Source of the DNA: Limosilactobacillus reuteri subsp. reuteri
GTDB lineage: Bacteria; Bacillota; Bacilli; Lactobacillales; Lactobacillaceae
Direction of reading: 5' to 3'
Assembly (NCBI RefSeq): GCF_000016825.1
Contig: NC_009513.1
Coordinates: 1,682,501-1,746,500 of the forward strand
DNA length: 64,000 nt
Part shown: one piece after another, positions 1 to 64,000 of the stretch
Layout of the letters: the number at the start of each line of letters is the position of its first letter
Numbering within the stretch: position 1 is the stretch's first letter
Translations under genes and position numbers: made by a program
Notes under the pieces: model-generated
Told to the model about the DNA's origin: nothing
The model's database searches: none
The model's input: only the letters and a program-made list of their open reading frames with translations

Positions 1-32
1 TTATGGATAAAGTGCAATATTACTCTTGCCAT

Positions 33-2339
33 TTATTTATCAACATTAACTTTTTCATATTCATCTGTCGGCACTTGATTCAGCAAACTAGTTGTCCTGC
101 CAATTGATACTAAGCTTAACTCATGCATTGCTCGAGAACAAATTGTATATAACAATTGTCGCTCATCGTTACCATGGTATTGCTGATCATTCGCATTCCA
201 GACAATAACCGCATCAAATTCCAACCCTTTTGCTAGATATGACGGCACAACAATTGGCCCCTTTACTAACCGTTGATTCTCTGTCCGAATAACGGTGGTC
301 TTGATATTATTGGCATTTAACTTTTGATACAACTCTTCACTGTCTTTGAGATCTTTACCAATAATTGCGACGGCATCATGGTCATTCTGATACTTATTAA
401 GAATATTAATAACTGCCGCTACCCCTTCTTGTTCATCCTTAGTTTGATAAACTTGTGGCTTATTACCTTCACGTTCAAAGGCCTCAATTGCTTCACCGTC
501 AATTAAAATATGCTTAGTAAAGTCGGTAATTTGTTTCGTGGAACGGTAAGACTTAGTTAATTGGACAACCTTCGTCTTTTCTGGATCAAACATCGTCCCT
601 AACTGCTTTAATAGTGACCGACTATTCTCATGAGTGAAAATCGCCTGGTTAAGGTCTCCTAACAATGTGAATTTAGCACGGGGAAAACGATATTTAAAGT
701 AAGCTAACTGGTAAGCATCATAATCTTGAACTTCATCAACAAAAACGTAACGAATATCACGTTGACCACGCTTTCCAGTAATCAAATCATACAGGTACAG
801 GTAAATGGTAATTCCGTTTGCACTGATATTTCCCTTCTTTAGCTCTTCTTTTATCCCATCAACATAACCTTTCCATTGCTCTGCAGAAATACCGTATTCA
901 GCAATATTAACAAGTTTTGGAGTTACCCGGAGAAGGTGTAAAAATTGTCCATTGATGTTAAGCCACTGATTATGATCGATGGCTTTTTTTATTGGCATAA
1001 ATGCCCGCATAACGATTTGACGCGCAAGGAACTTGTATTCTTTATCTTCATCCTCAAATTCACGTGGCTGGTTATTAAATAGGTTGTCGATTTCTTCTTT
1101 ACTCAAGCTTTGAATTTCATCCTCTACCCATTTGTTGCGCATTTCAGATCCAACACGGTGATTAAGGTATTTAATAAGAGCTTCTTTCGTTCCATCCAAC
1201 CTATTTCCCAGGTTATAGTTATTGTTAAATGAGTAGTAAATCTCCTTAATCTTATCTTTGCTCAAAAAGACTTTACCATTAAACATAAGGTTGCGGAAAC
1301 GCATATTAGCATGACCAAGATGGTTAGCATAACGCTCTGTTGCTTTGAAATATTGTAAGCTAGTTAATAGTTGTTGTGCATTCTTAGCCGTTTCATCTTG
1401 GTGACTTTCAAACCGTTGTTCTAAGTTTTGAACATGAAGCTTTGGTACCCGACGATTAGCAAACTGGAAGTAAGTCATCTGGACCATATTATGCTCACCC
1501 AATTCCGGTAAAACTTGATCAATGTAGTCATTAAATAATTGGTTAGGTGAAAAAAGAACAACTTGTGAAGAGGTCAAATTACCCCGGTAACGGTAAAGAA
1601 GCCAGGCAACCCGTTGGAGAACTGCAGCTGTCTTTCCCGAGCCAGCAGCCCCCTGAACAAACAACAATTCATTTTTAGTGTCACGAATAATTTCATTTTG
1701 TTTCCGTTGAATCGTCGTTACAATGCTCTTCATCTTGGTACTTGAATGGTTACCAAGAGCATCAAGAAGCATCTGGTCGCCTACTTGTTCGTCGGTATCA
1801 AAGATGGTTACAATCACGCCATCTTTAATTTGGAATTGGCGCTTAAGAGTAAGATCAACCTCTTGTTCACCTACCGGAGTCTGGTACTTAACTTTCCCGA
1901 GCTTTCCTTCATAGTAAACAGACGAAATCGGTGCTCGCCAGTCATAAACAAGAAAGTGATCTGGCTTATCGGTAAAAGATGCAAGCCCGATATATACCTT
2001 TTCGGATTCATTGGCACCTTTTTCACGAAAATCAATGCGAGCAAAGTAAGGTTTCTTTTCAAGTCGCTGTAAAGTTGCTAGCCGGTCTGCAGCGTGTTGC
2101 CAGCTATTTTGACGTTCATCTAGCATCTGCTGTTGAGCACGAAAAGACATGGCCGTATCCATCATGCCTGAATAAGTAGTGGTATTTAAGTGGATATCAT
2201 CAATTTGCTTATTGATGCCCTTAATATCATGTTGAGCCGTTTTAATCTTTTCTTCTGCTTTTTGTTCGGCCTGTTTTACTTTATCAATCACATTATCAAG
2301 GTACTTTTGTTCTAGTTCTTTTTCAGTTTTCGTAGACAT
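33..2339 (-). CDS. helD: HelD-like RNA polymerase recycling motor ATPase (UvrD/Rep superfamily 1)
   Basis: Superfamily 1 helicase-like ATPase of the HelD group, which in Gram-positives binds RNA polymerase and releases it from stalled complexes; cytoplasmic. About 768 residues, normal for the group. Seen: a charged coiled-coil N-terminal arm (about residues 10-50), Walker A GAAGSGKT near residue 230, a Walker B region FVDEVQDYD near 535, and the UvrD-like motif QLTKSYRS near 595. I start at ATG 2339 because AGGTAGGGAG lies just upstream; the in-frame ATG at 2360 would place that ribosome site inside the gene. Single gene with its own upstream region, divergent from the dedA gene. UvrD/PcrA is less likely because the N-terminal arm precedes Walker A by over 200 residues. 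Confidence 0.9.
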   Translation of the reverse strand: MSTKTEKELEQKYLDNVIDKVKQAEQKAEEKIKTAQHDIKGINKQIDDIHLNTTTYSGMMDTAMSFRAQQQMLDERQNSWQHAADRLATLQRLEKKPYFARIDFREKGANESEKVYIGLASFTDKPDHFLVYDWRAPISSVYYEGKLGKVKYQTPVGEQEVDLTLKRQFQIKDGVIVTIFDTDEQVGDQMLLDALGNHSSTKMKSIVTTIQRKQNEIIRDTKNELLFVQGAAGSGKTAAVLQRVAWLLYRYRGNLTSSQVVLFSPNQLFNDYIDQVLPELGEHNMVQMTYFQFANRRVPKLHVQNLEQRFESHQDETAKNAQQLLTSLQYFKATERYANHLGHANMRFRNLMFNGKVFLSKDKIKEIYYSFNNNYNLGNRLDGTKEALIKYLNHRVGSEMRNKWVEDEIQSLSKEEIDNLFNNQPREFEDEDKEYKFLARQIVMRAFMPIKKAIDHNQWLNINGQFLHLLRVTPKLVNIAEYGISAEQWKGYVDGIKEELKKGNISANGITIYLYLYDLITGKRGQRDIRYVFVDEVQDYDAYQLAYFKYRFPRAKFTLLGDLNQAIFTHENSRSLLKQLGTMFDPEKTKVVQLTKSYRSTKQITDFTKHILIDGEAIEAFEREGNKPQVYQTKDEQEGVAAVINILNKYQNDHDAVAIIGKDLKDSEELYQKLNANNIKTTVIRTENQRLVKGPIVVPSYLAKGLEFDAVIVWNANDQQYHGNDERQLLYTICSRAMHELSLVSIGRTTSLLNQVPTDEYEKVNVDK

Positions 2340-2558
2340 TCCATACTCCCTACCTTTCATCTTCAGGTCGACTTACTTAATAATTTATCTTAAAATGATC
2401 CAATTATTATATCATTTTCGCCAATTAGTCTGTTAACTTTCCGCCTTCTATTTTTTCAATTATTAAATGTCGTTTAATTTTAATCCTAAGATCATCAAAA
2501 TAACTAATAATAACGCTACAATATATTGAAACCATGATCCAGGAGGAGGAAAACAACA

Positions 2559-3209
2559 ATGAGCCATATTTTTTATCTTCTAACTCATATTGCGGAAATA
2601 ATTATTCCCATGTTTGAGTGGATGGGCGCTTGGAGCTATGTTCTCCTTTTTATCCTAATTTTTATGGAAACTGGATTAGTGATTTTCCCATGGTTTCCTG
2701 GTGAATCACTCGTCTTTTTAACTTGTTCTTTCATTGCTTTTAACCCGATCTTAAAAATGGAAATCGTCATCCCCGTTTTCTTTTTCGCGGCGCTAATTGG
2801 TGACACAGTTAATTATTATATTGGTCATTCCCTTTCTCATTGGCAATGGCTCAAAAAAAGAATGGCCGGTCCCCGCTTTGAGAAAGCACAAGAATTTTTA
2901 GCCCGTCATGGGATCAAAGCTGTAGCATTAGGGCGATTTGTACCGCTCATTCGTACCTTTGTCCCCTTAATTGCTGGAACAATGCAGTTTCCATTTCACC
3001 GTTTCACAATTGGTAATATTATTGGCGTTACATTATGGGTAGCGATTGGTGCTGGATGTGGATATTACTTTGGAACAATTCCGTTTGTCCGTCAGCACTT
3101 CTCACTTATCATCTTAGCATTTGTTGTGTGTTCACTGTTAGGAGTTGGCTTGTTAGCACTTATCAAAGCGATTCGTCAACGAATTATTAAGCGAAGCCGA
3201 ATGCTATAA
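2559..3209 (+). CDS. DedA family membrane protein
   Basis: Integral membrane protein of the DedA/SNARE-associated family, 216 residues, the usual length. Family members are linked to undecaprenyl-phosphate or phospholipid recycling and membrane potential; the substrate here is not shown by the sequence. Seen: re-entrant-type segment IFPWFPGES near residue 48, the conserved GRFVPLIRTFVPLIAG stretch near 125-140 with its two arginines, and a basic C-terminal tail. The start is fixed by a strong AGGAGGAGG about 9 bases upstream of ATG. It is followed by the phosphatase gene after 73 bases, so the two may share a transcript. Confidence 0.9.
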   Translation: MSHIFYLLTHIAEIIIPMFEWMGAWSYVLLFILIFMETGLVIFPWFPGESLVFLTCSFIAFNPILKMEIVIPVFFFAALIGDTVNYYIGHSLSHWQWLKKRMAGPRFEKAQEFLARHGIKAVALGRFVPLIRTFVPLIAGTMQFPFHRFTIGNIIGVTLWVAIGAGCGYYFGTIPFVRQHFSLIILAFVVCSLLGVGLLALIKAIRQRIIKRSRML

Positions 3210-3222
3210 TTGCTTTTTCTTC

Positions 3223-3264
3223 AGCGAAATCATGTTAAAATGTAATAAGTATTTTTATTTCGCT
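3223..3264. repeat. 8-bp inverted repeat in the dedA-phosphatase gap
   Basis: AGCGAAAT at 3223-3230 is exactly repeated inverted as ATTTCGCT at 3257-3264, ending two bases before the AAAGGAG ribosome site of the next gene. It could form a hairpin with a 26-base loop, or be an operator around a promoter. There is no T run, so it is not a terminator. Confidence 0.35.
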
Positions 3265-3282
3265 TAAAGGAGTGCTGTAACT

Positions 3283-3936
3283 ATGGCAATCAATGTTTAT
3301 TTTGTACGCCACGGACAAACCTATCTTAATCTCTACAATCGGATGCAAGGTTGGGCTGATGGCCCGCTAACGCCAAAGGGTGAAGAAGACGCTAAACGAG
3401 TAGGACGGGCGCTTGCTCCTATTCAATTTGATTATGTATTTTGCAGCGACCTCGCACGAACAGTTTCAACTACCCGTTTCTTGCTTGCTGAACATCCTGG
3501 TAATAATCCAACGCCAATTCCAGAGCCAGCGTTTCGGGAAGAATTCTTTGGCTACTTTGAAGGAGAAGATGGCCAACATTTTGCTGACTTTCTTGGCGGC
3601 CCAGATGGTTATCATAGTTTTGCAGAAATGGTTGCCGGGTGGGGTCCAGACAAATTAAAAGATAAGATTGCAGCCGCGGATAATTATGGTACTGCTGAAG
3701 ACCATGTTGCTTTCTGGAAGCGGGTTGACAAAGGTTTTGACCGCCTACGAGCATTACCAGATGGGTCAGAAGTGCTAGTAGTTTCACACGGAGCCACTAT
3801 TCGCTCAATCGTCCAACGCTATTCTGACGCTTACGATCCAGGCGATTCACCACGTAACGGCAGCATCACTAAGCTAACTTTAGATAAGAATAATACTACT
3901 GTTGATTTTTATAACAAACTTGAATTACCAGAATAA
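3283..3936 (+). CDS. Histidine phosphatase family protein (phosphoglycerate mutase-like)
   Basis: Cytoplasmic histidine phosphatase, 217 residues. Seen: the catalytic RHGQT motif at residues 9-13, the REEFFGYFEGE acidic region near 85 and the second catalytic histidine in VSHGAT near 169. These place it in the broad branch-2-like/dPGM-like superfamily found as several paralogues in lactobacilli; the substrate (phosphosugar or other phosphomonoester) cannot be told. The start is supported by AAAGGAGTG eight bases upstream. It is followed 29 bases later by hflX on the same strand, probably one transcript ending at the terminator after hflX. Confidence 0.88.
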   Translation: MAINVYFVRHGQTYLNLYNRMQGWADGPLTPKGEEDAKRVGRALAPIQFDYVFCSDLARTVSTTRFLLAEHPGNNPTPIPEPAFREEFFGYFEGEDGQHFADFLGGPDGYHSFAEMVAGWGPDKLKDKIAAADNYGTAEDHVAFWKRVDKGFDRLRALPDGSEVLVVSHGATIRSIVQRYSDAYDPGDSPRNGSITKLTLDKNNTTVDFYNKLELPE

Positions 3937-3965
3937 TATCCATAAAGGAGGAACATTATTCTTCA

Positions 3966-5243
3966 ATGGAGACTAACATACAAACTCTAGAACCAGTAAT
4001 TATTACTGGATTAAATACTGGGCAAGAAGACTTTGACTACTCAATGGTTGAACTTGCTGAATTAGCACAAGCAAATCACATGGAAGTTATCGATCGGATT
4101 GATCAAGTCATCGATCGCCCTAATCCCGCTACCTACTTTGGAAAGGGCAAAGTAGAAGAAATTCGCGATGTGGCTGATGCTAATCACGTTCCTACTATTA
4201 TTACCAATGATGAATTATCACCAAGTCAACTACGTAATCTTGAAGAAGGAACCGGATGTCGTATTCTAGACCGAACTGCTCTTATTTTAGAGATTTTCGC
4301 AACTCGTGCTCAATCTAAAGAAGCGAAACTTCAGGTGCAAATCGCTGAACTTCAATATCGCTTACCACGATTGCAAACTAGTGCAAGTGAGCGCCTAGAC
4401 CAGCAAACTGGTGGAGGAAGTGGCTTTACTAACCGGGGGGCTGGGGAAACTAAACTTGAAATGGATCGTCGAACTATCCAACATCAAATTTCCCACCTTC
4501 GTCAAGAATTAGCAGCCATTGATAAATCTGAACAGACAAAGCGAAAGCAACGAGCAAAAAGCGCCATTCCAACAGCGGCCCTCGTTGGCTATACCAATGC
4601 TGGTAAATCAACTATTATGAATGGCCTTGTAAGAAGATATGGAGCTGCTGAAGAAAAAACCGTTTTTGAAAAGAATATGTTATTCGCGACCCTTGATACA
4701 AGTGTCCGACAACTAACGCTTCCAGATCAAAAACGTTTCTTATTAAGTGATACGGTTGGATTCGTTAGCAAGTTGCCTACTCACCTTGTTGAATCATTTA
4801 AATCCACGCTTGCAGAAGCCGCTAACGCCGACTTATTAATCCAGGTTATTGATTATTCTGATCCGCATTACAAGGAAATGATGGAAACAACTAACGAGAC
4901 TTTAAAACAGATTGGAATTAATGATATTCCAATGATCAATGTGTTTAATAAAGCAGATAAAACTGAAATAGAATTTCCTATCCTCGAAGGTGACGATCAA
5001 GTTGTTATCTCAGCAAAGCAGGATGCTTCATTAGATCTTCTCGTTGACGTTATTAAGAAGCGTCTCTTTAAAGACTATGTTACTACCACGCTTTTAATTC
5101 CATTTACTGATGGGCACGTCGTTTCTTACCTCAATGAACACACTAATATTTTAGATACTACTTATGAAAGTGATGGAACATTATTAACGGTAGAAATGTC
5201 AGTTCAAGATTATCATCGGTTTGGAAAGTATGAAAAGAACTAA
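3966..5243 (+). CDS. hflX: GTPase HflX
   Basis: Ribosome-associated GTPase that splits 70S ribosomes after stress. 425 residues, typical. Seen in order: N-terminal HflX domain with NPATYFGKGKVEEI near 50-63, glycine-rich linker QQTGGGSGFTNRGAGE, then the G domain: G1 GYTNAGKST near 208, G3 DTVGF near 261 and G4 NKAD near 328. AAAGGAGG lies about 14 bases before ATG 3966, a rather long spacing, but no better in-frame start exists upstream. It is the last gene of the plus-strand group; its stop codon lies inside the 17-bp terminator stem. Confidence 0.95.
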   Translation: METNIQTLEPVIITGLNTGQEDFDYSMVELAELAQANHMEVIDRIDQVIDRPNPATYFGKGKVEEIRDVADANHVPTIITNDELSPSQLRNLEEGTGCRILDRTALILEIFATRAQSKEAKLQVQIAELQYRLPRLQTSASERLDQQTGGGSGFTNRGAGETKLEMDRRTIQHQISHLRQELAAIDKSEQTKRKQRAKSAIPTAALVGYTNAGKSTIMNGLVRRYGAAEEKTVFEKNMLFATLDTSVRQLTLPDQKRFLLSDTVGFVSKLPTHLVESFKSTLAEAANADLLIQVIDYSDPHYKEMMETTNETLKQIGINDIPMINVFNKADKTEIEFPILEGDDQVVISAKQDASLDLLVDVIKKRLFKDYVTTTLLIPFTDGHVVSYLNEHTNILDTTYESDGTLLTVEMSVQDYHRFGKYEKN

Positions 5244-5287
5244 CATAAAAAGCAGCGATCAATTTTTGGCCGCTGCTTTTTATGTTA
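5241..5287. terminator. Bidirectional intrinsic terminator after hflX
   Basis: Perfect 17-bp stem: 5241-5257 pairs with 5271-5287, including AAAAAGCAGCG and CGCTGCTTTTT. A/T runs on both arms allow termination of hflX (plus) and of the small stress genes (minus). Confidence 0.9.
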
Positions 5288-5289
5288 GT

Positions 5290-5541
5290 CTATCTCTCTG
5301 CTTTTACTCCGAAAATCAAGGAGACAATCATCACTAAGATTACTGCTCCAATAATAGATGGAATAATTGCCATTCCTGCTACTTGTGGTCCCCATGCACC
5401 TAACACTGCTTCACCGATTGACGAGCCAACCAGTCCAGCTACGATATTACTGATAACTCCCATCGATCCACCGCGACGGGTTAATGCACCAGCAGCAAGA
5501 CCGATCAATCCACCAACAATTAAAACCCAAATCCAATGCAT
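5290..5541 (-). CDS. GlsB/YeaQ/YmgE family stress-response membrane protein
   Basis: Small membrane protein of 83 residues. Seen: three hydrophobic, glycine-rich segments with the family pattern GLIGLAAGALTRRGGSMG followed by the NIVAGLVGSSIGEAVLG segment. Family members are membrane-bound proteins of stress regulons; the biochemical role is unknown. AAGGAGGG sits just upstream of ATG 5541. The CsbD gene begins just upstream on the same strand (two-base gap), so the two are almost certainly co-transcribed and end at the bidirectional hairpin 5241-5287. Confidence 0.9.
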   Translation of the reverse strand: MHWIWVLIVGGLIGLAAGALTRRGGSMGVISNIVAGLVGSSIGEAVLGAWGPQVAGMAIIPSIIGAVILVMIVSLIFGVKAER

Positions 5542-5543
5542 AA

Positions 5544-5723
5544 TTATCCCTCCTTTTTATCTTCCAATGTATCTTTAAGATCAGTTACTTTATCCTTAGC
5601 TTTTCCTTTAGCTTTCTGCAACTTTCCCTCAGTTTCGCGGGGCTTGTCGTTGGTTATTTTACCTTCAACCTCTTTTAATTTACCCACTACTTTATCTTTA
5701 ATTCCATGTTTATCGCTAGCCAA
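5544..5723 (-). CDS. CsbD family stress protein
   Basis: Hydrophilic, Lys/Glu-rich protein of about 59 residues of the CsbD family, general-stress-induced in Gram-positives with no known activity. Seen: KHGIKDKVVGKLKEVEGKI, the family's opening repeat, then alternating K/E helices. I prefer TTG at 5723 (giving MASDKHG...), because AAAGGA lies nine bases ahead of it; ATGs at 5729 and 5741 are too close to, or upstream of, that site. It is co-transcribed with the GlsB-like gene. Confidence 0.85.
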   Translation of the reverse strand: MASDKHGIKDKVVGKLKEVEGKITNDKPRETEGKLQKAKGKAKDKVTDLKDTLEDKKEG

Positions 5724-5903
5724 TATCATCAGTCCTTTCATCTATTCTTGGCTACTAGTGGCTGACAACATTTTATTAATTTCGCTCCCTTCCATAATGA
5801 CTAGTGCTTTCAACAGTTTTAAGTTTAACAGTCTCCCAACAAGAAAGCGATATCTTAATAGATTACTTACGTTTTCTTTAATAATTTTATTTATGTCTTA
5901 ATT

Positions 5904-5945
5904 AAAAAGAAACTCTACCTTCATAAATTGGTAGAGTTTCTTTTT
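5904..5945 (-). terminator. Intrinsic terminator of ldhD
   Basis: 16-bp perfect stem: 5904-5919 (AAAAAGAAACTCTACC) pairs with 5930-5945. On the minus strand it follows the ldhD stop and ends in a T run. The rest of the csbD-ldhD gap (5742-5903) shows no gene. Confidence 0.88.
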
Positions 5946-5959
5946 ATTCTTGAACTTAA

Positions 5960-6952
5960 TTACATTCTTATTTCATTTCGTGAATGCTTGCCTTCTAAAA
6001 TCGTAACAGCATCATTCAAACTAATCTCGACCATATTACGAATAGATGTTTCGGTTAGGAACGCAACGTGGGGTGTAACAAGAACATTTGGCATTGCCGC
6101 TAATTTCTTGTAATCATCTGGAATTTGATCTGATGTAACTTGCTTCCCAAAGAAAGAAGTTTCGTCAGCTAATGTATCTAGGCCAGCACCCGCAATTTCT
6201 TTATTTTCCAATGCTGAAATTAAGTCCGCGGTATTTACCAGTTTTCCACGAGCCATGTTAATCAAGTAAGCATTGTCTTTCATCATCTTAAATTGTGGTG
6301 CTGCAATCATGTTTTCGGTACTTGGTAACAACGGTGTATGCAATGACAAAATATCCGCATTCTTAATAACAGTATCGAAATCGGTATATTCAACGTATGG
6401 TTCATATTCGACATTGTACGATGGATCATATGCAAGAACTTTTGCGCCTAATGCTTTATAAATCTGAGCAGTGGCCCCACCAATATTACCAAGGCCAACA
6501 ATTCCCACGGTTAAATTGTAAATTTCATTACTGATCAAGTCATCGCTCCACCGAAAATCACCATGGCTCATTCGTTGTTCGAATTCACCAATCCGTCGTA
6601 ACAAGTACATCGCCTGAGTAACGCCCATTTCTGCGATTGCCCTTGGTGAATAAATAGGGACATTCGTTACAATGATGCCATTTGCTTTACATGCATCTAA
6701 ATCAAAAATATCAACACCAACCATCCGAGCAGCTAATTGCTTTATTCCCATAGCTGCTAATTGCTCATACAGTTGTTCATCCCCAAGTTTTGTTGTTTGC
6801 TGTAAGGAAATTCCATCATATCCCTCTGCAAGCTTAACTGTATCAGCATTTAATGGTTCAGTAACCATCTTGACGTCATTGCCTGTCTTCTTTTCCCATG
6901 CTTCAATATAAGGCTTTTCAGCGTCACGAACGCTATACATAATTAATTTCAT
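5960..6952 (-). CDS. ldhD: D-lactate dehydrogenase (D-2-hydroxyacid dehydrogenase family)
   Basis: Reduces pyruvate to D-lactate with NADH, the main NAD+-regenerating step in a lactic fermenter; cytoplasmic. About 330 residues, standard. Seen: Rossmann motif GLGNIGG near 150, catalytic arginine in MARGKL near 235, the catalytic glutamate in ADET near 265 and the catalytic histidine in TPHVAF near 297. ATG 6952 is chosen because AAAGGA precedes it and MKLIMYSVR is the usual family start; ATG 6973 overlaps the ribosome site. Monocistronic: hairpin 5904-5945 downstream, cre-like box 6974-6988 upstream. Strict D-LDH versus another D-hydroxyacid dehydrogenase cannot be fully settled by eye. Confidence 0.92.
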   Translation of the reverse strand: MKLIMYSVRDAEKPYIEAWEKKTGNDVKMVTEPLNADTVKLAEGYDGISLQQTTKLGDEQLYEQLAAMGIKQLAARMVGVDIFDLDACKANGIIVTNVPIYSPRAIAEMGVTQAMYLLRRIGEFEQRMSHGDFRWSDDLISNEIYNLTVGIVGLGNIGGATAQIYKALGAKVLAYDPSYNVEYEPYVEYTDFDTVIKNADILSLHTPLLPSTENMIAAPQFKMMKDNAYLINMARGKLVNTADLISALENKEIAGAGLDTLADETSFFGKQVTSDQIPDDYKKLAAMPNVLVTPHVAFLTETSIRNMVEISLNDAVTILEGKHSRNEIRM

Positions 6953-6973
6953 CAGTTTTCCCATTCCTTTCAT

Positions 6974-6988
6974 AAAAACCGCTTACAT
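6974..6988 (-). promoter_or_regulatory. Candidate CcpA (cre) site upstream of ldhD
   Basis: Minus-strand ATGTAAGCGGTTTTT fits WTGNAANCGNWNNCW with one mismatch (T for the final C). It lies 22-36 bases before the ldhD start codon, where bound CcpA would block transcription. Inference from consensus only. Confidence 0.45.
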
Positions 6989-7035
6989 TAATAGTTTAAC
7001 ACTCCTTTACTTAATCATCAGTATTTTAGCAACAA

Positions 7036-7071
7036 AAAAAGCAAAGCGGATTTGAAGTTCCACTTTGCTTC
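7036..7071 (-). terminator. Intrinsic terminator of the yhgE gene
   Basis: Stem 7039-7050 with 7059-7070 (AAGCAAAGCGGA / TCCACTTTGCTT). The single non-Watson-Crick position is a G-U pair only in the minus-strand transcript. It is followed by a T run on that strand. Confidence 0.85.
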
Positions 7072-7083
7072 AGTTATTTTTAA

Positions 7084-9951
7084 TTATTGTTCGCCATTAT
7101 CTCCTTGGTTTGGGCGACGTTGTTGAAGGTGCATACCGTCATAATCGCCTTCTGGTCCAAGCAGTTCTTGGTTATTATCCAATTCCGAGCGACCAGCATA
7201 GTGATGATGTTGTAACCAAATCATACCGACTAGTAACAATGCATAGAAGACAATTGCGATTACGATAAGAACAGTGTTACAGAACATCGTGTAATGTGCT
7301 CCCAAACCACCAGAAATTGAATCACGGAGTCCTAAGATTGAGTAAGTCATTGGTAAGTACCAGTGAATTACGTTATAGAACTTCATTGTAATTTCCATTG
7401 GGAAGGTACCACCAGATCCACCTAATTGAAGCATCAAGAGAACCATGGCAAAGAATCGACCGGGGTTATCAAAGAGCATTGAAAGGAACATAACAATTGC
7501 CATTGAGGCTAACCCGAAGCATATCGTCGTCACAAAGAATGAGACTGGGTGAATAACTGTAAGTCCACACGCCATCATAATTGCGTCTTCAGCGATTGCC
7601 ATTGCAGTTACTACCAGTGATCCAACTGTTACCTTACTTGCCCACCAAGCGATTGGAGCTTTACCAAATTCAGCAACCCGGCGAATTGGGTAAACAAAGT
7701 TAAATACAAGTGCCCCAACATATATTGCTAATGATAGAACATATGGTGCTAAGGCGTGACCATAGTTTGGTACATAACTGTAATCTGTGTGCTTAAGAGC
7801 AGTTGGTTCTGCAAACATCTTGGCAGTCCGTGGTGAAGTCTTAATACCATTGATTTGCTTTGCACCACCTGCAAGAGATGTAGCCAATTGAGAAGCACCA
7901 GCATTCAACCGCGCAATTCCTGAAATAAGAGCAGGAGAATTATCTTGAAGTTGTTGAGTTCCGGCAGCTAATTGATTTACACCAGCAACAAGAGCAGGAA
8001 CTTGACCGTTTAGTTGACCAAGCGCACCAGCTAATTGAGCTGCACCAGAGTTCAAGGCCCCGCTATTAGCGTTAAGCTGGGCAATTCCGTTACCTAATTG
8101 ACCAACACCTGCTGTATATTGACCGATTCCACTAGCCAATTGACCAGCTCCGGCTCCAGCTTGCGCGACCCCAGCTGTGTATTGACCGATTCCGCTAGCT
8201 AATTGATTGGCACCGGCTCCAGCTTGAGCAACACCTGCTGTGTATTGACCAATTCCTGAATTAAGCGTACCAGCACCGGCAGCAGCACTATCAACACCAT
8301 TAGTATATTGATTTACACCACTATTAAGCGTGCTTGCTCCAGAAGAAATCTGACTTGTTGCTTGTTTAAGTTGATCAACAGCTCCTGGCATTGCCGCTAA
8401 GGTGCCTTTATAGCCATTTAAGGTTGCTAATAATGCGTTAGCTTGACGAATAGTCCCATCCGCATTATCTAACACAGCAGACATTTGTGAAAGCTGACCT
8501 AATTGTTGTTGCATACCACTCAAGCTTCCTTGAAGGTTACTCAATTGACCAAGGGTTCCACTTAATCCTTGAATAGCAGCAACATTAGCATCGGCTTTTT
8601 GCACAATTTGTTGAGCAGCCTGCTTGGATTGTTCACTAGCTTTATCATCGCTAAGAATTTGTTGTGCCAATCCAGCAATTTGACCATCGTTAGTTGCAAC
8701 ACCTTTAAGCTGATCACCAGCACTGGCAGCACCAGATAATGCTCCTGAAGCTTGTTGAAGACTAGCAGCACTACTTTGAACACCAGCAAGAGCATTCTTA
8801 GCAGTTGTCAAACCGGTCTGGAGTTGACCTAACCCTTGCTGAAGATTTTGTGCTTGATCCATGGCCCCCATAATCCCATTAAAGTTAATGTTTCCTAACT
8901 GACTGTTAACGGTTGAATTCAACTGATTAGCACCAGATGCTAATTGACCTGAACCGTTCCTTAAGTTCTCTGAATTACCACTTAACGTATTCAAACCACT
9001 ACTTAATTGGTTAGCACCAGAATTTAAGGTACCAGAGTTAGCCATTAAAGTATTTAATCCAGCATTCAACTGACTAGCACCAGAATTTAACGCACCAGAG
9101 TTAGCCATCAAAGTGCTTAATCCACTGCTCAACTGGTTAGCACCGGAATTTAGTGCACCGGAATTAGCCATTAATTGGCCAACACCATTGCCGAGGAGAC
9201 TAACCCCACCAGTATATTGCATAATACCATTTGCTAAGGTTTGGCTCCCGGTAGCAAGTTGTTGCGCACCAGAAGCTAATGGTGCAACGCTAACACGCAA
9301 GGTTTGAACCCCGTTATTTACTTGGGAAACTCCTGCAACATAACGATTTACACCATCACTCAAGGTCACCATTCCGGTACCAATTTGTTGGGCACCATCA
9401 GCGGCCTTGTTCATCCCCTTACCTACAACATGTAATTGCTTAAACATTACCGTTGCGTAAGCGTTAGTAACCTGGGCACGAATTTTTTCATTTAGCCGTG
9501 TCATCCCTGTTTGGGCAATTACCTGTCCAATGTAGTTCAAGGAACCATTAGTTTGATAATGTAACTTCATCGTCTTAGGATGCTTTTGCAAAACAGTCGT
9601 TGCATTTTCAGAGAAATCTTTAGGAATCGTAACCACCGCATAGTACTTGCGATGACTCATACCATATTTTGCTTCTTTAGCGGATACGAATTCCCATTTT
9701 AATTGGTGATTTTTCTTCAATTCATTAACGGTCTGTTTCCCAACATCCATTTTCTGGCCTTGGTATTCAACCGGAATATCCTTATTTACCACCGCAACTG
9801 GTAAGTTACGTGTACTTCCATACGGGTCCCATACTGATTTTAAGAAGAAAATACTATATAGGAAAGGTATTAAGCAAATAACCGTTACTGATAAAAGCAG
9901 TAAACGGTTATGAATAATATGACGAAATTCGCCTTTAATCATGCTCCACAT
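7084..9951 (-). CDS. YhgE/Pip domain membrane protein with long repeat region
   Basis: Large membrane protein (955 residues) of the YhgE/Pip family, related to ABC-2-type export permeases and to the lactococcal phage infection protein. Seen: an N-terminal membrane segment (about 15-37) followed by the family signature DPYGSTRNLPVAVVNKD; a central extracytoplasmic region (about 190-690) built from many short repeats of the form NSGANQLSSGL or YTAGVAQAGAGA; then a C-terminal block of about six membrane segments (about 740-920) and a hydrophilic tail. No ATPase is encoded nearby. The start ATG 9951 follows AGGTGAAGT. The TetR gene lies 36 bases upstream on the same strand, so the pair is likely autoregulated. 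Function (export, surface structure or phage sensitivity) is not proven by the sequence. Confidence 0.88.
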   Translation of the reverse strand: MWSMIKGEFRHIIHNRLLLLSVTVICLIPFLYSIFFLKSVWDPYGSTRNLPVAVVNKDIPVEYQGQKMDVGKQTVNELKKNHQLKWEFVSAKEAKYGMSHRKYYAVVTIPKDFSENATTVLQKHPKTMKLHYQTNGSLNYIGQVIAQTGMTRLNEKIRAQVTNAYATVMFKQLHVVGKGMNKAADGAQQIGTGMVTLSDGVNRYVAGVSQVNNGVQTLRVSVAPLASGAQQLATGSQTLANGIMQYTGGVSLLGNGVGQLMANSGALNSGANQLSSGLSTLMANSGALNSGASQLNAGLNTLMANSGTLNSGANQLSSGLNTLSGNSENLRNGSGQLASGANQLNSTVNSQLGNINFNGIMGAMDQAQNLQQGLGQLQTGLTTAKNALAGVQSSAASLQQASGALSGAASAGDQLKGVATNDGQIAGLAQQILSDDKASEQSKQAAQQIVQKADANVAAIQGLSGTLGQLSNLQGSLSGMQQQLGQLSQMSAVLDNADGTIRQANALLATLNGYKGTLAAMPGAVDQLKQATSQISSGASTLNSGVNQYTNGVDSAAAGAGTLNSGIGQYTAGVAQAGAGANQLASGIGQYTAGVAQAGAGAGQLASGIGQYTAGVGQLGNGIAQLNANSGALNSGAAQLAGALGQLNGQVPALVAGVNQLAAGTQQLQDNSPALISGIARLNAGASQLATSLAGGAKQINGIKTSPRTAKMFAEPTALKHTDYSYVPNYGHALAPYVLSLAIYVGALVFNFVYPIRRVAEFGKAPIAWWASKVTVGSLVVTAMAIAEDAIMMACGLTVIHPVSFFVTTICFGLASMAIVMFLSMLFDNPGRFFAMVLLMLQLGGSGGTFPMEITMKFYNVIHWYLPMTYSILGLRDSISGGLGAHYTMFCNTVLIVIAIVFYALLLVGMIWLQHHHYAGRSELDNNQELLGPEGDYDGMHLQQRRPNQGDNGEQ

Positions 9952-9987
9952 TTAATACTTCACCTCAAAATTTATCCTTTCATAATT

Positions 9988-10524
9988 TTAGTTTGTTAGT
10001 GATTTGGTAGCTGCTCTTGCAAACTTAATAACGTCCTCAGTTGGTACGTCATAATTATTGCCTTGCCACCAGTAAAAGGTCCCGATAATAGCCCCACTCA
10101 ATACATAAGCAAGCATCTCAGGATTATCAGACTTTTGCAGCGCCGTTACAATCGGATCATTAGTCTCAAGATTACGCCGCTCTAAAAGAACCTGACTTAA
10201 AATATTTAAAATTTCGGTATACAAAGAGCTTCGTGCACTATTAGGTGCTAAATGACGGATAACATCCTTATTTTTATCAATGTATGATAATAATTGCTTA
10301 ATAATGTCATCTTCAGAATCTGTATTCTCCGTCAATTTGTTAATTTGTGCATTTAACGTTTGTTCTAAGAGATCGTACTTATCACTAAAATAGCGATAAA
10401 AACTGCTCCGGTGCATCAATGCTTCTTTACAAATTTGATCAACCGTCAAACTTTCAAAAGAATTTTTCTCTAATAACGTTATCAATGCATTTTCAAAGTC
10501 ACGAATAGTTCTCGTAACACGCAT
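9988..10524 (-). CDS. TetR/AcrR family transcriptional regulator
   Basis: DNA-binding repressor of 178 residues. Seen: N-terminal helix-turn-helix TVDQICKEALMHRSSFYRYF near 24-43 followed by the typical DKYDLLEQ, and a helical C-terminal domain that resembles the DhaS/YhgE-associated TetR_C group. It precedes the YhgE/Pip gene by 36 bases on the same strand, the usual arrangement for a repressor of a membrane export protein; that it controls this operon is inference. GGGGAGGGAAG upstream supports ATG 10524. Confidence 0.9.
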   Translation of the reverse strand: MRVTRTIRDFENALITLLEKNSFESLTVDQICKEALMHRSSFYRYFSDKYDLLEQTLNAQINKLTENTDSEDDIIKQLLSYIDKNKDVIRHLAPNSARSSLYTEILNILSQVLLERRNLETNDPIVTALQKSDNPEMLAYVLSGAIIGTFYWWQGNNYDVPTEDVIKFARAATKSLTN

Positions 10525-10832
10525 AACTCTTCCCTCCCCAAATAATACAAATTTAACATGATTATTCTAACTTGTTGCAATTCAGCACAACAGGGGTAAT
10601 TAAAGATAATCATTTCAAAATAAGACAAAGATAGCTATTTGTTCATAAATAGACTTTTGTTTGTCCCTTAATCAAACGAAAACTATAATATGCTCCTAAA
10701 TTTAACTGGTCAAGCGTGTCATCAATAACTTTATGGGTCTTTCATAAATAAAATAATTATTAACTTGCTAAATCTCTTCTCTAAAATACGGTATAATAAA
10801 AGTATCAAAGCTATGTGATTGGAGGCTTCATA
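10525..10832. promoter_or_regulatory. Divergent intergenic region with pspC promoter
   Basis: 308 bases between the minus-strand tetR and plus-strand pspC genes, A+T-rich, with no open frame I believe. TATAAT at 10792-10797 is a good -10 for pspC. TTGCTA at 10765-10770 is too far away (21 bases) for an ideal -35. No clear TetR palindrome was found. Confidence 0.5.
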
Positions 10833-11084
10833 ATGGCAAAAACTAAAAAACATTTAACTAAATCCAAAGATAAAGTATTTCTTGGTGTCTTTGGGGGTAT
10901 CGCTGATTACTTCGGTCTTGATGAAACCCTCGTGCGGATAATCGGAATTCTCATTTTCGTCTTTACCGGTTTTTTCCCGCTAGGAGTCTTCTACCTCTTA
11001 GCTGCCCTCGTAATGCCTGAATATAATGGTAATAAGACAAACAATGATGACAATATCGTCGACGGTGAATTCAGAGAAAAATAA
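10833..11084 (+). CDS. PspC domain protein
   Basis: Small membrane protein (83 residues) with a PspC domain: LTKSKDKVFLGVFGGIADYFGLDETLVRII, then a hydrophobic segment with FPLGVFYLLAALVMPE. PspC proteins sit in the membrane and sense or respond to envelope stress. The start is ATG 10833, after GGAGG with eight-base spacing; the in-frame ATG 10815 has no ribosome site. It is monocistronic, between a promoter region and hairpin 11102-11135. No pspA is visible nearby. Confidence 0.88.
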   Translation: MAKTKKHLTKSKDKVFLGVFGGIADYFGLDETLVRIIGILIFVFTGFFPLGVFYLLAALVMPEYNGNKTNNDDNIVDGEFREK

Positions 11085-11101
11085 TGTTGATTGCAGCAAA
11101 A

Positions 11102-11140
11102 AAGCTGAGGTTGGGAGAAATTCCAATCTCAGCTTCTTTT
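11102..11140. terminator. Bidirectional intrinsic terminator after pspC
   Basis: Stem AAGCTGAGGTTGG (11102-11114) with CCAATCTCAGCTT (11123-11135), a T run to the right and an A run to the left. It serves pspC and the minus-strand membrane-protein gene. Confidence 0.88.
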
Positions 11141-11978
11141 AAGCATTATTTCGTTGTTTATAAGCTACTTGAACTTGTAGTCCATAATCTTCTTCCGTTA
11201 AAATTGTTGAGCCGCTTCGCCCTGCAATCTTATTCGGGCCCCCAGTAACAACTACTGCTGCAAGATACAATTGATACTTATCATGAGCAGTATGGACATC
11301 GGTTAGGCCGATTTTGGTAATATGACCAACCGGGCGTCGTTCCATTTGATTCATCCCGATATAAATTTCAAGACGGTGTCGCAACTCATCATGAACCAAT
11401 TCAAAGTATGGCGGAACAGATTGTGAATTCAAAGCCGTAACTGGTTTTTCAGTTGCCTGATATTGTTCAACGATTTCTTTTTCACTCAGGCCATCATAGC
11501 CGTTAACAAACACACCCTCCATTAATAGTTGGTCAACAACACGTTGTAAATTATGCTGTTCATGTTCGTCAATTGCTACTGCTGCTGGGATCGTGTCGGC
11601 ATTAGCAAACAAGCCATTTGACCGGTTTGCCAATTCTGCCGCTAGTCGTTGTTGTGCATCAAGAGGGGTCTTAGCTTTGCCGTCCTCAAATTTTTGACCA
11701 GTAATCTTTGCGACACGCGGTGAAATAAAATCAAATCGTGAAGTCTTCTCAAGAAAGTAAAAGACGAAATTAAGATAGATAAAATATGTTAATCCAATCA
11801 CTGCTAAGCCATATAACAATGCCCGTAGCCAAACATGATTCATAAAGAGTCGGAACGTAACATAAACTAAATAAATATCGCCTAGTGAAGCAATAATGAT
11901 ATAAATACGACTCTTTAACTTTACATCAAGGTTAAAGTAACTCAATGACGAGTTAATCATATCAAGAAAACTAAACAT
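11139..11978 (-). CDS. Conserved lactobacillar membrane protein (probably DUF6681)
   Basis: 279 residues. Seen: two membrane segments near 28-48 and 52-74, then a long soluble domain (about 90-279) with no catalytic motif I know. The pattern matches what I recall of the lactobacillar DUF6681 family, but I cannot verify the number. It ends in an exposed polar tail. Last gene of a minus-strand run (Nudix, guanylate-kinase-like, Fur, Ser/Thr-rich protein, this one). A GGAGGCGGG site precedes ATG 11978, 18 bases after the preceding gene. Function unknown. Confidence 0.8.
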   Translation of the reverse strand: MFSFLDMINSSLSYFNLDVKLKSRIYIIIASLGDIYLVYVTFRLFMNHVWLRALLYGLAVIGLTYFIYLNFVFYFLEKTSRFDFISPRVAKITGQKFEDGKAKTPLDAQQRLAAELANRSNGLFANADTIPAAVAIDEHEQHNLQRVVDQLLMEGVFVNGYDGLSEKEIVEQYQATEKPVTALNSQSVPPYFELVHDELRHRLEIYIGMNQMERRPVGHITKIGLTDVHTAHDKYQLYLAAVVVTGGPNKIAGRSGSTILTEEDYGLQVQVAYKQRNNA

Positions 11979-11996
11979 TAATAACCCGCCTCCTTA

Positions 11997-12476
11997 TCAT
12001 TCAGTCGTAGTTGTTCCGGTAGTATTACCACCAGTCGTGTCCTGTGTCGTTGTATTATTGTTAGTTGTTGTACCAGTTGATTGTGAGGTACTGTTTCGAT
12101 TAGCACTCGTACTTTCATTTGTATTTGCTGATCGATTTGTCGATGTTTCTGTGCCAGTGTTTCCTGCTGACCGTGTAGTTTGATTAGTATCCCCAGTATC
12201 ATTCGCTGTATTGTTGCTATTACTTGTCCGGGTAGTTGATGAGCTACTTGCACTTTCATCATCATCATTATCACGATCGCTTTGTGAATTCCGACTTGAT
12301 TGATTGCTTTCGTCATCACCTGATTGCTGAAATTGGCGACTTGTTGATACTGATGTTACTTTTGCACCTTCAGAAGTATGCGTTGCCTTGTTAACCACTA
12401 CATTGGTGGCACCCAACGCAAGTACCAATGATACAAGTGCAAAGGGGGTTACTAATGGCGGTATCTTTGCTCCCAT
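11997..12476 (-). CDS. Membrane-anchored Ser/Thr/Asn-rich low-complexity protein
   Basis: 159 residues. Seen: one N-terminal hydrophobic segment (about 8-27, PPLVTPFALVSLVLALGATN), then an extracytoplasmic tail almost entirely of S, T, N, D, G and Q, like linker or wall-spanning regions of surface proteins. No LPXTG motif and no cysteines. AAGGAG lies eight bases ahead of ATG 12476, which decides this frame over the overlapping open frame at 11978-12319. It is probably translated with the membrane-protein gene 18 bases downstream. Function unknown; such repeats evolve quickly. Confidence 0.8.
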   Translation of the reverse strand: MGAKIPPLVTPFALVSLVLALGATNVVVNKATHTSEGAKVTSVSTSRQFQQSGDDESNQSSRNSQSDRDNDDDESASSSSTTRTSNSNNTANDTGDTNQTTRSAGNTGTETSTNRSANTNESTSANRNSTSQSTGTTTNNNTTTQDTTGGNTTGTTTTE

Positions 12477-12535
12477 GTCTCATTCTCCTTTTCCAGAGTA
12501 TATAATACACGAAAACTGGCCCAATAAATATGAAT

Positions 12536-12973
12536 TTATTGTAAAGATTTTTTCTGGCATTGGGCACATATTCCGTGCAATTCAAAACGATGCCCAGTGA
12601 TTTTAACTCCTGGCAACTGCTTTTCAAAGAATTTCTTATCAATTGGTGGCATTTGAATCTCTTGAACTCGTCCGCAAATATCACAAATAAAATGATGGTG
12701 ATGCGTAAAATCACATGAATATTTAACCTGCATCTGATCATGATGTTGACGCAATTCGACAATACCCAGTTTCTCAAATTCTTTGAAATTTCGATAAATA
12801 GTATCGTGACTTAATCCAGGGAATTGTTCTCGAAGATATTGGTCAATTTCTACAATATTAAAGTAACGATCAGGGTGTCGCGCAACTGATTCAATCATCA
12901 TTTTACGTTGCTTAGTCCACCGCAAATGATGATCTTTAATAATGGTCTGTGCTTGATCAATTAATTTCTCCAA
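12536..12973 (-). CDS. Fur family metal-dependent transcriptional regulator
   Basis: Ferric-uptake-regulator-family repressor (Fur, PerR or Zur cannot be separated by eye), 145 residues. Seen: winged helix with HDTIYRNFKEFEKLGIV near 75-92, the His cluster in FTHHHHF and two structural zinc pairs, CDIC near 98 and CAQC near 137. The start is TTG 12973 with GGGAGG seven bases upstream. It lies between the guanylate-kinase-like gene (39 bases upstream) and the Ser/Thr-rich protein gene on the same strand. Confidence 0.9.
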   Translation of the reverse strand: MEKLIDQAQTIIKDHHLRWTKQRKMMIESVARHPDRYFNIVEIDQYLREQFPGLSHDTIYRNFKEFEKLGIVELRQHHDQMQVKYSCDFTHHHHFICDICGRVQEIQMPPIDKKFFEKQLPGVKITGHRFELHGICAQCQKKSLQ

Positions 12974-13012
12974 TATTTTCCCTCCCGATTAGAGATGATA
13001 TTGTAACATATT

Positions 13013-13585
13013 TTAGTTCTTTTTGGATAATATCTGCCTAACAATTACATCTATTTGTTGTTTGGTATTTTTCCACTGGTCGTTAACTACGACATGCGCG
13101 ATCCCTTTTAAAGCCGCTGGCAGGGCAAGATCACGGTGGTACTCTTTGCTATGCAAGCGAGAATGAATTGCACTCAATTTATCGCCCCGCAGTGTCATTC
13201 GCTTAGCTAAAGAAGCCATATGGGTAACGGTCAAGAAAATAATTACTGCTTGGGCACCAAGTTGTTGATGGTAAGTAATCGCGCCAGCTGTGTCAAGAAC
13301 AATCACGTCATTTTTTCCTTGTTCCCATCCTTCTGCTAAGCCTTCTAATGAAGAACCGTATTGAAATTGGTCATAAGTGACTTGCTCAAGCAAATGGAGT
13401 TTCTTCAGGGAAGATGGTGTTTCAAAATGATAGTCTACCCCATCTTGTTCTCCCGGACGTGGCAGCCGGGTCGTATGGGTAATTACCCGGTGCATATCAT
13501 AATGATCTTGTAGGTAGTTAGCGACCGTTGTTTTGCCGGACCCCGCTGCCCCTGTCACAATAAACACATACTTATTATTTTTCAT
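13013..13585 (-). CDS. Guanylate kinase-like P-loop protein
   Basis: 190 residues. Seen: P-loop GAAGSGKTT near 12-20, then the guanylate-kinase GMP-binding pattern THTTRLPRPGEQDGVDYHF near 37-55. The rest diverges from Gmk, and the C-terminal part is shorter and less conserved. It is probably a paralogue, not the essential Gmk, so the nucleotide acceptor is uncertain. It starts six bases after the Nudix stop with no clear ribosome site, which suggests translational coupling to the Nudix protein. Confidence 0.82.
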   Translation of the reverse strand: MKNNKYVFIVTGAAGSGKTTVANYLQDHYDMHRVITHTTRLPRPGEQDGVDYHFETPSSLKKLHLLEQVTYDQFQYGSSLEGLAEGWEQGKNDVIVLDTAGAITYHQQLGAQAVIIFLTVTHMASLAKRMTLRGDKLSAIHSRLHSKEYHRDLALPAALKGIAHVVVNDQWKNTKQQIDVIVRQILSKKN

Positions 13586-13591
13586 AATTGT

Positions 13592-14002
13592 TTATTTTAA
13601 ATGATCGTTAACTTGATCTAACAGTTCTTTTAAATTCTCGTAGGTTAACCGTTCACGAGCATCTTGATAATTGAACCATCCACAATTCTTAATCTCTTCT
13701 GCTTGCAGATGAATGTCTTCTTTGTTATTTAACTCGGCAGTATAAAGGGTCATTTGCTTATGATTGCCATTTGGTAAGTCGTATTCGGTATACACCTTAA
13801 AACTTGTATCAATTGGTAATTCTAATTGCGTTTCTTCTTTTATTTCACGAATTGCTGTTTCTTCTAGTGATTCATCGCCTTCAACGTGACCTTTGGGGAA
13901 GCCCCAGAAGTGTCCCTTATTTTGACTTTCTAAGAGTAAATACTCGATCCCGTTTTCGCCTTGACGATATACAACTGCTCCACTAGTAACTTCTATTGCC
14001 AT
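13592..14002 (-). CDS. Nudix hydrolase, diadenosine tetraphosphatase type
   Basis: 136 residues. Seen: Nudix box starting GHVEGDESLEETAIREIKEE near 41-60, preceded by WGFPKGH, the pattern of asymmetrical Ap4A hydrolases. Such enzymes cleave Ap4A to ATP and AMP and keep alarmone dinucleotides low. ATG 14002 follows GAGGG; the longer open frame to 14104 has no ribosome site and is not family-like. First gene of the minus-strand run with the guanylate-kinase-like protein; divergent from the permease gene at 14131. Confidence 0.9.
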   Translation of the reverse strand: MAIEVTSGAVVYRQGENGIEYLLLESQNKGHFWGFPKGHVEGDESLEETAIREIKEETQLELPIDTSFKVYTEYDLPNGNHKQMTLYTAELNNKEDIHLQAEEIKNCGWFNYQDARERLTYENLKELLDQVNDHLK

Positions 14003-14130
14003 TTTTATCCCTCTTTTGTAATTAAATTTCTCTAATTTACTTTTAATATTAACTAAGGTATCATTATTAATTATAAACGTGACGAACCATTTCGGCACGT
14101 ACAATTTATTATAGCAAAGGTGGGTTAAAG

Positions 14131-15522
14131 ATGAGCTTAAACATTATGCGAAAAGAAAGTCTCGATCGGTATCTTGGTGAAGACAAGCTTTTCGTTAAAT
14201 CAATGAATGCTCGTGATCTCATGGCAATTGGGATCGGTACTGTTATTGGTACTGGGATTTTCATTCTCCCTGGAACAATTGCCGCAAATTCAGCTGGACC
14301 AGGAGTGTCATTGTCATTTCTGTTTTCAGCGATTGTCTGTGCGCTAGCTGCAATGTGTTATGCTGAGTTTGCTTCTGCATTACCAGTTGCTGGGAGTGCA
14401 TACTCGTACGGAAATGTAGTGTTTTGTGAATTCCTTGGCTGGTTGCTTGGATGGGCATTAGTTCTTGAATACATGTTAGCTGTTGCATCTGTTTCTACAG
14501 GTTGGGCAGCCTACTTCAATACATTACTTGAAGGATTTGGTATTCATCTTCCTAAAGCACTCTCAGGTCCATTTGATCCAGCCCATGGTACCTACATAAA
14601 TATCGTGGCGGTTGTAATTGTTCTTTTAATTACAGTAATGCTTGCACGGGGGATGCAATCTTCACTGCGTATCAACAACATTGCTGTTTTCCTTAAGATT
14701 GCAATTATCTTGATCTTTATTATTGTTGGTTTCTTCTTCATCAAGCCCAAAAATTACCATCCATTCCTTCCATACCACATGAAGGGTGTTATTCACGGGG
14801 CAACGATTGGTTTCTTTGCTTATCTTGGGTTCGACTGTGTTTCTAGTTCAGCCGCCGAAGTTAAGAATCCTAAACGGAATATGCCGCTGGGAATTATTGG
14901 GACACTTGCTGTTGCAACCATCTTATATACTGGTGTTGCCGTAGTCCTAACTGGGATGGTTAAGTACACCAAACTTGATGTTGCTAATCCAGTGGCATTC
15001 GCCTTACAGATGGTTCATCAAGACTGGTTGGCAGAATTATTATCAATTGGGGCTTTGATCGGAATGTTCACAATGATGGTTTCGATGATCTATTCTAGTT
15101 CTCGTTTGATCTATGCAATTGGTCGTGACGGTCTGCTTCCTTCATTCTTAGGCAAGCTTGATGAAAAAAGTCACTCGCCACAAATTGCATTATGGATCGT
15201 GGCGATTATTATCGCTATCATGGGCGGACTTGTTTCTCTTGATCAACTTACAAGTTTAGTTAACATCGGAACCTTGTTTGCTTTCATGCTCGTTTCATTT
15301 GGAATTATTCCGCTTCGTAAGCGAAAGGATATCGGTAATCGTGGGGGCTTTAAGGTTCCCCTCTACCCTGTTCTTCCAATTCTTTCTGGTCTTGCCTGCC
15401 TTGGCATGATGACCCAGTTGCAAAAAGAAACGTACATTGGCGCAGCGATTTGGTTTGGAATTGGAATTGTCATCTACTTCACTTACGGCTACTGGCACAG
15501 TAAGTTAGCAGATAAGAATTAA
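14131..15522 (+). CDS. APC family amino acid permease (YfnA/cationic type)
   Basis: Cytoplasmic-membrane amino acid transporter, 463 residues and about 12 membrane segments. Seen: the N-terminal APC signature GIGTVIGTGIFILPGT near 34-49, then CYAEFASALPVAGSAYSYG near 87-105, and GFDCVSSSAAEVKNPKRNMP near 231-250, typical of the YfnA/CAT-like subgroup. The substrate is not shown. The start has AAGGTGGG upstream. Monocistronic, with terminator 15539-15575. Confidence 0.9.
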   Translation: MSLNIMRKESLDRYLGEDKLFVKSMNARDLMAIGIGTVIGTGIFILPGTIAANSAGPGVSLSFLFSAIVCALAAMCYAEFASALPVAGSAYSYGNVVFCEFLGWLLGWALVLEYMLAVASVSTGWAAYFNTLLEGFGIHLPKALSGPFDPAHGTYINIVAVVIVLLITVMLARGMQSSLRINNIAVFLKIAIILIFIIVGFFFIKPKNYHPFLPYHMKGVIHGATIGFFAYLGFDCVSSSAAEVKNPKRNMPLGIIGTLAVATILYTGVAVVLTGMVKYTKLDVANPVAFALQMVHQDWLAELLSIGALIGMFTMMVSMIYSSSRLIYAIGRDGLLPSFLGKLDEKSHSPQIALWIVAIIIAIMGGLVSLDQLTSLVNIGTLFAFMLVSFGIIPLRKRKDIGNRGGFKVPLYPVLPILSGLACLGMMTQLQKETYIGAAIWFGIGIVIYFTYGYWHSKLADKN

Positions 15523-15538
15523 TAGCAAAAAGTTAAGC

Positions 15539-15575
15539 AGAGAGTGAGATTGATTTTTTCTTACTCTCTTTTTTA
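15539..15575 (+). terminator. Intrinsic terminator after the APC permease gene
   Basis: Stem AGAGAGTGAG (15539-15548) with CTTACTCTCT (15560-15569), then a T run. Confidence 0.85.
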
Positions 15576-15644
15576 TTTGAAACAGCAATTTGCATTAAAT
15601 ACCATTTTTTTGTTAAGGTAGTATTACTTACTTTTTTTATTCAC

Positions 15645-15700
15645 AAGGAGGAATCAATTAGTTAGGCCAAATTTTGATCACATATGCCTAATTTTTTATG
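15645..15700 (+). promoter_or_regulatory. Hairpin between SD and start codon of the MFS gene
   Basis: AAGGAGG at 15645-15651 is the only good SD, but it lies 46 bases before ATG 15698. Between them 15660-15667 pairs with 15686-15693 (TTAGGC / GCCTAA plus two outer pairs). T6 runs from 15692 to the start codon. If the stem forms, the SD is brought to roughly 12 unpaired bases from the ATG. The same hairpin plus T run could also act as an attenuator. Confidence 0.5.
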
Positions 15701-17002
15701 GAATATACAAAGAAGAATTACAAAAAAGCACCTTTATCATCAATTCACTTTCGAATATATTTTGCCCTCGCTCTTGGACAAATTGCTTGTGGTTTTGCTC
15801 TTGGAATTAGTGGAACCGCACTTTCCCAAGCAACTGATTATATCAATATCCCCGACTTTTGGGTTGGCCTAATTGGTGCTGGGAGTTTAATTGGACTTGC
15901 TGGGAGTGCTTTAATGGGTAAAATCGCTGACCAATTTGGCCGACGAAGAATGTTGATGCTCGATATGTATCTTTTTTCTATATTTTCTCTTTTGCAATTA
16001 GCAACAATGAATCTTGTTATCCTGTTTATCTTACGGATTTTAATCGGTTTAATGATTGCTATTGACTATACTGTTGGGAATGCTCTATTGGTAGAATGGT
16101 TACCAGTAAAAGAAAGCGGCCGCCTACAGAGCCAACTAATCGTTTACTGGACAATTGGCTTTATTACTTCATACATTGCAGGAATTTTAATAACAGGGTT
16201 TGGCACTCATAATTGGCAAGTTATCCTTGCATCAAGTGTCGTTCCAGGACTGATGGCTGCAATCTATCGGTCAATCTTCCGGATTCCGGCATCCCCGAGC
16301 TGGTTAGCAAGTCAAGGTAAGAATAAAACTGCTCAAAAACTAATTCAAAAACACCTTGGGAAAAAATGGGGATTATCATTAAAACAAATTCGTAGTAAAA
16401 AACCAAAAGCTGTCTCTCTTAAAACCCTCTTTAATCCCCCTTATCGCCGAAAAACCATTGTTGGTGGCTTATTCTATGCTTGTCAGGCATTTTCATTTTT
16501 CGGTATCAGTATCTTCTTACCAATTCTCCTAAAAAGTATGGATCTTGGTAATAACAACCTCTCTGGGATTATCTATAATAGTTGCGTCCTTATCGGCGTA
16601 ATTTTCGGTAGTTTAATCTTCAAGATTCTTAGCAGGCGGATGTTTTTGGTAAGAACATTTTTCCTTTCAGCAGCAGCCCTTATCTTATTAATAATTGGCA
16701 ATAACTTTTCATCTTTCTTCCAAATTAGCGTTTTTGCGATCTTTGCGATAGTCTTATCTTCAGGACTTGTCCTTGATTATCCATATCCAACAGAACTATT
16801 TGATGTTAAGGTTCGAGCCAGTGGAGTTGGTACTTGTATCACTATCAGTCGTTTTGGGGCTGCTAGTGGAACATTCTTATTACCAATCTTAACTCATCTT
16901 GGCGGTCCCATTTTAGCAATGCTAGTTTGTACTCTTGTTTTACTTATAGGTGGTACTATCTGTCTTTTATGGGCACCTGAAACTTCACCAAAATATATTT
17001 AA
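15698..17002 (+). CDS. MFS transporter (sugar/metabolite:H+ symporter-like)
   Basis: Twelve-segment major facilitator, 434 residues. Seen: motif A GKIADQFGRRRM near 69-80, the motif TAFLLL-like loop replaced by FGISIFLPILL, and a basic central loop near 200-250. It most resembles the sugar-porter/metabolite:H+ symporter branch; the substrate is unknown. The start is ATG 15698 because a TAA at 15689 closes the frame upstream. No SD lies at normal distance. Terminator-like hairpin 17013-17055 follows. Confidence 0.85.
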   Translation: MEYTKKNYKKAPLSSIHFRIYFALALGQIACGFALGISGTALSQATDYINIPDFWVGLIGAGSLIGLAGSALMGKIADQFGRRRMLMLDMYLFSIFSLLQLATMNLVILFILRILIGLMIAIDYTVGNALLVEWLPVKESGRLQSQLIVYWTIGFITSYIAGILITGFGTHNWQVILASSVVPGLMAAIYRSIFRIPASPSWLASQGKNKTAQKLIQKHLGKKWGLSLKQIRSKKPKAVSLKTLFNPPYRRKTIVGGLFYACQAFSFFGISIFLPILLKSMDLGNNNLSGIIYNSCVLIGVIFGSLIFKILSRRMFLVRTFFLSAAALILLIIGNNFSSFFQISVFAIFAIVLSSGLVLDYPYPTELFDVKVRASGVGTCITISRFGAASGTFLLPILTHLGGPILAMLVCTLVLLIGGTICLLWAPETSPKYI

Positions 17003-17012
17003 CATTAATAAT

Positions 17013-17055
17013 AGAATGGCCGGGAAAATTTTAAATTTTTCACCGACCATTTTTA
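17013..17055. terminator. Hairpin between convergent MFS and membrane-protein genes
   Basis: AATGGCCGG (17015-17023) pairs with CCGACCATT (17043-17051); the C/A position becomes G-U on the minus strand. A T run follows on the plus strand. Likely shared terminator. Confidence 0.65.
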
Positions 17056-17082
17056 GTTTTAAACATCAATCCAATAGACTAA

Positions 17083-18375
17083 TCAATTTTTAACAAATAA
17101 ATACTTACGATCATGATAAATCACAAAAATACCAGTAATAACAAATAAAGTAATCATGCTGACTCGCAAGTAAAACATCTCGCGACTATATTGCAGCTCC
17201 TGTTGGTGATCGATATACGGGATAAGGAGCGCACTCTTATTATCAAGTTGAAAATATGAAATTAATTCCAAAGCACCAAATAAAATAATTTGATTACAAA
17301 GCGAACCAAATACGGATAGTTTTTGATCAATACTGCTATATTTATCGGGAACTTGTTTTCGTGCCCACTTTCCTAATAAGATGGCACAAAAGACTGTTAT
17401 AGCTGTTCCAAGCAAATATAGGTAATCGGTATACGTTAAGAATAAGCCAAGAGTAAGACAGATAAGGGCGGTTTTATAGCGAGTAGTTAATGGAAGCTTT
17501 TGCAATTTAGGACTCAATGCGCCCACTAACATTCCCGAAAGCATCAATTCGATAAAGACAATGAAAATCCAATAAGCTTTATTCTGTTGAAAAGCAAATA
17601 GTAAAGTATAGATAATGACATAATTCTTGATCGCTCCGAGCCAAATACGAAATAGTTTAAAAGGTTGTCCCAGAATATTTCGTAGTTCAAGAATAATCCC
17701 AATAATTGCTAGCACGATTAGGGCCCAACTAAAATCAGAAATTCGCCCCGTCTTCTTAAAGAAACTAATAATAAAAACAACGGTAAGCACGGCGATGGCA
17801 GGAAAAGCCGTTTTTAAATTAAAAGAGAATTTTAAATCCAATGGTGTCTTATCTCGTTTAACAACAACGTAAGCGTAAATAACTTCAAGGCCCAGGAAAA
17901 AAGTATAAAAAACAAAACCGACAACTAACGGCAGCTTCATCAGTAAAATCCCGAGAGCGATCAGTCCGATAATTACACTAAAGCCCGCGATAACATTTAC
18001 TCGCTTCAAATCAATCTCGGAAATTTCCTTATTGGGATCGCCCAGCAATTTTAACCCCGTCACGCCAAAACCGATCAAGATCGCCGCCAAGCTAGCAAGC
18101 CACTCAAATCGAAAATAAATCCCAATAGAAGCAAGGACTCCCCCAATAAAAGCAATAACTGAACAAAACTTAGTAACACCAGACCAAGAAGCTAAATTTA
18201 GGCGTCCATCGAGAATAAAGGGCATTACTTTTTCAACGGTGTAAACAAAAATGAACGGCCAAACAAATGTGATTATATTTGCATGAGCAATGATAGAGAA
18301 TGCAAATAGCAACGTTGGAAATAGAATATAGCTTCGAGCAACAAATTCATGGTTAATTGCTAAAATTTTCTTCAT
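17083..18375 (-). CDS. Polytopic membrane protein of unknown function
   Basis: 430 residues with about 12-13 hydrophobic segments and very short loops; charged residues are few (one basic loop near LLGDPNKEISEIDLKR). I do not recognise a family: there are no APC, MFS or polysaccharide-polymerase motifs that convince me. ATG 18375 follows GGAGG by six bases, while the longer open frame to 18471 runs through the potD terminator, so it is rejected. Directly downstream of potABCD in orientation but separated from it by terminator 18434-18487. Confidence 0.72.
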   Translation of the reverse strand: MKKILAINHEFVARSYILFPTLLFAFSIIAHANIITFVWPFIFVYTVEKVMPFILDGRLNLASWSGVTKFCSVIAFIGGVLASIGIYFRFEWLASLAAILIGFGVTGLKLLGDPNKEISEIDLKRVNVIAGFSVIIGLIALGILLMKLPLVVGFVFYTFFLGLEVIYAYVVVKRDKTPLDLKFSFNLKTAFPAIAVLTVVFIISFFKKTGRISDFSWALIVLAIIGIILELRNILGQPFKLFRIWLGAIKNYVIIYTLLFAFQQNKAYWIFIVFIELMLSGMLVGALSPKLQKLPLTTRYKTALICLTLGLFLTYTDYLYLLGTAITVFCAILLGKWARKQVPDKYSSIDQKLSVFGSLCNQIILFGALELISYFQLDNKSALLIPYIDHQQELQYSREMFYLRVSMITLFVITGIFVIYHDRKYLFVKN

Positions 18376-18433
18376 AAGCAGCCTCCGATCATTTTGCCTT
18401 TTATTTTTAGTAAACCACATCCCCTTATAAAAG

Positions 18434-18487
18434 AAAAAGAATAGGACTCCTAACATGATTTTTAATGCCAAGAGTCCGATTCTTTTT
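18434..18487 (-). terminator. Intrinsic terminator of the potABCD operon
   Basis: AAAAAGAATAGGACTC (18434-18449) pairs with GAGTCCGATTCTTTTT (18472-18487) with one internal mismatch. T run on the minus strand, just past the potD stop. Confidence 0.85.
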
Positions 18488-18492
18488 TATAA

Positions 18493-19566
18493 CTATTTAG
18501 CAAACATCTTAAATTCTAAAAACAAATCATTATATTCGCCTAAAACGCGTAATGGCAAATCACGATATACTTGCAAATGCTTCATCGTTGTTTCAGGAGG
18601 ATAGAAAGCTTTGTCATCGGTAATTTTCTTGGGTAATTCTTTTTTAGCCGCTTTATTTGGTGTCGCGTATCCAACGTATTGAGCATTTTGAGCCGCGTTT
18701 TGGGGATCTAACATAAAGTTAATAAATTCGTAAGCCGCCTTTTTATTACGTGCTGCTTTAGGGATCACCATGTTATCAAACCATATATTGCTCCCTTCGC
18801 TTGGCACAACATAGTGAAGGTGCGGATTAATATTCATCATTTCGCGCGCGTCACCAGAATAGGTCACACCCACGGCTGCTTCATTTTGCTCCATGTACAT
18901 CTTCATCTCATCAGCAATAATCGCTTTTACATTGGGCGTCAACTGCTTTAAATGGGCCTGCGCAAGCTTCAACTGCTGGTAGTTGGTCGTATTAACAGAA
19001 TGATGCTGAGTAATAAGGGCAACCGCAAACACATCCCGTGCACTATCAATCAACATGACATTATTCTTTAAACGCGGATTCCAAAGTTGTTCCCAATGTT
19101 GGACGTCTTTGCCATTTACTTTTTGATCATTATAGATAATACCTAACGTTCCCCAAAAGTATGGCACAGAATAACGATTGTCGGGGTCAAAAGAACGATT
19201 TAAGAATTGCGGATCAATATACTTAAGGTTAGGTAATTTCCGATGGTTAAGAGGTGCAATTAAATGCTCCTTTTTCATCCGTTGAACAGTGTATTCACTT
19301 GGCACAACGACATCATAATTAGTCCCACCTTGCCGAATCTTGGTTAACATTGATTCGTTGCTATCAAAGGTTTCATAATCAACATGATAGCCAGTTTGAT
19401 GTTCAAATTTCGTTATCAATGCTGGGTCAATATAGTCTCCCCAATTGTAAATGGTCAGTGTTTGTTTACCACCACCAGTTTTTTGCTGGTTAAAAGCAAC
19501 GTCCCCAAGCGCTAGCAAGATACAAATAACGACAATCGCGAGGAACGCAGTAAATATCTTTTTCAT
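18493..19566 (-). CDS. potD: Spermidine/putrescine ABC transporter substrate-binding protein
   Basis: Extracellular polyamine-binding component, 357 residues, usual length. Seen: N-terminal hydrophobic segment (about 5-23), then TLTIYNWGDYIDPALITKFE, the PotD/PotF hallmark, and later VPYFWGTLGIIYN. The lipobox expected in Gram-positives is not evident (no Cys right after the hydrophobic stretch; the only nearby Cys is inside it), so it may be held by an uncleaved anchor. It overlaps potC by four bases (ATGA). Last gene of potABCD. Confidence 0.93.
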   Translation of the reverse strand: MKKIFTAFLAIVVICILLALGDVAFNQQKTGGGKQTLTIYNWGDYIDPALITKFEHQTGYHVDYETFDSNESMLTKIRQGGTNYDVVVPSEYTVQRMKKEHLIAPLNHRKLPNLKYIDPQFLNRSFDPDNRYSVPYFWGTLGIIYNDQKVNGKDVQHWEQLWNPRLKNNVMLIDSARDVFAVALITQHHSVNTTNYQQLKLAQAHLKQLTPNVKAIIADEMKMYMEQNEAAVGVTYSGDAREMMNINPHLHYVVPSEGSNIWFDNMVIPKAARNKKAAYEFINFMLDPQNAAQNAQYVGYATPNKAAKKELPKKITDDKAFYPPETTMKHLQVYRDLPLRVLGEYNDLFLEFKMFAK

Positions 19567-20381
19567 TGTGCATCCCCCTCTTTAACAGCCACAATCCGTG
19601 TCCGTCGACCGCCCCGTTTACTAATAAGGTAATAGCCAATTACTAACAGAAGTGAAACAATAAACATCAACGTAGAGAGGGCATTGATTTCAAGATTGAT
19701 TCCTTGCCGCGCCCGCGAATATATTTCCACCGATAACGTTGAGAAGCCATTTCCAGTAACAAAGAAGGTCACAGCAAAGTCATCAAGTGAATAAGTAAAA
19801 GCCATAAAATAGCCCGCAAAAATACCCGGGGCAATTGATGGAAGGATTACCCGGGAAAGAACTTGCCAGCGACTGGCCCCTAAATCATAGGCAGCATCTA
19901 CTAATGTTGGAGACATTTCATTTAATTTTGGCAAAACCATTAAAACAACAATCGGGATACAAAAGGCAATATGGCTTAAGAGGACTGAGACAAAGCCTAG
20001 TCTTACCCCCAGCATGGTGAAAAAGATTAAAAAGCTTGCCCCAATAATTACATCGGGCGAGACCATTAAAACATTATTTAAGGATAATAAACTATTCTTC
20101 CACGGGCGCCGTGCATCCTTAATTGCCAAGGCTCCTAATGTTCCGATAATCGTTGCTAATAGTGACGCCAAAAATGCTACTAACAAGGTATTGATAACAA
20201 TGGTAATCATTCGCGTATCCGCAAGCAAATCCGCATAGTGTTGCCAAGAAAAGCCATGGTATTTTTCCATTGTTTGTCCGCTGCTAAAGGAAAAAACAAC
20301 TAGATACAAAATTGGCGCATATAAGATCACAAAAACTAATGCCAGGTATGCTTTTCCCCATGACCATCGCTGCTTTTTCAT
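19563..20381 (-). CDS. potC: Spermidine/putrescine ABC transporter permease PotC
   Basis: Inner permease, 272 residues with six membrane segments. Seen: the EAA loop LVDAAYDLGASRWQVLSRVILP near 157-178, which contacts the ATPase, and SLDDFAVTFFVTG near 200, typical of PotC. It overlaps potB by one base and potD by four, so the genes are translationally coupled. Confidence 0.93.
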   Translation of the reverse strand: MKKQRWSWGKAYLALVFVILYAPILYLVVFSFSSGQTMEKYHGFSWQHYADLLADTRMITIVINTLLVAFLASLLATIIGTLGALAIKDARRPWKNSLLSLNNVLMVSPDVIIGASFLIFFTMLGVRLGFVSVLLSHIAFCIPIVVLMVLPKLNEMSPTLVDAAYDLGASRWQVLSRVILPSIAPGIFAGYFMAFTYSLDDFAVTFFVTGNGFSTLSVEIYSRARQGINLEINALSTLMFIVSLLLVIGYYLISKRGGRRTRIVAVKEGDAQ

Positions 20382-21187
20382 TAATGGCGTCCTCCTTTCT
20401 GTTTCTTATCACCAGTCATAAACATAATAATAAACATTGCGATAATCAGCACCACCCCAATCGTTGAACCCATTCCCCAATTTTGCGTTGTGAGGAAATG
20501 TTCTTCAATCGCAGTCCCTAAAGTAATTACACGATTTCCACCAATCAAGCGGGTAATCATAAAGAGTGAAAGCGATGGAATAAAAACTGCCTGAATTCCA
20601 GCTTTTACTCCCGGCATAGAAAGCGGCCAAATCACCCGACGAAAGGTTTGCCAATGAGTAGCGCCCAAGTCATAGCTAGCATTTATTAGTGACGGGTTAA
20701 TTTCAGCCAGGTTATTGAAAATCGGCAACACCATAAACGGAATTTCAATATAAGCAGCCACAAACATAAAACTGGCATCCGTGAACAAAAGCTGATGACT
20801 CCCAAGGCCCATAAACTGGAGGAAACCGTTAATTGTCCCGGTTCGACTAAACAAGCCAATAAACGCATACGTCTTCAATAATAAGTTGATCCATGTTGGC
20901 AAAATTACCAGCAATAGCCAAAACTGCTTGTTAGGCAATCTATTCAAAACATAAGCAGTGGGATAACTAATCACTAATGTCACAAGGGTAATCAAAAAGG
21001 CATACCAAACAGAATTAAGCGTCATCTTAAGATAAACACCTGATGTCAGATATTCAGCATAGTTATTAAGGGTCAGCTGGCCATTGATATTAAAAAATGA
21101 TTGATAAAGTATCAATACCAATGGAGCAATCACAAATAGGATAATCCACAATGCATATGGGACGATAAACATCGCTTTTTGCCGCAT
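20381..21187 (-). CDS. potB: Spermidine/putrescine ABC transporter permease PotB
   Basis: Permease partner of PotC, 268 residues. Seen: six hydrophobic segments and the EAA loop LINASYDLGATHWQTFRRVIWP near 160-181. The gene overlaps potA by one base. Together PotB and PotC form the membrane channel of the polyamine importer. Confidence 0.93.
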   Translation of the reverse strand: MRQKAMFIVPYALWIILFVIAPLVLILYQSFFNINGQLTLNNYAEYLTSGVYLKMTLNSVWYAFLITLVTLVISYPTAYVLNRLPNKQFWLLLVILPTWINLLLKTYAFIGLFSRTGTINGFLQFMGLGSHQLLFTDASFMFVAAYIEIPFMVLPIFNNLAEINPSLINASYDLGATHWQTFRRVIWPLSMPGVKAGIQAVFIPSLSLFMITRLIGGNRVITLGTAIEEHFLTTQNWGMGSTIGVVLIIAMFIIMFMTGDKKQKGGRH

Positions 21188-22278
21188 TAGTCCCCCTCCT
21201 CATAGCTATCAAGGCGAGCATCAAAATCTTCTTCACTTTCGTTATACCGCATAACGTGAATATCTTCGGGATCAAATGTAATCCCTACTTTAGCCCCGAC
21301 CTTTGTTTTATGAATAGAATTGATTTTCCACTTATGGTTACGTTGGTCAATCACCGTAATTTGATAATCAACGCCACGGAAAAGCTGGGTTTCAACGGTG
21401 CCGACTAATTTTCCTTTTTCAACCGTCGTAATGTCAAGATCTTCTGGCCGGATGACAACTTCAACCTTTTCGTTTGGTTTCATCCCCGCGTCAACACAAT
21501 CAAAGTCTTGACCATTGATTGAAACTACATAGTCTTTTTTCATAATGCCTGGAACAATATTGCTTTCGCCGATAAAATCAGCCACAAAATGGTTAAGTGG
21601 TTCATCATAAATATCAACGGGGGTCCCACTCTGCTGAATCTTACCATCATTAATAATCATAATCTGGTCACTCATGGCTAATGCTTCTTCTTGGTCATGG
21701 GTAACAAAGATAAAAGTAATCCCTAGCCGCCGTTGTAATTGCCGCAATTCGGTCTGCATTTGAACTCGTAACTTATGGTCCAACGCAGATAAGGCTTCAT
21801 CCAACAATAGTACTTTCGGCTTATTAACTATTGCCCGGGCAATAGCAACTCGCTGTCTTTGTCCACCAGACATTGCGGTAATTTCCCGATCACCATAGCC
21901 ATCTAATTGAACCAGGTGCAAAGCTTCTTTTACGCGTTGTTTAATTTCCGCTTTTTTGACACCCTTAATCTGTAATCCAAAGGCAACGTTTTCTGCCACA
22001 TTCATATGAGGGAAAAGGGCGTAATCTTGAAAGACGGTATTGACTTGCCGTTGATTGGCGGGAATATCATTGATTTGCTTTCCATCAAAATAAATTTTCC
22101 CGCTACTAGGATGATCAAAACCAGCAATTAAGCGCAAAATTGTTGTCTTTCCTGATCCCGATGGTCCTAATAAGGTATAGAATTTACCGGCCTCAATTTC
22201 AAAGCTTATATCACGCAACACAACGTTATCATCATACTGTTTACTTACATGCTGAAATTCCATTATGTTTTTTACCAT
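21187..22278 (-). CDS. potA: Spermidine/putrescine ABC transporter ATP-binding protein
   Basis: ATPase of the polyamine importer, 363 residues. Seen: Walker [10 protein letters not shown] near 40, signature [14 protein letters not shown] near 137, Walker [13 protein letters not shown] near 157, switch histidine FVTHDQEEA near 196, and a C-terminal TOBE-type regulatory domain from about 240. GGGGA eight bases before ATG 22278 decides the start; ATG 22299 has no ribosome site. First gene of potABCD; the four genes overlap or abut and end at 18434-18487. Confidence 0.93.
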
Positions 22279-22417
22279 CAGCGTTTCCCCAATCATCATT
22301 TTTTAAACTAAGTCTTAGTATAAAGTATACGCCTTAAATCGCAACACTGTTTATCCTAAGCAAATTATTATAAAAGTGCGATAATTAATATATCAAATTT
22401 TATACGAGGTGTTCCAG

Positions 22418-24820
22418 ATGAAAATCAATCAATTTAGTATTACTTCAACTACACCACAAGCACGGCGCCAAGAATTAATGCAGATTCACTTGCTTCGGAA
22501 AAACGAAGAACAAACTTTGACACCGAACGCAATGTTTGAAACTTTCTTAGCACGCATTCATATGGCAAGTGCCCAGCCGATCGTCACTAAACAGTGGCTT
22601 CATGACCTCTTAGCTACCCCTGACCTTGCTCTTGATGATTGGTTTGACCAAAATCAAATATTAACCGATGAAGTATTTTACCTCGTCGCTCTCCAACTAC
22701 TCGATTTTGAGGCCGCAGTTGATTTTGACATTACAGCTTCCCTTGCTACAGTTAAGAAAATTGGCTTGCCAGTCGAATCACATCAAAAATGGACAACCGC
22801 AAACGTTATCGATGCTTTTTACCTTCTTTTAAATACTCATAACAAAAATGGTCAATCGCTTATTGATCATTTAACGGCAGAGGGCTTTATGGCTTGGAGT
22901 TACCAACTTCCAGCTGAACAAAAACCGTTCTTTTTCAATGGGAAGCCGCTTGCTAGTTTTGATCCTGCTAAATTCATTCGTGAGGTTGTTTACATTGAGA
23001 CCGATATGGATACCGATTTTGATGGTAAAGCAGATTTAGTTAAAGCAGAAATTATGCGGCCAATTGAGTCAGACCATGGCTTAAAAGTTCCCGTTGTCTT
23101 TACTGCTAGTCCTTATAATCAAGGAACAAACGACGAATGGGGCGAAAAAGCAACGCATAACGTCAATCTTCCTTTGAAGCATAAGGATCCTGATTATCAG
23201 GCCCCGACTGAAGAAAAATTTCCGACTGACTTTTCACGCCAAAAAGTTACTGGCGAAAGCCGGCAAGCTACTGAGACGTTTAGTACCACGCCAGCATACA
23301 CGCTAAATAATTACCTCGCTGCCCGTGGTTATGCGGTTGTTTATTCAGCCGGAATTGGTACCAAAGATTCGGACGGTCTGCAAACGTGTGGTTCTCCAGA
23401 ACAGACTGATGCGATGAAGGCTGTCGTCGAGTGGCTTCATGGTGATCGGCAAGCCTTTACTGACCGTCATAGCGGTACCACAATCAAGGCGACCTGGTGT
23501 AATGGTAAAGTCGCAATGACAGGACGCTCATATCTCGGCACTTTAGCCACCGCTGTCGCAACCACTGGTGTACCAGGCCTCGAAGCAATTATTAGTGAAG
23601 CGGCCATTTCCAGCTGGTATGACTATTATCGGGAAAATGGCCTTGTCCGCGCACCGGGTGGCTTTCAAGGGGAAGACGCAGACGTTTTAGCCGATGAAAC
23701 ATTCAGTCGAACCAAACGTCCCGCAGACTACCGCCGAATTGAAAAAGTAAATGATAAATATATTGCTAAAATGCAAGGAGCAATGGATCGAACAACTGGT
23801 AATTATAATGAATTCTGGGACCACCGCAATTACCGGCATGATCTCGAAAACATCAAAGCTGCTGTGATGATGGTGCATGGCCTTAATGATACCAACGTCC
23901 GTCCTAGCAATGTTAAGGCACTTTATGACGGTATTCAAAGTCTGCCAATTACAAGCAAACTCATCCTTCACCAAGGACAACATATTTATATCAATGCCTT
24001 TCGTTCATTAGATTTCTCTGACATGGTTAATCTCTGGCTTGCTAATAAGCTCTGGGGACAAGAAAATCAGGCTGATGATACGTTGCCAAGCGTTCTTGTG
24101 CAAGACAATAGCACCCCCGAAACTTGGATCGCATATGATCAATGGACGGCGGGCGAACAGAAACAGTACCAATTTAACGACCATCGTCTAACGAATTTGC
24201 CCGGACTAGGAATCCAAAGCTTTAATGACCAACAACCAGAAGAAAAGTACCTTCAATGGTGTAAACAACCCCAAGCATGGGCAAAGGCACTCGTGAAGGA
24301 TAACGGTCAATTTAGTCGGCGCTTTGTAACTGCTGTATTTAATGATGATACGCTTCTCCGCGGAACACCGACTGTCACCTTAAAAGTAGCTTCTTCGAAA
24401 AATTATGGAATGATTAGTGCCCGGCTTGTTGACCTTGGCAGCAGCAAACGCCTTACAATGTCGCCTGTTCTGTTTAATCGTAATGGTCTTGAGCTAGGTT
24501 ATCACTGGAAGACAGATGATCTTCGTGAATTTAAATTAGCAAAAGAAGCAACTAATTATAAGGTAATCGCAAGTGGGCATATCAATTTGCAAAATCGAAA
24601 CAATCCAGCACAAGTTGATGAATTAGCCGCTAATCAATTTGTCACTGTTAAGTTTGATCTTCAACCAATTTTCCACCGAATTGTAGCTGGTCATCAATTA
24701 GGGATCATTATTTATAGCACTGATTACGAATACACGCTTCGTGGCAACGAACGGATTGAATATCAATTAGCGCTGAATGGCTGTCATCTTAGTATTCCAG
24801 GTGTTACTATTTTGAACTAA
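22418..24820 (+). CDS. pepX: Xaa-Pro dipeptidyl-peptidase PepX
   Basis: Serine peptidase removing X-Pro dipeptides, important for using proline-rich peptides such as casein fragments; cytoplasmic, no signal peptide. 800 residues, typical. Seen: catalytic serine in GRSYLG near 370, aspartate in HGLNDTNV near 490 and histidine in HQGQH near 521, with the C-terminal jelly-roll domain after about 560. ATG 22418 follows GAGGTG by six bases. The next gene, also a proline-specific peptidase, is 100 bases downstream. Confidence 0.95.
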   Translation: MKINQFSITSTTPQARRQELMQIHLLRKNEEQTLTPNAMFETFLARIHMASAQPIVTKQWLHDLLATPDLALDDWFDQNQILTDEVFYLVALQLLDFEAAVDFDITASLATVKKIGLPVESHQKWTTANVIDAFYLLLNTHNKNGQSLIDHLTAEGFMAWSYQLPAEQKPFFFNGKPLASFDPAKFIREVVYIETDMDTDFDGKADLVKAEIMRPIESDHGLKVPVVFTASPYNQGTNDEWGEKATHNVNLPLKHKDPDYQAPTEEKFPTDFSRQKVTGESRQATETFSTTPAYTLNNYLAARGYAVVYSAGIGTKDSDGLQTCGSPEQTDAMKAVVEWLHGDRQAFTDRHSGTTIKATWCNGKVAMTGRSYLGTLATAVATTGVPGLEAIISEAAISSWYDYYRENGLVRAPGGFQGEDADVLADETFSRTKRPADYRRIEKVNDKYIAKMQGAMDRTTGNYNEFWDHRNYRHDLENIKAAVMMVHGLNDTNVRPSNVKALYDGIQSLPITSKLILHQGQHIYINAFRSLDFSDMVNLWLANKLWGQENQADDTLPSVLVQDNSTPETWIAYDQWTAGEQKQYQFNDHRLTNLPGLGIQSFNDQQPEEKYLQWCKQPQAWAKALVKDNGQFSRRFVTAVFNDDTLLRGTPTVTLKVASSKNYGMISARLVDLGSSKRLTMSPVLFNRNGLELGYHWKTDDLREFKLAKEATNYKVIASGHINLQNRNNPAQVDELAANQFVTVKFDLQPIFHRIVAGHQLGIIIYSTDYEYTLRGNERIEYQLALNGCHLSIPGVTILN

Positions 24821-24920
24821 ATGCTCACTAAAAAGACAACGCATTAAAACTAGTTTTAGCAGAATTCAGCTAATTGCGGTAAAATAGTTAGTATTACTAA
24901 TAAAAAGGAGAGATTCGAGA

Positions 24921-25832
24921 ATGAAACAAGGCACTAAAATTATTACCCTTGATAACGGCTATCATCTATGGACGAATACCCAAGGTGAAGGTGATATTCA
25001 TTTATTGGCTTTGCATGGGGGTCCTGGTGGCAATCATGAATACTGGGAAGACGCTGCTGAACAATTAAAGAAGCAAGGTCTTAACGTTCAGGTAACAATG
25101 TATGATCAATTAGGTTCACTCTATTCTGATCAACCTGATTTTTCTGATCCTGAGATTGCTAAGAAGTACCTTACTTACGAATATTTCCTTGATGAAGTAG
25201 ATGAAGTACGAGAAAAACTTGGCTTAGACAATTTCTATCTTATCGGTCAAAGTTGGGGTGGCCTTTTAGTTCAAGAATACGCTGTTAAGTATGGGCAACA
25301 TCTTAAAGGCGCAATTATTTCTTCAATGGTTGACGAAATTGATGAATATGTCGACCGAGTTAATGAATTACGGGAAAAGACTCTTTCTCCAGAAGCGGTT
25401 GCCTTTATGAAAGAATGCGAAGCCAAGAATGATTACAGTAATCCTAAGTATCAAGAATACGTTCAAGTAATGAATGAACAATACGTTGACCGGAAGCAGC
25501 CATCCAAGCTTTATCATCTTAAAGACCTTGGTGGCACGGCGGTTTACAACGTCTTCCAAGGTGATAACGAATTTGTGATTACCGGTAAGCTCAAAGACTG
25601 GCATTTCCGTGATCAATTGAAGAATATTAAGGTGCCAACTTTAATTACATTTGGTGAACATGAAACGATGCCAATCGAAACTGCTAAGACAATGAATAGT
25701 CTCATTCCAAATTCACAGCTAGTTACTACTCCCGATGGTGGTCACCACCACATGGTAGATAACCCTGATGTTTATTACAAGCACCTCGCTGACTTTATTC
25801 GGAATGTTGAAAATAATACGTTTAATAATTAA
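24921..25832 (+). CDS. pepI: Proline iminopeptidase (prolyl aminopeptidase)
   Basis: Alpha/beta-hydrolase peptidase that releases N-terminal proline, 303 residues. Seen: oxyanion region HGGPGGNHEYW near 29-39, nucleophile elbow GQSWGG near 108-113, catalytic histidine in PDGGHHHMVDNP near 273-284. AAAGGAGAG precedes ATG. It follows pepX on the same strand; the pair fits a proline-peptide degradation function. Terminator 25834-25866. Confidence 0.93.
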   Translation: MKQGTKIITLDNGYHLWTNTQGEGDIHLLALHGGPGGNHEYWEDAAEQLKKQGLNVQVTMYDQLGSLYSDQPDFSDPEIAKKYLTYEYFLDEVDEVREKLGLDNFYLIGQSWGGLLVQEYAVKYGQHLKGAIISSMVDEIDEYVDRVNELREKTLSPEAVAFMKECEAKNDYSNPKYQEYVQVMNEQYVDRKQPSKLYHLKDLGGTAVYNVFQGDNEFVITGKLKDWHFRDQLKNIKVPTLITFGEHETMPIETAKTMNSLIPNSQLVTTPDGGHHHMVDNPDVYYKHLADFIRNVENNTFNN

Positions 25833-25833
25833 T

Positions 25834-25866
25834 AAAAAGGCCGAGGAAACGTTTCTCGGTCTTTTT
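25834..25866 (+). terminator. Intrinsic terminator after pepI
   Basis: AAAAAGGCCGAG (25834-25845) with CTCGGTCTTTTT (25855-25866), one G-U pair and a T run. Confidence 0.87.
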
Positions 25867-26003
25867 ATTAATAATTCATGAATCATATTTTAAAAATATC
25901 TTAACTAGAACTAAAATATTAAATGAATATGGTACGATATTTATACGATAAATACGAAGGAATGATTAAAGCAAAAACTTAATACGGCTTCACTGATGTT
26001 GTT

Positions 26004-26028
26004 CGCTTAAGGTGTGGGACCTTTAAGC
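26004..26028. repeat. Imperfect palindrome upstream of the P-type ATPase gene
   Basis: GCTTAAGGT and ACCTTTAAGC (about 26005-26028) pair with one bulged base, about 40 bases before the ATPase start. It may be a regulatory hairpin or an operator. I compared it with the yybP-ykoY (Mn2+) riboswitch, and the match is too poor to claim. Confidence 0.35.
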
Positions 26029-26067
26029 ATTAGTTACTTTACTCAATTTATATATTTAAGGGGAAAA

Positions 26068-28731
26068 ATGAAAGAAAATTATCAACTAACAACTGACGAA
26101 ATAAAGAAAGAATACCAATTAACTGATTTTACTCACGGTTTATCAACCCAAGCTGTCGAAAAACGGCTTGCTGATGAAGGACGTAATATCATTGAAGTAA
26201 AACCAACGCCAAAGTGGAAACTCTTCTTACGCCAGTTTAACAATATTGTTATCTACATTTTATTAGCCGCTACTTTACTGACCATTTTAATTGGTCACTA
26301 TACTGATGCGATTGTTATCGGGGCGGTTATCATTCTAAACGCGCTCATTGGTTATTTCCAAGAATCAAGTGCCGCGAATGCCCTCGCCAAAATCAAAGAG
26401 ATGATGGCGCAACATGCCACCGTCTACCGGGATGGTAAACGACAAGATATTGATGCCGCGGATCTTGTCCGTGGGGATGTTGTTTTCCTCGAAGCCGGTG
26501 ATAATGTACCAGCTGACTTACGGATTGTCTCAGCTGATAACTTACGAATTGAGGAATCAGCTTTAACCGGTGAAACCAATTCGGTTATCAAAACTGATGA
26601 AGCAATTACCGACCAAGACGTTCCCCTCGCTGATCGTGTTGATATGGCATATGCTTCGACTTCAGTTACAAGCGGAAGTGGTCTAGGAATTGTAGTCGCA
26701 ACTGGTGAACAAACCGAAATTGGTAAGATTTCACAGGAAGTTGCGCAAATCAAGCCAAAGAAGACCCCATTAACTAAAGAAATTGACCATGTTGGAAAAG
26801 TCGTTTCTTACATTACGATTACTGCCTCAGTGATTGTTTTCGTTGTCGGTTTCTTCCTCGAAATTTACTCCTTGCCTGCCCTTGCGCTCGCAGTCGTGGC
26901 AATGTTAGTTGGTGCAATCCCAGAAGGTTTGCCTGCAATCACCTCTGTTATCTTAGCCTTTGGTATTAGCAAAATGGCCAAAGAGCATCAGACGATTATC
27001 AAATCAATGCCTGCTGTTGAAACATTAGGCTCGGTCGATGTTATTGCTACTGATAAAACAGGAACCCTTACCAAAAACGAAATGACTGCCATTGAGTTAT
27101 GGGTCGGCGATAAACACTACACGGTTACTGGAACTGGTTATGCTCCTGAGGGTGAGATTCTCTTAAATGGCAAACCAGCCCAACTGACAGAGCAGCTCAA
27201 ACTTTTCTTAGAGGCTGGATACCAAGCAAATGATACGGTTTTAACTGATGAAGACGGCACCTGGCATATTAATGGTGAACCAACCGATGGAGCCTTCTTA
27301 ACTCTTTACCACAAAGCGTTTGGGGCTAAATATCAATCGCCATATAAAGCAGTTGACCTCCTTCCATTTGATTCTGATTACCGTTATATCGCTGAATTAA
27401 CTCGTGATCCGGAAGATAAACAACAAGTAATCTTTGTTAAAGGATCTCCAGATAAGCTCTTTGAAATGGCCGCAAAGGAAGATCCACAATTTGATACTGC
27501 CAAGTGGCAACAACGGGTAGATGACTGGTCCAAAGCCGGAAAACGAGTTATTGCAGTCGGCTATCAACCAGTTAATGGCGAAAACCTAATGGAAGTCGAA
27601 CATGACCACCTCTACAGGGGAATTCACTTACTTGGCTTAGCTGCTCTTCAAGACGCACCACGCGAAGAAGTGATCGTTGCGTTAAAGCAAATGAACCGTG
27701 CTGGTGTTTCCGTTAAAATGATTACAGGGGATGACCCGCAAACTGCCCGTGCAATCGGTAAGCAACTAGGATTATCAACAGGCCCAATCAACGCAATCAC
27801 AGGTGCAGAATGGGATAAACTTTCTGCCAGTGAACGAGAAGAGGCCGCTTTAAATAACCAAGTCTTTGCGCGGACGACTCCACAAAACAAGCTTGAAATT
27901 ATTGAAGCGCTCCAAAACCGGCAAAAGATCACCGCGATGGTTGGGGATGGAGTTAACGATGCCCCCGCCTTAAAGAAAGCCGATATTGGAATTTCAATGG
28001 GGATCAAGGGAACGGACGTCGCTAAAGATGCTGCTGACATGATCTTAGGAAATGATAACTTTGCGGTAATGGCGGCTGTTATCAAAGAAGGTCGGCGAAT
28101 TTACGATAATATCAAAAAGAGTATCTTATTCTTATTACCAACCTCCTTTGCGGAAGGATTAGTGGTTGCCTTCTCCATTCTTACCGGTCAGCAAGTTCCC
28201 CTTCAACCGGCGCAGTTATTGTGGATTAACTTAATCGCCGCAATCACTATCCAGTTTGCGTTCGTCTTTGAAAAAGCAGAAAAGGGCATCATGGATCGCA
28301 ATCCTCGTCCAGTGACCCAACGATTAATGAATCGGCATGATTTAATCCAGATGGGTTATGTCTCAGCCTTAATGGCGCTGTTCGCCTTAATTGGTTACGA
28401 ATGGTTCATCAGTGCTGGGGCAGACGTTGTCAATGCTACAACAATGATGGTTAATACCATTGTTATTAGTAAGGCCTTCTACTTCTTCAGCATTCGAACT
28501 GAACGATATGGGCTAAAAGAAGTTGGAAATATTGGCAAGAAAGCCTGGGGCGTTATTGGATTGATGATTCTCTTCCAATTGATCTTCACCTACGTTCCAT
28601 TTATGCAGGCGGCCTTCCACGTGACCGGAATTAGTTTGCTGGAATGGTTAGCAGTAATTGTCTTCTCTTGCTTAATCTTCTTATGTACTGAATCCGATAA
28701 AATGATTCGTTTCCGTCTAAATCGACGATAA
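26068..28731 (+). CDS. Cation-transporting P-type ATPase (P2/HAD-IC family)
   Basis: ATP-driven cation pump, 887 residues and about ten membrane segments. Seen: N-terminal cation-ATPase domain, TGETNSV near 166 (actuator), PEGLPA in segment M4 near 285, phosphorylation site DKTGTLT at about 329, and GDGVNDAPAL near 625. In M6 the usual acidic residue of Ca2+ pumps (N-x-x-D) is replaced by NLIAAIT, so the transported ion is uncertain. AAGGGG ahead of ATG 26068 decides the start; the upstream in-frame ATG 26014 has none. Monocistronic, terminator 28736-28777. Confidence 0.9.
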   Translation: MKENYQLTTDEIKKEYQLTDFTHGLSTQAVEKRLADEGRNIIEVKPTPKWKLFLRQFNNIVIYILLAATLLTILIGHYTDAIVIGAVIILNALIGYFQESSAANALAKIKEMMAQHATVYRDGKRQDIDAADLVRGDVVFLEAGDNVPADLRIVSADNLRIEESALTGETNSVIKTDEAITDQDVPLADRVDMAYASTSVTSGSGLGIVVATGEQTEIGKISQEVAQIKPKKTPLTKEIDHVGKVVSYITITASVIVFVVGFFLEIYSLPALALAVVAMLVGAIPEGLPAITSVILAFGISKMAKEHQTIIKSMPAVETLGSVDVIATDKTGTLTKNEMTAIELWVGDKHYTVTGTGYAPEGEILLNGKPAQLTEQLKLFLEAGYQANDTVLTDEDGTWHINGEPTDGAFLTLYHKAFGAKYQSPYKAVDLLPFDSDYRYIAELTRDPEDKQQVIFVKGSPDKLFEMAAKEDPQFDTAKWQQRVDDWSKAGKRVIAVGYQPVNGENLMEVEHDHLYRGIHLLGLAALQDAPREEVIVALKQMNRAGVSVKMITGDDPQTARAIGKQLGLSTGPINAITGAEWDKLSASEREEAALNNQVFARTTPQNKLEIIEALQNRQKITAMVGDGVNDAPALKKADIGISMGIKGTDVAKDAADMILGNDNFAVMAAVIKEGRRIYDNIKKSILFLLPTSFAEGLVVAFSILTGQQVPLQPAQLLWINLIAAITIQFAFVFEKAEKGIMDRNPRPVTQRLMNRHDLIQMGYVSALMALFALIGYEWFISAGADVVNATTMMVNTIVISKAFYFFSIRTERYGLKEVGNIGKKAWGVIGLMILFQLIFTYVPFMQAAFHVTGISLLEWLAVIVFSCLIFLCTESDKMIRFRLNRR

Positions 28732-28735
28732 AATT

Positions 28736-28777
28736 AACGACACTGAATTAGATTTCATCTTCTTCAGTGTCGTTTTT
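28736..28777 (+). terminator. Intrinsic terminator after the P-type ATPase gene
   Basis: Perfect 12-bp stem AACGACACTGAA (28736-28747) with TTCAGTGTCGTT (28763-28774), followed by Ts. Confidence 0.9.
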
Positions 28778-28813
28778 TAATTCATAAGCTTTCGTAATGT
28801 TTCAACCAAATCT

Positions 28814-28828
28814 ATGTAAGCGCATTAT
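28814..28828 (+). promoter_or_regulatory. Candidate CcpA (cre) site in the dps promoter
   Basis: ATGTAAGCGCATTAT fits the cre consensus with one mismatch and overlaps the expected -35 position for the -10 TATGAT at 28838-28843. Repression of dps by CcpA would follow; inference from consensus. Confidence 0.45.
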
Positions 28829-28873
28829 AAAATCTGATATGATACACCTAACACATAGAAAAGGAGTCTTATC

Positions 28874-29341
28874 ATGAAATACCAAGAAACCAAAGAAACA
28901 CTTAATCAATTAGTTGCTGATCTGAGTCAAATGGCAATGATAATTCATCAAACTCACTGGTATATGCGTGGCACTAACTTTCTAAAGCTTCACCCATTAA
29001 TGGACCAATTTATGGATGAAATCAACGATCAACTTGATGTAATATCTGAACGATTATTAACTCTCGACGGTGAACCTTATTCGACCCTTAAAGAAATCGC
29101 AACCCATACGAAAATTAAAGACTGGCCAGGAAACTTTGATAAAACAACACCAGAACGACTCGCACATTTAGTCGCTGGTTATCGTTATCTTGAGGACCTT
29201 TATCAGCATGGAATTGAAGTGACTGATATTGAAAAAGATTATTCGACCCAAGATATCTTCATTGGTTTTAAGACGGCAATCGAAAAGAAGATCTGGATGC
29301 TGCAAGCAGAATTAGATCAGGCACCAGAAATTGATAATTAA
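28874..29341 (+). CDS. dps: Dps family DNA-protection/ferroxidase protein
   Basis: Ferritin-like dodecameric protein that oxidises and stores iron and shields DNA, 155 residues. Seen: ferroxidase residues in HQTHWYMRGTNFLKLHPLMDQFMDEI near 25-50 (His, His, Asp, Glu at the expected places) and the four-helix pattern. AAAGGAG precedes ATG. It is a single gene with a promoter at about 28838 and a very strong terminator behind. Confidence 0.92.
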   Translation: MKYQETKETLNQLVADLSQMAMIIHQTHWYMRGTNFLKLHPLMDQFMDEINDQLDVISERLLTLDGEPYSTLKEIATHTKIKDWPGNFDKTTPERLAHLVAGYRYLEDLYQHGIEVTDIEKDYSTQDIFIGFKTAIEKKIWMLQAELDQAPEIDN

Positions 29342-29346
29342 TAGTA

Positions 29347-29394
29347 AAATCGGCACCAAACGAATCGAAATTCGAACGTTTGGTGCCGATTTAT
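29347..29394. terminator. Intrinsic terminator after dps
   Basis: 16-bp stem: 29347-29362 pairs exactly with 29377-29392 (core CGGCACCAAACG / CGTTTGGTGCCG); the loop carries a further TCGAA/TTCGA pairing. A and T flanks make it usable from both strands, for dps and the facing permease gene. Confidence 0.9.
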
Positions 29395-29421
29395 TGTCTA
29401 AAAATTATTTTTTCTGGTTAT

Positions 29422-30822
29422 CTAGGAGTTCTTTTTTTCATCTTTTAATCGCAAGTCATCAAGCCATTTCATATGCTTTTCTTCATAACTACGATCTTTC
29501 TTGATAAAGAAGTAGGCTGCCGCGGCAAGAATGGCGATGACAGTTCCGACAAGCAGGGTCTTAGCCGTAAAATTGGTAACCATGTAACAAGAAACTAACA
29601 ATGCAAAAATGGGGATAAGATATTTCCCGGGTAATTTGAAACCGTGTGTTGGATATTCGTTACTATGTTCAAATTTAATGACGGCAAGAATCGAGGGAAC
29701 ATATTGAATGAATGAGGCTAAGACTGTACAACTAACCAAGAAGAGATAACTCTGGGTAGCGAATAAAGCAGAGAGGATGGATGTTAATAAAATTCCGACC
29801 CATGGAGCATCATGCTTATTCTTCTTCCCAATAAACTTTGGCAACATGCCATGTTCATTGGCCATTGAAGCAATTAACGATGGCGTGTTAAACGAAGCTG
29901 AAAAGGCAACCCCAAAGATACTTACAAGCATCCCGAAAATAATAAAGGCATATCCCCACTTACCAATAGTGGTTCCGAGTCCCTTCGCAAGGGCACCTCC
30001 CAAAGCATTAGCCAGTGGTGTCGAGTAACCGCCTAATTTAGTCCCGGAAAGTCCAACAGCAATGGTCATCATCAATGCATCCAAAATAGTTACACTAACC
30101 ATGACTGCAATTAACACCCGAGGAATATTCTTTTCTGGATTCTTCATTTGCTTAGCAGCAATTGGTAAAAATGAAAAACCAGTAAAAAGATAAAAGATCG
30201 GAGTAAAGGCTTCTCCAAAGTGATGAATAAATGGCATTGGTCCCTTTAAAGCTGCTTGGGGAATCACTGGTGAGAAGTTAGCTTTATGGATAAAGAAGAC
30301 CCCAACGACAATAAAGATGATCAGCGTAAGAATCTTCGCAGCCGCTGATACATTATTAACCAGTTTAACAAGACCGCGACCGAAGAAATTAATAACCGCA
30401 AAGAGCACAATTAAGCCAAAAGCAGCGACCCCATAGATAAGCGGCCGATTAAAGATTGGCAAAAAACTCTTGAGGGTAGTTAATAAGGCAACAATTTCCG
30501 CTGAAAGAGTACAGCAACCTAAGAACCAGGTAAAAATTCCTAGCTCATAACCGGTGAATCTTCCAAATGCATGATAAGAATAAAGCCACGCTGCCCCTGA
30601 GCCGGTAAAACGACTAGAAAGATCGGCATAACATAGGGCGATCAATGAGACGGTTATTGCTGTACATAGCAAAACTGCTACAGCCGATAAGTTCATGTAC
30701 CGATAAATAACAGATGGCAGTAAAAATGTTCCTGAGCCAATTACTCCATTAATCCCTAAAAAGTAAATTGAGATGAAAGATAGCTTTTTAGGTACTGATT
30801 TTTGATTACTGATAATGACCAC
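29422..30822 (-). CDS. APC family amino acid permease (paralogue of 61991-63346)
   Basis: Membrane amino acid transporter, 466 residues and about 12 segments. Seen: GINGVIGSGTFLLPS near 24-38, YADLSSRFTGSGAAWLYSY near 64-82, and GFSFLPIAAKQMKNPEKNIP near 225-244. Very similar along its whole length to the permease at 61991-63346; the strongest difference is a few residues inserted near LANALGGALAKG and the basic tail. It starts at GTG 30822 in an unusual GTGGGGTGG context; no ATG is available near the N-terminus. Substrate unknown. Confidence 0.88.
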   Translation of the reverse strand: MVIISNQKSVPKKLSFISIYFLGINGVIGSGTFLLPSVIYRYMNLSAVAVLLCTAITVSLIALCYADLSSRFTGSGAAWLYSYHAFGRFTGYELGIFTWFLGCCTLSAEIVALLTTLKSFLPIFNRPLIYGVAAFGLIVLFAVINFFGRGLVKLVNNVSAAAKILTLIIFIVVGVFFIHKANFSPVIPQAALKGPMPFIHHFGEAFTPIFYLFTGFSFLPIAAKQMKNPEKNIPRVLIAVMVSVTILDALMMTIAVGLSGTKLGGYSTPLANALGGALAKGLGTTIGKWGYAFIIFGMLVSIFGVAFSASFNTPSLIASMANEHGMLPKFIGKKNKHDAPWVGILLTSILSALFATQSYLFLVSCTVLASFIQYVPSILAVIKFEHSNEYPTHGFKLPGKYLIPIFALLVSCYMVTNFTAKTLLVGTVIAILAAAAYFFIKKDRSYEEKHMKWLDDLRLKDEKKNS

Positions 30823-30962
30823 CCCACATAAAATTTATAATTCCATTTATATTGTAGTCTTTTTCAAATAAAAAGGTAAATTATCAGCTATCCTAATCTC
30901 GATCTTTTCTAAAATTGTTATACAATTAAGAATGTACTTATTTTATATAAAGGATGAATAAA

Positions 30963-31610
30963 ATGGCACAGAAGATTGAGAATTTTATTTTTGATATTGA
31001 CGGTACTTTAATTGATACTATTGATATGTATATGCCAGCAATGATTGATACGTTGGCTCAACACGGTCACCCAGTTGCGCCCGACAAAGTAGAACAAACT
31101 AAGCATGACTTATTTGGTATTACTGGTCGAGATGCTCTTCGCCTCGCTGGAATTAGTGAGGAAGAAATTCCGAAAATGTTAAAAGACTGGTTTGACCTTG
31201 CTTACCAACGTGCTGATCGGGCAAAAGTGATTGAAGGAATCCCTGAAATGCTTAATACCCTTGCCAATCGTGAAGATGCAAAGATCGCCATCGCAACTTC
31301 AAAACTCGCTGACGAATACCAAGAATACTTCGTTAACAAATATGACTTTGCGAAGTTATTTAAGGTTGCCATTACGTCTGCGGATACTAAAAAGCATAAG
31401 CCAGCTCCAGATCCTATTTTAGTGGCAATGGATAAAATGGGAGCAGATCCCGCAACTACTGTTTATGTTGGGGACACGATCAATGATATGAAAGCCGCCC
31501 ATGCAGCCGGTGCCAAGTTTGCAGGCGCCCTTTACTCTTCTGCAAATCCCGATAGTATTAAAGATGCGGACTTTCCATTAATGAAGCCGGCTGATCTGCT
31601 AAAAATTTAA
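30963..31610 (+). CDS. HAD family hydrolase (phosphoglycolate phosphatase-like)
   Basis: Cytoplasmic phosphatase, 215 residues. Seen: motif I FDIDGTLIDT near 9-18, motif II threonine in IATSKL near 108, motif III lysine in KKHKPAPDP near 141, and motif IV GDTINDMKAA near 165. Alpha-helical cap of the PpaX/Gph type. ATG 30963 follows AAAGGA at eight bases; ATG 30954 overlaps that site. The substrate could be phosphoglycolate, pyrophosphate or a sugar phosphate. Terminator 31622-31663. Confidence 0.9.
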   Translation: MAQKIENFIFDIDGTLIDTIDMYMPAMIDTLAQHGHPVAPDKVEQTKHDLFGITGRDALRLAGISEEEIPKMLKDWFDLAYQRADRAKVIEGIPEMLNTLANREDAKIAIATSKLADEYQEYFVNKYDFAKLFKVAITSADTKKHKPAPDPILVAMDKMGADPATTVYVGDTINDMKAAHAAGAKFAGALYSSANPDSIKDADFPLMKPADLLKI

Positions 31611-31621
31611 AACAAATAAGG

Positions 31622-31663
31622 AGTCTCTGATGTTTAGAATTCAAACGTTAGAGACTTCTTTTT
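31622..31663 (+). terminator. Intrinsic terminator after the HAD phosphatase gene
   Basis: AGTCTCT (31622-31628) pairs with AGAGACT (31650-31656); partial pairing continues inward (GTTT/AAAC). A T run follows. Confidence 0.8.
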
Positions 31664-31709
31664 AGTTCTTTTAATTATTATTCCTGCCTTAGGGGCTTTA
31701 TTAATAAAG

Positions 31710-32154
31710 CTACTTTGGGGCCTTCATATACCCTGCCACATATTCCTGAGCCGTTTTTTCTGACATTTGATAGACATTCACGAGGGCAGCCACTATTTCT
31801 GACGGAGCTGTATCTTGACTGCTTAAGAATTTGACTAGCCTTTATTTTCCTTCTTCTCTTTCTTCTCGCCGGGCATCCATTAAATCAAGCTCGAACTTCA
31901 TAAAGCCTCGTCTCCTCTCTGGCTCCTGCTTAATCTTAATAATCTCGTCTTGAATCTTAGTAATAAACCTACTCTTATTGTCTACTTGATTGCGCATTAA
32001 AGCAAGGAAGTTCTTGATCGGTTGCTCATCATTAGTAAATTCTTTAGCCAAGGCATTAAAGATCACAACAGTCCGTTAGTCGCCTAGTTTCAACTGATAA
32101 TTACGGGTACACGCCATTTCAAACACATAACGGGCCCAACCATAGCCAAAATAA
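31710..32154 (-). pseudogene. Rpn/PD-(D/E)XK-type putative transposase, 3' remnant
   Basis: Read on the minus strand, one frame encodes FGYGWARYVFEMACTRNY, then a TAA (near 32073), RTVVIFNALAKEFTNDEQP..., a second TAA near 31842, and a tail ending EYVAGYMKAPK at TAG 31712. This is the C-terminal half of the Rpn recombination-promoting nuclease/putative transposase family seen in many lactobacilli. The catalytic N-terminal half is absent: the frame is cut by the IS at 32163. Two in-frame stops and the truncation make it dead. Only the middle piece (31842-32066) remains open. Confidence 0.8.
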
Positions 32155-32163
32155 GACTACAAT

Positions 32164-32219
32164 GCCCTCTGAGTATACAGATGAAATAGAAAATTCATCT
32201 TATACTTGGAGGGCTTTTT
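32164..32219 (+). terminator. Terminator-like hairpin built into the IS left end
   Basis: 32164-32185 pairs with 32194-32214: about 21 base pairs with two G-U pairs and one bulged C, followed by TTTTT. The left arm is also the terminal inverted repeat. It would stop read-through from outside before orfA (start 32222). Confidence 0.75.
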
Positions 32220-32221
32220 CT

Positions 32222-32935
32222 ATGGGAAGAAAATCTAAATACTCAGCAGAGGAAAAACTCTTAATCCTCAATGAAGTTTTACGAAATGGAATCCATAAGG
32301 TAATAACTAAGTACAAGATTAGCCAAAAAACTATCAGGCAGTGGAGTCTTCTATACAAGTATCAGGGAATGCCAGGACTTCAAACAAGTCATCATAATTA
32401 AAGCTACTCTAAAGAATTTAAAAACTCATTGGTTGAACAATATCAACAAACAGATGAGGTATTAGATTTATTTGCGATAAAACACGGTTTACGATCTCAA
32501 AGGCAACTAGAACAATGGATTATCCGGTATAATGAATCTAACTTAAAGGCCTATACGCCAAGAAAGCGAGATTCAAAAATGAGTGGACGAAAGACTGACT
32601 TTGAAGAACGACTTACTATCATTGAAGAGTTGATTAAGCATGATGTGAACTACAATTGGGCGGTTGAAAAGTACCATATTAGTTACCAACAAGTTTATGG
32701 CTGGTATCAAAAGTATCGCAAAAGCGGTAATGACCCAGAATCACTTCGTGATCGCCGAGGCAAAGCTAAGCCAGAAGAGAAGTGGCTGGAAGTTGACCGA
32801 CTCAAGGCAGAGAATCGCTTATTAAGGGCTCAGCTAGAAAAGCAAGAGATGGAGATTGCATTCGCAAAAAAATTAACAGAAATACGCAATCGGGAGGTGG
32901 AAAAGGACTCCGGTACCAAGCCATCAAAGAACTAA
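32222..32935 (+). pseudogene. IS3-family orfA (helix-turn-helix), nonsense mutant
   Basis: One frame from ATG 32222 (MGRKSKYSAEEK) to the stop at 32935, interrupted by TAA at 32399-32401; the frame then continues without change (SYSKEFKNSLVEQ). Seen: two helix-turn-helix units of the LRxxxxG/YKISxKTIRQW kind and a C-terminal leucine-zipper-like coil (VDRLKAENRLLRAQLEKQE), as in IS150-type OrfA. A AAA AAA at 32866-32872 is placed for -1 frameshifting into orfB. Confidence 0.85.
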
Positions 32936-33783
32936 ATCAAGAAAATGGATGGTCAATTAGCCAGTTGTGTAAAATAGCTGATTCTTCGCGAGATGGTTAT
33001 TACAAATGGCTCAATTGAAAGCCAAGTCGATATCATAATGAGCAAGCAGAGTTACTTGAAGCGATTGTAGAGTTAGAAGAAGAACACAATTGGACGCTGG
33101 GATATTTAGCGATGACTACACAGTTAAGCTTTGAAAACCGTTTAAGCTTTACCGCTGGATTAAAACGAATAACTAACTGCATGCGTAAGCATGGAATTAG
33201 AGCAAATATTAGGAAGAAGAAGCGCAATCGAATTCAACGCCATGAAGAATACATCAATGACAACTTATTGCAGGGACAATTCGACCGTAAAACTAAAAAT
33301 GAAGTGTGGGTTACCGACACAACGGAAGTAGCCTACGGCGGACACACACTTCATAAAGTACGAGTACACGTTATTTTAGATTTATATGGTCGTTACGCTT
33401 TAAGCTACAATATTTCAGACACAGAAACTTCATCAGCAGTAATTGAAACCTTTAATCGTGCTTTTATGGTTGAGCCTGATGCGCAACCAATGATCCATAC
33501 TGACCGCGGGTCAGCTTACTGCTCAAGTATGTTCAACGACTACTTAGTCTCTAAAAATTGTATTCATAGTATGTCACACCCCGGTCATCCTTGGGAAAAC
33601 TCACCCATAGAGCGTTGGTGGAATGACTTCAAGCTAATCTGGATTAACAAACACCCTCGTCCTAAGACGCTAGCAGAGCTAGAACAACTCGTCAAAGGAG
33701 TCATTGAATACTTTAATACCAAACGCGCTTACACAAGCAAAAACGGCTTGACCGCGGAACAATTCCGCAATCAAGCCGCCTAA
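32873..33783 (+). pseudogene. IS3-family orfB (DDE transposase), nonsense mutant
   Basis: Frame -1 relative to orfA, entered after the A7 site. It begins GLRYQAIKELNQENGWSI, is cut by TGA at 33016-33018 (WLN-stop-KPS, probably an Arg CGA to TGA change), and continues to TAA after FRNQAA. The rve domain is intact in sequence: catalytic D in WVTDTTEV, D in HTDRGSAYCS and E in NSPIERWW. Without readthrough no full transposase is made. Confidence 0.85.
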
Positions 33784-33876
33784 AATTTTTATCTAATTGA
33801 TCTGTATACTTGACGGGACATAGTGCCATATATCCCCACCGCTTATTATTTTTTCTGGGTGTAATTTCGCGTGAAA

Positions 33877-34056
33877 CTAGCTGATGATACTTAGCTTCGT
33901 ATGACATATCGAACATTCTCGTGACCCTAATGCATTAACTTTTCCACAATTAGGACAGACCAAGGCAAGCATCTGCCCTTTAAGTGGTTTTCCACAATTC
34001 TCACAGACTTCGGCATCGTCTGGATTTAATGTGTTACAGTAGGGACATTTTTTCAT
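33877..34056 (-). CDS. Zinc-ribbon protein, truncated remnant
   Basis: 59 residues. Seen: four CxxC pairs, CPYC, CENC, CPNC and CSIC, which make two zinc ribbons. The frame stops at TAG 33877, but the neighbouring frame goes on as KYHQLVSREITPRKNNKRWG up to the IS edge at 33820, so a frameshift plus the IS probably removed a linker and membrane segment seen in longer zinc-ribbon proteins. ATG 34056 overlaps the stop of the ferredoxin reductase gene (ATGA), so it is translationally coupled to it. It may still be made as a free zinc ribbon. Confidence 0.65.
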   Translation of the reverse strand: MKKCPYCNTLNPDDAEVCENCGKPLKGQMLALVCPNCGKVNALGSRECSICHTKLSIIS

Positions 34057-35051
34057 TTAGTAATCCCCATTGAAGAGCTGTGCATTGCCATTCGCTTATC
34101 GGGATAGAGTTTCTTAGCTAGGGCGGTTACCGCGGTCGGCGCTTCACCAAAGCCGGCCGCAATCAATGCAACTTTCCCCGGGTAGGTCACACCATCCCCG
34201 ATCGCATATACCCCTTCAGTACTAGTTTCCATCATTGAATCAACCTTGATCAAGTTGTGTTCTGCTGCTAAGTCAAGGGACCACTGATTCAAGGCCGCAT
34301 TATTAGAGGTAAACCCATAGTTAACCACAATCTTATCCACATTCAATTGTGCTTCGTCGTCACTCCGCATCTTCTTAAGATCGAGCGTTACCGTTTCATC
34401 ATCTTCCACCGTTAATGCTCGTGGTAAGAAAGGCGTATCCAATTGCACAGATGATTGTTTAAGCTGGGTCACAGTATGCTCAAGGCCACGGAACTGGTCC
34501 CGTCGATGGACAAGGTGGACTTCCTTGGCGACAGGTTCAAGCATCAAGGCAATATCAATCGCGGAGTCTCCCCCACCAAGAATGGCAACCCGCTTGTCCG
34601 CATAATCAGCTTTATGATTAACAAAGTATGAAAGCTGCTTACCTTCAATCTCAGCTGCCCCTTCTAAAGCGAGCTTACGGGGAGTAAACGCTCCGTTACC
34701 AAGAGCAATGATTACTGCTCGTGACCGGGATACCCGCTTTGCTGATTTGATGGTAAAGGTTCCATCATCTCCTTTGATGACGTCCTCAACGGTTTCGCCA
34801 AGGAATTGATCAATCGGTGCCACTGCCATTTGTTCTTCTAACTTAGCGATCAGGTCGTGTCCAGTTACACCTGGCATTCCCGCTACATCCCAAACTTGTT
34901 TTTCAGGATAGAGTGCCCCTACTTGTCCCCCAAGTTGTGGAAGGCTTTCAATTAGCTGGGCATCTAATTCATGAAGGCCGCAGTAAAATGAAGCAAACAT
35001 CCCTGCTGGACCTCCACCAATAATTGTCACATCATAAATTTTCTCTGCCAT
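34053..35051 (-). CDS. Ferredoxin--NADP+ reductase (thioredoxin reductase-like, type 2)
   Basis: FAD- and NADPH-binding flavoprotein, 332 residues, of the YumC type that moves electrons between NADPH and ferredoxin or flavodoxin. Seen: FAD motif GGGPAGMFASFY near 12-23, NADPH motif GGGDSAIDIAL near 162, and the C-terminal AIGDGVTYPGKVALIAAGFGEA. The CxxC of thioredoxin reductase is absent, which separates it from TrxB. The start has AGGAGAA upstream. It overlaps the zinc-ribbon remnant gene by four bases. Confidence 0.92.
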   Translation of the reverse strand: MAEKIYDVTIIGGGPAGMFASFYCGLHELDAQLIESLPQLGGQVGALYPEKQVWDVAGMPGVTGHDLIAKLEEQMAVAPIDQFLGETVEDVIKGDDGTFTIKSAKRVSRSRAVIIALGNGAFTPRKLALEGAAEIEGKQLSYFVNHKADYADKRVAILGGGDSAIDIALMLEPVAKEVHLVHRRDQFRGLEHTVTQLKQSSVQLDTPFLPRALTVEDDETVTLDLKKMRSDDEAQLNVDKIVVNYGFTSNNAALNQWSLDLAAEHNLIKVDSMMETSTEGVYAIGDGVTYPGKVALIAAGFGEAPTAVTALAKKLYPDKRMAMHSSSMGITK

Positions 35052-35116
35052 TTCTCCTCTGATCCTTTCATTTTCATCTCTAGAAGTATTATATCATCTT
35101 TATTTTTTCTAAAATT

Positions 35117-35131
35117 TCGTAAGCGGTCTCA
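35117..35131 (+). promoter_or_regulatory. Candidate CcpA (cre) site upstream of the nucleoside hydrolase gene
   Basis: TCGTAAGCGGTCTCA fits the cre consensus with one mismatch (C for T at the second position). It lies between the divergent ferredoxin reductase and nucleoside hydrolase genes, so it could act on either. Consensus-based inference. Confidence 0.4.
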
Positions 35132-35215
35132 AATTTTAATTGTAATTATTCAAAATTTAAATTAACATATTATATACAGAGATTGATTTTGCTTAAAATT
35201 GGAGGAATAAATACT

Positions 35216-36178
35216 ATGGCAAAACGTAAAATGATTCTTGATTTAGATACTGGTGTTGATGACGCTTTAGCTATTGCCTATGCGCTCGCTGACCCAGAAG
35301 TTGATCTAATCGGAATTGTAAGTTCATATGGTAACAACCTATTAGATGTTTGTGCCGAAAACAGCCTTAAATTATTGGAATTATTAGGTCACACTGATAT
35401 TCCAGTATTTAAGGGTCTTCCACATTCATGCACTACTGACCACTTTGATGTAATGCAAGTTTCAAAGGATATCCACGGTGATAACGGTATCGGTGATGTT
35501 GAATTACCTGCGCCAAGTCGGGCTCTTGAAGAACAATCCGGTGTTGATTTCTACATCGAAGCTGCTCACAAGTATGGCAAGAACTTAATCATCATCCCTA
35601 CTGGTCCAATGACAAACTTAGCTGCTGCCTTGAAGAAGGATCCTGAAATTGCTGACTTGATTGGTAATGTCACATTCATGGGTGGTGCCTTAACTGTTGA
35701 AGGTAATGTTACTCCTGTCGCAGAAGCTAACATTAACCAAGATCCAAAGGCTGCCGATGAAGTAATGAAGTCCAACTTGCCACTTACGATGGTTGGTCTT
35801 GATGTTACTCTTCGGACCCTCCTTACTAAGAACGAAACAAAGCAATGGCGTGAATTAGGCACTACTTCCGGTAAGGCTTTTGCTGATATTACCGACTTCT
35901 ACATCGACGCTTACTACAACCTTGATATTGATAAGCGTGGTTGTGCCCTCCACGATCCATTAGCTGTTGGTGTTAGTATTGACCCATCATTTGTTTCAAC
36001 CATTAGCTTATTCATGAAGGTTGTTTACCAAGAAGGACCTTACTATGGTCGAACAATTGGTGACAACGCTAAGTTAAACGATCCTAACCCTAATGTTAAG
36101 GTTGCCGTTAACGTTGACAAAGAACGTTACCTCAAGGCCTTCATGGATCGCTTAAACAAGCTTTTCAAAGAAAACTAA
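35216..36178 (+). CDS. Nucleoside hydrolase (inosine/uridine-preferring)
   Basis: Cleaves ribonucleosides to base and ribose, feeding salvage and pentose use; cytoplasmic. 320 residues. Seen: calcium-binding DLDTGVDDALAIAYAL near 8-23, IIPTGPMTNLAAAL near 120, the MGGALTVEGNVTPVAEANI active-site stretch near 155-173, and HDPLAV near 245. ATG 35216 follows GGAGG by ten bases; the upstream in-frame start at 35183 has none. Monocistronic. Terminator 36187-36229. Confidence 0.92.
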   Translation: MAKRKMILDLDTGVDDALAIAYALADPEVDLIGIVSSYGNNLLDVCAENSLKLLELLGHTDIPVFKGLPHSCTTDHFDVMQVSKDIHGDNGIGDVELPAPSRALEEQSGVDFYIEAAHKYGKNLIIIPTGPMTNLAAALKKDPEIADLIGNVTFMGGALTVEGNVTPVAEANINQDPKAADEVMKSNLPLTMVGLDVTLRTLLTKNETKQWRELGTTSGKAFADITDFYIDAYYNLDIDKRGCALHDPLAVGVSIDPSFVSTISLFMKVVYQEGPYYGRTIGDNAKLNDPNPNVKVAVNVDKERYLKAFMDRLNKLFKEN

Positions 36179-36186
36179 ATTTAATT

Positions 36187-36229
36187 AAGAGGCTGTTGAA
36201 AAAACTTAGTTTTTAACGGCCTCTTTATT
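36187..36229 (+). terminator. Intrinsic terminator after the nucleoside hydrolase gene
   Basis: AAGAGGCTGTT (36187-36197) pairs with AACGGCCTCTT (36215-36225) with one G-U pair, then Ts. Confidence 0.85.
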
Positions 36230-36252
36230 TATACAAATATTGTTAAGATATC

Positions 36253-36364
36253 GTGGAAATTAACCATAAGGCTCGAGGCTAAGTCCGTACGATAATCAGC
36301 CCGTGCCGTGCTAATCACCGTTCTATCCTTAGCCCACCGCCTTGTCGAGAAGGTTAATTCCCAC
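36253..36364 (-). ncRNA. Candidate structured RNA, unassigned
   Basis: 112 bases able to fold as one long rod: P1 36253-36265 with 36352-36364 (13 bp), P2 36268-36272 with 36339-36343, P3 36277-36283 with 36328-36334, closing a 44-base apical region rich in conserved-looking GGTGATTAGCACGG. The one imperfect P1 position is a G-U pair only if the minus strand is transcribed (A/C on plus). No terminator T run follows. It lies between the nucleoside hydrolase and alcohol dehydrogenase genes and has no open frame. It could equally be a palindromic DNA repeat. Confidence 0.4.
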
Positions 36365-36469
36365 TCACTTTCATTTTACAAGGCGTTATTCTCCTGTTTT
36401 TCTTCGATAGTTGTTATAATAAAATTTGTAAAGGATTGTTTTTGATTTTACTAAGGAAGTGTCTTATCA

Positions 36470-37225
36470 ATGGGTCGTTTAGATAATAAAGTTGCAATTA
36501 TTACTGGTGGTTCTAAAGGAATTGGAGCTGCTGTCGCAAAAAAGTTTATCGAAGAAGGCGCAAAGGTTGTTTTAACCGCTCGGAAGATGGATGAGGGACA
36601 AAAAGTCGCTGACCAACTAGGTGACAATGCGATCTTTATCCAACAAGACGTTGCTCGGAAAGGAGACTGGGACCGGGTAATCCGCCAAACTGTCCAAGTC
36701 TTTGGGAAGCTCAATATTGTGGTTAACAATGCGGGAATTGCCGAATACGCCGATGTTGAGAAGACGGACGCTGAAATTTGGGATAAAACAATTGCCGTTA
36801 ACCTTACCGGTACGATGTGGGGAACTAAGCTCGGTATTGAAGCAATGAAGAACAACGGGGAAAAGAATTCAATCATCAATATGTCATCCATTGAAGGACT
36901 AATTGGTGATCCTGATCTCTTTGCATACAATGCTTCTAAGGGTGGTGTCCGCCTCTTAACTAAGTCCGCTGCGCTTGATTGTGCCCGGAAAGGCTATGAC
37001 ATCCGTGTAAATACAATTCATCCTGGTTATATCTCAACTCCACTAGTTGATAATTTGGTCAAGGATGATCCAAAAGCAGAAGGACACCTAGAAAGCCTTC
37101 ATCCCCTTGGCCGTCTTGGAAAGCCAGAAGAGATTGCTAACCTCGCTTTATACCTTGCTTCAGATGAATCAAGCTTTAGTACTGGTTCGGAATTTGTCGC
37201 TGATGGTGGCTATACGGCTCAATAA
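36470..37225 (+). CDS. Short-chain dehydrogenase, R-specific alcohol dehydrogenase-like
   Basis: NADP(H)-type SDR of 251 residues. Seen: GGSKGIGAAVA near 14-24, NNAGIAEYADV near 87, catalytic Ser-Tyr-Lys as INMSS near 141 and YNASKGG near 155, and the C-terminal TGSEFVADGGYTAQ, almost the ending of the L. brevis R-specific alcohol dehydrogenase as I recall it. The enzyme probably reduces ketones or acetoin-like substrates; the in vivo substrate is unknown. TATAAT at about 36415 is a good -10. Terminator 37231-37279. Confidence 0.9.
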   Translation: MGRLDNKVAIITGGSKGIGAAVAKKFIEEGAKVVLTARKMDEGQKVADQLGDNAIFIQQDVARKGDWDRVIRQTVQVFGKLNIVVNNAGIAEYADVEKTDAEIWDKTIAVNLTGTMWGTKLGIEAMKNNGEKNSIINMSSIEGLIGDPDLFAYNASKGGVRLLTKSAALDCARKGYDIRVNTIHPGYISTPLVDNLVKDDPKAEGHLESLHPLGRLGKPEEIANLALYLASDESSFSTGSEFVADGGYTAQ

Positions 37226-37230
37226 AAAAC

Positions 37231-37279
37231 AAAACAAAAGGATCATTGCCAAACTAGATGACAGTGATCCTTTTGTTTT
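37231..37279. terminator. Bidirectional terminator between SDR and TauE-type genes
   Basis: 18-bp stem: 37231-37248 with 37262-37279 (AAAACAAAAGGATCATTG / CAGTGATCCTTTTGTTTT), one wobble. Used by both convergent genes. Confidence 0.9.
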
Positions 37280-38063
37280 AAATTAAATTCCGAATTACCA
37301 ATGAAACTGCCAAAATCAATGATCCAACCCCGACAATTATTTGCATAAGACGGCCAGGCAGGTGGCGAACAATAATCGGTCCTAAGTAGCCCCCGATTAC
37401 ATTTCCAATCATCAACGGAATAACATAATTCCAATAAATTGTCGTCTCAAGTGCGAACACTATCCAGGATGTTGTATTTGTAACAGTCATCGCAACATTT
37501 TTTAGCGCATTATTAACTGCAAAGCTCTTTTGCCGATTGATCACTGTCAGCAAGGTTAGCATTAACACTCCGGCGCCGGCATTAAAGAAGCCCGAATAGA
37601 TCCCAACAATAAAAATACCAATGATTGATAAAAATTGGCCAATCCGTGATTTACCAAATAATTTACTGTTTCCTGCCATCGTCCCTGTACTTTGCTTCGG
37701 ATGATGGGGAAATAACAAGATAATTCCAGCTAACGCAATGCATAATGGCACCAGTTCCGCAAACCACTTACTGGGGACAGCAAACAGTAAAAAAGCCCCA
37801 ATAACGGAACCAGCAAATACCAATGGCAGAATAATCCATAATTGCCGGCGATTATGCTCTAATTCCTTAAACGATGAAAAGACCGAACTATAGTTACCAG
37901 TGACTGTCGAAAAAGCACTCGTTACGTTTGCCATCACTGGCGGTAATCCTAGTGCAAGCAGTGATGGGTACGAGACTAGTGATGCTAAACCAGCGGCTGC
38001 ACTAATAATCCCCGAAAGAATCCCAATTCCTAGTAATAATAAAACAAAAACTACTCCACTCAT
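37278..38063 (-). CDS. TauE/SafE family exporter (sulfite/organic anion type)
   Basis: Membrane protein of 261 residues, about eight segments. Seen: the two repeats of the TauE/SafE (DUF81) family, one near the N-terminus with GIISAAAGLASLVSYPSLLALGLPP and one in the second half with GIYSGFFNAGAGVLMLTLL. Family members export sulfite, sulfoacetate or similar anions; the substrate here is not shown. Weak ribosome site (GGGATGG) upstream of ATG 38063. Divergent from the thiamine-precursor transporter operon. Confidence 0.88.
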   Translation of the reverse strand: MSGVVFVLLLLGIGILSGIISAAAGLASLVSYPSLLALGLPPVMANVTSAFSTVTGNYSSVFSSFKELEHNRRQLWIILPLVFAGSVIGAFLLFAVPSKWFAELVPLCIALAGIILLFPHHPKQSTGTMAGNSKLFGKSRIGQFLSIIGIFIVGIYSGFFNAGAGVLMLTLLTVINRQKSFAVNNALKNVAMTVTNTTSWIVFALETTIYWNYVIPLMIGNVIGGYLGPIIVRHLPGRLMQIIVGVGSLILAVSLVIRNLI

Positions 38064-38178
38064 TTCTTAAACCATCCCTTTTAAATGCTAGTGTTAATTG
38101 TAAACCACTTTTCTAAGATAAGTAACCTAATTAACGATTTGCATTTCGTTATAATATTAGCTATGATAATAGAGAATA

Positions 38179-38249
38179 AATCTGGGGTGCCAAACGGCTG
38201 AGATAATACCCATTGAACCTGCTCTGGTTAATACCAGCGAAGGGAGATT
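38179..38249 (+). promoter_or_regulatory. TPP riboswitch (THI element)
   Basis: Shows the conserved thiamine pyrophosphate aptamer: TCTGGGGTGCC, then GGCTGAGATAATACCC, TTGAACCTG, GGTTAATACCAGC and GAAGGGAGA, with P1 TCT/AGA closing. It is followed 25 bases later by a perfect terminator hairpin and then by ykoE, so it turns off the operon when TPP is high. Confidence 0.95.
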
Positions 38250-38271
38250 CAGTGATATTAACTTAATGATT

Positions 38272-38303
38272 AACTCCATGATTTTTTGTCATGGAGTTTT
38301 TTT
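38272..38303 (+). terminator. Riboswitch-controlled terminator before ykoE
   Basis: AACTCCATGA (38272-38281) pairs exactly with TCATGGAGTT (38289-38298), then T7. Expression platform of the TPP riboswitch. Confidence 0.92.
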
Positions 38304-38329
38304 GCCCTTATATCTTAAGGAGTTTTATT

Positions 38330-38890
38330 ATGACTAAACGTTCATTACATTTGCGTGACATTATTTTGCTTGCCCTAATTGGAATTATTTTTGGTGTAAT
38401 TTATTTTGCAGCCGGCTTTGTCTATAACGGGCTAACTGTTCTGCTGACACCAATTGGTTATGGTCCAATGGCTAACGATTTAACAATGGGAATCTGGTGT
38501 ATGGCTGGACCGCTTGCCGGCTTTTTGCTTCGGACACCGGGAGCGGCTTTCTTTGGTGAGTTTTTGGGAGCCGCCGTTGAAATGCTTCTCGGCGATCAGT
38601 GGGGAGCAGCCAACCTAATTTCTGGAGCAGTTCAAGGTATCGGGTCTGAGTTAGGTTTTACTTTTACGCTTTATAAAATGTATAACTGGTTGACCTTACT
38701 CATCTCATCCCTCACCCTTACATTTGTTACCTTTGGCTGGGATTGGTTCCGCAATGGTTATAATCACTTCAGCGGACAAATGCTCATTATTATGCTTATT
38801 GCGCGCTTCATTTCAATGTTTGTCTTCTCTGGAATTCTGGTTAAATTGATTACTAATCTTCTCCAACGAGCCCACTTAATTAAACACTAA
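38330..38890 (+). CDS. ykoE: Thiamine-precursor ECF transporter S component YkoE
   Basis: Membrane substrate-binding subunit for the thiamine pyrimidine precursor (HMP) or related compounds, 186 residues. Seen: six hydrophobic segments with the YkoE patterns GVIYFAAGFVYNGL near 19-32 and GEFLGAAVEMLLGDQWG near 74-90. The start is ATG 38330 with AAGGAG ahead; the longer frame begins inside the terminator. First gene behind the TPP riboswitch, followed by ykoD and ykoC. Confidence 0.93.
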   Translation: MTKRSLHLRDIILLALIGIIFGVIYFAAGFVYNGLTVLLTPIGYGPMANDLTMGIWCMAGPLAGFLLRTPGAAFFGEFLGAAVEMLLGDQWGAANLISGAVQGIGSELGFTFTLYKMYNWLTLLISSLTLTFVTFGWDWFRNGYNHFSGQMLIIMLIARFISMFVFSGILVKLITNLLQRAHLIKH

Positions 38891-38894
38891 GACT

Positions 38895-40277
38895 ATGAAA
38901 AATATACGATTTAATGATCTTTCATTTAATTTTGATCAGCAACCAATCCTTAAAAATATCACCGCCGAATTTACGGCCGGAAAGATTCACTTACTTACTG
39001 GGGTCTCTGGGAGCGGTAAATCCACCATTCTCAAGTTAATTGCTGGTCTCCTGCCTAAATATGGTGGTGAAATAGTTACTGGAGCAGTCGATGTACCAAC
39101 AGATGCTCAAATTGGGATGGTATTTCAAGATCCGTTAATGCAATTTGCCCTTGATACGCCACGCCACGAATTAGAATTCACCCTAGAAAATTGCCAGGTA
39201 CCCACTGACAAAATTCCAGAGCGCGTTAAAGAAGCTTTACAATTTGGTAAAGTTGATGATCTTGCTAACCGGTTAATCACCACTCTTTCCGGTGGGCAAC
39301 AACAGCGCGTGGCTTTAGCAGCTGCTACAGCAATGCAACCAAACGTGCTTTTATTAGACGAACCCTTTGCCAATATTGATGAAGAAAACCGCCAACTTAT
39401 CCTTAAACAATTAGTCCGCCTCAACAGTGACTATCACACAACAATTATCATTACTGACCACGATTTGCATGGTTACGAGCGACTACATCCACTGGTTTGG
39501 CAATTAGCTAAGGGGCGCCTTGCCCAGCTTTCCACTAAAAATAGTAACCAACTTTTGACAGCGAGCGCTACTCCCCAAATTACCACTGCTCTTCCCCCGT
39601 CAACCTTACCTGTGATTATCAAATTTGATGAATTAGCAATAAAAAGAGGGAATCATTTCTTACTTTTACCAACCAATTTAGGCATTGTTAAAAATAAAAT
39701 AACTTTATTAACGGGGCCAAATGGGATTGGTAAATCTACCCTTCTAAAAGCAATTGCCCGACTTTTAAAATATGAAGGAAAGATTGACTATGCGGGGGAA
39801 AGCATTCAAAAAATATCACCTGGGAAATATTACAAGCATCTGGGATTAATTTTTCAACATGCAAACGATCAATTCCTAAATGTAACTGTTGGCGAAGAAC
39901 TGGCATTGGGCTTTAAGACTTGCCAGAATCCCTATTTTAGCCAACAACAAGTCAACGAAGCATTAGCAGCTCTTGGTCTGAACGGAAGAGAAGATCAAGT
40001 TGTTTATTCTTTAAGCGGTGGTCAAAAGAAAAAGCTGCAAATCTTGCTGATGTTAATGCGCGGACAAGAAACATTATTACTGGATGAACCATTCACTGGT
40101 TTAGATCCAGCATCTTTAAAGACTGTCCTACAACTAATCAAAGCATCCCAAAAAGAAAAACCACAGACTTTGCTAATTGTTAGTCATCAATTAAGCGGAC
40201 TTGATGGTTTCATTGATTATCATCTTACAATGAATCATCAACGTCTTAATTATGTTGGAGGGAGTTATGAATCCTAG
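38895..40277 (+). CDS. ykoD: ECF transporter ATP-binding protein YkoD (two ATPase domains)
   Basis: 460 residues holding two ABC ATPase domains in tandem. Domain 1: Walker A GVSGSGKST near 36, LSGGQQQRVALAAA near 133, Walker B LLLDEPF near 155. Domain 2: GPNGIGKST near 276, LSGGQKKKLQ near 375, LLLDEPFTGLD near 395. It energises the YkoE/YkoC transporter. There is no own ribosome site: it begins four bases after the ykoE stop, so translation is coupled. It overlaps ykoC by 11 bases. Confidence 0.93.
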   Translation: MKNIRFNDLSFNFDQQPILKNITAEFTAGKIHLLTGVSGSGKSTILKLIAGLLPKYGGEIVTGAVDVPTDAQIGMVFQDPLMQFALDTPRHELEFTLENCQVPTDKIPERVKEALQFGKVDDLANRLITTLSGGQQQRVALAAATAMQPNVLLLDEPFANIDEENRQLILKQLVRLNSDYHTTIIITDHDLHGYERLHPLVWQLAKGRLAQLSTKNSNQLLTASATPQITTALPPSTLPVIIKFDELAIKRGNHFLLLPTNLGIVKNKITLLTGPNGIGKSTLLKAIARLLKYEGKIDYAGESIQKISPGKYYKHLGLIFQHANDQFLNVTVGEELALGFKTCQNPYFSQQQVNEALAALGLNGREDQVVYSLSGGQKKKLQILLMLMRGQETLLLDEPFTGLDPASLKTVLQLIKASQKEKPQTLLIVSHQLSGLDGFIDYHLTMNHQRLNYVGGSYES

Positions 40278-40920
40278 TTTAAAATTATTACTTGTTATTT
40301 TGCTTTCACTTGAGCTGACTTTTGTGACTAAGCTGTGGATTAACCTGATTGTCATTGTAGTGTGTTTGCTAATCCTTATTCATCAGCGATTTCACTGGCG
40401 ACAATTTTGCTGGTTGGCTTTTGTCCCTCTCTTTCCGGCACTAGCTATTTTCATTACAATTGTCTTCTTTAGTCCTAGTCATAGTCTCTTCGATGGAACC
40501 GTTCTTTTCAGCCGACTCTATGTTTATGTCTGCCTTGGAACAGTCTTTACGTTTACAACCGATACCTTAACGCTTGCTCGCTCATTAGAACAAAATTGTC
40601 ACCTTCCCAGCAAATACGCTTATGGGGTGCTCGCCGCTCTTAATCTAATTCCGAAAATGAAACAAGCCGTTACAACTATTTATACGGCCGGACAAATGCG
40701 AGGTGTTAATTTACATTGGTGGTCACCAACGCTCTACTTCAAAGCGATTCTGGTTGCGATTCAATGGTCAGATCAATTAGCGCAGGTCATGGAATCACAC
40801 GGTTTCGTTGAAGGACAAGCACGAACAGCTACCGTGGATATCCCGATTACCAGCCACGATTGGCTTTCTTTTTTTAGTATTATTTGCCTTGTACAGATAA
40901 TTGTAATTGCGCTCCCTTGA
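40267..40920 (+). CDS. ykoC: ECF transporter T component YkoC
   Basis: Energy-coupling membrane subunit (EcfT/CbiQ-like), 217 residues, about five to six segments. Seen: the coupling-helix region with GQMRGVNLHWWSP near 145 (x-x-A-x-x-x-R-G type) and a second helix near 172. ATG 40267 follows GGAGGGAG; the upstream in-frame ATG 40252 is inside ykoD with no site. Last gene of the operon; no clear terminator before 40962. Confidence 0.9.
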   Translation: MNPSLKLLLVILLSLELTFVTKLWINLIVIVVCLLILIHQRFHWRQFCWLAFVPLFPALAIFITIVFFSPSHSLFDGTVLFSRLYVYVCLGTVFTFTTDTLTLARSLEQNCHLPSKYAYGVLAALNLIPKMKQAVTTIYTAGQMRGVNLHWWSPTLYFKAILVAIQWSDQLAQVMESHGFVEGQARTATVDIPITSHDWLSFFSIICLVQIIVIALP

Positions 40921-40961
40921 GTTTTCATGCGATAATAATATAAAAAGAAAGGACTGATATA

Positions 40962-41303
40962 GTGAACGATAATAATTTAACGGACCGGATCGTTAACGCT
41001 TTATCCTATTTAAGCATCTTATTTTTACCAGTTATCTTTCCACTAATTGTGTGGATAATTGCCAAAAGCAGTGATCGACCAACTATTGCCAAAAACGCTC
41101 GCTATGCATTTTGGAGTCAAATTTTCCCATTGTTATATGTAATAGGTGCAATTTTAGTCTTTAGTGTCTTTTCATTAAACCCCGCTAACTTCCACGGGGG
41201 CGCATTGTTTGGAATTCTCCTAACATTTGCTCTTTTATTAGCCCTTTTGTTATTTATTTATAATATTGCCATGGCCGTAAAAATGCTGATTGGCCGTGAA
41301 TAA
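40962..41303 (+). CDS. DUF4870-type small membrane protein
   Basis: 113 residues with three hydrophobic segments. Seen: LSYLSILFLPVIFPLIVWII near 13-32 and the mid-protein ARYAFWSQIFPLLY, the layout of the DUF4870 family of unknown function. Start GTG 40962 with AAAGGAC upstream. It lies behind ykoC with a 41-base gap and may be partly read through from that operon. Terminator 41321-41363. Confidence 0.8.
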   Translation: MNDNNLTDRIVNALSYLSILFLPVIFPLIVWIIAKSSDRPTIAKNARYAFWSQIFPLLYVIGAILVFSVFSLNPANFHGGALFGILLTFALLLALLLFIYNIAMAVKMLIGRE

Positions 41304-41320
41304 GCTTAAGTAAGAGAGTA

Positions 41321-41363
41321 GAGACCAGGAAATGCTAGTATTTTCCCGGTCTCTCATTTTTTA
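41321..41363 (+). terminator. Intrinsic terminator after the DUF4870 gene
   Basis: GAGACCAGGAAA (41321-41332) pairs with TTTCCCGGTCTC (41342-41353) with one mismatch. T run follows. Confidence 0.85.
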
Positions 41364-41392
41364 TCCAAAATATCAAGTGAGGTGATTAATCG

Positions 41393-43354
41393 ATGGAAAT
41401 GATTTTAGGCATTGTTCTTCTATTGACTGCTGTTGTTGCAGCTAATGTTGTTCATCTTGTTTACCCTAAGATTCCACTATCCATCTATCAAATTATTGCA
41501 GGAATTCTTTTAGCATCCCTGCCTACTGAGGCCACTAACTTTACCATGCATCCAGAATTATTCATGATGGTGATTATTGCTCCTTTAATGTTTAATGACG
41601 GGCAGAACCAATCATTCCGTTATCTTTCAAGCAATATCAAATCGATCCTATCAATGACTGTTGGATTAGCACTTGTAACGGTCTTGATTACTGGTAGCTT
41701 TTTACATTGGCTTCAACCAGCAACGTTCTCCTTAGCACTTGCCTTTATGTTGGCCGCGATTGTTACGCCGACTGATGCGGTCGCTGTAAAGTCAATTACT
41801 ACTAATATGAAGGTACCGAAAAATGTTAATGGTGCTCTGGAATATGAATCCCTCTTTAATGATGCATCGGGAATTGTGCTTTTAGACTTGGCGCTGGAAA
41901 CCTACCGTTCTGGACAATTTTCGCTTGGTCATGGAATCTGGATCTTTGTTTATGTTTTCTTTGGCGGAATTATCTTCGGAGCAGTGTTAGGGAGCCTGTT
42001 AATTAGTCTCCGTATTAGTTTGATGCGGAAGCACGTTGATATTGGCTCCATCGTTATTCCGATCAACGTAATGACTCCCATCGTTGTTTACTGGTTGGCT
42101 GAAGAACTACACCTTTCAGGAATCCTAGCCGTCGTTGCAGCGGGCGTTGTTCATAGTATCCTCTATGATCGAATGCGGCTTACATCTACTAAAGTACAAA
42201 TGTCTACTACTACTATCTGGAATATCATTAGCGATGCGTTAAACGGGTTAGTATTTGTCCTTTTAGGGGTGATGCTTCCGCAGGTACTTGGAAGGACTTC
42301 TTGGCAAAATCTGGGTGCAATCGTTGCCTTAGCCTTTGCTATCTATATTATTACAACCCTCTTAAGATTTTTATGGGTCCGGTTTAAGTTCGTCAACATT
42401 CAATCGACTAACCTTAACCGTGATAGTCTCTTAATGGCGTTAGGAGGAATTCACGGAACGATCACTCTGGCATTAGCATTCTCGTTGCCAGTACTGATTA
42501 ATAACCATCAATTTGCTTTCCGTAATTCAATGATCCTGATTGCCGCAATTGTTATTTTGATTAGTATTGCTGTCGGCGCAATTGGGTATCCAATTATTTT
42601 ACCGCCTAAATCTAAGAGCTATTCGAAGAGTGAATTTCAAAAAGAACTTATTAAAACAGTTCAATATGCTATTAATGAGCTACGGACTTCAGAAAAATAT
42701 TCACCAGAAAAAGCGGCTGTTATTGACCAATTGAGTAGTCAAATGACGCAATACCATGAATTCAATCGCAACGTTTATAGTCAATTAATGGGTAAAGCTC
42801 ATCAAATTGAATTGGCTACCTTAGACCGCCTTAACGAAGAAGGCCGAATCTCTGACAAGGAGGCCAAATTCCTCGTTAATTTTGTTACACGGTCGATTTT
42901 CCGCGTAAATAAACACAGCTTTCTTGAATTATGGGTCATCTTATGGCACCGGTTAAAATGGCGTTTTATTCGCTACCGCCATCTCAAAAAAGGCTCCCGC
43001 TACAATGTGGGGCCAAAATATCAATTAACCAAGGAACAGCGCACTGAAACAGCGGAGATCCTAGAAATAATTAATCGTGAAATCGATAAATACCTTCATT
43101 CGATTGAAACTCCACAGAACGCGAATGAAGTTGCCATGGTACGACGGACGTACTTCCAACGAAAACGATTCTTCCTGCACGATATTTCGATGGATACCGA
43201 CCTCATTACTTCTTTATTTATTGAGGCATTTCAGCTTGAGCACAGTTATGTTCAAATGCAACTTGCTGATGACCAATTTTCACAAGAATTGGCAAACGCA
43301 TTAAACGAACAGATCTCGACTGATGAATTGGTTTACACTCAATCATTAGACTAA
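41393..43354 (+). CDS. Na+/H+ antiporter, CPA1 family
   Basis: Monovalent cation/proton antiporter, 653 residues. Seen: about 12 membrane segments to residue 405, with the conserved FNDASGIVLLDLAL near 154-167 (Na+/H+ exchanger ND motif) and AAIVTPTDAVAVKSI near 122-136, followed by a hydrophilic C-terminal domain of about 245 residues, as in the YvgP/NhaK type. It uses the proton gradient to expel Na+ (or K+) and helps pH control. GTGAGGTG site, start ATG 41393. Terminator 43354-43397. Confidence 0.92.
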   Translation: MEMILGIVLLLTAVVAANVVHLVYPKIPLSIYQIIAGILLASLPTEATNFTMHPELFMMVIIAPLMFNDGQNQSFRYLSSNIKSILSMTVGLALVTVLITGSFLHWLQPATFSLALAFMLAAIVTPTDAVAVKSITTNMKVPKNVNGALEYESLFNDASGIVLLDLALETYRSGQFSLGHGIWIFVYVFFGGIIFGAVLGSLLISLRISLMRKHVDIGSIVIPINVMTPIVVYWLAEELHLSGILAVVAAGVVHSILYDRMRLTSTKVQMSTTTIWNIISDALNGLVFVLLGVMLPQVLGRTSWQNLGAIVALAFAIYIITTLLRFLWVRFKFVNIQSTNLNRDSLLMALGGIHGTITLALAFSLPVLINNHQFAFRNSMILIAAIVILISIAVGAIGYPIILPPKSKSYSKSEFQKELIKTVQYAINELRTSEKYSPEKAAVIDQLSSQMTQYHEFNRNVYSQLMGKAHQIELATLDRLNEEGRISDKEAKFLVNFVTRSIFRVNKHSFLELWVILWHRLKWRFIRYRHLKKGSRYNVGPKYQLTKEQRTETAEILEIINREIDKYLHSIETPQNANEVAMVRRTYFQRKRFFLHDISMDTDLITSLFIEAFQLEHSYVQMQLADDQFSQELANALNEQISTDELVYTQSLD

Positions 43355-43398
43355 AAAAGGAAATTGCTGCAAAATCTTGCAAAGCAATTTCCTTTTTA
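43354..43398. terminator. Bidirectional terminator after the antiporter gene
   Basis: Perfect 15-bp stem AAAAAGGAAATTGCT (43354-43368) with AGCAATTTCCTTTTT (43383-43397). It serves both convergent genes. Confidence 0.92.
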
Positions 43399-43401
43399 TG
43401 T

Positions 43402-43758
43402 TTAAAGAAATGTAAGTAAAAACGCAATCAATGCTGGTAAAAATTGAATTAGAATAATTTTTTTGGTTGCAGTAAGTGCACCAAATAATGCAACAACCAT
43501 CACAAAAACCAAGAGCATTTGCCATACTAATACTAAGGTTGCCCCACTAAATAACCAGTAACTGGCGATGATAGCTGCTCCTAAGGCTCCGTTATAAATA
43601 CCCTGGTTAGCGAATGAAACCCGGGCTTCATGCTGTTGCGTAAACTTAAGCGGTAAGTCAAACGCCTTGGCTTGCTGTGCCGGGTTACCAAAGATTTCTA
43701 AGGCCATAATCCCTAAATGTTCGATTGCAACAAACATCGTAACAATAATTGCAAGCAT
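43402..43758 (-). CDS. DUF1304 family membrane protein
   Basis: 118 residues with four hydrophobic segments. Seen: AIEHLGIMALEIFGNP near 11-26 and NQGIYNGALGAAI near 52, the DUF1304 pattern. Function unknown. GGAGGAAAAAG site before ATG 43758. Only 13 bases downstream of the alpha/beta hydrolase gene on the same strand, so probably one transcript. Confidence 0.88.
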   Translation of the reverse strand: MLAIIVTMFVAIEHLGIMALEIFGNPAQQAKAFDLPLKFTQQHEARVSFANQGIYNGALGAAIIASYWLFSGATLVLVWQMLLVFVMVVALFGALTATKKIILIQFLPALIAFLLTFL

Positions 43759-43771
43759 CTTTTTCCTCCAA

Positions 43772-44665
43772 CTATTTAATATAGTGATCTAAAAATCTTG
43801 TCAAATGGCGGCGATATTCGCTGGGATGGGTCGCATACGACTTTGCGTGCGCTGCCCCTGGTACTACCCACAATTCTTTGCTTCCCTCTGTTGCACGGTA
43901 ATTACGATAAACCATTTCAGTTGGAACAAAATTATCTTTTGCTCCATGGATAAATAGCATTGGGCGATGATTATGATGCAACATATTTAAGGAGCTAGCT
44001 TCATGAATGTAAAAACCATTCTTCACCCGATTAATTAAACTCATCGTACTTATTAATGGCACCCGTAAAAACTTCGGAATCCCATATAAATTACCAGCTT
44101 CATAATTTAATTCATCATTAAGGCTCGTATATCCACAATCTTCGACAAATGCTTTTACTTGTGGGGGAAGGTTAATGCCACTAGTCATCATTGTTGTCGC
44201 ACCACCCATGCTGACCCCAAACAAGACTACTTGGCTATCTTCCCCATTATGCCGAATAAGTTTATTAATCCATTTGCGAATATCATAACGCTCTGGCCAT
44301 CCATAGCCAATGTATTTTCCTTGGCTTTGACCATGAGCACGCGCATCTGGCATTAGAACATTATACCCCATCTGATGGAAAAGCGCGGCATATTCGCCCA
44401 TCTTCTCCTTGTCACCCATAAAACCATGGGCAATTACCACATTTTTAGTTGTTGATTTAGCAGCAGGGATGTAATCAGCAACTAGTTTATAATTTCCACT
44501 AGCCGATTTCATTGTCCATTTTTCTTTTTTAGCATGCTTAAACCACATTTTCTGCTCATACAATGGATCATTTCGTGAGATTTTAGTTGAATTATTAATA
44601 AAATCCTTATGCCCCGGTACCATTGCCACCGAGAAAAAATAGCTACTAGCGGCAAAGATTGCCAC
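43772..44665 (-). CDS. Membrane-anchored alpha/beta hydrolase, N-terminus out of frame
   Basis: Serine hydrolase of the alpha/beta fold facing the outside. Seen: HGFMGDKEKMG near 80, nucleophile elbow GVSMGG near 149, aspartate in HGAKDNFVP near 240 and histidine in GAAHAKSYA near 272. The open frame begins at GTG 44665 with no ribosome site, in the middle of a hydrophobic anchor. The missing half (WHPWRWLIGIVVVIAVAI) is read without stops up to a run of nine A (44714-44722, minus strand); one extra A would join it to TTG 44736 or ATG 44751, which has GGGG upstream. So the gene looks frameshifted at a homopolymer, or is slippage-controlled. Co-transcribed with the DUF1304 gene. Confidence 0.8.
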   Translation of the reverse strand: MAIFAASSYFFSVAMVPGHKDFINNSTKISRNDPLYEQKMWFKHAKKEKWTMKSASGNYKLVADYIPAAKSTTKNVVIAHGFMGDKEKMGEYAALFHQMGYNVLMPDARAHGQSQGKYIGYGWPERYDIRKWINKLIRHNGEDSQVVLFGVSMGGATTMMTSGINLPPQVKAFVEDCGYTSLNDELNYEAGNLYGIPKFLRVPLISTMSLINRVKNGFYIHEASSLNMLHHNHRPMLFIHGAKDNFVPTEMVYRNYRATEGSKELWVVPGAAHAKSYATHPSEYRRHLTRFLDHYIK

Positions 44666-44872
44666 TGCAATTACGACTACAATTCCAATGAGCCATCGCC
44701 AAGGATGCCACTGTTTTTTTTTGTCTTTGTTCTCAAAATAATTAACCCCATGTCGTATTATTTAATCAATGCGCCTAGTTTAGCACACTTTCTGTTATTT
44801 TGCATATTCTTTTCATTCAAAATCGTGATGCTAATGTTAAAATAGATAATGATATATTAAGGGAGTGAAATA

Positions 44873-45286
44873 ATGTTTCCAGAACGCCTACGAGCACTTC
44901 GCAAAGGACAAAAGATAACCTTAAAGGAGCTTGCTACCCACCTCAATGAAAACCTTGGCCCCAATGAAAAGCCAAACACTGCTTCACAAATCGGTAACTG
45001 GGAACGCGGTATTCGGACCCCGTCATACGTTGAAGCACGAAAACTAGCCGAGTTCTTTGATGTCAGTCTGGACTATCTTACCGGAAAAACTGATCGTGAT
45101 GATTTTGACTTAGCAAAATTATTTTTCTCTAGTAAGAACCTGTCGTTTAATCAAACTGTACTTTCAAGTGATGATCGATATGAAATTTTTCAACTAATTG
45201 ATGGTTACTTAAAGGGACGGCATAATCGCCGGGATACAGACACCTTCTATGGTAAGCAAGAGCAACTAGATTTAAAACTTAAATAA
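44873..45286 (+). CDS. XRE family transcriptional regulator
   Basis: 137 residues. Seen: Cro/CI-type helix-turn-helix ITLKELATHLNENLG...TASQIGNWERGIRTPSYVE in residues about 15-56, then DYLTGKTD, and a short C-terminal region with no known domain. AAGGGAG seven bases upstream of ATG. The next gene starts ten bases later, so the two form an operon ended by 46158-46206. Confidence 0.9.
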   Translation: MFPERLRALRKGQKITLKELATHLNENLGPNEKPNTASQIGNWERGIRTPSYVEARKLAEFFDVSLDYLTGKTDRDDFDLAKLFFSSKNLSFNQTVLSSDDRYEIFQLIDGYLKGRHNRRDTDTFYGKQEQLDLKLK

Positions 45287-45296
45287 GGAGTTTGTG

Positions 45297-46154
45297 ATGA
45301 ATCCTAAAAAATTAAAGCAGCTAAAAAAGCGGGTAAAAAAAGCTCATCAAATTGTTAATGAGCCTTCCTATATTCAAGAACTAAATACTTACCGTGACCT
45401 ATTCGATGACTTTCCTCCTGTAAAATACCTCATTAATAATGTTTTAGAAAGTGATCGACTACTCAAAAACGGCTTATTGCCACACCCTCTACCAAAATTA
45501 TTATTGCCGGATAACATTCAAGATACCATTTTCAAAAAGGTTAATAAACAGTTCCCCCAAGGTGATCCACGCGGTGATAAACTTTGGAACAAATATAGTG
45601 AGGCGTTGCCAAAATTGGATAAGGCGTTGCGCAACTATCGTGATTATCTCGAAGAAACATACGGAATGTGGTCATACGTCAATGCACCTTTTGCCAAAGC
45701 ACTTTCTGATTATTTAGGCGGGGCGCCGACACTGGAGATTATGGCCGGTAATGGTTATATTTCTAAGGGATTACGCAATAACAATGCCACCCAAAAGATT
45801 TATACTACCGATAGTCAGGCATGGATAAAAGAAAACGAAACGGGCAAACACCCTGTCACTAAGATTGAGAAGTTGGACGCTCTAGAAGCAATCAAAAAAT
45901 ACGGTGACGAGGTCGAATATGTCATTATGTCATGGGCTCCCGATAAGGGTGAAATTGACTGGGATGTCCTGCAACTTCTTCGTTCAACATACCCCGAAGT
46001 CAAATTATTAGTTATTGGCGAAAAAGATGGCGCAACTAACTCTAAAAAATTCTGGCAAGAGGCACAATTGAGTCAAGACGATGAATTACAGAAAGTTAAT
46101 GCTAACTTGCACTCGTTTGACTTGATTGATGAACAGATTTATCTAGCGAAATAA
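45297..46154 (+). CDS. SAM-dependent methyltransferase-like protein, unassigned
   Basis: 285 residues. Seen: a basic N-terminal arm (KKLKQLKKRVKKAHQ), an all-helical region to about 125, then a Rossmann-like section with TLEIMAGNGYISKGLR near 146 (motif I of class I methyltransferases in relaxed form), an acidic strand end TTDS, and VEYVIMSWAP near 204 at the motif IV position. Substrate unknown, and catalytic competence is not certain. AAGGAG six bases before ATG 45297. Second gene of a unit with the XRE regulator. A bidirectional terminator follows. Confidence 0.75.
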   Translation: MNPKKLKQLKKRVKKAHQIVNEPSYIQELNTYRDLFDDFPPVKYLINNVLESDRLLKNGLLPHPLPKLLLPDNIQDTIFKKVNKQFPQGDPRGDKLWNKYSEALPKLDKALRNYRDYLEETYGMWSYVNAPFAKALSDYLGGAPTLEIMAGNGYISKGLRNNNATQKIYTTDSQAWIKENETGKHPVTKIEKLDALEAIKKYGDEVEYVIMSWAPDKGEIDWDVLQLLRSTYPEVKLLVIGEKDGATNSKKFWQEAQLSQDDELQKVNANLHSFDLIDEQIYLAK

Positions 46155-46157
46155 AAG

Positions 46158-46206
46158 AAGTTGAGGTTAAAAGAGAACAAAAGCTTTCTCTTAACCTCAA
46201 CTTTTT
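46158..46206. terminator. Bidirectional terminator between convergent genes
   Basis: Long stem: AAGTTGAGGTTAAAAGAGA (46158-46176) with TCTCTTAACCTCAACTT (to 46203), flanked by A and T runs. Confidence 0.9.
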
Positions 46207-46208
46207 AT

Positions 46209-47195
46209 TTAATCAATTTTAGCCACTAATTTTCCGACTACTTCATGATTTTTAATCGCTGTTAAGCCATCAATAATTTGATCAAACGGAATCACCTTCT
46301 CAATCAAAGGCTTTACATCCCCATTAGCTATTAATTTTAACATTTCCGCATTCATTCGGCCTAAATCAGCCTGCTGATATGGATTACCACTGAGATGCGC
46401 CCCACCAAGATTAACGACATCCATCCCTAGACCGCGATCAAACATTGGAACATTATCAAGTGAAGGAACGTCAACAATCGTTACTAAGCGTCCATTGTAA
46501 GCTAGCCGTCGCAAATCAAGTTCTGCTTCTTTTTTGCCTACCGTATCAATGATCAAATCAACGCCAAGCCCATCGGTGAGAGCGGCTAACTCTTTATCCA
46601 CATCTTCAGTTTGATAGTTGATGATTGCATCTGGAGCGAGCTGCTTTACGTAGTTACATTTACTAGATGAAACAGTTGTAAATACCTTACAGCCATGAAG
46701 TTTAGCAAGTTGAATAGCGATACTGCCAACGCCACCCGCACCAGCATGAACCAACACGGTATTAACATTGGAAAAATTAGCTTTGCGTTCTATTGCTTCA
46801 TAAGCTGTTAAAGCCCCACATAAAGCACTAGCAGCAACTTCATAGGAAACAGAATCCGGAATCTTAGCTAATTCATAAGTCGGGGCAGTCACATATTCGG
46901 CGAAACAACCATTTTTCGTTAAATCACCATGTCCAGATACTCGGTCACCAACATGCCAATTCGTAACTCCTTGACCGACACTAACAATCTCCCCAGCAAC
47001 GTCCAATCCAAGGATATGCGGATACTGCCAAGCACTAACGCCGCCTTCAACGATTTTATAGTCGACCGGATTAAGCCCAGCAGCATGCACTTTGATTAAG
47101 ACTTCATGTTCAGCTGGCGTAGGAACCGAGACTTCCGCAAAATTCAAATCTTGCAATGAACGATCTGCTGCTTTTTCGACTACTAAGGCTTTCAT
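46209..47195 (-). CDS. NADP-dependent oxidoreductase, quinone reductase-like (MDR family)
   Basis: Zinc-independent medium-chain dehydrogenase/reductase, 328 residues. Seen: GroES-like N-terminal domain with HAAGLNPVDYKIVEGG near 35-50, DVAGEIVSVGQGV near 66, and the nucleotide-binding motif HAGAGGVGSIAIQLAK near 151-166. There are no catalytic zinc cysteines. It probably reduces quinones or enones. AAGGAGAG before ATG 47195. The PTS gene lies 45 bases upstream on the same strand. Confidence 0.9.
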   Translation of the reverse strand: MKALVVEKAADRSLQDLNFAEVSVPTPAEHEVLIKVHAAGLNPVDYKIVEGGVSAWQYPHILGLDVAGEIVSVGQGVTNWHVGDRVSGHGDLTKNGCFAEYVTAPTYELAKIPDSVSYEVAASALCGALTAYEAIERKANFSNVNTVLVHAGAGGVGSIAIQLAKLHGCKVFTTVSSSKCNYVKQLAPDAIINYQTEDVDKELAALTDGLGVDLIIDTVGKKEAELDLRRLAYNGRLVTIVDVPSLDNVPMFDRGLGMDVVNLGGAHLSGNPYQQADLGRMNAEMLKLIANGDVKPLIEKVIPFDQIIDGLTAIKNHEVVGKLVAKID

Positions 47196-47240
47196 TTTTT
47201 CGCTCTCCTTAATTTTATAACAATTATTATAGCACTTTGC

Positions 47241-48653
47241 CTAAGCATTCTTCATGGCCATCTTATTAAGGTAGTGCCAAATTTGCGAACGATATTTCCG
47301 TAATCCGAATAACATCACAAGATAAATGATAATTGCTAGTGAAATCCAAACAGGACTTTCTGATATAAAGGCAGCAAAAACCAATGCATTCAATGGGCGT
47401 GCTACTAAGTTAAAGCTTGTTACCAAGACCACCCCGGTTGGAATTGCAACGCCATAGTGGGCCACTGCTGCAGTATAGACCGGACTGAGCCAACTAGCCG
47501 CATATAAACCTAAACTAAACCACACAATTCCCGTCGCAATTACTTTTAAGATATTTCCACGAGTTACCGCGACAATTGATTCAATCATGTACGGAATTGC
47601 AATTAAATCAACTACCGGAAGGGTCTTATTGCCAGGAAGGATAAAAGCAATTAAAACCATAATCGGGATTAAAATGATTCCTGAAATTAAAGTTGCTGAT
47701 TCCCCATAGCCGACCCCATCATCCACTGCTAGGAACCACCGCTTTTTATCATAACGGCTATTTTTATTTTCGCCATGCCGTTTCTTCTGCTGTTCATCAA
47801 TTTCAGTCGCGATGGGAATAAATGCCTTTGCGAATACGTTTGTAACCAGGGGAAAGATCGCCATAACGGCAGCTAGTTGAATCGCAAATTTAGTAATCTG
47901 TCCCCACGCGCTTATTTTCCCCAGTGAAGATAAATTACCCAGGATTCCAATTATTAATCCTAGGATAATTCCCATTGTAATTGGTTCTCCAAAGACACCT
48001 AGTTTTTTCTGAAAATCTTTAGGAGTCATCTTCACTTTGTTAAATCCCAGTAAATTCCATAACGGATCTAAAATAATCGCTGGAACCACTTGCTCGATAT
48101 TATGTAAGGAGTCGACGGTGGTATTCTCAATTCCATAATAGTCTGCCCACCGGTCTGCTTGAATCTCCGCTAAGACTAGTGAGTACAGGAGCATAAAAAA
48201 TTCCAGCCCTAATGATAGCCAATAATTATGAGTTACATAAAAAGCTAGCGTGCCCCAAATCATATACCCAAAATTATTCCAAATATTAGAAGGCAGAAAT
48301 ACTTTGGTAACGCCAAGTGCAAATAAAATTAATTCAGCTAGTAATCCAAAAACAAAAAACGATAAACCAACCGTTGATCCAAACGCTGCTAATGACCCTG
48401 CTTGCCAGCCGATATCAACCACTGGTAGTTTAATCCCCGTATTATCAACCATTTGGCGGACAATCTTAGTCACCACTGGCGTAAATTCTGTGATAATCCA
48501 GGTAAAACCAGTTAAACCGACACCAGCATAGAAGGCACTCATCATTGCTGTCTTAGGCTTCACTCGTAGTAATAAGGCAATGATAAAAATTATTATTGGG
48601 ACAACTACACTTGCGCCAAAGGTTTGAAAAATAGTATTAACTTCTTGAAGCAT
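47241..48653 (-). CDS. PTS sugar transporter subunit IIC, galactitol-type
   Basis: Membrane permease of the phosphotransferase system, 470 residues, about ten to twelve segments. Seen: features of the EIIC-GAT family such as NTIFQTFGASVVVPIIIFII at the start, VDIGWQAGSLAAFG near 78, and LSPVYTAAVAHYGVAIPTG near 395. IIA and IIB partners are not in the window, so it is an orphan that would need them from elsewhere. Substrate (galactitol or another polyol/pentose) is not proven. GGAGGG site before ATG 48653. Followed by the oxidoreductase gene on the same strand. Confidence 0.88.
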   Translation of the reverse strand: MLQEVNTIFQTFGASVVVPIIIFIIALLLRVKPKTAMMSAFYAGVGLTGFTWIITEFTPVVTKIVRQMVDNTGIKLPVVDIGWQAGSLAAFGSTVGLSFFVFGLLAELILFALGVTKVFLPSNIWNNFGYMIWGTLAFYVTHNYWLSLGLEFFMLLYSLVLAEIQADRWADYYGIENTTVDSLHNIEQVVPAIILDPLWNLLGFNKVKMTPKDFQKKLGVFGEPITMGIILGLIIGILGNLSSLGKISAWGQITKFAIQLAAVMAIFPLVTNVFAKAFIPIATEIDEQQKKRHGENKNSRYDKKRWFLAVDDGVGYGESATLISGIILIPIMVLIAFILPGNKTLPVVDLIAIPYMIESIVAVTRGNILKVIATGIVWFSLGLYAASWLSPVYTAAVAHYGVAIPTGVVLVTSFNLVARPLNALVFAAFISESPVWISLAIIIYLVMLFGLRKYRSQIWHYLNKMAMKNA

Positions 48654-48806
48654 GTTTTATCCCTCCATCGAATAAACTGTTACCTATATTTTCTCTAAGA
48701 CCGATCTTTTTAGCAAGACAAAAGGTTTATCTTCGTTTGCTATAGAAATGCATTCAGAAATTTGCTACAGTATGATGAGTTTAATTTATTAGGGAGGGTA
48801 CATTTT

Positions 48807-49976
48807 ATGAAATATCGTTTACAAGCTATTATTTTTGTCTTCGTTGCCTTTATGCTTGGGTGTAACGAATATATGATTGTCGGCGTTTTACCTGATATTG
48901 CTCATGAATACCATGATTCACTTGGTAAGTTAGGCCTACTTGTAACTGTGTTTGCCTTGGTTTATGCTATCTTTACTCCGATTATTACTTCAATGGCAAA
49001 TCGGTGGCGACGACATCATGTCTTATTAGTTCTCATGGTCATTTTCTTTATCGGCAATACCTGGACAGCGATGGCGCCAAACTTTATTTCAATGTTGCTT
49101 TCACGGATTCTAACCGCTAGTGTTGCCGGTGCGATTATCTCAATGGTCCTCGTAATGGCGAGCTATGTTGCGCCGCGCGAAAAAAGAGCAAGCCTGGTTT
49201 CATGGGTTTTTGCTGGATTTAGTATCGCGTCAGTTATCGGTATTCCAATCGGGACCGTTATCAGCACTACCCTTACTTGGCATGATAGTTTTTGGATGAT
49301 TTCTGGAATAACAATCATTGTTTTTGTCGCCTTACTCTGGCTCGTCCCACGTGATACGCCTCAATTTAAGAGTACCCTTAGTAAACAATTTGTGTTATTT
49401 AAGGATTCTCGAATCATTCTCGGTGTTAGTTTCATCGTTGCTACTTGTGCGGCTGACTACACAATTTATACCTATATTCGACCTTTAATCACTAACGAAA
49501 TGGGCTTTGATAATACTTGGTTAAATTGGCTCTTATTCGGAATGGGAATTTTCTTTATTATTGGTAATAAATTTGGTGGCTACCTGGCGGACCGTGGCGG
49601 AATCCACCGACTCAGTGGAATCTACGCGGCAATGACAGTCTTATTTCTCATCTTTGGCCCCGTCTTACCATTCAAGTGGGGCGCCATTATTATTGTGGCT
49701 GTCTTATGTATTGCCTTTTCATGCTATGGCTCTTCCACCCAATTGATGTTCCTCGATATTGCCGAAAAACAATATCCTCAATCACTTGACTTAGCTTCAT
49801 CTCTAAACTCGATTTTTGCTAATATTGGTATTTCGCTGGGCTCTTTTACTGCCTCTCAGGCTGTCACCTTCACTGCCATGAAAAATCTCGGTTACGTTGG
49901 TGCAGTCTATGGGCTTCTCGCAACAATACTAGTCATCGTCCTTAGCAAAAAATATACGGGGATGCGCAATTATTAA
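48807..49976 (+). CDS. MFS transporter, DHA1-type exporter
   Basis: 389 residues, twelve segments. Seen: CNEYMIVGVLPDIAHEYH near 18-35, as in AraJ/YdhP-type exporters, and motif A region ITSMANRWRRHHVL near 63. Such proteins export sugars, drugs or purines; no substrate can be set. ATG 48807 follows AGGGAGGG by eight bases; the longer frame starts at TTG 48762 with no site. Divergent from the PTS IIC gene. Terminator 49989-50018. Confidence 0.88.
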   Translation: MKYRLQAIIFVFVAFMLGCNEYMIVGVLPDIAHEYHDSLGKLGLLVTVFALVYAIFTPIITSMANRWRRHHVLLVLMVIFFIGNTWTAMAPNFISMLLSRILTASVAGAIISMVLVMASYVAPREKRASLVSWVFAGFSIASVIGIPIGTVISTTLTWHDSFWMISGITIIVFVALLWLVPRDTPQFKSTLSKQFVLFKDSRIILGVSFIVATCAADYTIYTYIRPLITNEMGFDNTWLNWLLFGMGIFFIIGNKFGGYLADRGGIHRLSGIYAAMTVLFLIFGPVLPFKWGAIIIVAVLCIAFSCYGSSTQLMFLDIAEKQYPQSLDLASSLNSIFANIGISLGSFTASQAVTFTAMKNLGYVGAVYGLLATILVIVLSKKYTGMRNY

Positions 49977-49988
49977 TCTTAACTTTGA

Positions 49989-50018
49989 GTACAGATGGAT
50001 TTTCTATCTGTGCTTTTT
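49989..50018 (+). terminator. Intrinsic terminator after the MFS exporter gene
   Basis: ACAGAT (49991-49996) with ATCTGT (50006-50011), flanking G/C pair and T5. Confidence 0.75.
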
Positions 50019-50086
50019 ATTTCCCGGGAAATTAATATGCAACTAATAGTAGCGGGGTGAGCAATTGTTGTTATCTAAGGATTCTA

Positions 50087-50115
50087 TTGACCTTTTAAGC
50101 AGATCCAATTAAATT
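50087..50115 (+). promoter_or_regulatory. Promoter of the HTH-ABC operon
   Basis: TTGACC at 50087-50092, 17 bases, TAAATT at 50110-50115. The start codon is 33 bases further on. I see no clear palindromic operator. Confidence 0.5.
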
Positions 50116-50148
50116 CTAAATATAGATTTTGAAAAGGAGCTTTTTGCT

Positions 50149-51030
50149 ATGTCATACTCTTTCCCGCATCAACTGCTCAAATTGCGGACTGAAAAACAAT
50201 TATCACAAGCTGAACTAGCTACGCGCCTGTTTGTTTCCCGCCAGGCCGTCTCCAAATGGGAAAACGGGGATGCTGAACCAAGTATCGACAAGCTAATTTT
50301 GCTTGCCAAAGTTTTTAATGTTTCATTAGACCGCCTCATCCTGGGAACAAACGACTTTAATCAACCACTGGTAAAACTTAATAATATTGTTAAAACTTTT
50401 AACTCACCAGTTCTCAACAGCCTTGATTTAACTATTCAGAATAATGAACGCATTGCCCTCCTTGGTAGTAATGGCGCTGGTAAAACAACTTTAGTAAAGA
50501 TAATTGAAGGTACTTTGAAACCCAACGAAGGTACTGTTAAATGGTATTTTAATAAAAATGATTCTTTAAATATCATGTCCCAAGAAAATGTTTTAATTCC
50601 GACCCTAAAAGTTAAAGAGCAAATCAGTTTGACAGCCGCCATAACTAAGGTTGATTCAAAACAACGAATCAATTATCTTCTTGATCAATTTAAATTATCA
50701 TCCCAGCCAAATACAATTATTGCGAAATTGTCAGGTGGACAAAAACGTCGCCTTTCGCTCTTACTTAGCGTCCTCCGTCAGTCCAAACTTCTGATCCTAG
50801 ACGAGCCGACTGTTGGGATGGATTTAGAATCAATTGACTATTTTTGGCATTTTATTGAAAAGGTTTCAGGAAGTATTTTAGTTATTACTCATGATTTCAA
50901 TCAAATTGATAAATTCTTTTCCCGTGTTCTGCTCCTTAAAGATGGCCAAATTTCTCACGACATCCCTGTTAAAGAAATTCACCAACATAATCAAACAATC
51001 GAACAATGGTATCGTCAACATAATCGTTAG
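50149..51030 (+). CDS. XRE DNA-binding domain fused to an ABC transporter ATPase
   Basis: 293 residues with two complete domains. Residues about 7-62: Cro/CI helix-turn-helix (LSQAELATRLFVSRQAVSKW, then SLDRLILG). Residues about 72-285: an ABC ATPase with Walker A GSNGAGKTT at 106, LSGGQKRR near 193, Walker B LLILDEPTVGMD near 213 and switch histidine ITHD near 247. There is no frameshift or stop at the join, and one ribosome site (AAAAGGAG) serves the whole. The permease gene follows after 10 bases. The same polypeptide thus can bind DNA and drive the transporter; self-regulation of the operon by transport state is inference. Confidence 0.92.
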   Translation: MSYSFPHQLLKLRTEKQLSQAELATRLFVSRQAVSKWENGDAEPSIDKLILLAKVFNVSLDRLILGTNDFNQPLVKLNNIVKTFNSPVLNSLDLTIQNNERIALLGSNGAGKTTLVKIIEGTLKPNEGTVKWYFNKNDSLNIMSQENVLIPTLKVKEQISLTAAITKVDSKQRINYLLDQFKLSSQPNTIIAKLSGGQKRRLSLLLSVLRQSKLLILDEPTVGMDLESIDYFWHFIEKVSGSILVITHDFNQIDKFFSRVLLLKDGQISHDIPVKEIHQHNQTIEQWYRQHNR

Positions 51031-51040
51031 GAGCTTTCTT

Positions 51041-51751
51041 ATGAATATCATAGCAATTCAACTAAAACAAGTTTTACGCAATCGTCGTTTCTTTCTTTTT
51101 ACTATTCTCCTGCCAGGTATTTGGTATGTATTTATGATTCAAGTTGCTAGTACATCTCTCCCCGCTACTGGCAACTTCCGGCTTGCTTTACTCTTGCTTG
51201 CTCTCCTGATGGGAATACTCGGCAATTCAATCGTTACTTTCAGCAAACGCATTTGTAGTAATAAGGACTTCTATATTTTTCAATCGCACATTAGCCACTA
51301 TTCTTTGTGGAACTATTTATTTTCGCAATTAACTACCCAAGTCATCATAAATTTGTTCATCACCATCGTAATTATGATTCTTGCCATTTTTCTTCATACT
51401 ATTGAGTTCAACTTTATTACTATCACTAGTATTTTATTAACCAATATTATCGGAATATATCTAAGCGTGATCGGGTTTGCAATTGGGCTTTCCTTTGACG
51501 CACCAACTGTTGATGCCGCTGGAACCCCAATCCTATTTATAATCGCAACTTTTATTATTCCGTGGAAACACCTCTTACCAGCTAATTCTTTTATTGATTT
51601 TTTTACTAATATACAAAAGCTATTTCCAACTTATTATCTTTATGCCGACCTTGATCATCTATCGGTTAGTCATCTTGGGCTACTATTTGTAACTGCGATT
51701 ATTACTCTGCTACCTTGGCTTGGCTTTATCTATCGAAAATTAATCAATTAA
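51041..51751 (+). CDS. ABC-2-type permease partner of the HTH-ABC ATPase
   Basis: 236 residues with six hydrophobic segments and an ABC-2-like N-terminus (QLKQVLRNRRFFLFTILLPGIWYVFM). It starts at ATG 51041 with AGGAG upstream, ten bases after the ATPase stop; the longer frame back to 50891 runs inside the ATPase gene. Probably exports a peptide, lipid or drug. Terminator 51752-51798. Confidence 0.88.
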   Translation: MNIIAIQLKQVLRNRRFFLFTILLPGIWYVFMIQVASTSLPATGNFRLALLLLALLMGILGNSIVTFSKRICSNKDFYIFQSHISHYSLWNYLFSQLTTQVIINLFITIVIMILAIFLHTIEFNFITITSILLTNIIGIYLSVIGFAIGLSFDAPTVDAAGTPILFIIATFIIPWKHLLPANSFIDFFTNIQKLFPTYYLYADLDHLSVSHLGLLFVTAIITLLPWLGFIYRKLIN

Positions 51752-51798
51752 AAAAACCGGAATACTTAGTATGTTTAGTACTAGGTATTCCGGTTTTT
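51752..51798. terminator. Bidirectional terminator after the ABC permease gene
   Basis: 20-bp stem: 51752-51771 with 51779-51798 (AAAAACCGGAATACTTAGTA against its complement, one G-U). Confidence 0.92.
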
Positions 51799-51799
51799 C

Positions 51800-51984
51800 G
51801 TGTATTGATACTATCTCAAGTCAATCAGCACTGTCCACATGGCCGATTAACTGGACACCTCACAATCCGGTGAGTTAATGTGTCTCACTTGCCAAAATGT
51901 CAATGGTAGCTCTTAGGGTCGCTACCAGACCTCTCGACTCATCGCAAACTATAATTTAGCATATTTGACCCATTGATGCAACTC
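51800..51984. other. Structured intergenic region, unassigned
   Basis: About 185 bases with no open frame. Hairpins: GACAC/GTGTC enclosing CTCAC/GTGAG (51854-51884), TGGTAGC/GCTACCA (51904-51927), and a competing GTCCA/TGGAC (51833-51856). Richer in G and C than other gaps here. Could be a small RNA or a decayed palindromic repeat. Confidence 0.35.
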
Positions 51985-52443
51985 TTATGCTCTTGCTTCC
52001 ATTATATCTGCAAGGTGTTCGGCTACCCATTCTTGAGCTTTAGTAACCAAATCAGTTGTCTTTCCACTTTGATCGGTTTCATTTGCTAATTCATCGATCC
52101 GCAATCCCGTTTTATTAATATCTTCACTCTCCATTACTAAATAAAGATTAACAGGGTACTCGATCTCTTTATCCAATAATTTAACATCTAATCGCTCTGC
52201 CTCATCCATCGGTATGTTGATTAAGTTGGTTTCTAAGCGAAAGCTAACTGGATCACCTTTTTTCATTTTAATATTCATCTTATATTGACCAAGGTGTCCC
52301 GTATCAAGCTGTTCAATCATAAAATTAATCGCAGTTGTTAATACTGTTTTTTGCTGTGATTGGGCAGCAGTTTTTTCAACTTCTTCTGTCACAACCTGAT
52401 CGCTCGTCAACTGTGACAAATAATCAGCTACTGACATCTTCAT
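51985..52443 (-). CDS. Hypothetical protein, 152 residues
   Basis: Soluble, acidic protein without signal peptide or membrane segment. I do not recognise the family. Seen: helix-rich N-terminus (VTEEVEKTAAQSQQKT) and a middle beta-type part (GQYKMNIKMKKGDPVSFRLE). ATG 52443 overlaps the stop of the upstream gene by four bases (ATGA), with GGAG ahead, so the two are coupled. An in-frame ATG at 52437 is an alternative. Confidence 0.75.
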   Translation of the reverse strand: MKMSVADYLSQLTSDQVVTEEVEKTAAQSQQKTVLTTAINFMIEQLDTGHLGQYKMNIKMKKGDPVSFRLETNLINIPMDEAERLDVKLLDKEIEYPVNLYLVMESEDINKTGLRIDELANETDQSGKTTDLVTKAQEWVAEHLADIMEARA

Positions 52444-52847
52444 TTTTTTATTTGCTCCTTCATTTTTTCAATTTTAGCTTTTGTATAGTCTGCACGCTGT
52501 TTTGCACCATAATAAACACCAGCAGCTCCTACTAAAATTCCAACAATACTTAGTGCTTGAATAAATAATCCGTAGGCACTTTCTCGTGGACTTACCATTT
52601 GAAATGCGGCTAAACTAGCGATTGCAAAATAAAGGTTTACTAAAATCGTTGCATATCCACAAAAGCGCATCTTTAAAAACGATAATCCGTTAACAATGAT
52701 TGCTAAAACGATAAAGAGGAGCAGCCGCGGCCATACAGATGATGATGTCAGCGAGTGACCATGCTGAACAAACATAAAAGCATCAAGGACTAATGCAATT
52801 ACTGCTGCTACTGATGTTACAATAACAACTTTTTCATTATTTTTCAT
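52440..52847 (-). CDS. Hypothetical four-segment membrane protein
   Basis: 135 residues with four hydrophobic segments (about 8-26, 40-58, 64-82 and 93-110) and a basic coil at the end (TKAKIEKMKEQIKK). No family recognised. First gene of a two-gene unit with the 152-residue protein. Terminator 52915-52945 lies upstream and belongs to lplA. The start region carries only a weak site. Confidence 0.75.
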   Translation of the reverse strand: MKNNEKVVIVTSVAAVIALVLDAFMFVQHGHSLTSSSVWPRLLLFIVLAIIVNGLSFLKMRFCGYATILVNLYFAIASLAAFQMVSPRESAYGLFIQALSIVGILVGAAGVYYGAKQRADYTKAKIEKMKEQIKK

Positions 52848-52914
52848 TTATTTTGCCAACTTTCTTTTTTGCTATCCCCGCGGATGACCAATATTTTTAC
52901 ATTCCTTAATTAAC

Positions 52915-52945
52915 AAAAAAGGAATGTAACGATTAATTACACTCC
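52915..52945 (-). terminator. Intrinsic terminator of lplA
   Basis: On the minus strand GGAGTGTAA (52945-52937) pairs with TTACATTCC (52929-52921) with one G-U pair, then T6 at 52920-52915. A second copy of TTACATTCC at 52897-52905 can form a competing hairpin. Confidence 0.8.
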
Positions 52946-52976
52946 TCATTTTACTAAATTAAGTTAAAAAGCTCAA

Positions 52977-53990
52977 TTATGCGAGTAAATCAGCTACTTC
53001 AGCGGTTGGAATTCCTGTAATATATTGTTGGGTTCCTTCCGCTTCAAGGACTTTAGCAATTTCATCATGGTCATACTTAACTCCTTGGAGCTTTTCTGCT
53101 AATTGGTTAATATCCTGCGGGCCAAAGAAATCACCATAGAATTTCACGTTTTTGATTACGCCATCTTTAACATCAAAGCGGGCATCAATTGTCCCCATAT
53201 CAAAGTGTTTTCGCCGCTTAACCGTAAATTCTGGCGACTTACCATAGACCCAATCCCAGTTGTTATAGTACTGCTCATAGATCTTATCAATTTCTTTTTG
53301 ATCCTCGGGAGTAACCACGTATTGCTTATCCTTAATCTCCTCAAGGTCGTCAACATGAAAGAGACCCTTTAGCAATTCGTCCCTAAATGTTGGCACATCA
53401 ATATCTTGGTACTTTTCATCCAAGTATGGGCGGAGGTTCGTAACCCGTGATCGAACGGATTTGATCCCCTTTGAAGCAATCTTATCTTTTGCCACATGAA
53501 GGGCATCCGCGACGACACTTAAGTCAACGTCAAGCATTAGCGTTCCATGGGAAAACGTCTTTCCATTACGTGAATACATCGCATTTCCCGAGAATTTCTT
53601 ACCATCAACTAAAATATCATTACGACCGCTGACCTCTGCACTGGTAGCGCCCATTTGATGAAGAACATTAACAATTGGCTGGGTAAACGATTTAAAGTCA
53701 CCAAATTCCTCACTATCGCTTGGGACCACAAAACTAAAACAGAGATTCCCTAAGTCTTGATAAACAGCACCACCGCCTGATAAACGACGGGTTACCCGGA
53801 TATTGTGTTCTTTTACATAATCATGATTAATCTCTTCAAGCGTATTTTGGTTTCGGCCTACAATAATACATGGTTCTTCATAATAAAATAGTACTAAAGG
53901 CTCTTTCCCAAAATCCTTATTATTCATTAAATATTGTTCTGTAGCTAAATTCATTCCAATATTATGAGAAGTCATTGAAACATAACGCAT
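52977..53990 (-). CDS. lplA: Lipoate--protein ligase
   Basis: Attaches free lipoate to the E2 and GcvH-type subunits of 2-oxoacid complexes, using ATP; cytoplasmic. 337 residues. Seen: RRLSGGGAVYQDLGNLCFSF near 73-92 (lipoyl-AMP binding), NDILVDGKKFSGNA near 122-135, and a C-terminal accessory domain. GAGGGT nine bases ahead supports ATG 53990; the GTG at 53999 is too close. A cre-like box sits upstream (54079-54093). Confidence 0.93.
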   Translation of the reverse strand: MRYVSMTSHNIGMNLATEQYLMNNKDFGKEPLVLFYYEEPCIIVGRNQNTLEEINHDYVKEHNIRVTRRLSGGGAVYQDLGNLCFSFVVPSDSEEFGDFKSFTQPIVNVLHQMGATSAEVSGRNDILVDGKKFSGNAMYSRNGKTFSHGTLMLDVDLSVVADALHVAKDKIASKGIKSVRSRVTNLRPYLDEKYQDIDVPTFRDELLKGLFHVDDLEEIKDKQYVVTPEDQKEIDKIYEQYYNNWDWVYGKSPEFTVKRRKHFDMGTIDARFDVKDGVIKNVKFYGDFFGPQDINQLAEKLQGVKYDHDEIAKVLEAEGTQQYITGIPTAEVADLLA

Positions 53991-54078
53991 AACTAGCACC
54001 CTCTTATAAAAACATCAACATAAATAGACTAAAGTTTTACTTTTGTCATTTAGTCATCCAATTGTAGTGTACGTCTTT

Positions 54079-54093
54079 TAGTAAGCGTTTGCA
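54079..54093. promoter_or_regulatory. Candidate CcpA (cre) site between lplA and usp
   Basis: TAGTAAGCGTTTGCA fits the cre consensus with one mismatch. It lies 63 bases upstream of the usp -10 TATAAT (54156-54161) and 89 bases before lplA on the other strand, so either gene may be the target. Confidence 0.45.
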
Positions 54094-54190
54094 ATACATT
54101 ATCAACAAAGTGAAAAATACTTTCTTTTTTACATCTTTTTAGGGCGAAAACATTTTATAATAAAGGTATAAACTTTCGGAGGTGTCTATT

Positions 54191-54658
54191 ATGACAGAAA
54201 TTTATCCATACAAACACATTCTCGTTGCTGTCGACGGCTCAAAAATTACTAGTAACGTCTTAGAAAGTGCCATTGATTCTGCACTACGGAATCATGCTAG
54301 CCTTGATATCTTACGGATTGTTCAAGTAACGCAACTAACTGATGGCTATAGCAATGCGGCCCTTAGCAACGAAGAAACATATAATATTGTTAAAACCACC
54401 AAGGAACGACTCGATGACTTGAAAAAGCGTGCGGTCGATGCGGGGGTTGAAGACGTTAACGTTCATATCCGATTTGGAAATCCAAAACGTGTTATTGCCC
54501 ATGAATTTCCGTCAGATCACAATACTGACTTGATTGTTCTCGGTGCGACTGGTGTATCTGGTCTTGAACGCTTTGTTCTTGGCTCTGTTACCCACTATGT
54601 TAGTCGGATGGCAAAATGTGATGTTCTTGTTGTTCGCAAAAACGACCATGTTAACTAG
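54191..54658 (+). CDS. Universal stress protein UspA family
   Basis: 155 residues. Seen: HILVAVDGSKIT near 9-20 and the ATP-binding GATGVSGLERFVLGSVTHYV near 122-141 (G-2x-G-9x-G-S/T form). Cytoplasmic stress and persistence factor. ATG 54191 follows GGAGGTG by seven bases. -10 TATAAT at 54156-54161. The GTPase gene starts 11 bases after its stop. Confidence 0.93.
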   Translation: MTEIYPYKHILVAVDGSKITSNVLESAIDSALRNHASLDILRIVQVTQLTDGYSNAALSNEETYNIVKTTKERLDDLKKRAVDAGVEDVNVHIRFGNPKRVIAHEFPSDHNTDLIVLGATGVSGLERFVLGSVTHYVSRMAKCDVLVVRKNDHVN

Positions 54659-54669
54659 GTGAAAAAACG

Positions 54670-56598
54670 GTGAAACAAATTGTTACTGGCATCGTTGCTC
54701 ATGTCGATGCTGGAAAAACGACTTTAACCGAAGCCCTCATGTATAAAACCGGCGCTATTCGAAAGCTAGGCCGTGTGGATAATGGGGATGCTTTTTTAGA
54801 TCCTAATACGCTCGAAAAACAGCGCGGAATCACTCTTTTTACCCATCAAGCTGAACTAACCTACAATGACCTTGTGCTTACCCTTCTCGATACCCCGGGG
54901 CACGTCGATTTTACTAGTCAAACAGAACAAGTCTTACCAGTTCTTGATTATGCAATTCTTGTCGTTTCAGCCACTGATGGTATTCAGGGATACACGCGCA
55001 CATTATGGGATCTTCTTGCGCGTTATGATATCCCGACTTTCATTTTCATTAACAAAGAAGACGTGATTGGTGCTGATTCTAGCGGTGTTATCGAGCAACT
55101 GCAAAAAGAATTTTCGCCAGCTTGCCTTGATTTTGCTGATCCATTAACTGATGAAGTTCATGAAACAATTGCCATGCAGGATGATACAGTTTTAGAAAAC
55201 TACCTCAGTACTGGCAGTCTTAGCGATCAAACAATTCAACAATTGATTAAACAACGTAAAGTGTTCCCTTGTTATCGTGGAGCAGCCCTAAAGCTAACTG
55301 GAATCACTAATTTCTTAAAGGGACTTGAGAAATGGACTGTTACGCCTGAGTTCGCTGATGAATTTACAGCGCGGGTATTTAAGATTTCCCATGATGACAA
55401 GGGCAACAGACTTAGTTGGGTTCGCGTATTCGGTGGCAAAATTCCAGCTAAATCAGTTTTGTTAAATGAAGAAAAAGTGAACCAAATTCGAATATATAAC
55501 GGGGCTAAATTTACCCCGAGTCAGGTTTTAAGTGCTGGTCAAGTCGGTGCTCTTACTGGATTAACTTCTACATCCCCTGGACTTGGTCTTGGTAAAACAA
55601 AGCCACTCCCGGCACCAGTTATAAAACCAGTCTTAAATTATGCCGTTAAAGTTGATAAAGAGGACCTTCATGCTTGTCTCAACGCCTTAAAAGAGCTTGA
55701 AGATGAAGATCCACAACTACAGATCTCTTGGCATCCTCACATCCAAGAGATTCACGTTCAGATTATGGGAGAAGCTCAACTTCAGATTCTGCAACAATTG
55801 CTTCAAGAACGTTACCAATTAAAAGTTACATTTGATGAGGGAAACGTTCTATATCAAGAAACGATTACTAACAAAGTTGAAGGGGTCGGTCACTTTGAAC
55901 CATTACGTCACTATGCCGAAGCCCACCTTCTTTTAGAACCGGGAAAACAAGGCTCTGGAATTACAATTAGCAGTGATTGCAGTCTTGATATCCTTGATCG
56001 CAATTGGCAACACCAGATCTTAACTAGTTTACAGGCCAAAGAACATTTAGGGGTTCTTACAGGAGCTCCCCTTACCGATGTCAAAATCACCCTCATTGGT
56101 GGTCGCGGCCATATTAAACATACAGTTGGTGGAGATTTTCGTCAGGCTAGTTGGCGAGCGGTTCGCCAAGGATTGATGGAATTAAAGGGACAAAACGGAT
56201 GTCAATTATTAGAACCTTGGTATGCTTTCCACCTTAAAGTCCCGAATGACCAAGTAGGACGCGCAATTAATGACATTCAACAAATGCATGGTACGTTCGA
56301 GCTTGATGAAGCTAATAGTCAAGCCCTAACCCTGATTACGGGAACCGCTCCTGTTGTGGGCATGCGCGACTACGCCCAAAGCGTTCGCGCCTACACTCAC
56401 GGCCAGGGTCAGCTCGAGCTTGTTGTTGCTGGCTATTATCCATGTCATAATGCTGAAGATGTTATTAGAGATGTTAATTATGATCCGGTTGCTGACCTAG
56501 AAAACACTCCTGATTCCGTCTTCTGTGCGCATGGTGCTGGTTTCCCCGTTCCGTGGAATGAAGTCCCAACAATGGCGCATTATCCATATAGAAAATAG
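54670..56598 (+). CDS. TetM/EF-G-like translation GTPase
   Basis: 642 residues, the length of TetM-type ribosomal protection proteins. Seen: G1 AHVDAGKTT near 10-18, DTPGHVDFTSQ near 74, G4 NKED near 128, then the domain order of EF-G (II-V) to the end. It starts at GTG 54670 with AGGTGA seven bases upstream. It follows usp by 11 bases, so it is translated from a stress operon. The many changes from canonical TetM loops and the conserved chromosomal context point to a housekeeping paralogue; tetracycline resistance should not be assumed. Terminator 56616-56665. Confidence 0.85.
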   Translation: MKQIVTGIVAHVDAGKTTLTEALMYKTGAIRKLGRVDNGDAFLDPNTLEKQRGITLFTHQAELTYNDLVLTLLDTPGHVDFTSQTEQVLPVLDYAILVVSATDGIQGYTRTLWDLLARYDIPTFIFINKEDVIGADSSGVIEQLQKEFSPACLDFADPLTDEVHETIAMQDDTVLENYLSTGSLSDQTIQQLIKQRKVFPCYRGAALKLTGITNFLKGLEKWTVTPEFADEFTARVFKISHDDKGNRLSWVRVFGGKIPAKSVLLNEEKVNQIRIYNGAKFTPSQVLSAGQVGALTGLTSTSPGLGLGKTKPLPAPVIKPVLNYAVKVDKEDLHACLNALKELEDEDPQLQISWHPHIQEIHVQIMGEAQLQILQQLLQERYQLKVTFDEGNVLYQETITNKVEGVGHFEPLRHYAEAHLLLEPGKQGSGITISSDCSLDILDRNWQHQILTSLQAKEHLGVLTGAPLTDVKITLIGGRGHIKHTVGGDFRQASWRAVRQGLMELKGQNGCQLLEPWYAFHLKVPNDQVGRAINDIQQMHGTFELDEANSQALTLITGTAPVVGMRDYAQSVRAYTHGQGQLELVVAGYYPCHNAEDVIRDVNYDPVADLENTPDSVFCAHGAGFPVPWNEVPTMAHYPYRK

Positions 56599-56615
56599 GT
56601 TGTTGATATTGCCAT

Positions 56616-56665
56616 AAATAAAGAGGAGCTAGAAGAAAAATTTCTTCTAACCCCTCTTTATTTTT
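56616..56665. terminator. Bidirectional terminator after the GTPase gene
   Basis: Stem 56616-56638 (AAATAAAGAGGAGCTAGAAGAAA) with 56641-56663. A and T runs on both flanks serve both convergent genes. Confidence 0.9.
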
Positions 56666-57567
56666 CATTCAATTGTCAATAGCAATCCATACAATGCACC
56701 TAATAAATTAGCTTCATTGCCAAACTTTGCGGTCATTATTTCTGGCATCGTAACATCATCATGAAGACGGTAATCACTCTTTTGCAGAATCATAAATTGC
56801 TTCTTTATTTCATCAATTAAAATTTTTTGGGCACTAATGCCACCACCAATGAGCACACGTTCAAGGTCAACAACTGTCTGGATATTTAAAATCAAAACGG
56901 CTACTCGTCGACAAAAACCTTCAAATAAGGACCAAATAACTGGATTATGACGATTAATTTCTTTAAATACTCGCCGGCCATCAGTCTTATCCTTAATATC
57001 ACAAATATCAGCCATGGTTTCAATCATCTTAACTGCTGAAGTAGTAGCCCCCATTGTCGAATAGTGAAGTTCAGGCGCATCATTATCAATGATCATGGCA
57101 CTTAATTCACCGGCCTGAAAATGCGGTCCGTGCAAGAGCTGGTTATTAATAACAATCCCACCGCCAACTGAAGTTCCTAATGTAATTACAGCGCCACTAC
57201 TGATACCGTTGAGATTGCCAAGCCACATTTCCGCCAATGTCGCACAATTAGCATCATTACCAACATATACTGGGCAATGAGCTCGTGATTCTAGATAGGC
57301 TGCAAAGTTAAAGGTCCCCATAAAGCCAAGGGCACCAGTAAACTTTACCTCTCCCGTCGCCGGATTAACGACTCCTGGAAGACTGACACAAATCGCAGTA
57401 ACCTTGTCTAAAACCGGCTCCACAACAGCAAAGATTGCAGCCAGAAATGCTTCTTTTTGATGAGGAGTTGGGACATGATTTTTCTCAAAAATATTACCAG
57501 AGTGATCAATTAACGCACTCTTTATCTCTGTCCCACCAATATCAATACTCAAATACTGTCGTTGCAT
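56665..57567 (-). CDS. ROK family sugar kinase, BglK-like
   Basis: ATP-dependent sugar kinase of 300 residues. Seen: phosphate motif DIGGTEIKSALID near 9-21, the catalytic NDANC near 105 (GNDANCATLAEMW) and LGTSVGGGI near 133. The zinc-binding CxCGxxGC stretch and the GEIGH histidine of glucokinases are replaced by GELSAMIIDND, as in beta-glucoside kinases (BglK). Hence it probably phosphorylates a sugar other than free glucose. GGTGAGGAG before ATG 57567. Follows brnQ by 25 bases. Confidence 0.9.
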   Translation of the reverse strand: MQRQYLSIDIGGTEIKSALIDHSGNIFEKNHVPTPHQKEAFLAAIFAVVEPVLDKVTAICVSLPGVVNPATGEVKFTGALGFMGTFNFAAYLESRAHCPVYVGNDANCATLAEMWLGNLNGISSGAVITLGTSVGGGIVINNQLLHGPHFQAGELSAMIIDNDAPELHYSTMGATTSAVKMIETMADICDIKDKTDGRRVFKEINRHNPVIWSLFEGFCRRVAVLILNIQTVVDLERVLIGGGISAQKILIDEIKKQFMILQKSDYRLHDDVTMPEIMTAKFGNEANLLGALYGLLLTIE

Positions 57568-57592
57568 AACTCCTCACCTCATCTCTCTTATA

Positions 57593-58945
57593 TTATACAC
57601 GACTCCGCTGCTGAGGGTACCATATACAAATACTGATGAATAAGCCCACCATGGTAAAAGGCAACCAACTAAAGCCAAGTTGATACAAGGGAAAGTATTT
57701 TTCTGCAAAATGAATTAATGACATACTAAATGTGGTATCCCGTAAAACCGGTGGAAAAGCATTTACCATATCAAAAAACGCAGGAATCATTGTTATACCT
57801 GTCGTGATTCGGTAAATTAACGAAGCTCCCTTGAATAGGGGCGAAAAAATACCTAGTAGGATCAACACAATGGCTAATGGATAAAGGAACATTAAAACTG
57901 GTATCGACCATGAAACGATCCGATCTAATCCCATGTTAGCAACTAGAAATGACAATAGGCAATTGCCCCGTAAAAAGGCTTTATAAGAAATCTGGGGAAA
58001 ACGATAATGAAAGTCCTGGGCAAAAGCGACTACTAACCCCATCGCCGTTGTCATACACGTGATTGTCGCAAGGGTTAACAATAATACATTTCCAAAATCT
58101 CCCATATAATAATGAGCAATTTGATTTAATGTTGTTCCCCCATTAGCTGCGATTATGAATTGGTGCCGACTCGTTGTCCCCAAATAAATTAGTCCAATAT
58201 ATAAAATCCCAATTCCAAAAATCCCGATCATTCCACCCTTGGTAGTAGCGAGTGAAACTGATTGTTGAGATTTAAAACCAAGTTGGCGAATTGCGGTAAT
58301 AATCGTAACCCCAAAAACCAATGCTGCTAATGCATCAACAGTATTATATCCTTGAATAAAACCATTACTAAAGGCATGATTAACATATTCTGGAGTTGGT
58401 TGGGGAGTAGTTGTACTTCCCATTGGATGAATAAAGGCGAGAAGAAAAACCAAAAATAACATAATAAGGAAAATTGGATTTAAAACCTTACCAATTATTT
58501 CGGTGATTTTTCCTTCACGCGTTGCAAAAAAGTAAACAATTAGAAAAAATGCTCCGGTATAGGCTAATAATCCCCAGCCTTGCATCCCTTTACTTAAATA
58601 TGGCGCAACTCCAATCGTATAAGGAACAGTTGCCGTACGTGGGGTTGCACATAAAGGTCCAATAATTATTTGAACCAGGACAAGGAAAATAAGGGCAAAC
58701 CTTTTCCCATTTGGTAAAGCTAGTTCATATAATCCATTTGCATGTGTAATACTAATCGCTAGTAATGCAAATAGCGGTAAAAGAACACCAGAAAGCAAGA
58801 ATCCACCCGTTGCTGCTATCCACTGGTTACCGGCTAATTGTCCTAAATGCACAGGAAAAATTAAATTTCCTGCCCCAAATAACATTCCAAAAATTAGCGA
58901 CCCAATTACCAAGTAGGGTTTACACGCTGCTTTAATTGAGCTCAT
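57593..58945 (-). CDS. brnQ: Branched-chain amino acid carrier BrnQ
   Basis: Na+- or H+-coupled uptake of Leu, Ile and Val, 450 residues and about 12 segments. Seen: the family hallmark GMLFGAGNLIFPVHLGQLAG near 19-38 and GPLCATPRTATVPYTIG near 96-112. AAGGA lies 14 bases before ATG 58945; between them is ATGAGTGATTAA, a three-codon mini frame directly after the SD. The IS200/IS605 element begins about 30 bases upstream. Possible operon with the ROK kinase gene. Confidence 0.92.
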   Translation of the reverse strand: MSSIKAACKPYLVIGSLIFGMLFGAGNLIFPVHLGQLAGNQWIAATGGFLLSGVLLPLFALLAISITHANGLYELALPNGKRFALIFLVLVQIIIGPLCATPRTATVPYTIGVAPYLSKGMQGWGLLAYTGAFFLIVYFFATREGKITEIIGKVLNPIFLIMLFLVFLLAFIHPMGSTTTPQPTPEYVNHAFSNGFIQGYNTVDALAALVFGVTIITAIRQLGFKSQQSVSLATTKGGMIGIFGIGILYIGLIYLGTTSRHQFIIAANGGTTLNQIAHYYMGDFGNVLLLTLATITCMTTAMGLVVAFAQDFHYRFPQISYKAFLRGNCLLSFLVANMGLDRIVSWSIPVLMFLYPLAIVLILLGIFSPLFKGASLIYRITTGITMIPAFFDMVNAFPPVLRDTTFSMSLIHFAEKYFPLYQLGFSWLPFTMVGLFISICIWYPQQRSRV

Positions 58946-58994
58946 AGTTAATCACTCATTCCTTTTCTCTCAATTTAATGATATTCAGCCGGAA

Positions 58995-59018
58995 ATCCCG
59001 TGACTCTAGTCATGGGAT
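58995..59018. repeat. Left-end hairpin of the IS200/IS605 element
   Basis: ATCCCGTGA (58995-59003) pairs with TCATGGGAT (59010-59018) around a six-base loop CTCTAG; a G-T pair is the only irregularity. It is the kind of subterminal hairpin recognised by TnpA. Confidence 0.7.
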
Positions 59019-59029
59019 GGAAGGCCCTA

Positions 59030-59479
59030 TCAAGCTCCGTAAGGAGCTTTGTTCATTTCATTGTATTTTTGATCGTTTATATATTTCTCGACAACTTCTT
59101 TACTCATATTACCTAACGTGCTCATGTAGTAACTAGGCGACCATAAATGACCACTCCAGGATTGGGACTGCCGAATTTCCGGGTGTCGACGTAAGAAAAT
59201 AAAGGCGCTTCTGCCTTTGAGCGCTTTGATGGCACTAGTCGGTGCCTTGCTAGGCGGAAAGCTAATTAAGACATGAACATGGTCAGGCATAACTTCCATT
59301 TTCTCGATTACAATTTCGTTATCCTCGGCTACTTGCCATAGGATCTCCTTCATTTCGTTTGATAACTCATCAGTAGTAAAAGTTTTATGACGATATTTAG
59401 TAACCCAAATTAGATGGAAATGGAAATTATAGATATATCGTCTGGTATATACTGCATCTTTGATTTTATCTTTACTCAT
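59030..59479 (-). CDS. tnpA: IS200/IS605 family transposase TnpA (Y1 HUH)
   Basis: 149 residues. Seen: YNFHFHLIWVTKYR near 17, the HUH pair in PDHVHVLISFPP near 62, and the catalytic tyrosine in EKYINDQKYNE near 135. It cuts and joins single-stranded element ends during peel-and-paste transposition. ATG 59479 follows GAGGT; the longer frame to 59569 has no site. A small hairpin AAGCTCC/GGAGCTT overlaps the stop. Divergent from tnpB. Confidence 0.92.
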   Translation of the reverse strand: MSKDKIKDAVYTRRYIYNFHFHLIWVTKYRHKTFTTDELSNEMKEILWQVAEDNEIVIEKMEVMPDHVHVLISFPPSKAPTSAIKALKGRSAFIFLRRHPEIRQSQSWSGHLWSPSYYMSTLGNMSKEVVEKYINDQKYNEMNKAPYGA

Positions 59480-59553
59480 TTTATTTACCTCTATATTTAT
59501 CATCATTGACATATGATATAATGTCATTATATCAACAAAGAAGGTGAAATTAA

Positions 59554-60804
59554 ATGAAGTCAATGGCAAAAATGCAATATCATTATGGCCTGAAAATGCG
59601 TTGCTATCCTAGTGACCAACAAAAGCAGTTGATTAAAATTAATAGTGACGCTAGTCGCTTTATCTATAACGAAATGGTTGCGATCGGTAAGGAACTAATG
59701 CAACTTCGCAGAGTTAAATTACCGATTGACACAGTTCAGGATCGTATTAAACAACTAACTATGCGCCAAAACGCTAAACAAATGTCTAATCACTATCAAT
59801 TTTTAGAAGATAAACGAATTGACAGTTTGGCGAAAGCTAATGCCATTCAGAACTATCGGAAAGCTTGGAATGCTTTTCGGAAGGTCCACACCGCTGGTGT
59901 TCCTAAATTTCATCGAAAGAGTTATCGCTGGCGTTATCAAACCAATTGTCAATACCCAGGGCAAAAGATTGCGTTGCTAACTAACGGTACAGTCTGTTTT
60001 CTAGATAATAGCCATGTCAAAGTCCCTAAAATCGGACTGTTACGGGTTGCCGGTTCTCAAGCACGTCTTTTGAAGAGAATGTGTGAGACTAGAATTGGTA
60101 CTGTGACATTGATTAAAGATCCAGCGGATCACTTCTTTCTATCAATGCAACTAGCTTCAGATGAATCTTTTGTTAAAGTGTCCCAAGCTAATCACGGACA
60201 TATCGGAATTGATCTTAATACTGATAATTTCTTAACCGATAGTAACGGTAATACAGTTCCTAATCCACGATATTATCGCACTATTAAAGGCAAATTAGCC
60301 AAAGAACAGCGTATTTTATCTAGACGGCAACGGCGTGTCAAAAAAGAACATCGTTCTTTACGCGATAGTAAAAATTACCAAAAGCAACGCTTGTTAGTTG
60401 CCAAACTCCATGCCAAAGTAATGAACCAAAGACATAATTTTCTCCAACAAATCTCTACTGCATTAATCAAGAACCACGATTTAGTAGTAGCTGAGGAGTT
60501 GCGTAGTAAGAACATGCTCAAGAATCATGCTTTAGCGCTTAGTATTTCTGACGTTGGCTGGCGTTCCTTTCTCGGCATGTTAGCTTATAAAGCAGATTTG
60601 TATGGTCGTCAATTTATTACAATCAGCCCAAGAAATACTACCCAAACATGTCACAATTGTGGCTTTGTGATGGGCACTAATGGCACGGACAAACTAACGT
60701 TAGCTGACCGAAAATGGACTTGTCCTAACTGTGGTACTCACCATATTCGTGACTGGAACGCAGCTAAAAATATTCTTGATAAGGGAATAGTTAAACTAGC
60801 TTAG
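59554..60804 (+). CDS. tnpB: RNA-guided nuclease TnpB
   Basis: 416 residues, normal for TnpB. Seen: N-terminal MKMRCYPSDQQKQLI-like helix-turn-helix region, RuvC-like catalytic D in GIDLNTDNF near 219, E in VVAEELRSKNM near 313, C-terminal zinc ribbon CHNCG...CPNCG near 368-386, and final D in IRDWNAAKNI near 398. All three acidic residues are present. AAGGTG site nine bases upstream of ATG. TnpB with its omegaRNA cuts target DNA and favours retention of the element. Confidence 0.92.
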   Translation: MKSMAKMQYHYGLKMRCYPSDQQKQLIKINSDASRFIYNEMVAIGKELMQLRRVKLPIDTVQDRIKQLTMRQNAKQMSNHYQFLEDKRIDSLAKANAIQNYRKAWNAFRKVHTAGVPKFHRKSYRWRYQTNCQYPGQKIALLTNGTVCFLDNSHVKVPKIGLLRVAGSQARLLKRMCETRIGTVTLIKDPADHFFLSMQLASDESFVKVSQANHGHIGIDLNTDNFLTDSNGNTVPNPRYYRTIKGKLAKEQRILSRRQRRVKKEHRSLRDSKNYQKQRLLVAKLHAKVMNQRHNFLQQISTALIKNHDLVVAEELRSKNMLKNHALALSISDVGWRSFLGMLAYKADLYGRQFITISPRNTTQTCHNCGFVMGTNGTDKLTLADRKWTCPNCGTHHIRDWNAAKNILDKGIVKLA

Positions 60805-60979
60805 TTTATCTGTCCCTATGGCAACCTGGGGACATAAAAGGCGTTGGTAATTAGACGACCACTGTTTGATTATAACTTCGGTTGATCAAATAAGTTGTCC
60901 CTATCTACGCAAATTGTGGTCTGAAATCCACGAGGTTTTTCGGCTCACAAGCCACTAACTTTAGTCAGTGATGGTTGAC
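60805..60979 (+). ncRNA. Candidate omegaRNA (right-end RNA) of TnpB
   Basis: The tnpB 3' region to the right end holds hairpins TGTCCC/GGGACA (60811-60834), TTTGAT/ATCAAA (about 60867-60892) and GTGG/CCAC (about 60916-60931), then the right-end hairpin. This is where omegaRNA scaffolds lie in IS605 elements. The guide would be the flanking bases after 60979. Its 5' end probably lies inside tnpB. Confidence 0.5.
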
Positions 60980-61209
60980 TCTGACGCTAAATTATACCAT
61001 GAAATAATCATCCAGACAGGAGTATATTTTAAGCAAAGGGAGCGACTCGTGACTTCGTTTTTCGACGCGAAGCTAGCCTCTGGGTGCCCCCGCAAGCAAC
61101 AATAGGCCTCCAATGTTCGGTTCTTTTACCGGGCGTTGGAGGCCATTGTTGTACTGCGCCATTTGTCTTTTGTGAAAATAACTTGGCTTATGTCACAGTC
61201 CCTTTAAAA
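60980..61209. other. Intergenic region with long palindrome
   Basis: No gene. First 20 bases (TCTGACGCTAAATTATACCA) are the putative TnpB guide. 61096-61115 pairs with 61134-61152 (CAACAAT-GGCCTCC-type arms), with an inner CGGT/ACCG stem: about 24 pairs, two mismatches. No T run on either strand, so not a terminator. A CTTCG/CGAAG hairpin sits near 61050-61073. Confidence 0.5.
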
Positions 61210-61956
61210 CTAATTTTTTAAAAAGTTAGCTACCAGTTCCAAAATTTCTTGGCGTCGTGAGCCATTAAACATATGTCCTTCTTCAGGAATTAAATGCAAT
61301 TCACTGTTAGGCATGATTACATTATATTTCTTTGAAGCTTCCGGGGAAACTACATTATCAGCTAACCCATGAATTAGCAGTGTGGGTCCACTATAATGCT
61401 GCGCTGTTTCGTAAATTGGTAAAAGCTGCGCCGTTCGGAAGTAGTCGCCGCCAACGGTAAAGCCATGCACATCAACCGTTTCTGGTATATGGTTAGGGTC
61501 ATATTGGCTTCCCTGACAAACTCCTTTTAGCGCATCATCTTTCAAGGTTGCGGCAGGTGCCAGCAGTACTAGTTTTGTAATAATATCGCGATAATAAGCC
61601 GCCAGCATCGAAGCAACTACCCCACCTTGCGAATGACCAATTAGGTAAATCTTCTTTGCTTGCATAGTTGTGTGAGCATAGTCAATGATTTTCATTCCAT
61701 CCAGGATTTCACTGAAAACTGTCATATCCTTGAATTCACCATCACTATGGCCAGTCCCATCAAAGTCAAAGCGTAACGTTGGAATTCCTTGTTGGTTTAA
61801 ATAGTGCGAAAGAGCATACAGAATTTTAGAATCATCATATCCCAGATTGCCCTTAAAGCCATGCATCAGAATTGCAATCGTATCGTTTTTAATCGTCGTT
61901 GTTCCTTCAAGAAGGCCATATAGTTTTAGACCATCTCGTTTGATTGTTATTTCCAT
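61210..61956 (-). CDS. Alpha/beta hydrolase, cinnamoyl (feruloyl) esterase-like
   Basis: 248 residues, no signal peptide. Seen: HGFKGN near 31, RFDFDGTGHSDGEFKDMTVF near 61-80, nucleophile elbow GHSQGG near 105-110, LVLLAPAATLKDDALKG near 130, aspartate in HGLADNVVSP near 196 and histidine in EEGHMF near 227. The pattern is that of the Lactobacillus johnsonii cinnamoyl esterase Lj0536, which frees ferulic and related acids from esters. ATG 61956 follows AGAGGTGG; an in-frame TTG just before is also possible. Single gene; no clear terminator. Confidence 0.88.
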   Translation of the reverse strand: MEITIKRDGLKLYGLLEGTTTIKNDTIAILMHGFKGNLGYDDSKILYALSHYLNQQGIPTLRFDFDGTGHSDGEFKDMTVFSEILDGMKIIDYAHTTMQAKKIYLIGHSQGGVVASMLAAYYRDIITKLVLLAPAATLKDDALKGVCQGSQYDPNHIPETVDVHGFTVGGDYFRTAQLLPIYETAQHYSGPTLLIHGLADNVVSPEASKKYNVIMPNSELHLIPEEGHMFNGSRRQEILELVANFLKN

Positions 61957-61990
61957 CAAACCACCTCTCGCCTATTATACACTGTTTGAC

Positions 61991-63346
61991 TTAGTGTTTT
62001 AGTTTCTCCAACATTTCCCGGTGGTGAGCCTCGTGTTTTTCATCCACCTTAACAAAGAAGTAAGAAACCGCGGCTAGGATGGCGACTACAACCCCAACTG
62101 TGATCGTTTTAATTGTGAAATTGGTTACCATGTAGCACGAGATTAAGAGTGCTAACACTGGAATGATATATTTTCCGGGAAGCTTAAACCCGTGATTAGG
62201 GAATTCATTAGTATGTTTAAACTTAATTACTGCTAAAATTGATGGAACATATTGAACAAACGAAGCAAGCACAATACAAGAAACAAGAAAGAGGTAAGAT
62301 TGCGTAACTAATAACATTGAAACAACGGCTGTCAGGATGATTGCTACCCAGGGTGCATCATGGCGGTTCTTTTTACCAACCCACTTTGGCAACATCGCGT
62401 GTTCATTCGCTAGTGAGGAAATTAATGACGGAGTGTTAAAGGAGGCCGCAAATGCCACCCCGAAAATACTGATTAACATTCCCACAATTACTAAAATGTA
62501 TCCCCATTTACCGACACCAGTTCCAAAGGCATTTGCAATTGGCGTACTATATTTTGACATCCTAGTTCCCAAAATACCGATTGCTACCAGCATCATTAGC
62601 GAATACATAATCGTTACACTAACCATTACGGCAATTAATACACGCGGAATATTTTTCTCCGGATCAGTCATTTGTTTTGCAGCAATTGGAATAAACGAAA
62701 AGCCGGTAAACATATAGAAAACAACACTAAAAGCTGCTCCAAAATGTTTGGCAAGCGGCATCGCCCCGGTGGTTGCTGCATGAGGAATTACCGGTGAAAA
62801 ATTGGCAAAATGAATACAAAAAACGCCAATTACAATAAAAGCAAGAATCGTAATCATTTTTGCAGCTGAAGAGAGGTTATCGACCAACTTAACAAGCGTT
62901 CGGCCAAAGAAATTAATAATTGAGAATAATAAAATTAAGCCAAAAACAGAAACATAGTATACCCAATGAGTATTAAAAATCGGTAAAAAGCTTCGGAGAG
63001 TTGTCAACAAAGCTACCACTTCGGCAGATAAAGTACAGCATCCTAGAAACCATGTAAAGATGCCGAGCTCATAGCCAGTAAACCGGCCAAATGCATTATA
63101 GGAATAAAGCCATGCGGCACCCGATCCGGTAAACCGACTAGAAAGGTCCGCATAACATAATGCAACCATGCTAACCGTAATCGCCGCACAGAGTAAGACA
63201 AGGACACTTGCTAAATTCATATCCTTATAGATAACTTGTGGTAGCAAAAAAGCACCTGAACCAATAACACCATTAATACCTAAAAAGTAAATTGAAATAA
63301 ACGATAACTTTTTAGGATTTTTCTTTTCCGTATTGATAAGCTCCAC
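61991..63346 (-). CDS. APC family amino acid permease (paralogue of 29422-30822)
   Basis: 451 residues and about 12 segments; nearly colinear with the permease at 29422-30822 (for example GINGVIGSGAFLLPQ, YADLSSRFTGSGAAWLYSY). It lacks the short insertion after IANAF and ends KVDEKHEAHHREMLEKLKH. The start is GTG 63346 just inside AAGGTGGAG, again without an ATG option, as in the paralogue. Substrate unknown. It lies between the esterase and phosphoketolase genes, same strand. Confidence 0.88.
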   Translation of the reverse strand: MELINTEKKNPKKLSFISIYFLGINGVIGSGAFLLPQVIYKDMNLASVLVLLCAAITVSMVALCYADLSSRFTGSGAAWLYSYNAFGRFTGYELGIFTWFLGCCTLSAEVVALLTTLRSFLPIFNTHWVYYVSVFGLILLFSIINFFGRTLVKLVDNLSSAAKMITILAFIVIGVFCIHFANFSPVIPHAATTGAMPLAKHFGAAFSVVFYMFTGFSFIPIAAKQMTDPEKNIPRVLIAVMVSVTIMYSLMMLVAIGILGTRMSKYSTPIANAFGTGVGKWGYILVIVGMLISIFGVAFAASFNTPSLISSLANEHAMLPKWVGKKNRHDAPWVAIILTAVVSMLLVTQSYLFLVSCIVLASFVQYVPSILAVIKFKHTNEFPNHGFKLPGKYIIPVLALLISCYMVTNFTIKTITVGVVVAILAAVSYFFVKVDEKHEAHHREMLEKLKH

Positions 63347-63451
63347 CTTCTATCTTCTATAACAAAAATAATATTACCTTCATTTAAAGTCTATTCTTAT
63401 TTTAAAGGGTTTACAAGTAAGGCAAGTTAACCAATCTTTATATTTCCAAAC

Positions 63452-63483
63452 AAAAAGAGACCGAGTTAAACTCGATCTCTTTT
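63452..63483. terminator. Terminator after the phosphoketolase gene
   Basis: AAAAGAGACCGAG (63453-63465) with CTCGATCTCTTTT (63471-63483), one mismatch, with flanking A and T runs; 40 bases past the phosphoketolase stop. Confidence 0.85.
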
Positions 63484-63522
63484 CTTAATTTATTAAGTGT
63501 TTAATTAGCAATCAGTAGCTGA

Positions 63523-64000
63523 TTACTTAAGACCCTTCCAAGTCCAGTTAGTAACTTCTGGTAAGTCCTTACCTTCTGAACGGATGTAGTGGTTGTGCTT
63601 GTTGATCATGTTGTCCATCTTGGCAACAAATGCAGCACTCTTTTGTTCGTAACCAGGAACACTTTGGATAGCGTCCTTAGCTAAGTGGAACCGGTCAAGT
63701 TCGTTTAATACACGCATGTCGAATGGAGTGGTGATATCACCATTTTCTTCGTATGAGTGAATGTGAACGTTACGGTTAGCACGATCGAAGAACAATGCTT
63801 GGATCATGTCACGGAATCCGTGCCATGCAAAGATAACTGGCTTGTCAGTAGTGAAGTAACTATTGAATTCAGCATCAGTTAAACCTTCAGGGTTCTTGTC
63901 AGTGTTCATCAAACGCATAATTTCGATGATGTTGATGTAACGAATCTTCAATTCAGGGAAGTTGTCATGAAGAATGTCAATAGCTGCAAGAGCTTCTTCA
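63523..64000 (-). CDS. xfp: Phosphoketolase, C-terminal part (cut by window edge)
   Basis: The frame is open to 64000; the 5' end is outside. The translated part (EEALAAIDILHDNFPELKIRY onward) matches the C-terminal domain of xylulose-5-phosphate/fructose-6-phosphate phosphoketolase, e.g. FNSYFTTDKPVIFAWHGF and the ending PEVTNWTWKGLK. Key step of the heterofermentative pentose phosphoketolase pathway. Codon use is strongly biased, as expected of a highly expressed gene. Confidence 0.92.
   Translation of the reverse strand, partial: EEALAAIDILHDNFPELKIRYINIIEIMRLMNTDKNPEGLTDAEFNSYFTTDKPVIFAWHGFRDMIQALFFDRANRNVHIHSYEENGDITTPFDMRVLNELDRFHLAKDAIQSVPGYEQKSAAFVAKMDNMINKHNHYIRSEGKDLPEVTNWTWKGLK

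Follow-up and report, generated by a model that had tools for sequence, protein, structure and literature searches.

Our study suggests that a transport ATPase of Limosilactobacillus reuteri doubles as the transcription factor of its own operon, which it would activate through the inverted repeat GCAAC-N5-GTTGC, and that together with its permease it exports a substrate; we consider this explanation moderately probable. It is probable that the pump activates its own genes, since in nearly all copies of the locus the site lies at one of a few fixed distances from the predicted promoter. The evidence is read from the DNA and protein sequences themselves and consists of the fusion of an XRE domain to the ATPase, its conservation, its partner permease, the site, the co-occurrence of this site with the XRE domain, and the preferred promoter distances. 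We infer from it that the fused XRE domain is what binds the repeat and that its binding activates transcription.

An ABC ATPase with its own XRE domain

The preliminary description of the window (the whole stretch of DNA analysed, 64,000 nucleotides) had proposed that one frame joins a Cro/CI helix-turn-helix, at about residues 7-62, to an ABC ATPase, and this proved correct: the frame occupies 50149-51030 and has an HTH_3 domain at residues 10-63. The genes and domains are as follows.

50134..50139, + strand: AAGGAG ribosome-binding site of the fusion gene (direct reading)
50149..51030, + strand: XRE-ABC fusion gene, 293 aa (single open frame, ATG start)
Fusion protein: HTH_3 at residues 10-63, variable linker at 67-73, ABC ATPase at 74-290 (Pfam, alignment, AlphaFold2 model)
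51041..51751, + strand: ABC-2-like permease, 236 aa (frame, Pfam, hydropathy, homology)

The HTH_3 match scores 62.8 bits against a Pfam cut-off of 23 (E 3.1e-17), and the ABC_tran match at residues 89-221 (E 5.4e-29) is likewise above its curated cut-off. As had been claimed, the ATPase is complete and has the features that define the ABC_tran family, i.e. Walker A (GSNGAGKT), the signature (LSGGQ), Walker B (LLILDEPT) and the switch histidine (in THDF), with a cognate permease adjacent; the key residues of these motifs are invariant or nearly so in an alignment of 34 fused sequences. In the same 34 sequences the recognition-helix residues R31, Q32, S35, K36 and W37 are invariant. Mean pairwise identity is 0.63 in the XRE domain, 0.59 in the ATPase, 0.81 in the stretch 28-40 and 0.17 in the linker, and pN is well below pS in the XRE domain and the ATPase alike (six close pairs). 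The AlphaFold2 model, made from 31 aligned sequences (28 fused and 3 XRE-less rows), has a mean pLDDT of 88 and consists of a five-helix XRE domain, a short link and then the ATPase fold.

The gene is present as a single copy in its own genome, where, of the 49 matches to the protein, no other one both starts before query residue 51 and reaches the ATPase. Public records name the protein variously as an XRE regulator, an ABC transporter or an ATP-binding cassette protein. The best 120 of 6370 matches in the protein database search are each at least 97% identical, and further, unrelated XRE-ABC fusions could exist elsewhere in the databases. No solved structure of such a fusion was found by sequence among the best 60 of 530 rows; in these, YbiT (9njf_Y), presumably an ABC-F ATPase and no fusion, aligns from profile position 22, which is taken as chance, and the rest align from position 66 or later. 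The Foldseek rows considered (50 of 1830), which carry no aligned ranges, look like transport ATPases by title where the title is informative. A defence system was rejected as an explanation, the PADLOC matches listed (25 of 26) all being HTH or ATPase matches.

The preliminary description had placed a six-segment ABC-2 permease after the ATPase. An ABC-2-like homologue is indeed the next gene, but its match to Pfam ABC2_membrane falls below the cut-off (22.9 bits against 26.9, E 7e-5), and a rough count of hydrophobic segments, made on the longer frame, comes to seven, compared to five to seven in relatives whose frame is full-length; six membrane segments are plausible. The gene most likely starts at 51041, because the ORF-finder start at 50891 falls within the upstream gene. 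The expectation that the permease always follows was borne out: a homologue lies directly 3' of the ATPase gene in 40 of 40 orthologous GenBank loci (L038-L077), a count that takes in fragmentary genes as well as three XRE-less loci. All three intact plasmid loci described below also match a permease of this family, and there the next gene is annotated as a permease in two and as hypothetical in one. After the permease, a third small gene is present as a listed frame in 11 loci and, by tblastn, in 15 of 37 fused-type GenBank loci. Its product of about 90 residues (roughly 85-107 aa; e.g. L049, 5631-5939) has no Pfam match above the cut-off and one below it. This gene occurs in Leuconostoc, Liquorilactobacillus, Convivina, some Apilactobacillus and some Lactobacillus species, and was found neither among the listed frames of Limosilactobacillus nor by tblastn in this genus. 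Just 3' of the operon in the window, at 51830-51946 on the - strand, there is a match to Rfam RF02840 (Ref68 / Lacto-3 sRNA; 66.8 bits against a cut-off of 44).

Distribution and origin of the fusion

The search for this architecture across lactobacilli that had been proposed revealed fused orthologues throughout the Lactobacillaceae, at 53-97% identity and in many genera: Limosilactobacillus, Lactiplantibacillus, Levilactobacillus, Leuconostoc, Liquorilactobacillus, Apilactobacillus, Holzapfeliella, Convivina and further Lactobacillus species. Matches of nearly whole length (query start at residue 9 or before, end at 291 or beyond) were obtained in 24 of 201 sampled Lactobacillaceae genomes, with four further listed matches that are partial or broken; at the level of the genus, 11 of 50 genomes have the fusion gene. 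At the level of the order, 22 of 395 genomes have matches at E ≤1e-40, ten within Lactobacillaceae and the remaining twelve in one genus of another family, with copies that have no XRE domain. At the class and phylum levels, matches at E ≤1e-32 were seen in 11 of 398 and 2 of 398 genomes, respectively, and at this threshold none of those outside Lactobacillaceae extends into the XRE domain proper.

Three intact copies of the fusion are plasmid-borne, including those of L. plantarum (L119) and L. oris (L120). The same fusion, with a link of equal or near-equal length, thus recurs in many independent genomes and plasmids, which makes an artefact of assembly or annotation where the domains meet practically negligible as an explanation. 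An assembly error, a concern raised in the preliminary description along with the existence of homologues, is ruled out by the independent genomes that bear the same fusion. The L. oris plasmid with the intact operon also has a predicted tet(W) gene, at 7513-9429. On an L. reuteri plasmid (L122) the fusion frame is shortened and followed by an IS30 gene; here the operator discussed below lies 752 bp 5' of the shortened frame, with another gene in between.

A tree built from 46 ATPase domains groups all 32 fused rows in a single clade (97/96, one change) beside the XRE-less orthologues, and the fusion therefore most likely arose once, as judged from these sequences. The tree leaves aside L050 (masked bases), L064 (short frame), L055, L071, L076 and L077, as well as all fused loci from the sampled-genome searches, and includes 5 of the 12 order-level XRE-less loci. 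Eight loci with 23-29% identity (L078-L085) were dropped from the 48 loci as unrelated ATPases.

A conserved inverted repeat accompanies the XRE domain

Two palindromes lie upstream of the fusion gene.

50020..50031, + strand: second palindrome TTTCCCGGGAAA, 7 bp before the operator
50039..50053, + strand: predicted operator, inverted repeat GCAACTAATAGTAGC (usual family form GCAACYNNNRGTTGC)

Of 36 regions upstream of fused genes, 35 contain the motif GCAAC-N5-GTTGC with no more than one mismatch and the last, L053, has it with two, compared to a mean of 0.11 and a maximum of 2 of 36 in a dinucleotide-shuffle control. This count was made without L055 (no in-frame start codon) and L076 (broken frame), and keeps L071 (broken frame) and L077 (fragment). 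The upstream regions differ widely between genera, and the repeat starts mostly about 110 bp 5' of the start codon (95-140). We take the 15-bp palindrome to resemble operators of the 434 type. Its spacer is 5 bp in 35 of the 36 regions; a spacer of 13 bp is seen in 8 and each other length from 0 to 15 in at most 4. Inverted repeats can form hairpins, and the repeat might accordingly work in RNA, as part of a leader transcript, instead of as a DNA operator. This is very improbable, given the almost constant spacer, the position of the repeat upstream of the predicted promoter and the lack of any Rfam match at the repeat at E ≤1 in the region searched (49500-52600).

The operator was also present in all three intact plasmid loci, which were found later and were not used in defining the motif (0, 0 and 1 mismatches), and, at up to two mismatches, in 33 of 35 loci from sampled genomes, many of them of the same species as in the first set. 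L029 has the fusion gene with the operator reduced to one half-site, and in L100, whose record has genes abutting with no intergenic DNA around the locus, the full operator is missing. The genome record behind L100 (G556) resembles concatenated coding sequences, not a natural chromosome. Among XRE-less orthologues, no match at one mismatch or less was found in 15 of 16 loci, 12 of the 16 being from one genus. L073, also XRE-less, has two matches to the repeat, one 3.8 kb upstream and one within its permease gene; in the XRE-less plasmid locus L123 the sole match at this threshold lies more than 2 kb past the gene start.

A scan of 47 Limosilactobacillus genomes, with a model that uses sequence only and filters that can lose weak matches, gave sites at E <1e-3 in nine genomes, every one of them at this gene. 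A strong site was thus present in 9 of the 10 genomes that have the gene (the tenth being the record behind L100) and in 0 of 37 without it; the next-best match has an E of 0.042. Because the model was built from such sites, the informative part of this result is the absence of other strong sites. A wider regulon is not supported, only this gene having a strong site in the 47 genomes of the genus. In the genome of the window itself, the pattern GCAACN5GTWGC occurs six times (control, 6), and the copy at the fusion gene is the only one free of an open frame. The other five sit in open frames of 214-952 codons, and one of them (L132) is also 73 bp before another frame.

The preliminary description had proposed that the ATPase is a DNA-binding regulator of its own operon, and this part of its proposal is well supported by the comparisons made here because the conserved inverted repeat tracks the XRE domain. 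A paralogue could in principle read the same palindrome, in which case a separate regulator would act at the repeat and the fused XRE domain would do other work, such as protein contact or tethering. We consider this quite improbable: the strong sites of the genus scan are confined to this gene, the XRE-less orthologues have no upstream site save the one 3.8 kb away in L073, and the five recognition-helix residues named above are invariant. The operator variants also track residue 33 of the fusion protein, with perfect sites in 1 of 14 loci with Ala33 and 16 of 20 with Ser33, though this pairing could be due to ancestry.

The second palindrome occurs as TTTCCYRGGAAA in 11 of 39 upstream regions, i.e. 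in all ten of the Limosilactobacillus group and in L119, and is missing from the other 28, the L. oris plasmid L120 among them. It is perhaps the site of another regulator.

Position of the operator relative to the predicted promoter

The promoter at 50087-50115 put forward in the preliminary description matches the best -35/-10 pair found upstream of the fusion gene.

50087..50092, + strand: predicted -35 box TTGACC, 41 bp from the operator centre
50110..50115, + strand: predicted -10 box TAAATT, 64 bp from the operator centre

Both deviate from the consensus, as would suit a promoter in need of help. Across 39 loci, with promoters predicted by consensus only and with box patterns and distance classes picked after viewing the data, a -35-like box starts 41 bp from the operator centre in 17, 50 bp in 7 and 30 bp in 2, and a -10-like box starts at 63/64 bp in 16, 72/73 bp in 14 and 52 bp in 2. 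A -10-like box is thus found in some distance class in 32 of the 39 loci and in none in 7; four of the 39 (L044, L046, L050 and L068) have neither box within a class. Seven loci of the Limosilactobacillus group have an extra -10-like match at 77 bp besides that at 63/64 bp, apart from which the off-class -10-like matches are scattered. In the plasmid loci the -35 offsets are 41, 41 and 50.

A promoter picker blind to the classes placed 14 of 16 clades in them, or 13 if the tie in Leuconostoc is broken otherwise. The Rayleigh R of 0.73 at 10.5 bp (observed value calculated per clade, with the tied Leuconostoc clade counted in class) was matched by 1 of 1000 shuffles, which took one row per clade, and R was higher, 0.83, at 9.5 bp; since the loci are related, the shuffles overstate significance and this phasing score serves as a guide only. 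When the tree is read by eye, several separate switches between distance classes are seen. If transcription is assumed to begin about 12 bp beyond the first base of the -10 box, the operator centre would be near -64, -75 or -84. These are typical positions for activators that touch RNA polymerase; repressors more often cover the promoter.

The preliminary description had further proposed that the protein binds DNA when idle and leaves it when docked or loaded, which implies repression, and this part of its proposal goes against the geometry: an operator upstream of the predicted promoter, at distances that step by about one helical turn, favours positive self-regulation over binding by the idle protein. 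Repressors are common among XRE/Cro-CI proteins, and a site associated with its own gene and seemingly unique in the genus scan would fit negative feedback equally well. The XRE-ABC protein could thus act on the same site as an autorepressor that leaves upon docking to the permease or upon substrate loading. We nevertheless consider this unlikely, since there is no overlap between the site and the predicted promoter (the site is centred about 30, 41 or 50 bp 5' of the -35 box), the distance between operator and -35 box changes between lineages in steps of about one helical turn, and both predicted boxes in the window are off consensus.

We therefore favour self-activation, for which the following sequence of events can be envisaged. 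There would be a low basal level of the fusion protein to begin with, whose activity would be set by ATP, the permease or the substrate, any of which may alter its shape or pairing. The XRE domain, as a dimer, would then bind the inverted repeat about 75 bp 5' of the start site, and the two bound XRE domains would aid RNA polymerase at a weak promoter, such that more fusion protein and permease would be made in the presence of the substrate. This substrate, most likely a peptide antibiotic and perhaps one of the thiopeptide type, would be exported by the ATPase/permease pair. A more specific, and doubtful, version of this mechanism is that the transport cycle itself is the switch, with the ATP-driven closure of the ATPases on the permease bringing the XRE domains to the spacing of the operator. 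If this were true, the docked, working pump would grip the operator and contact RNA polymerase, and a transporter would be a direct activator of transcription.

XRE-less relatives and the possible substrate

The nearest XRE-less relatives found are ATPase/permease pairs of L. curvatus and Streptococcus, which, unlike the fusion, have neither an XRE domain nor an operator just upstream. Their ATPases are 50-51% identical to the fusion protein in two Streptococcus loci and 44% in Latilactobacillus curvatus, and the permeases 36-38% (three rows compared). On the L. curvatus plasmid NZ_AP024686.1, the pair is at the end of an annotated thiopeptide cluster, with genes for a thiopeptide-type bacteriocin, YcaO, a lantibiotic dehydratase C-terminal domain and a nitroreductase; according to the annotation, there is an Agr-like system near the cluster and a GHKL kinase and a LytTR regulator near the pair. 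By Pfam, a GHKL kinase and a LytTR regulator are also found near the XRE-less pairs L125 and L126, and the kinase in L086; in L125 (8007-11741) they adjoin the pair, with a groEL-like frame, identified by eye, nearby. This two-component regulator beside some XRE-less sisters, set against the fused XRE domain, points to rewiring through a domain fusion.

Six XRE-less loci were compared: one has the full thiopeptide cluster, three have 1-3 of its genes (three in S. sobrinus L073, one in L074 and one in the lactobacillus locus L126) and two have none: no thiopeptide cluster gene was found beside the pair in L075 or in L125, the latter standing for twelve genomes of one genus. With the exception of the transporter pair, no gene of the L. 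curvatus cluster (L124) was found at E 1e-8 in 39 fused-type loci, whose flanks were mostly 4 kb. The location of some XRE-less sisters in or beside thiopeptide genes hints at efflux of a peptide antibiotic. Adjacent biosynthesis genes, the mark of a thiopeptide immunity/export pair, were not found at the fused-type loci, and the idea of a thiopeptide producer was rejected, there being no YcaO in the own genome and no cluster genes beside the fused loci. On the simplest reading, which draws on kinship and is the weakest part of our proposal, the fused form would be a stand-alone efflux pair directed against the peptides of neighbours.

Comparison with known systems

Drug sensing by pump workload is common in bacteria and normally involves a separate sensor. 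A transport ATPase that influences transcription is MalK of E. coli, which does so by binding a separate activator, MalT, whereas here the DNA-binding domain belongs to the ATPase. Like the XRE/Cro-CI (HTH_3) regulators, the fusion protein has a domain of this family with invariant recognition-helix residues and a palindromic operator linked to its gene; unlike them, its would-be sensing and pairing part is an ABC ATPase.

The closest parallel may be BcrR, whose XRE-type helix-turn-helix binds inverted repeats. BcrR of E. faecalis is described as a transmembrane one-component regulator that activates its exporter genes in response to bacitracin (PMC3968067). The proposed circuit would be similar to BcrR-BcrAB in that a one-component regulator activates the genes of its own ABC exporter in response to the exported antibiotic (PMC3968067). 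It differs in that BcrR is a separate transmembrane protein with its own transcription unit (PMC3968067), whereas here the helix-turn-helix is on the soluble ATPase subunit. In the fusion, an ATPase takes the place of the transmembrane part and the regulator is fused into the transporter gene, such that a BcrR-like role would have moved onto the ATPase.

No account of the XRE-ABC fusion was found in the literature searched, which was mostly outside subscription journals; both domains and separate exporter regulators are well known, and it is their combination in one protein that would be new. One protein of 293 residues, with one genomic site, may here serve as sensor, as ATP-burning engine and as gene switch. 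If so, this would be a minimal and movable circuit in which to study flux-coupled transcription.
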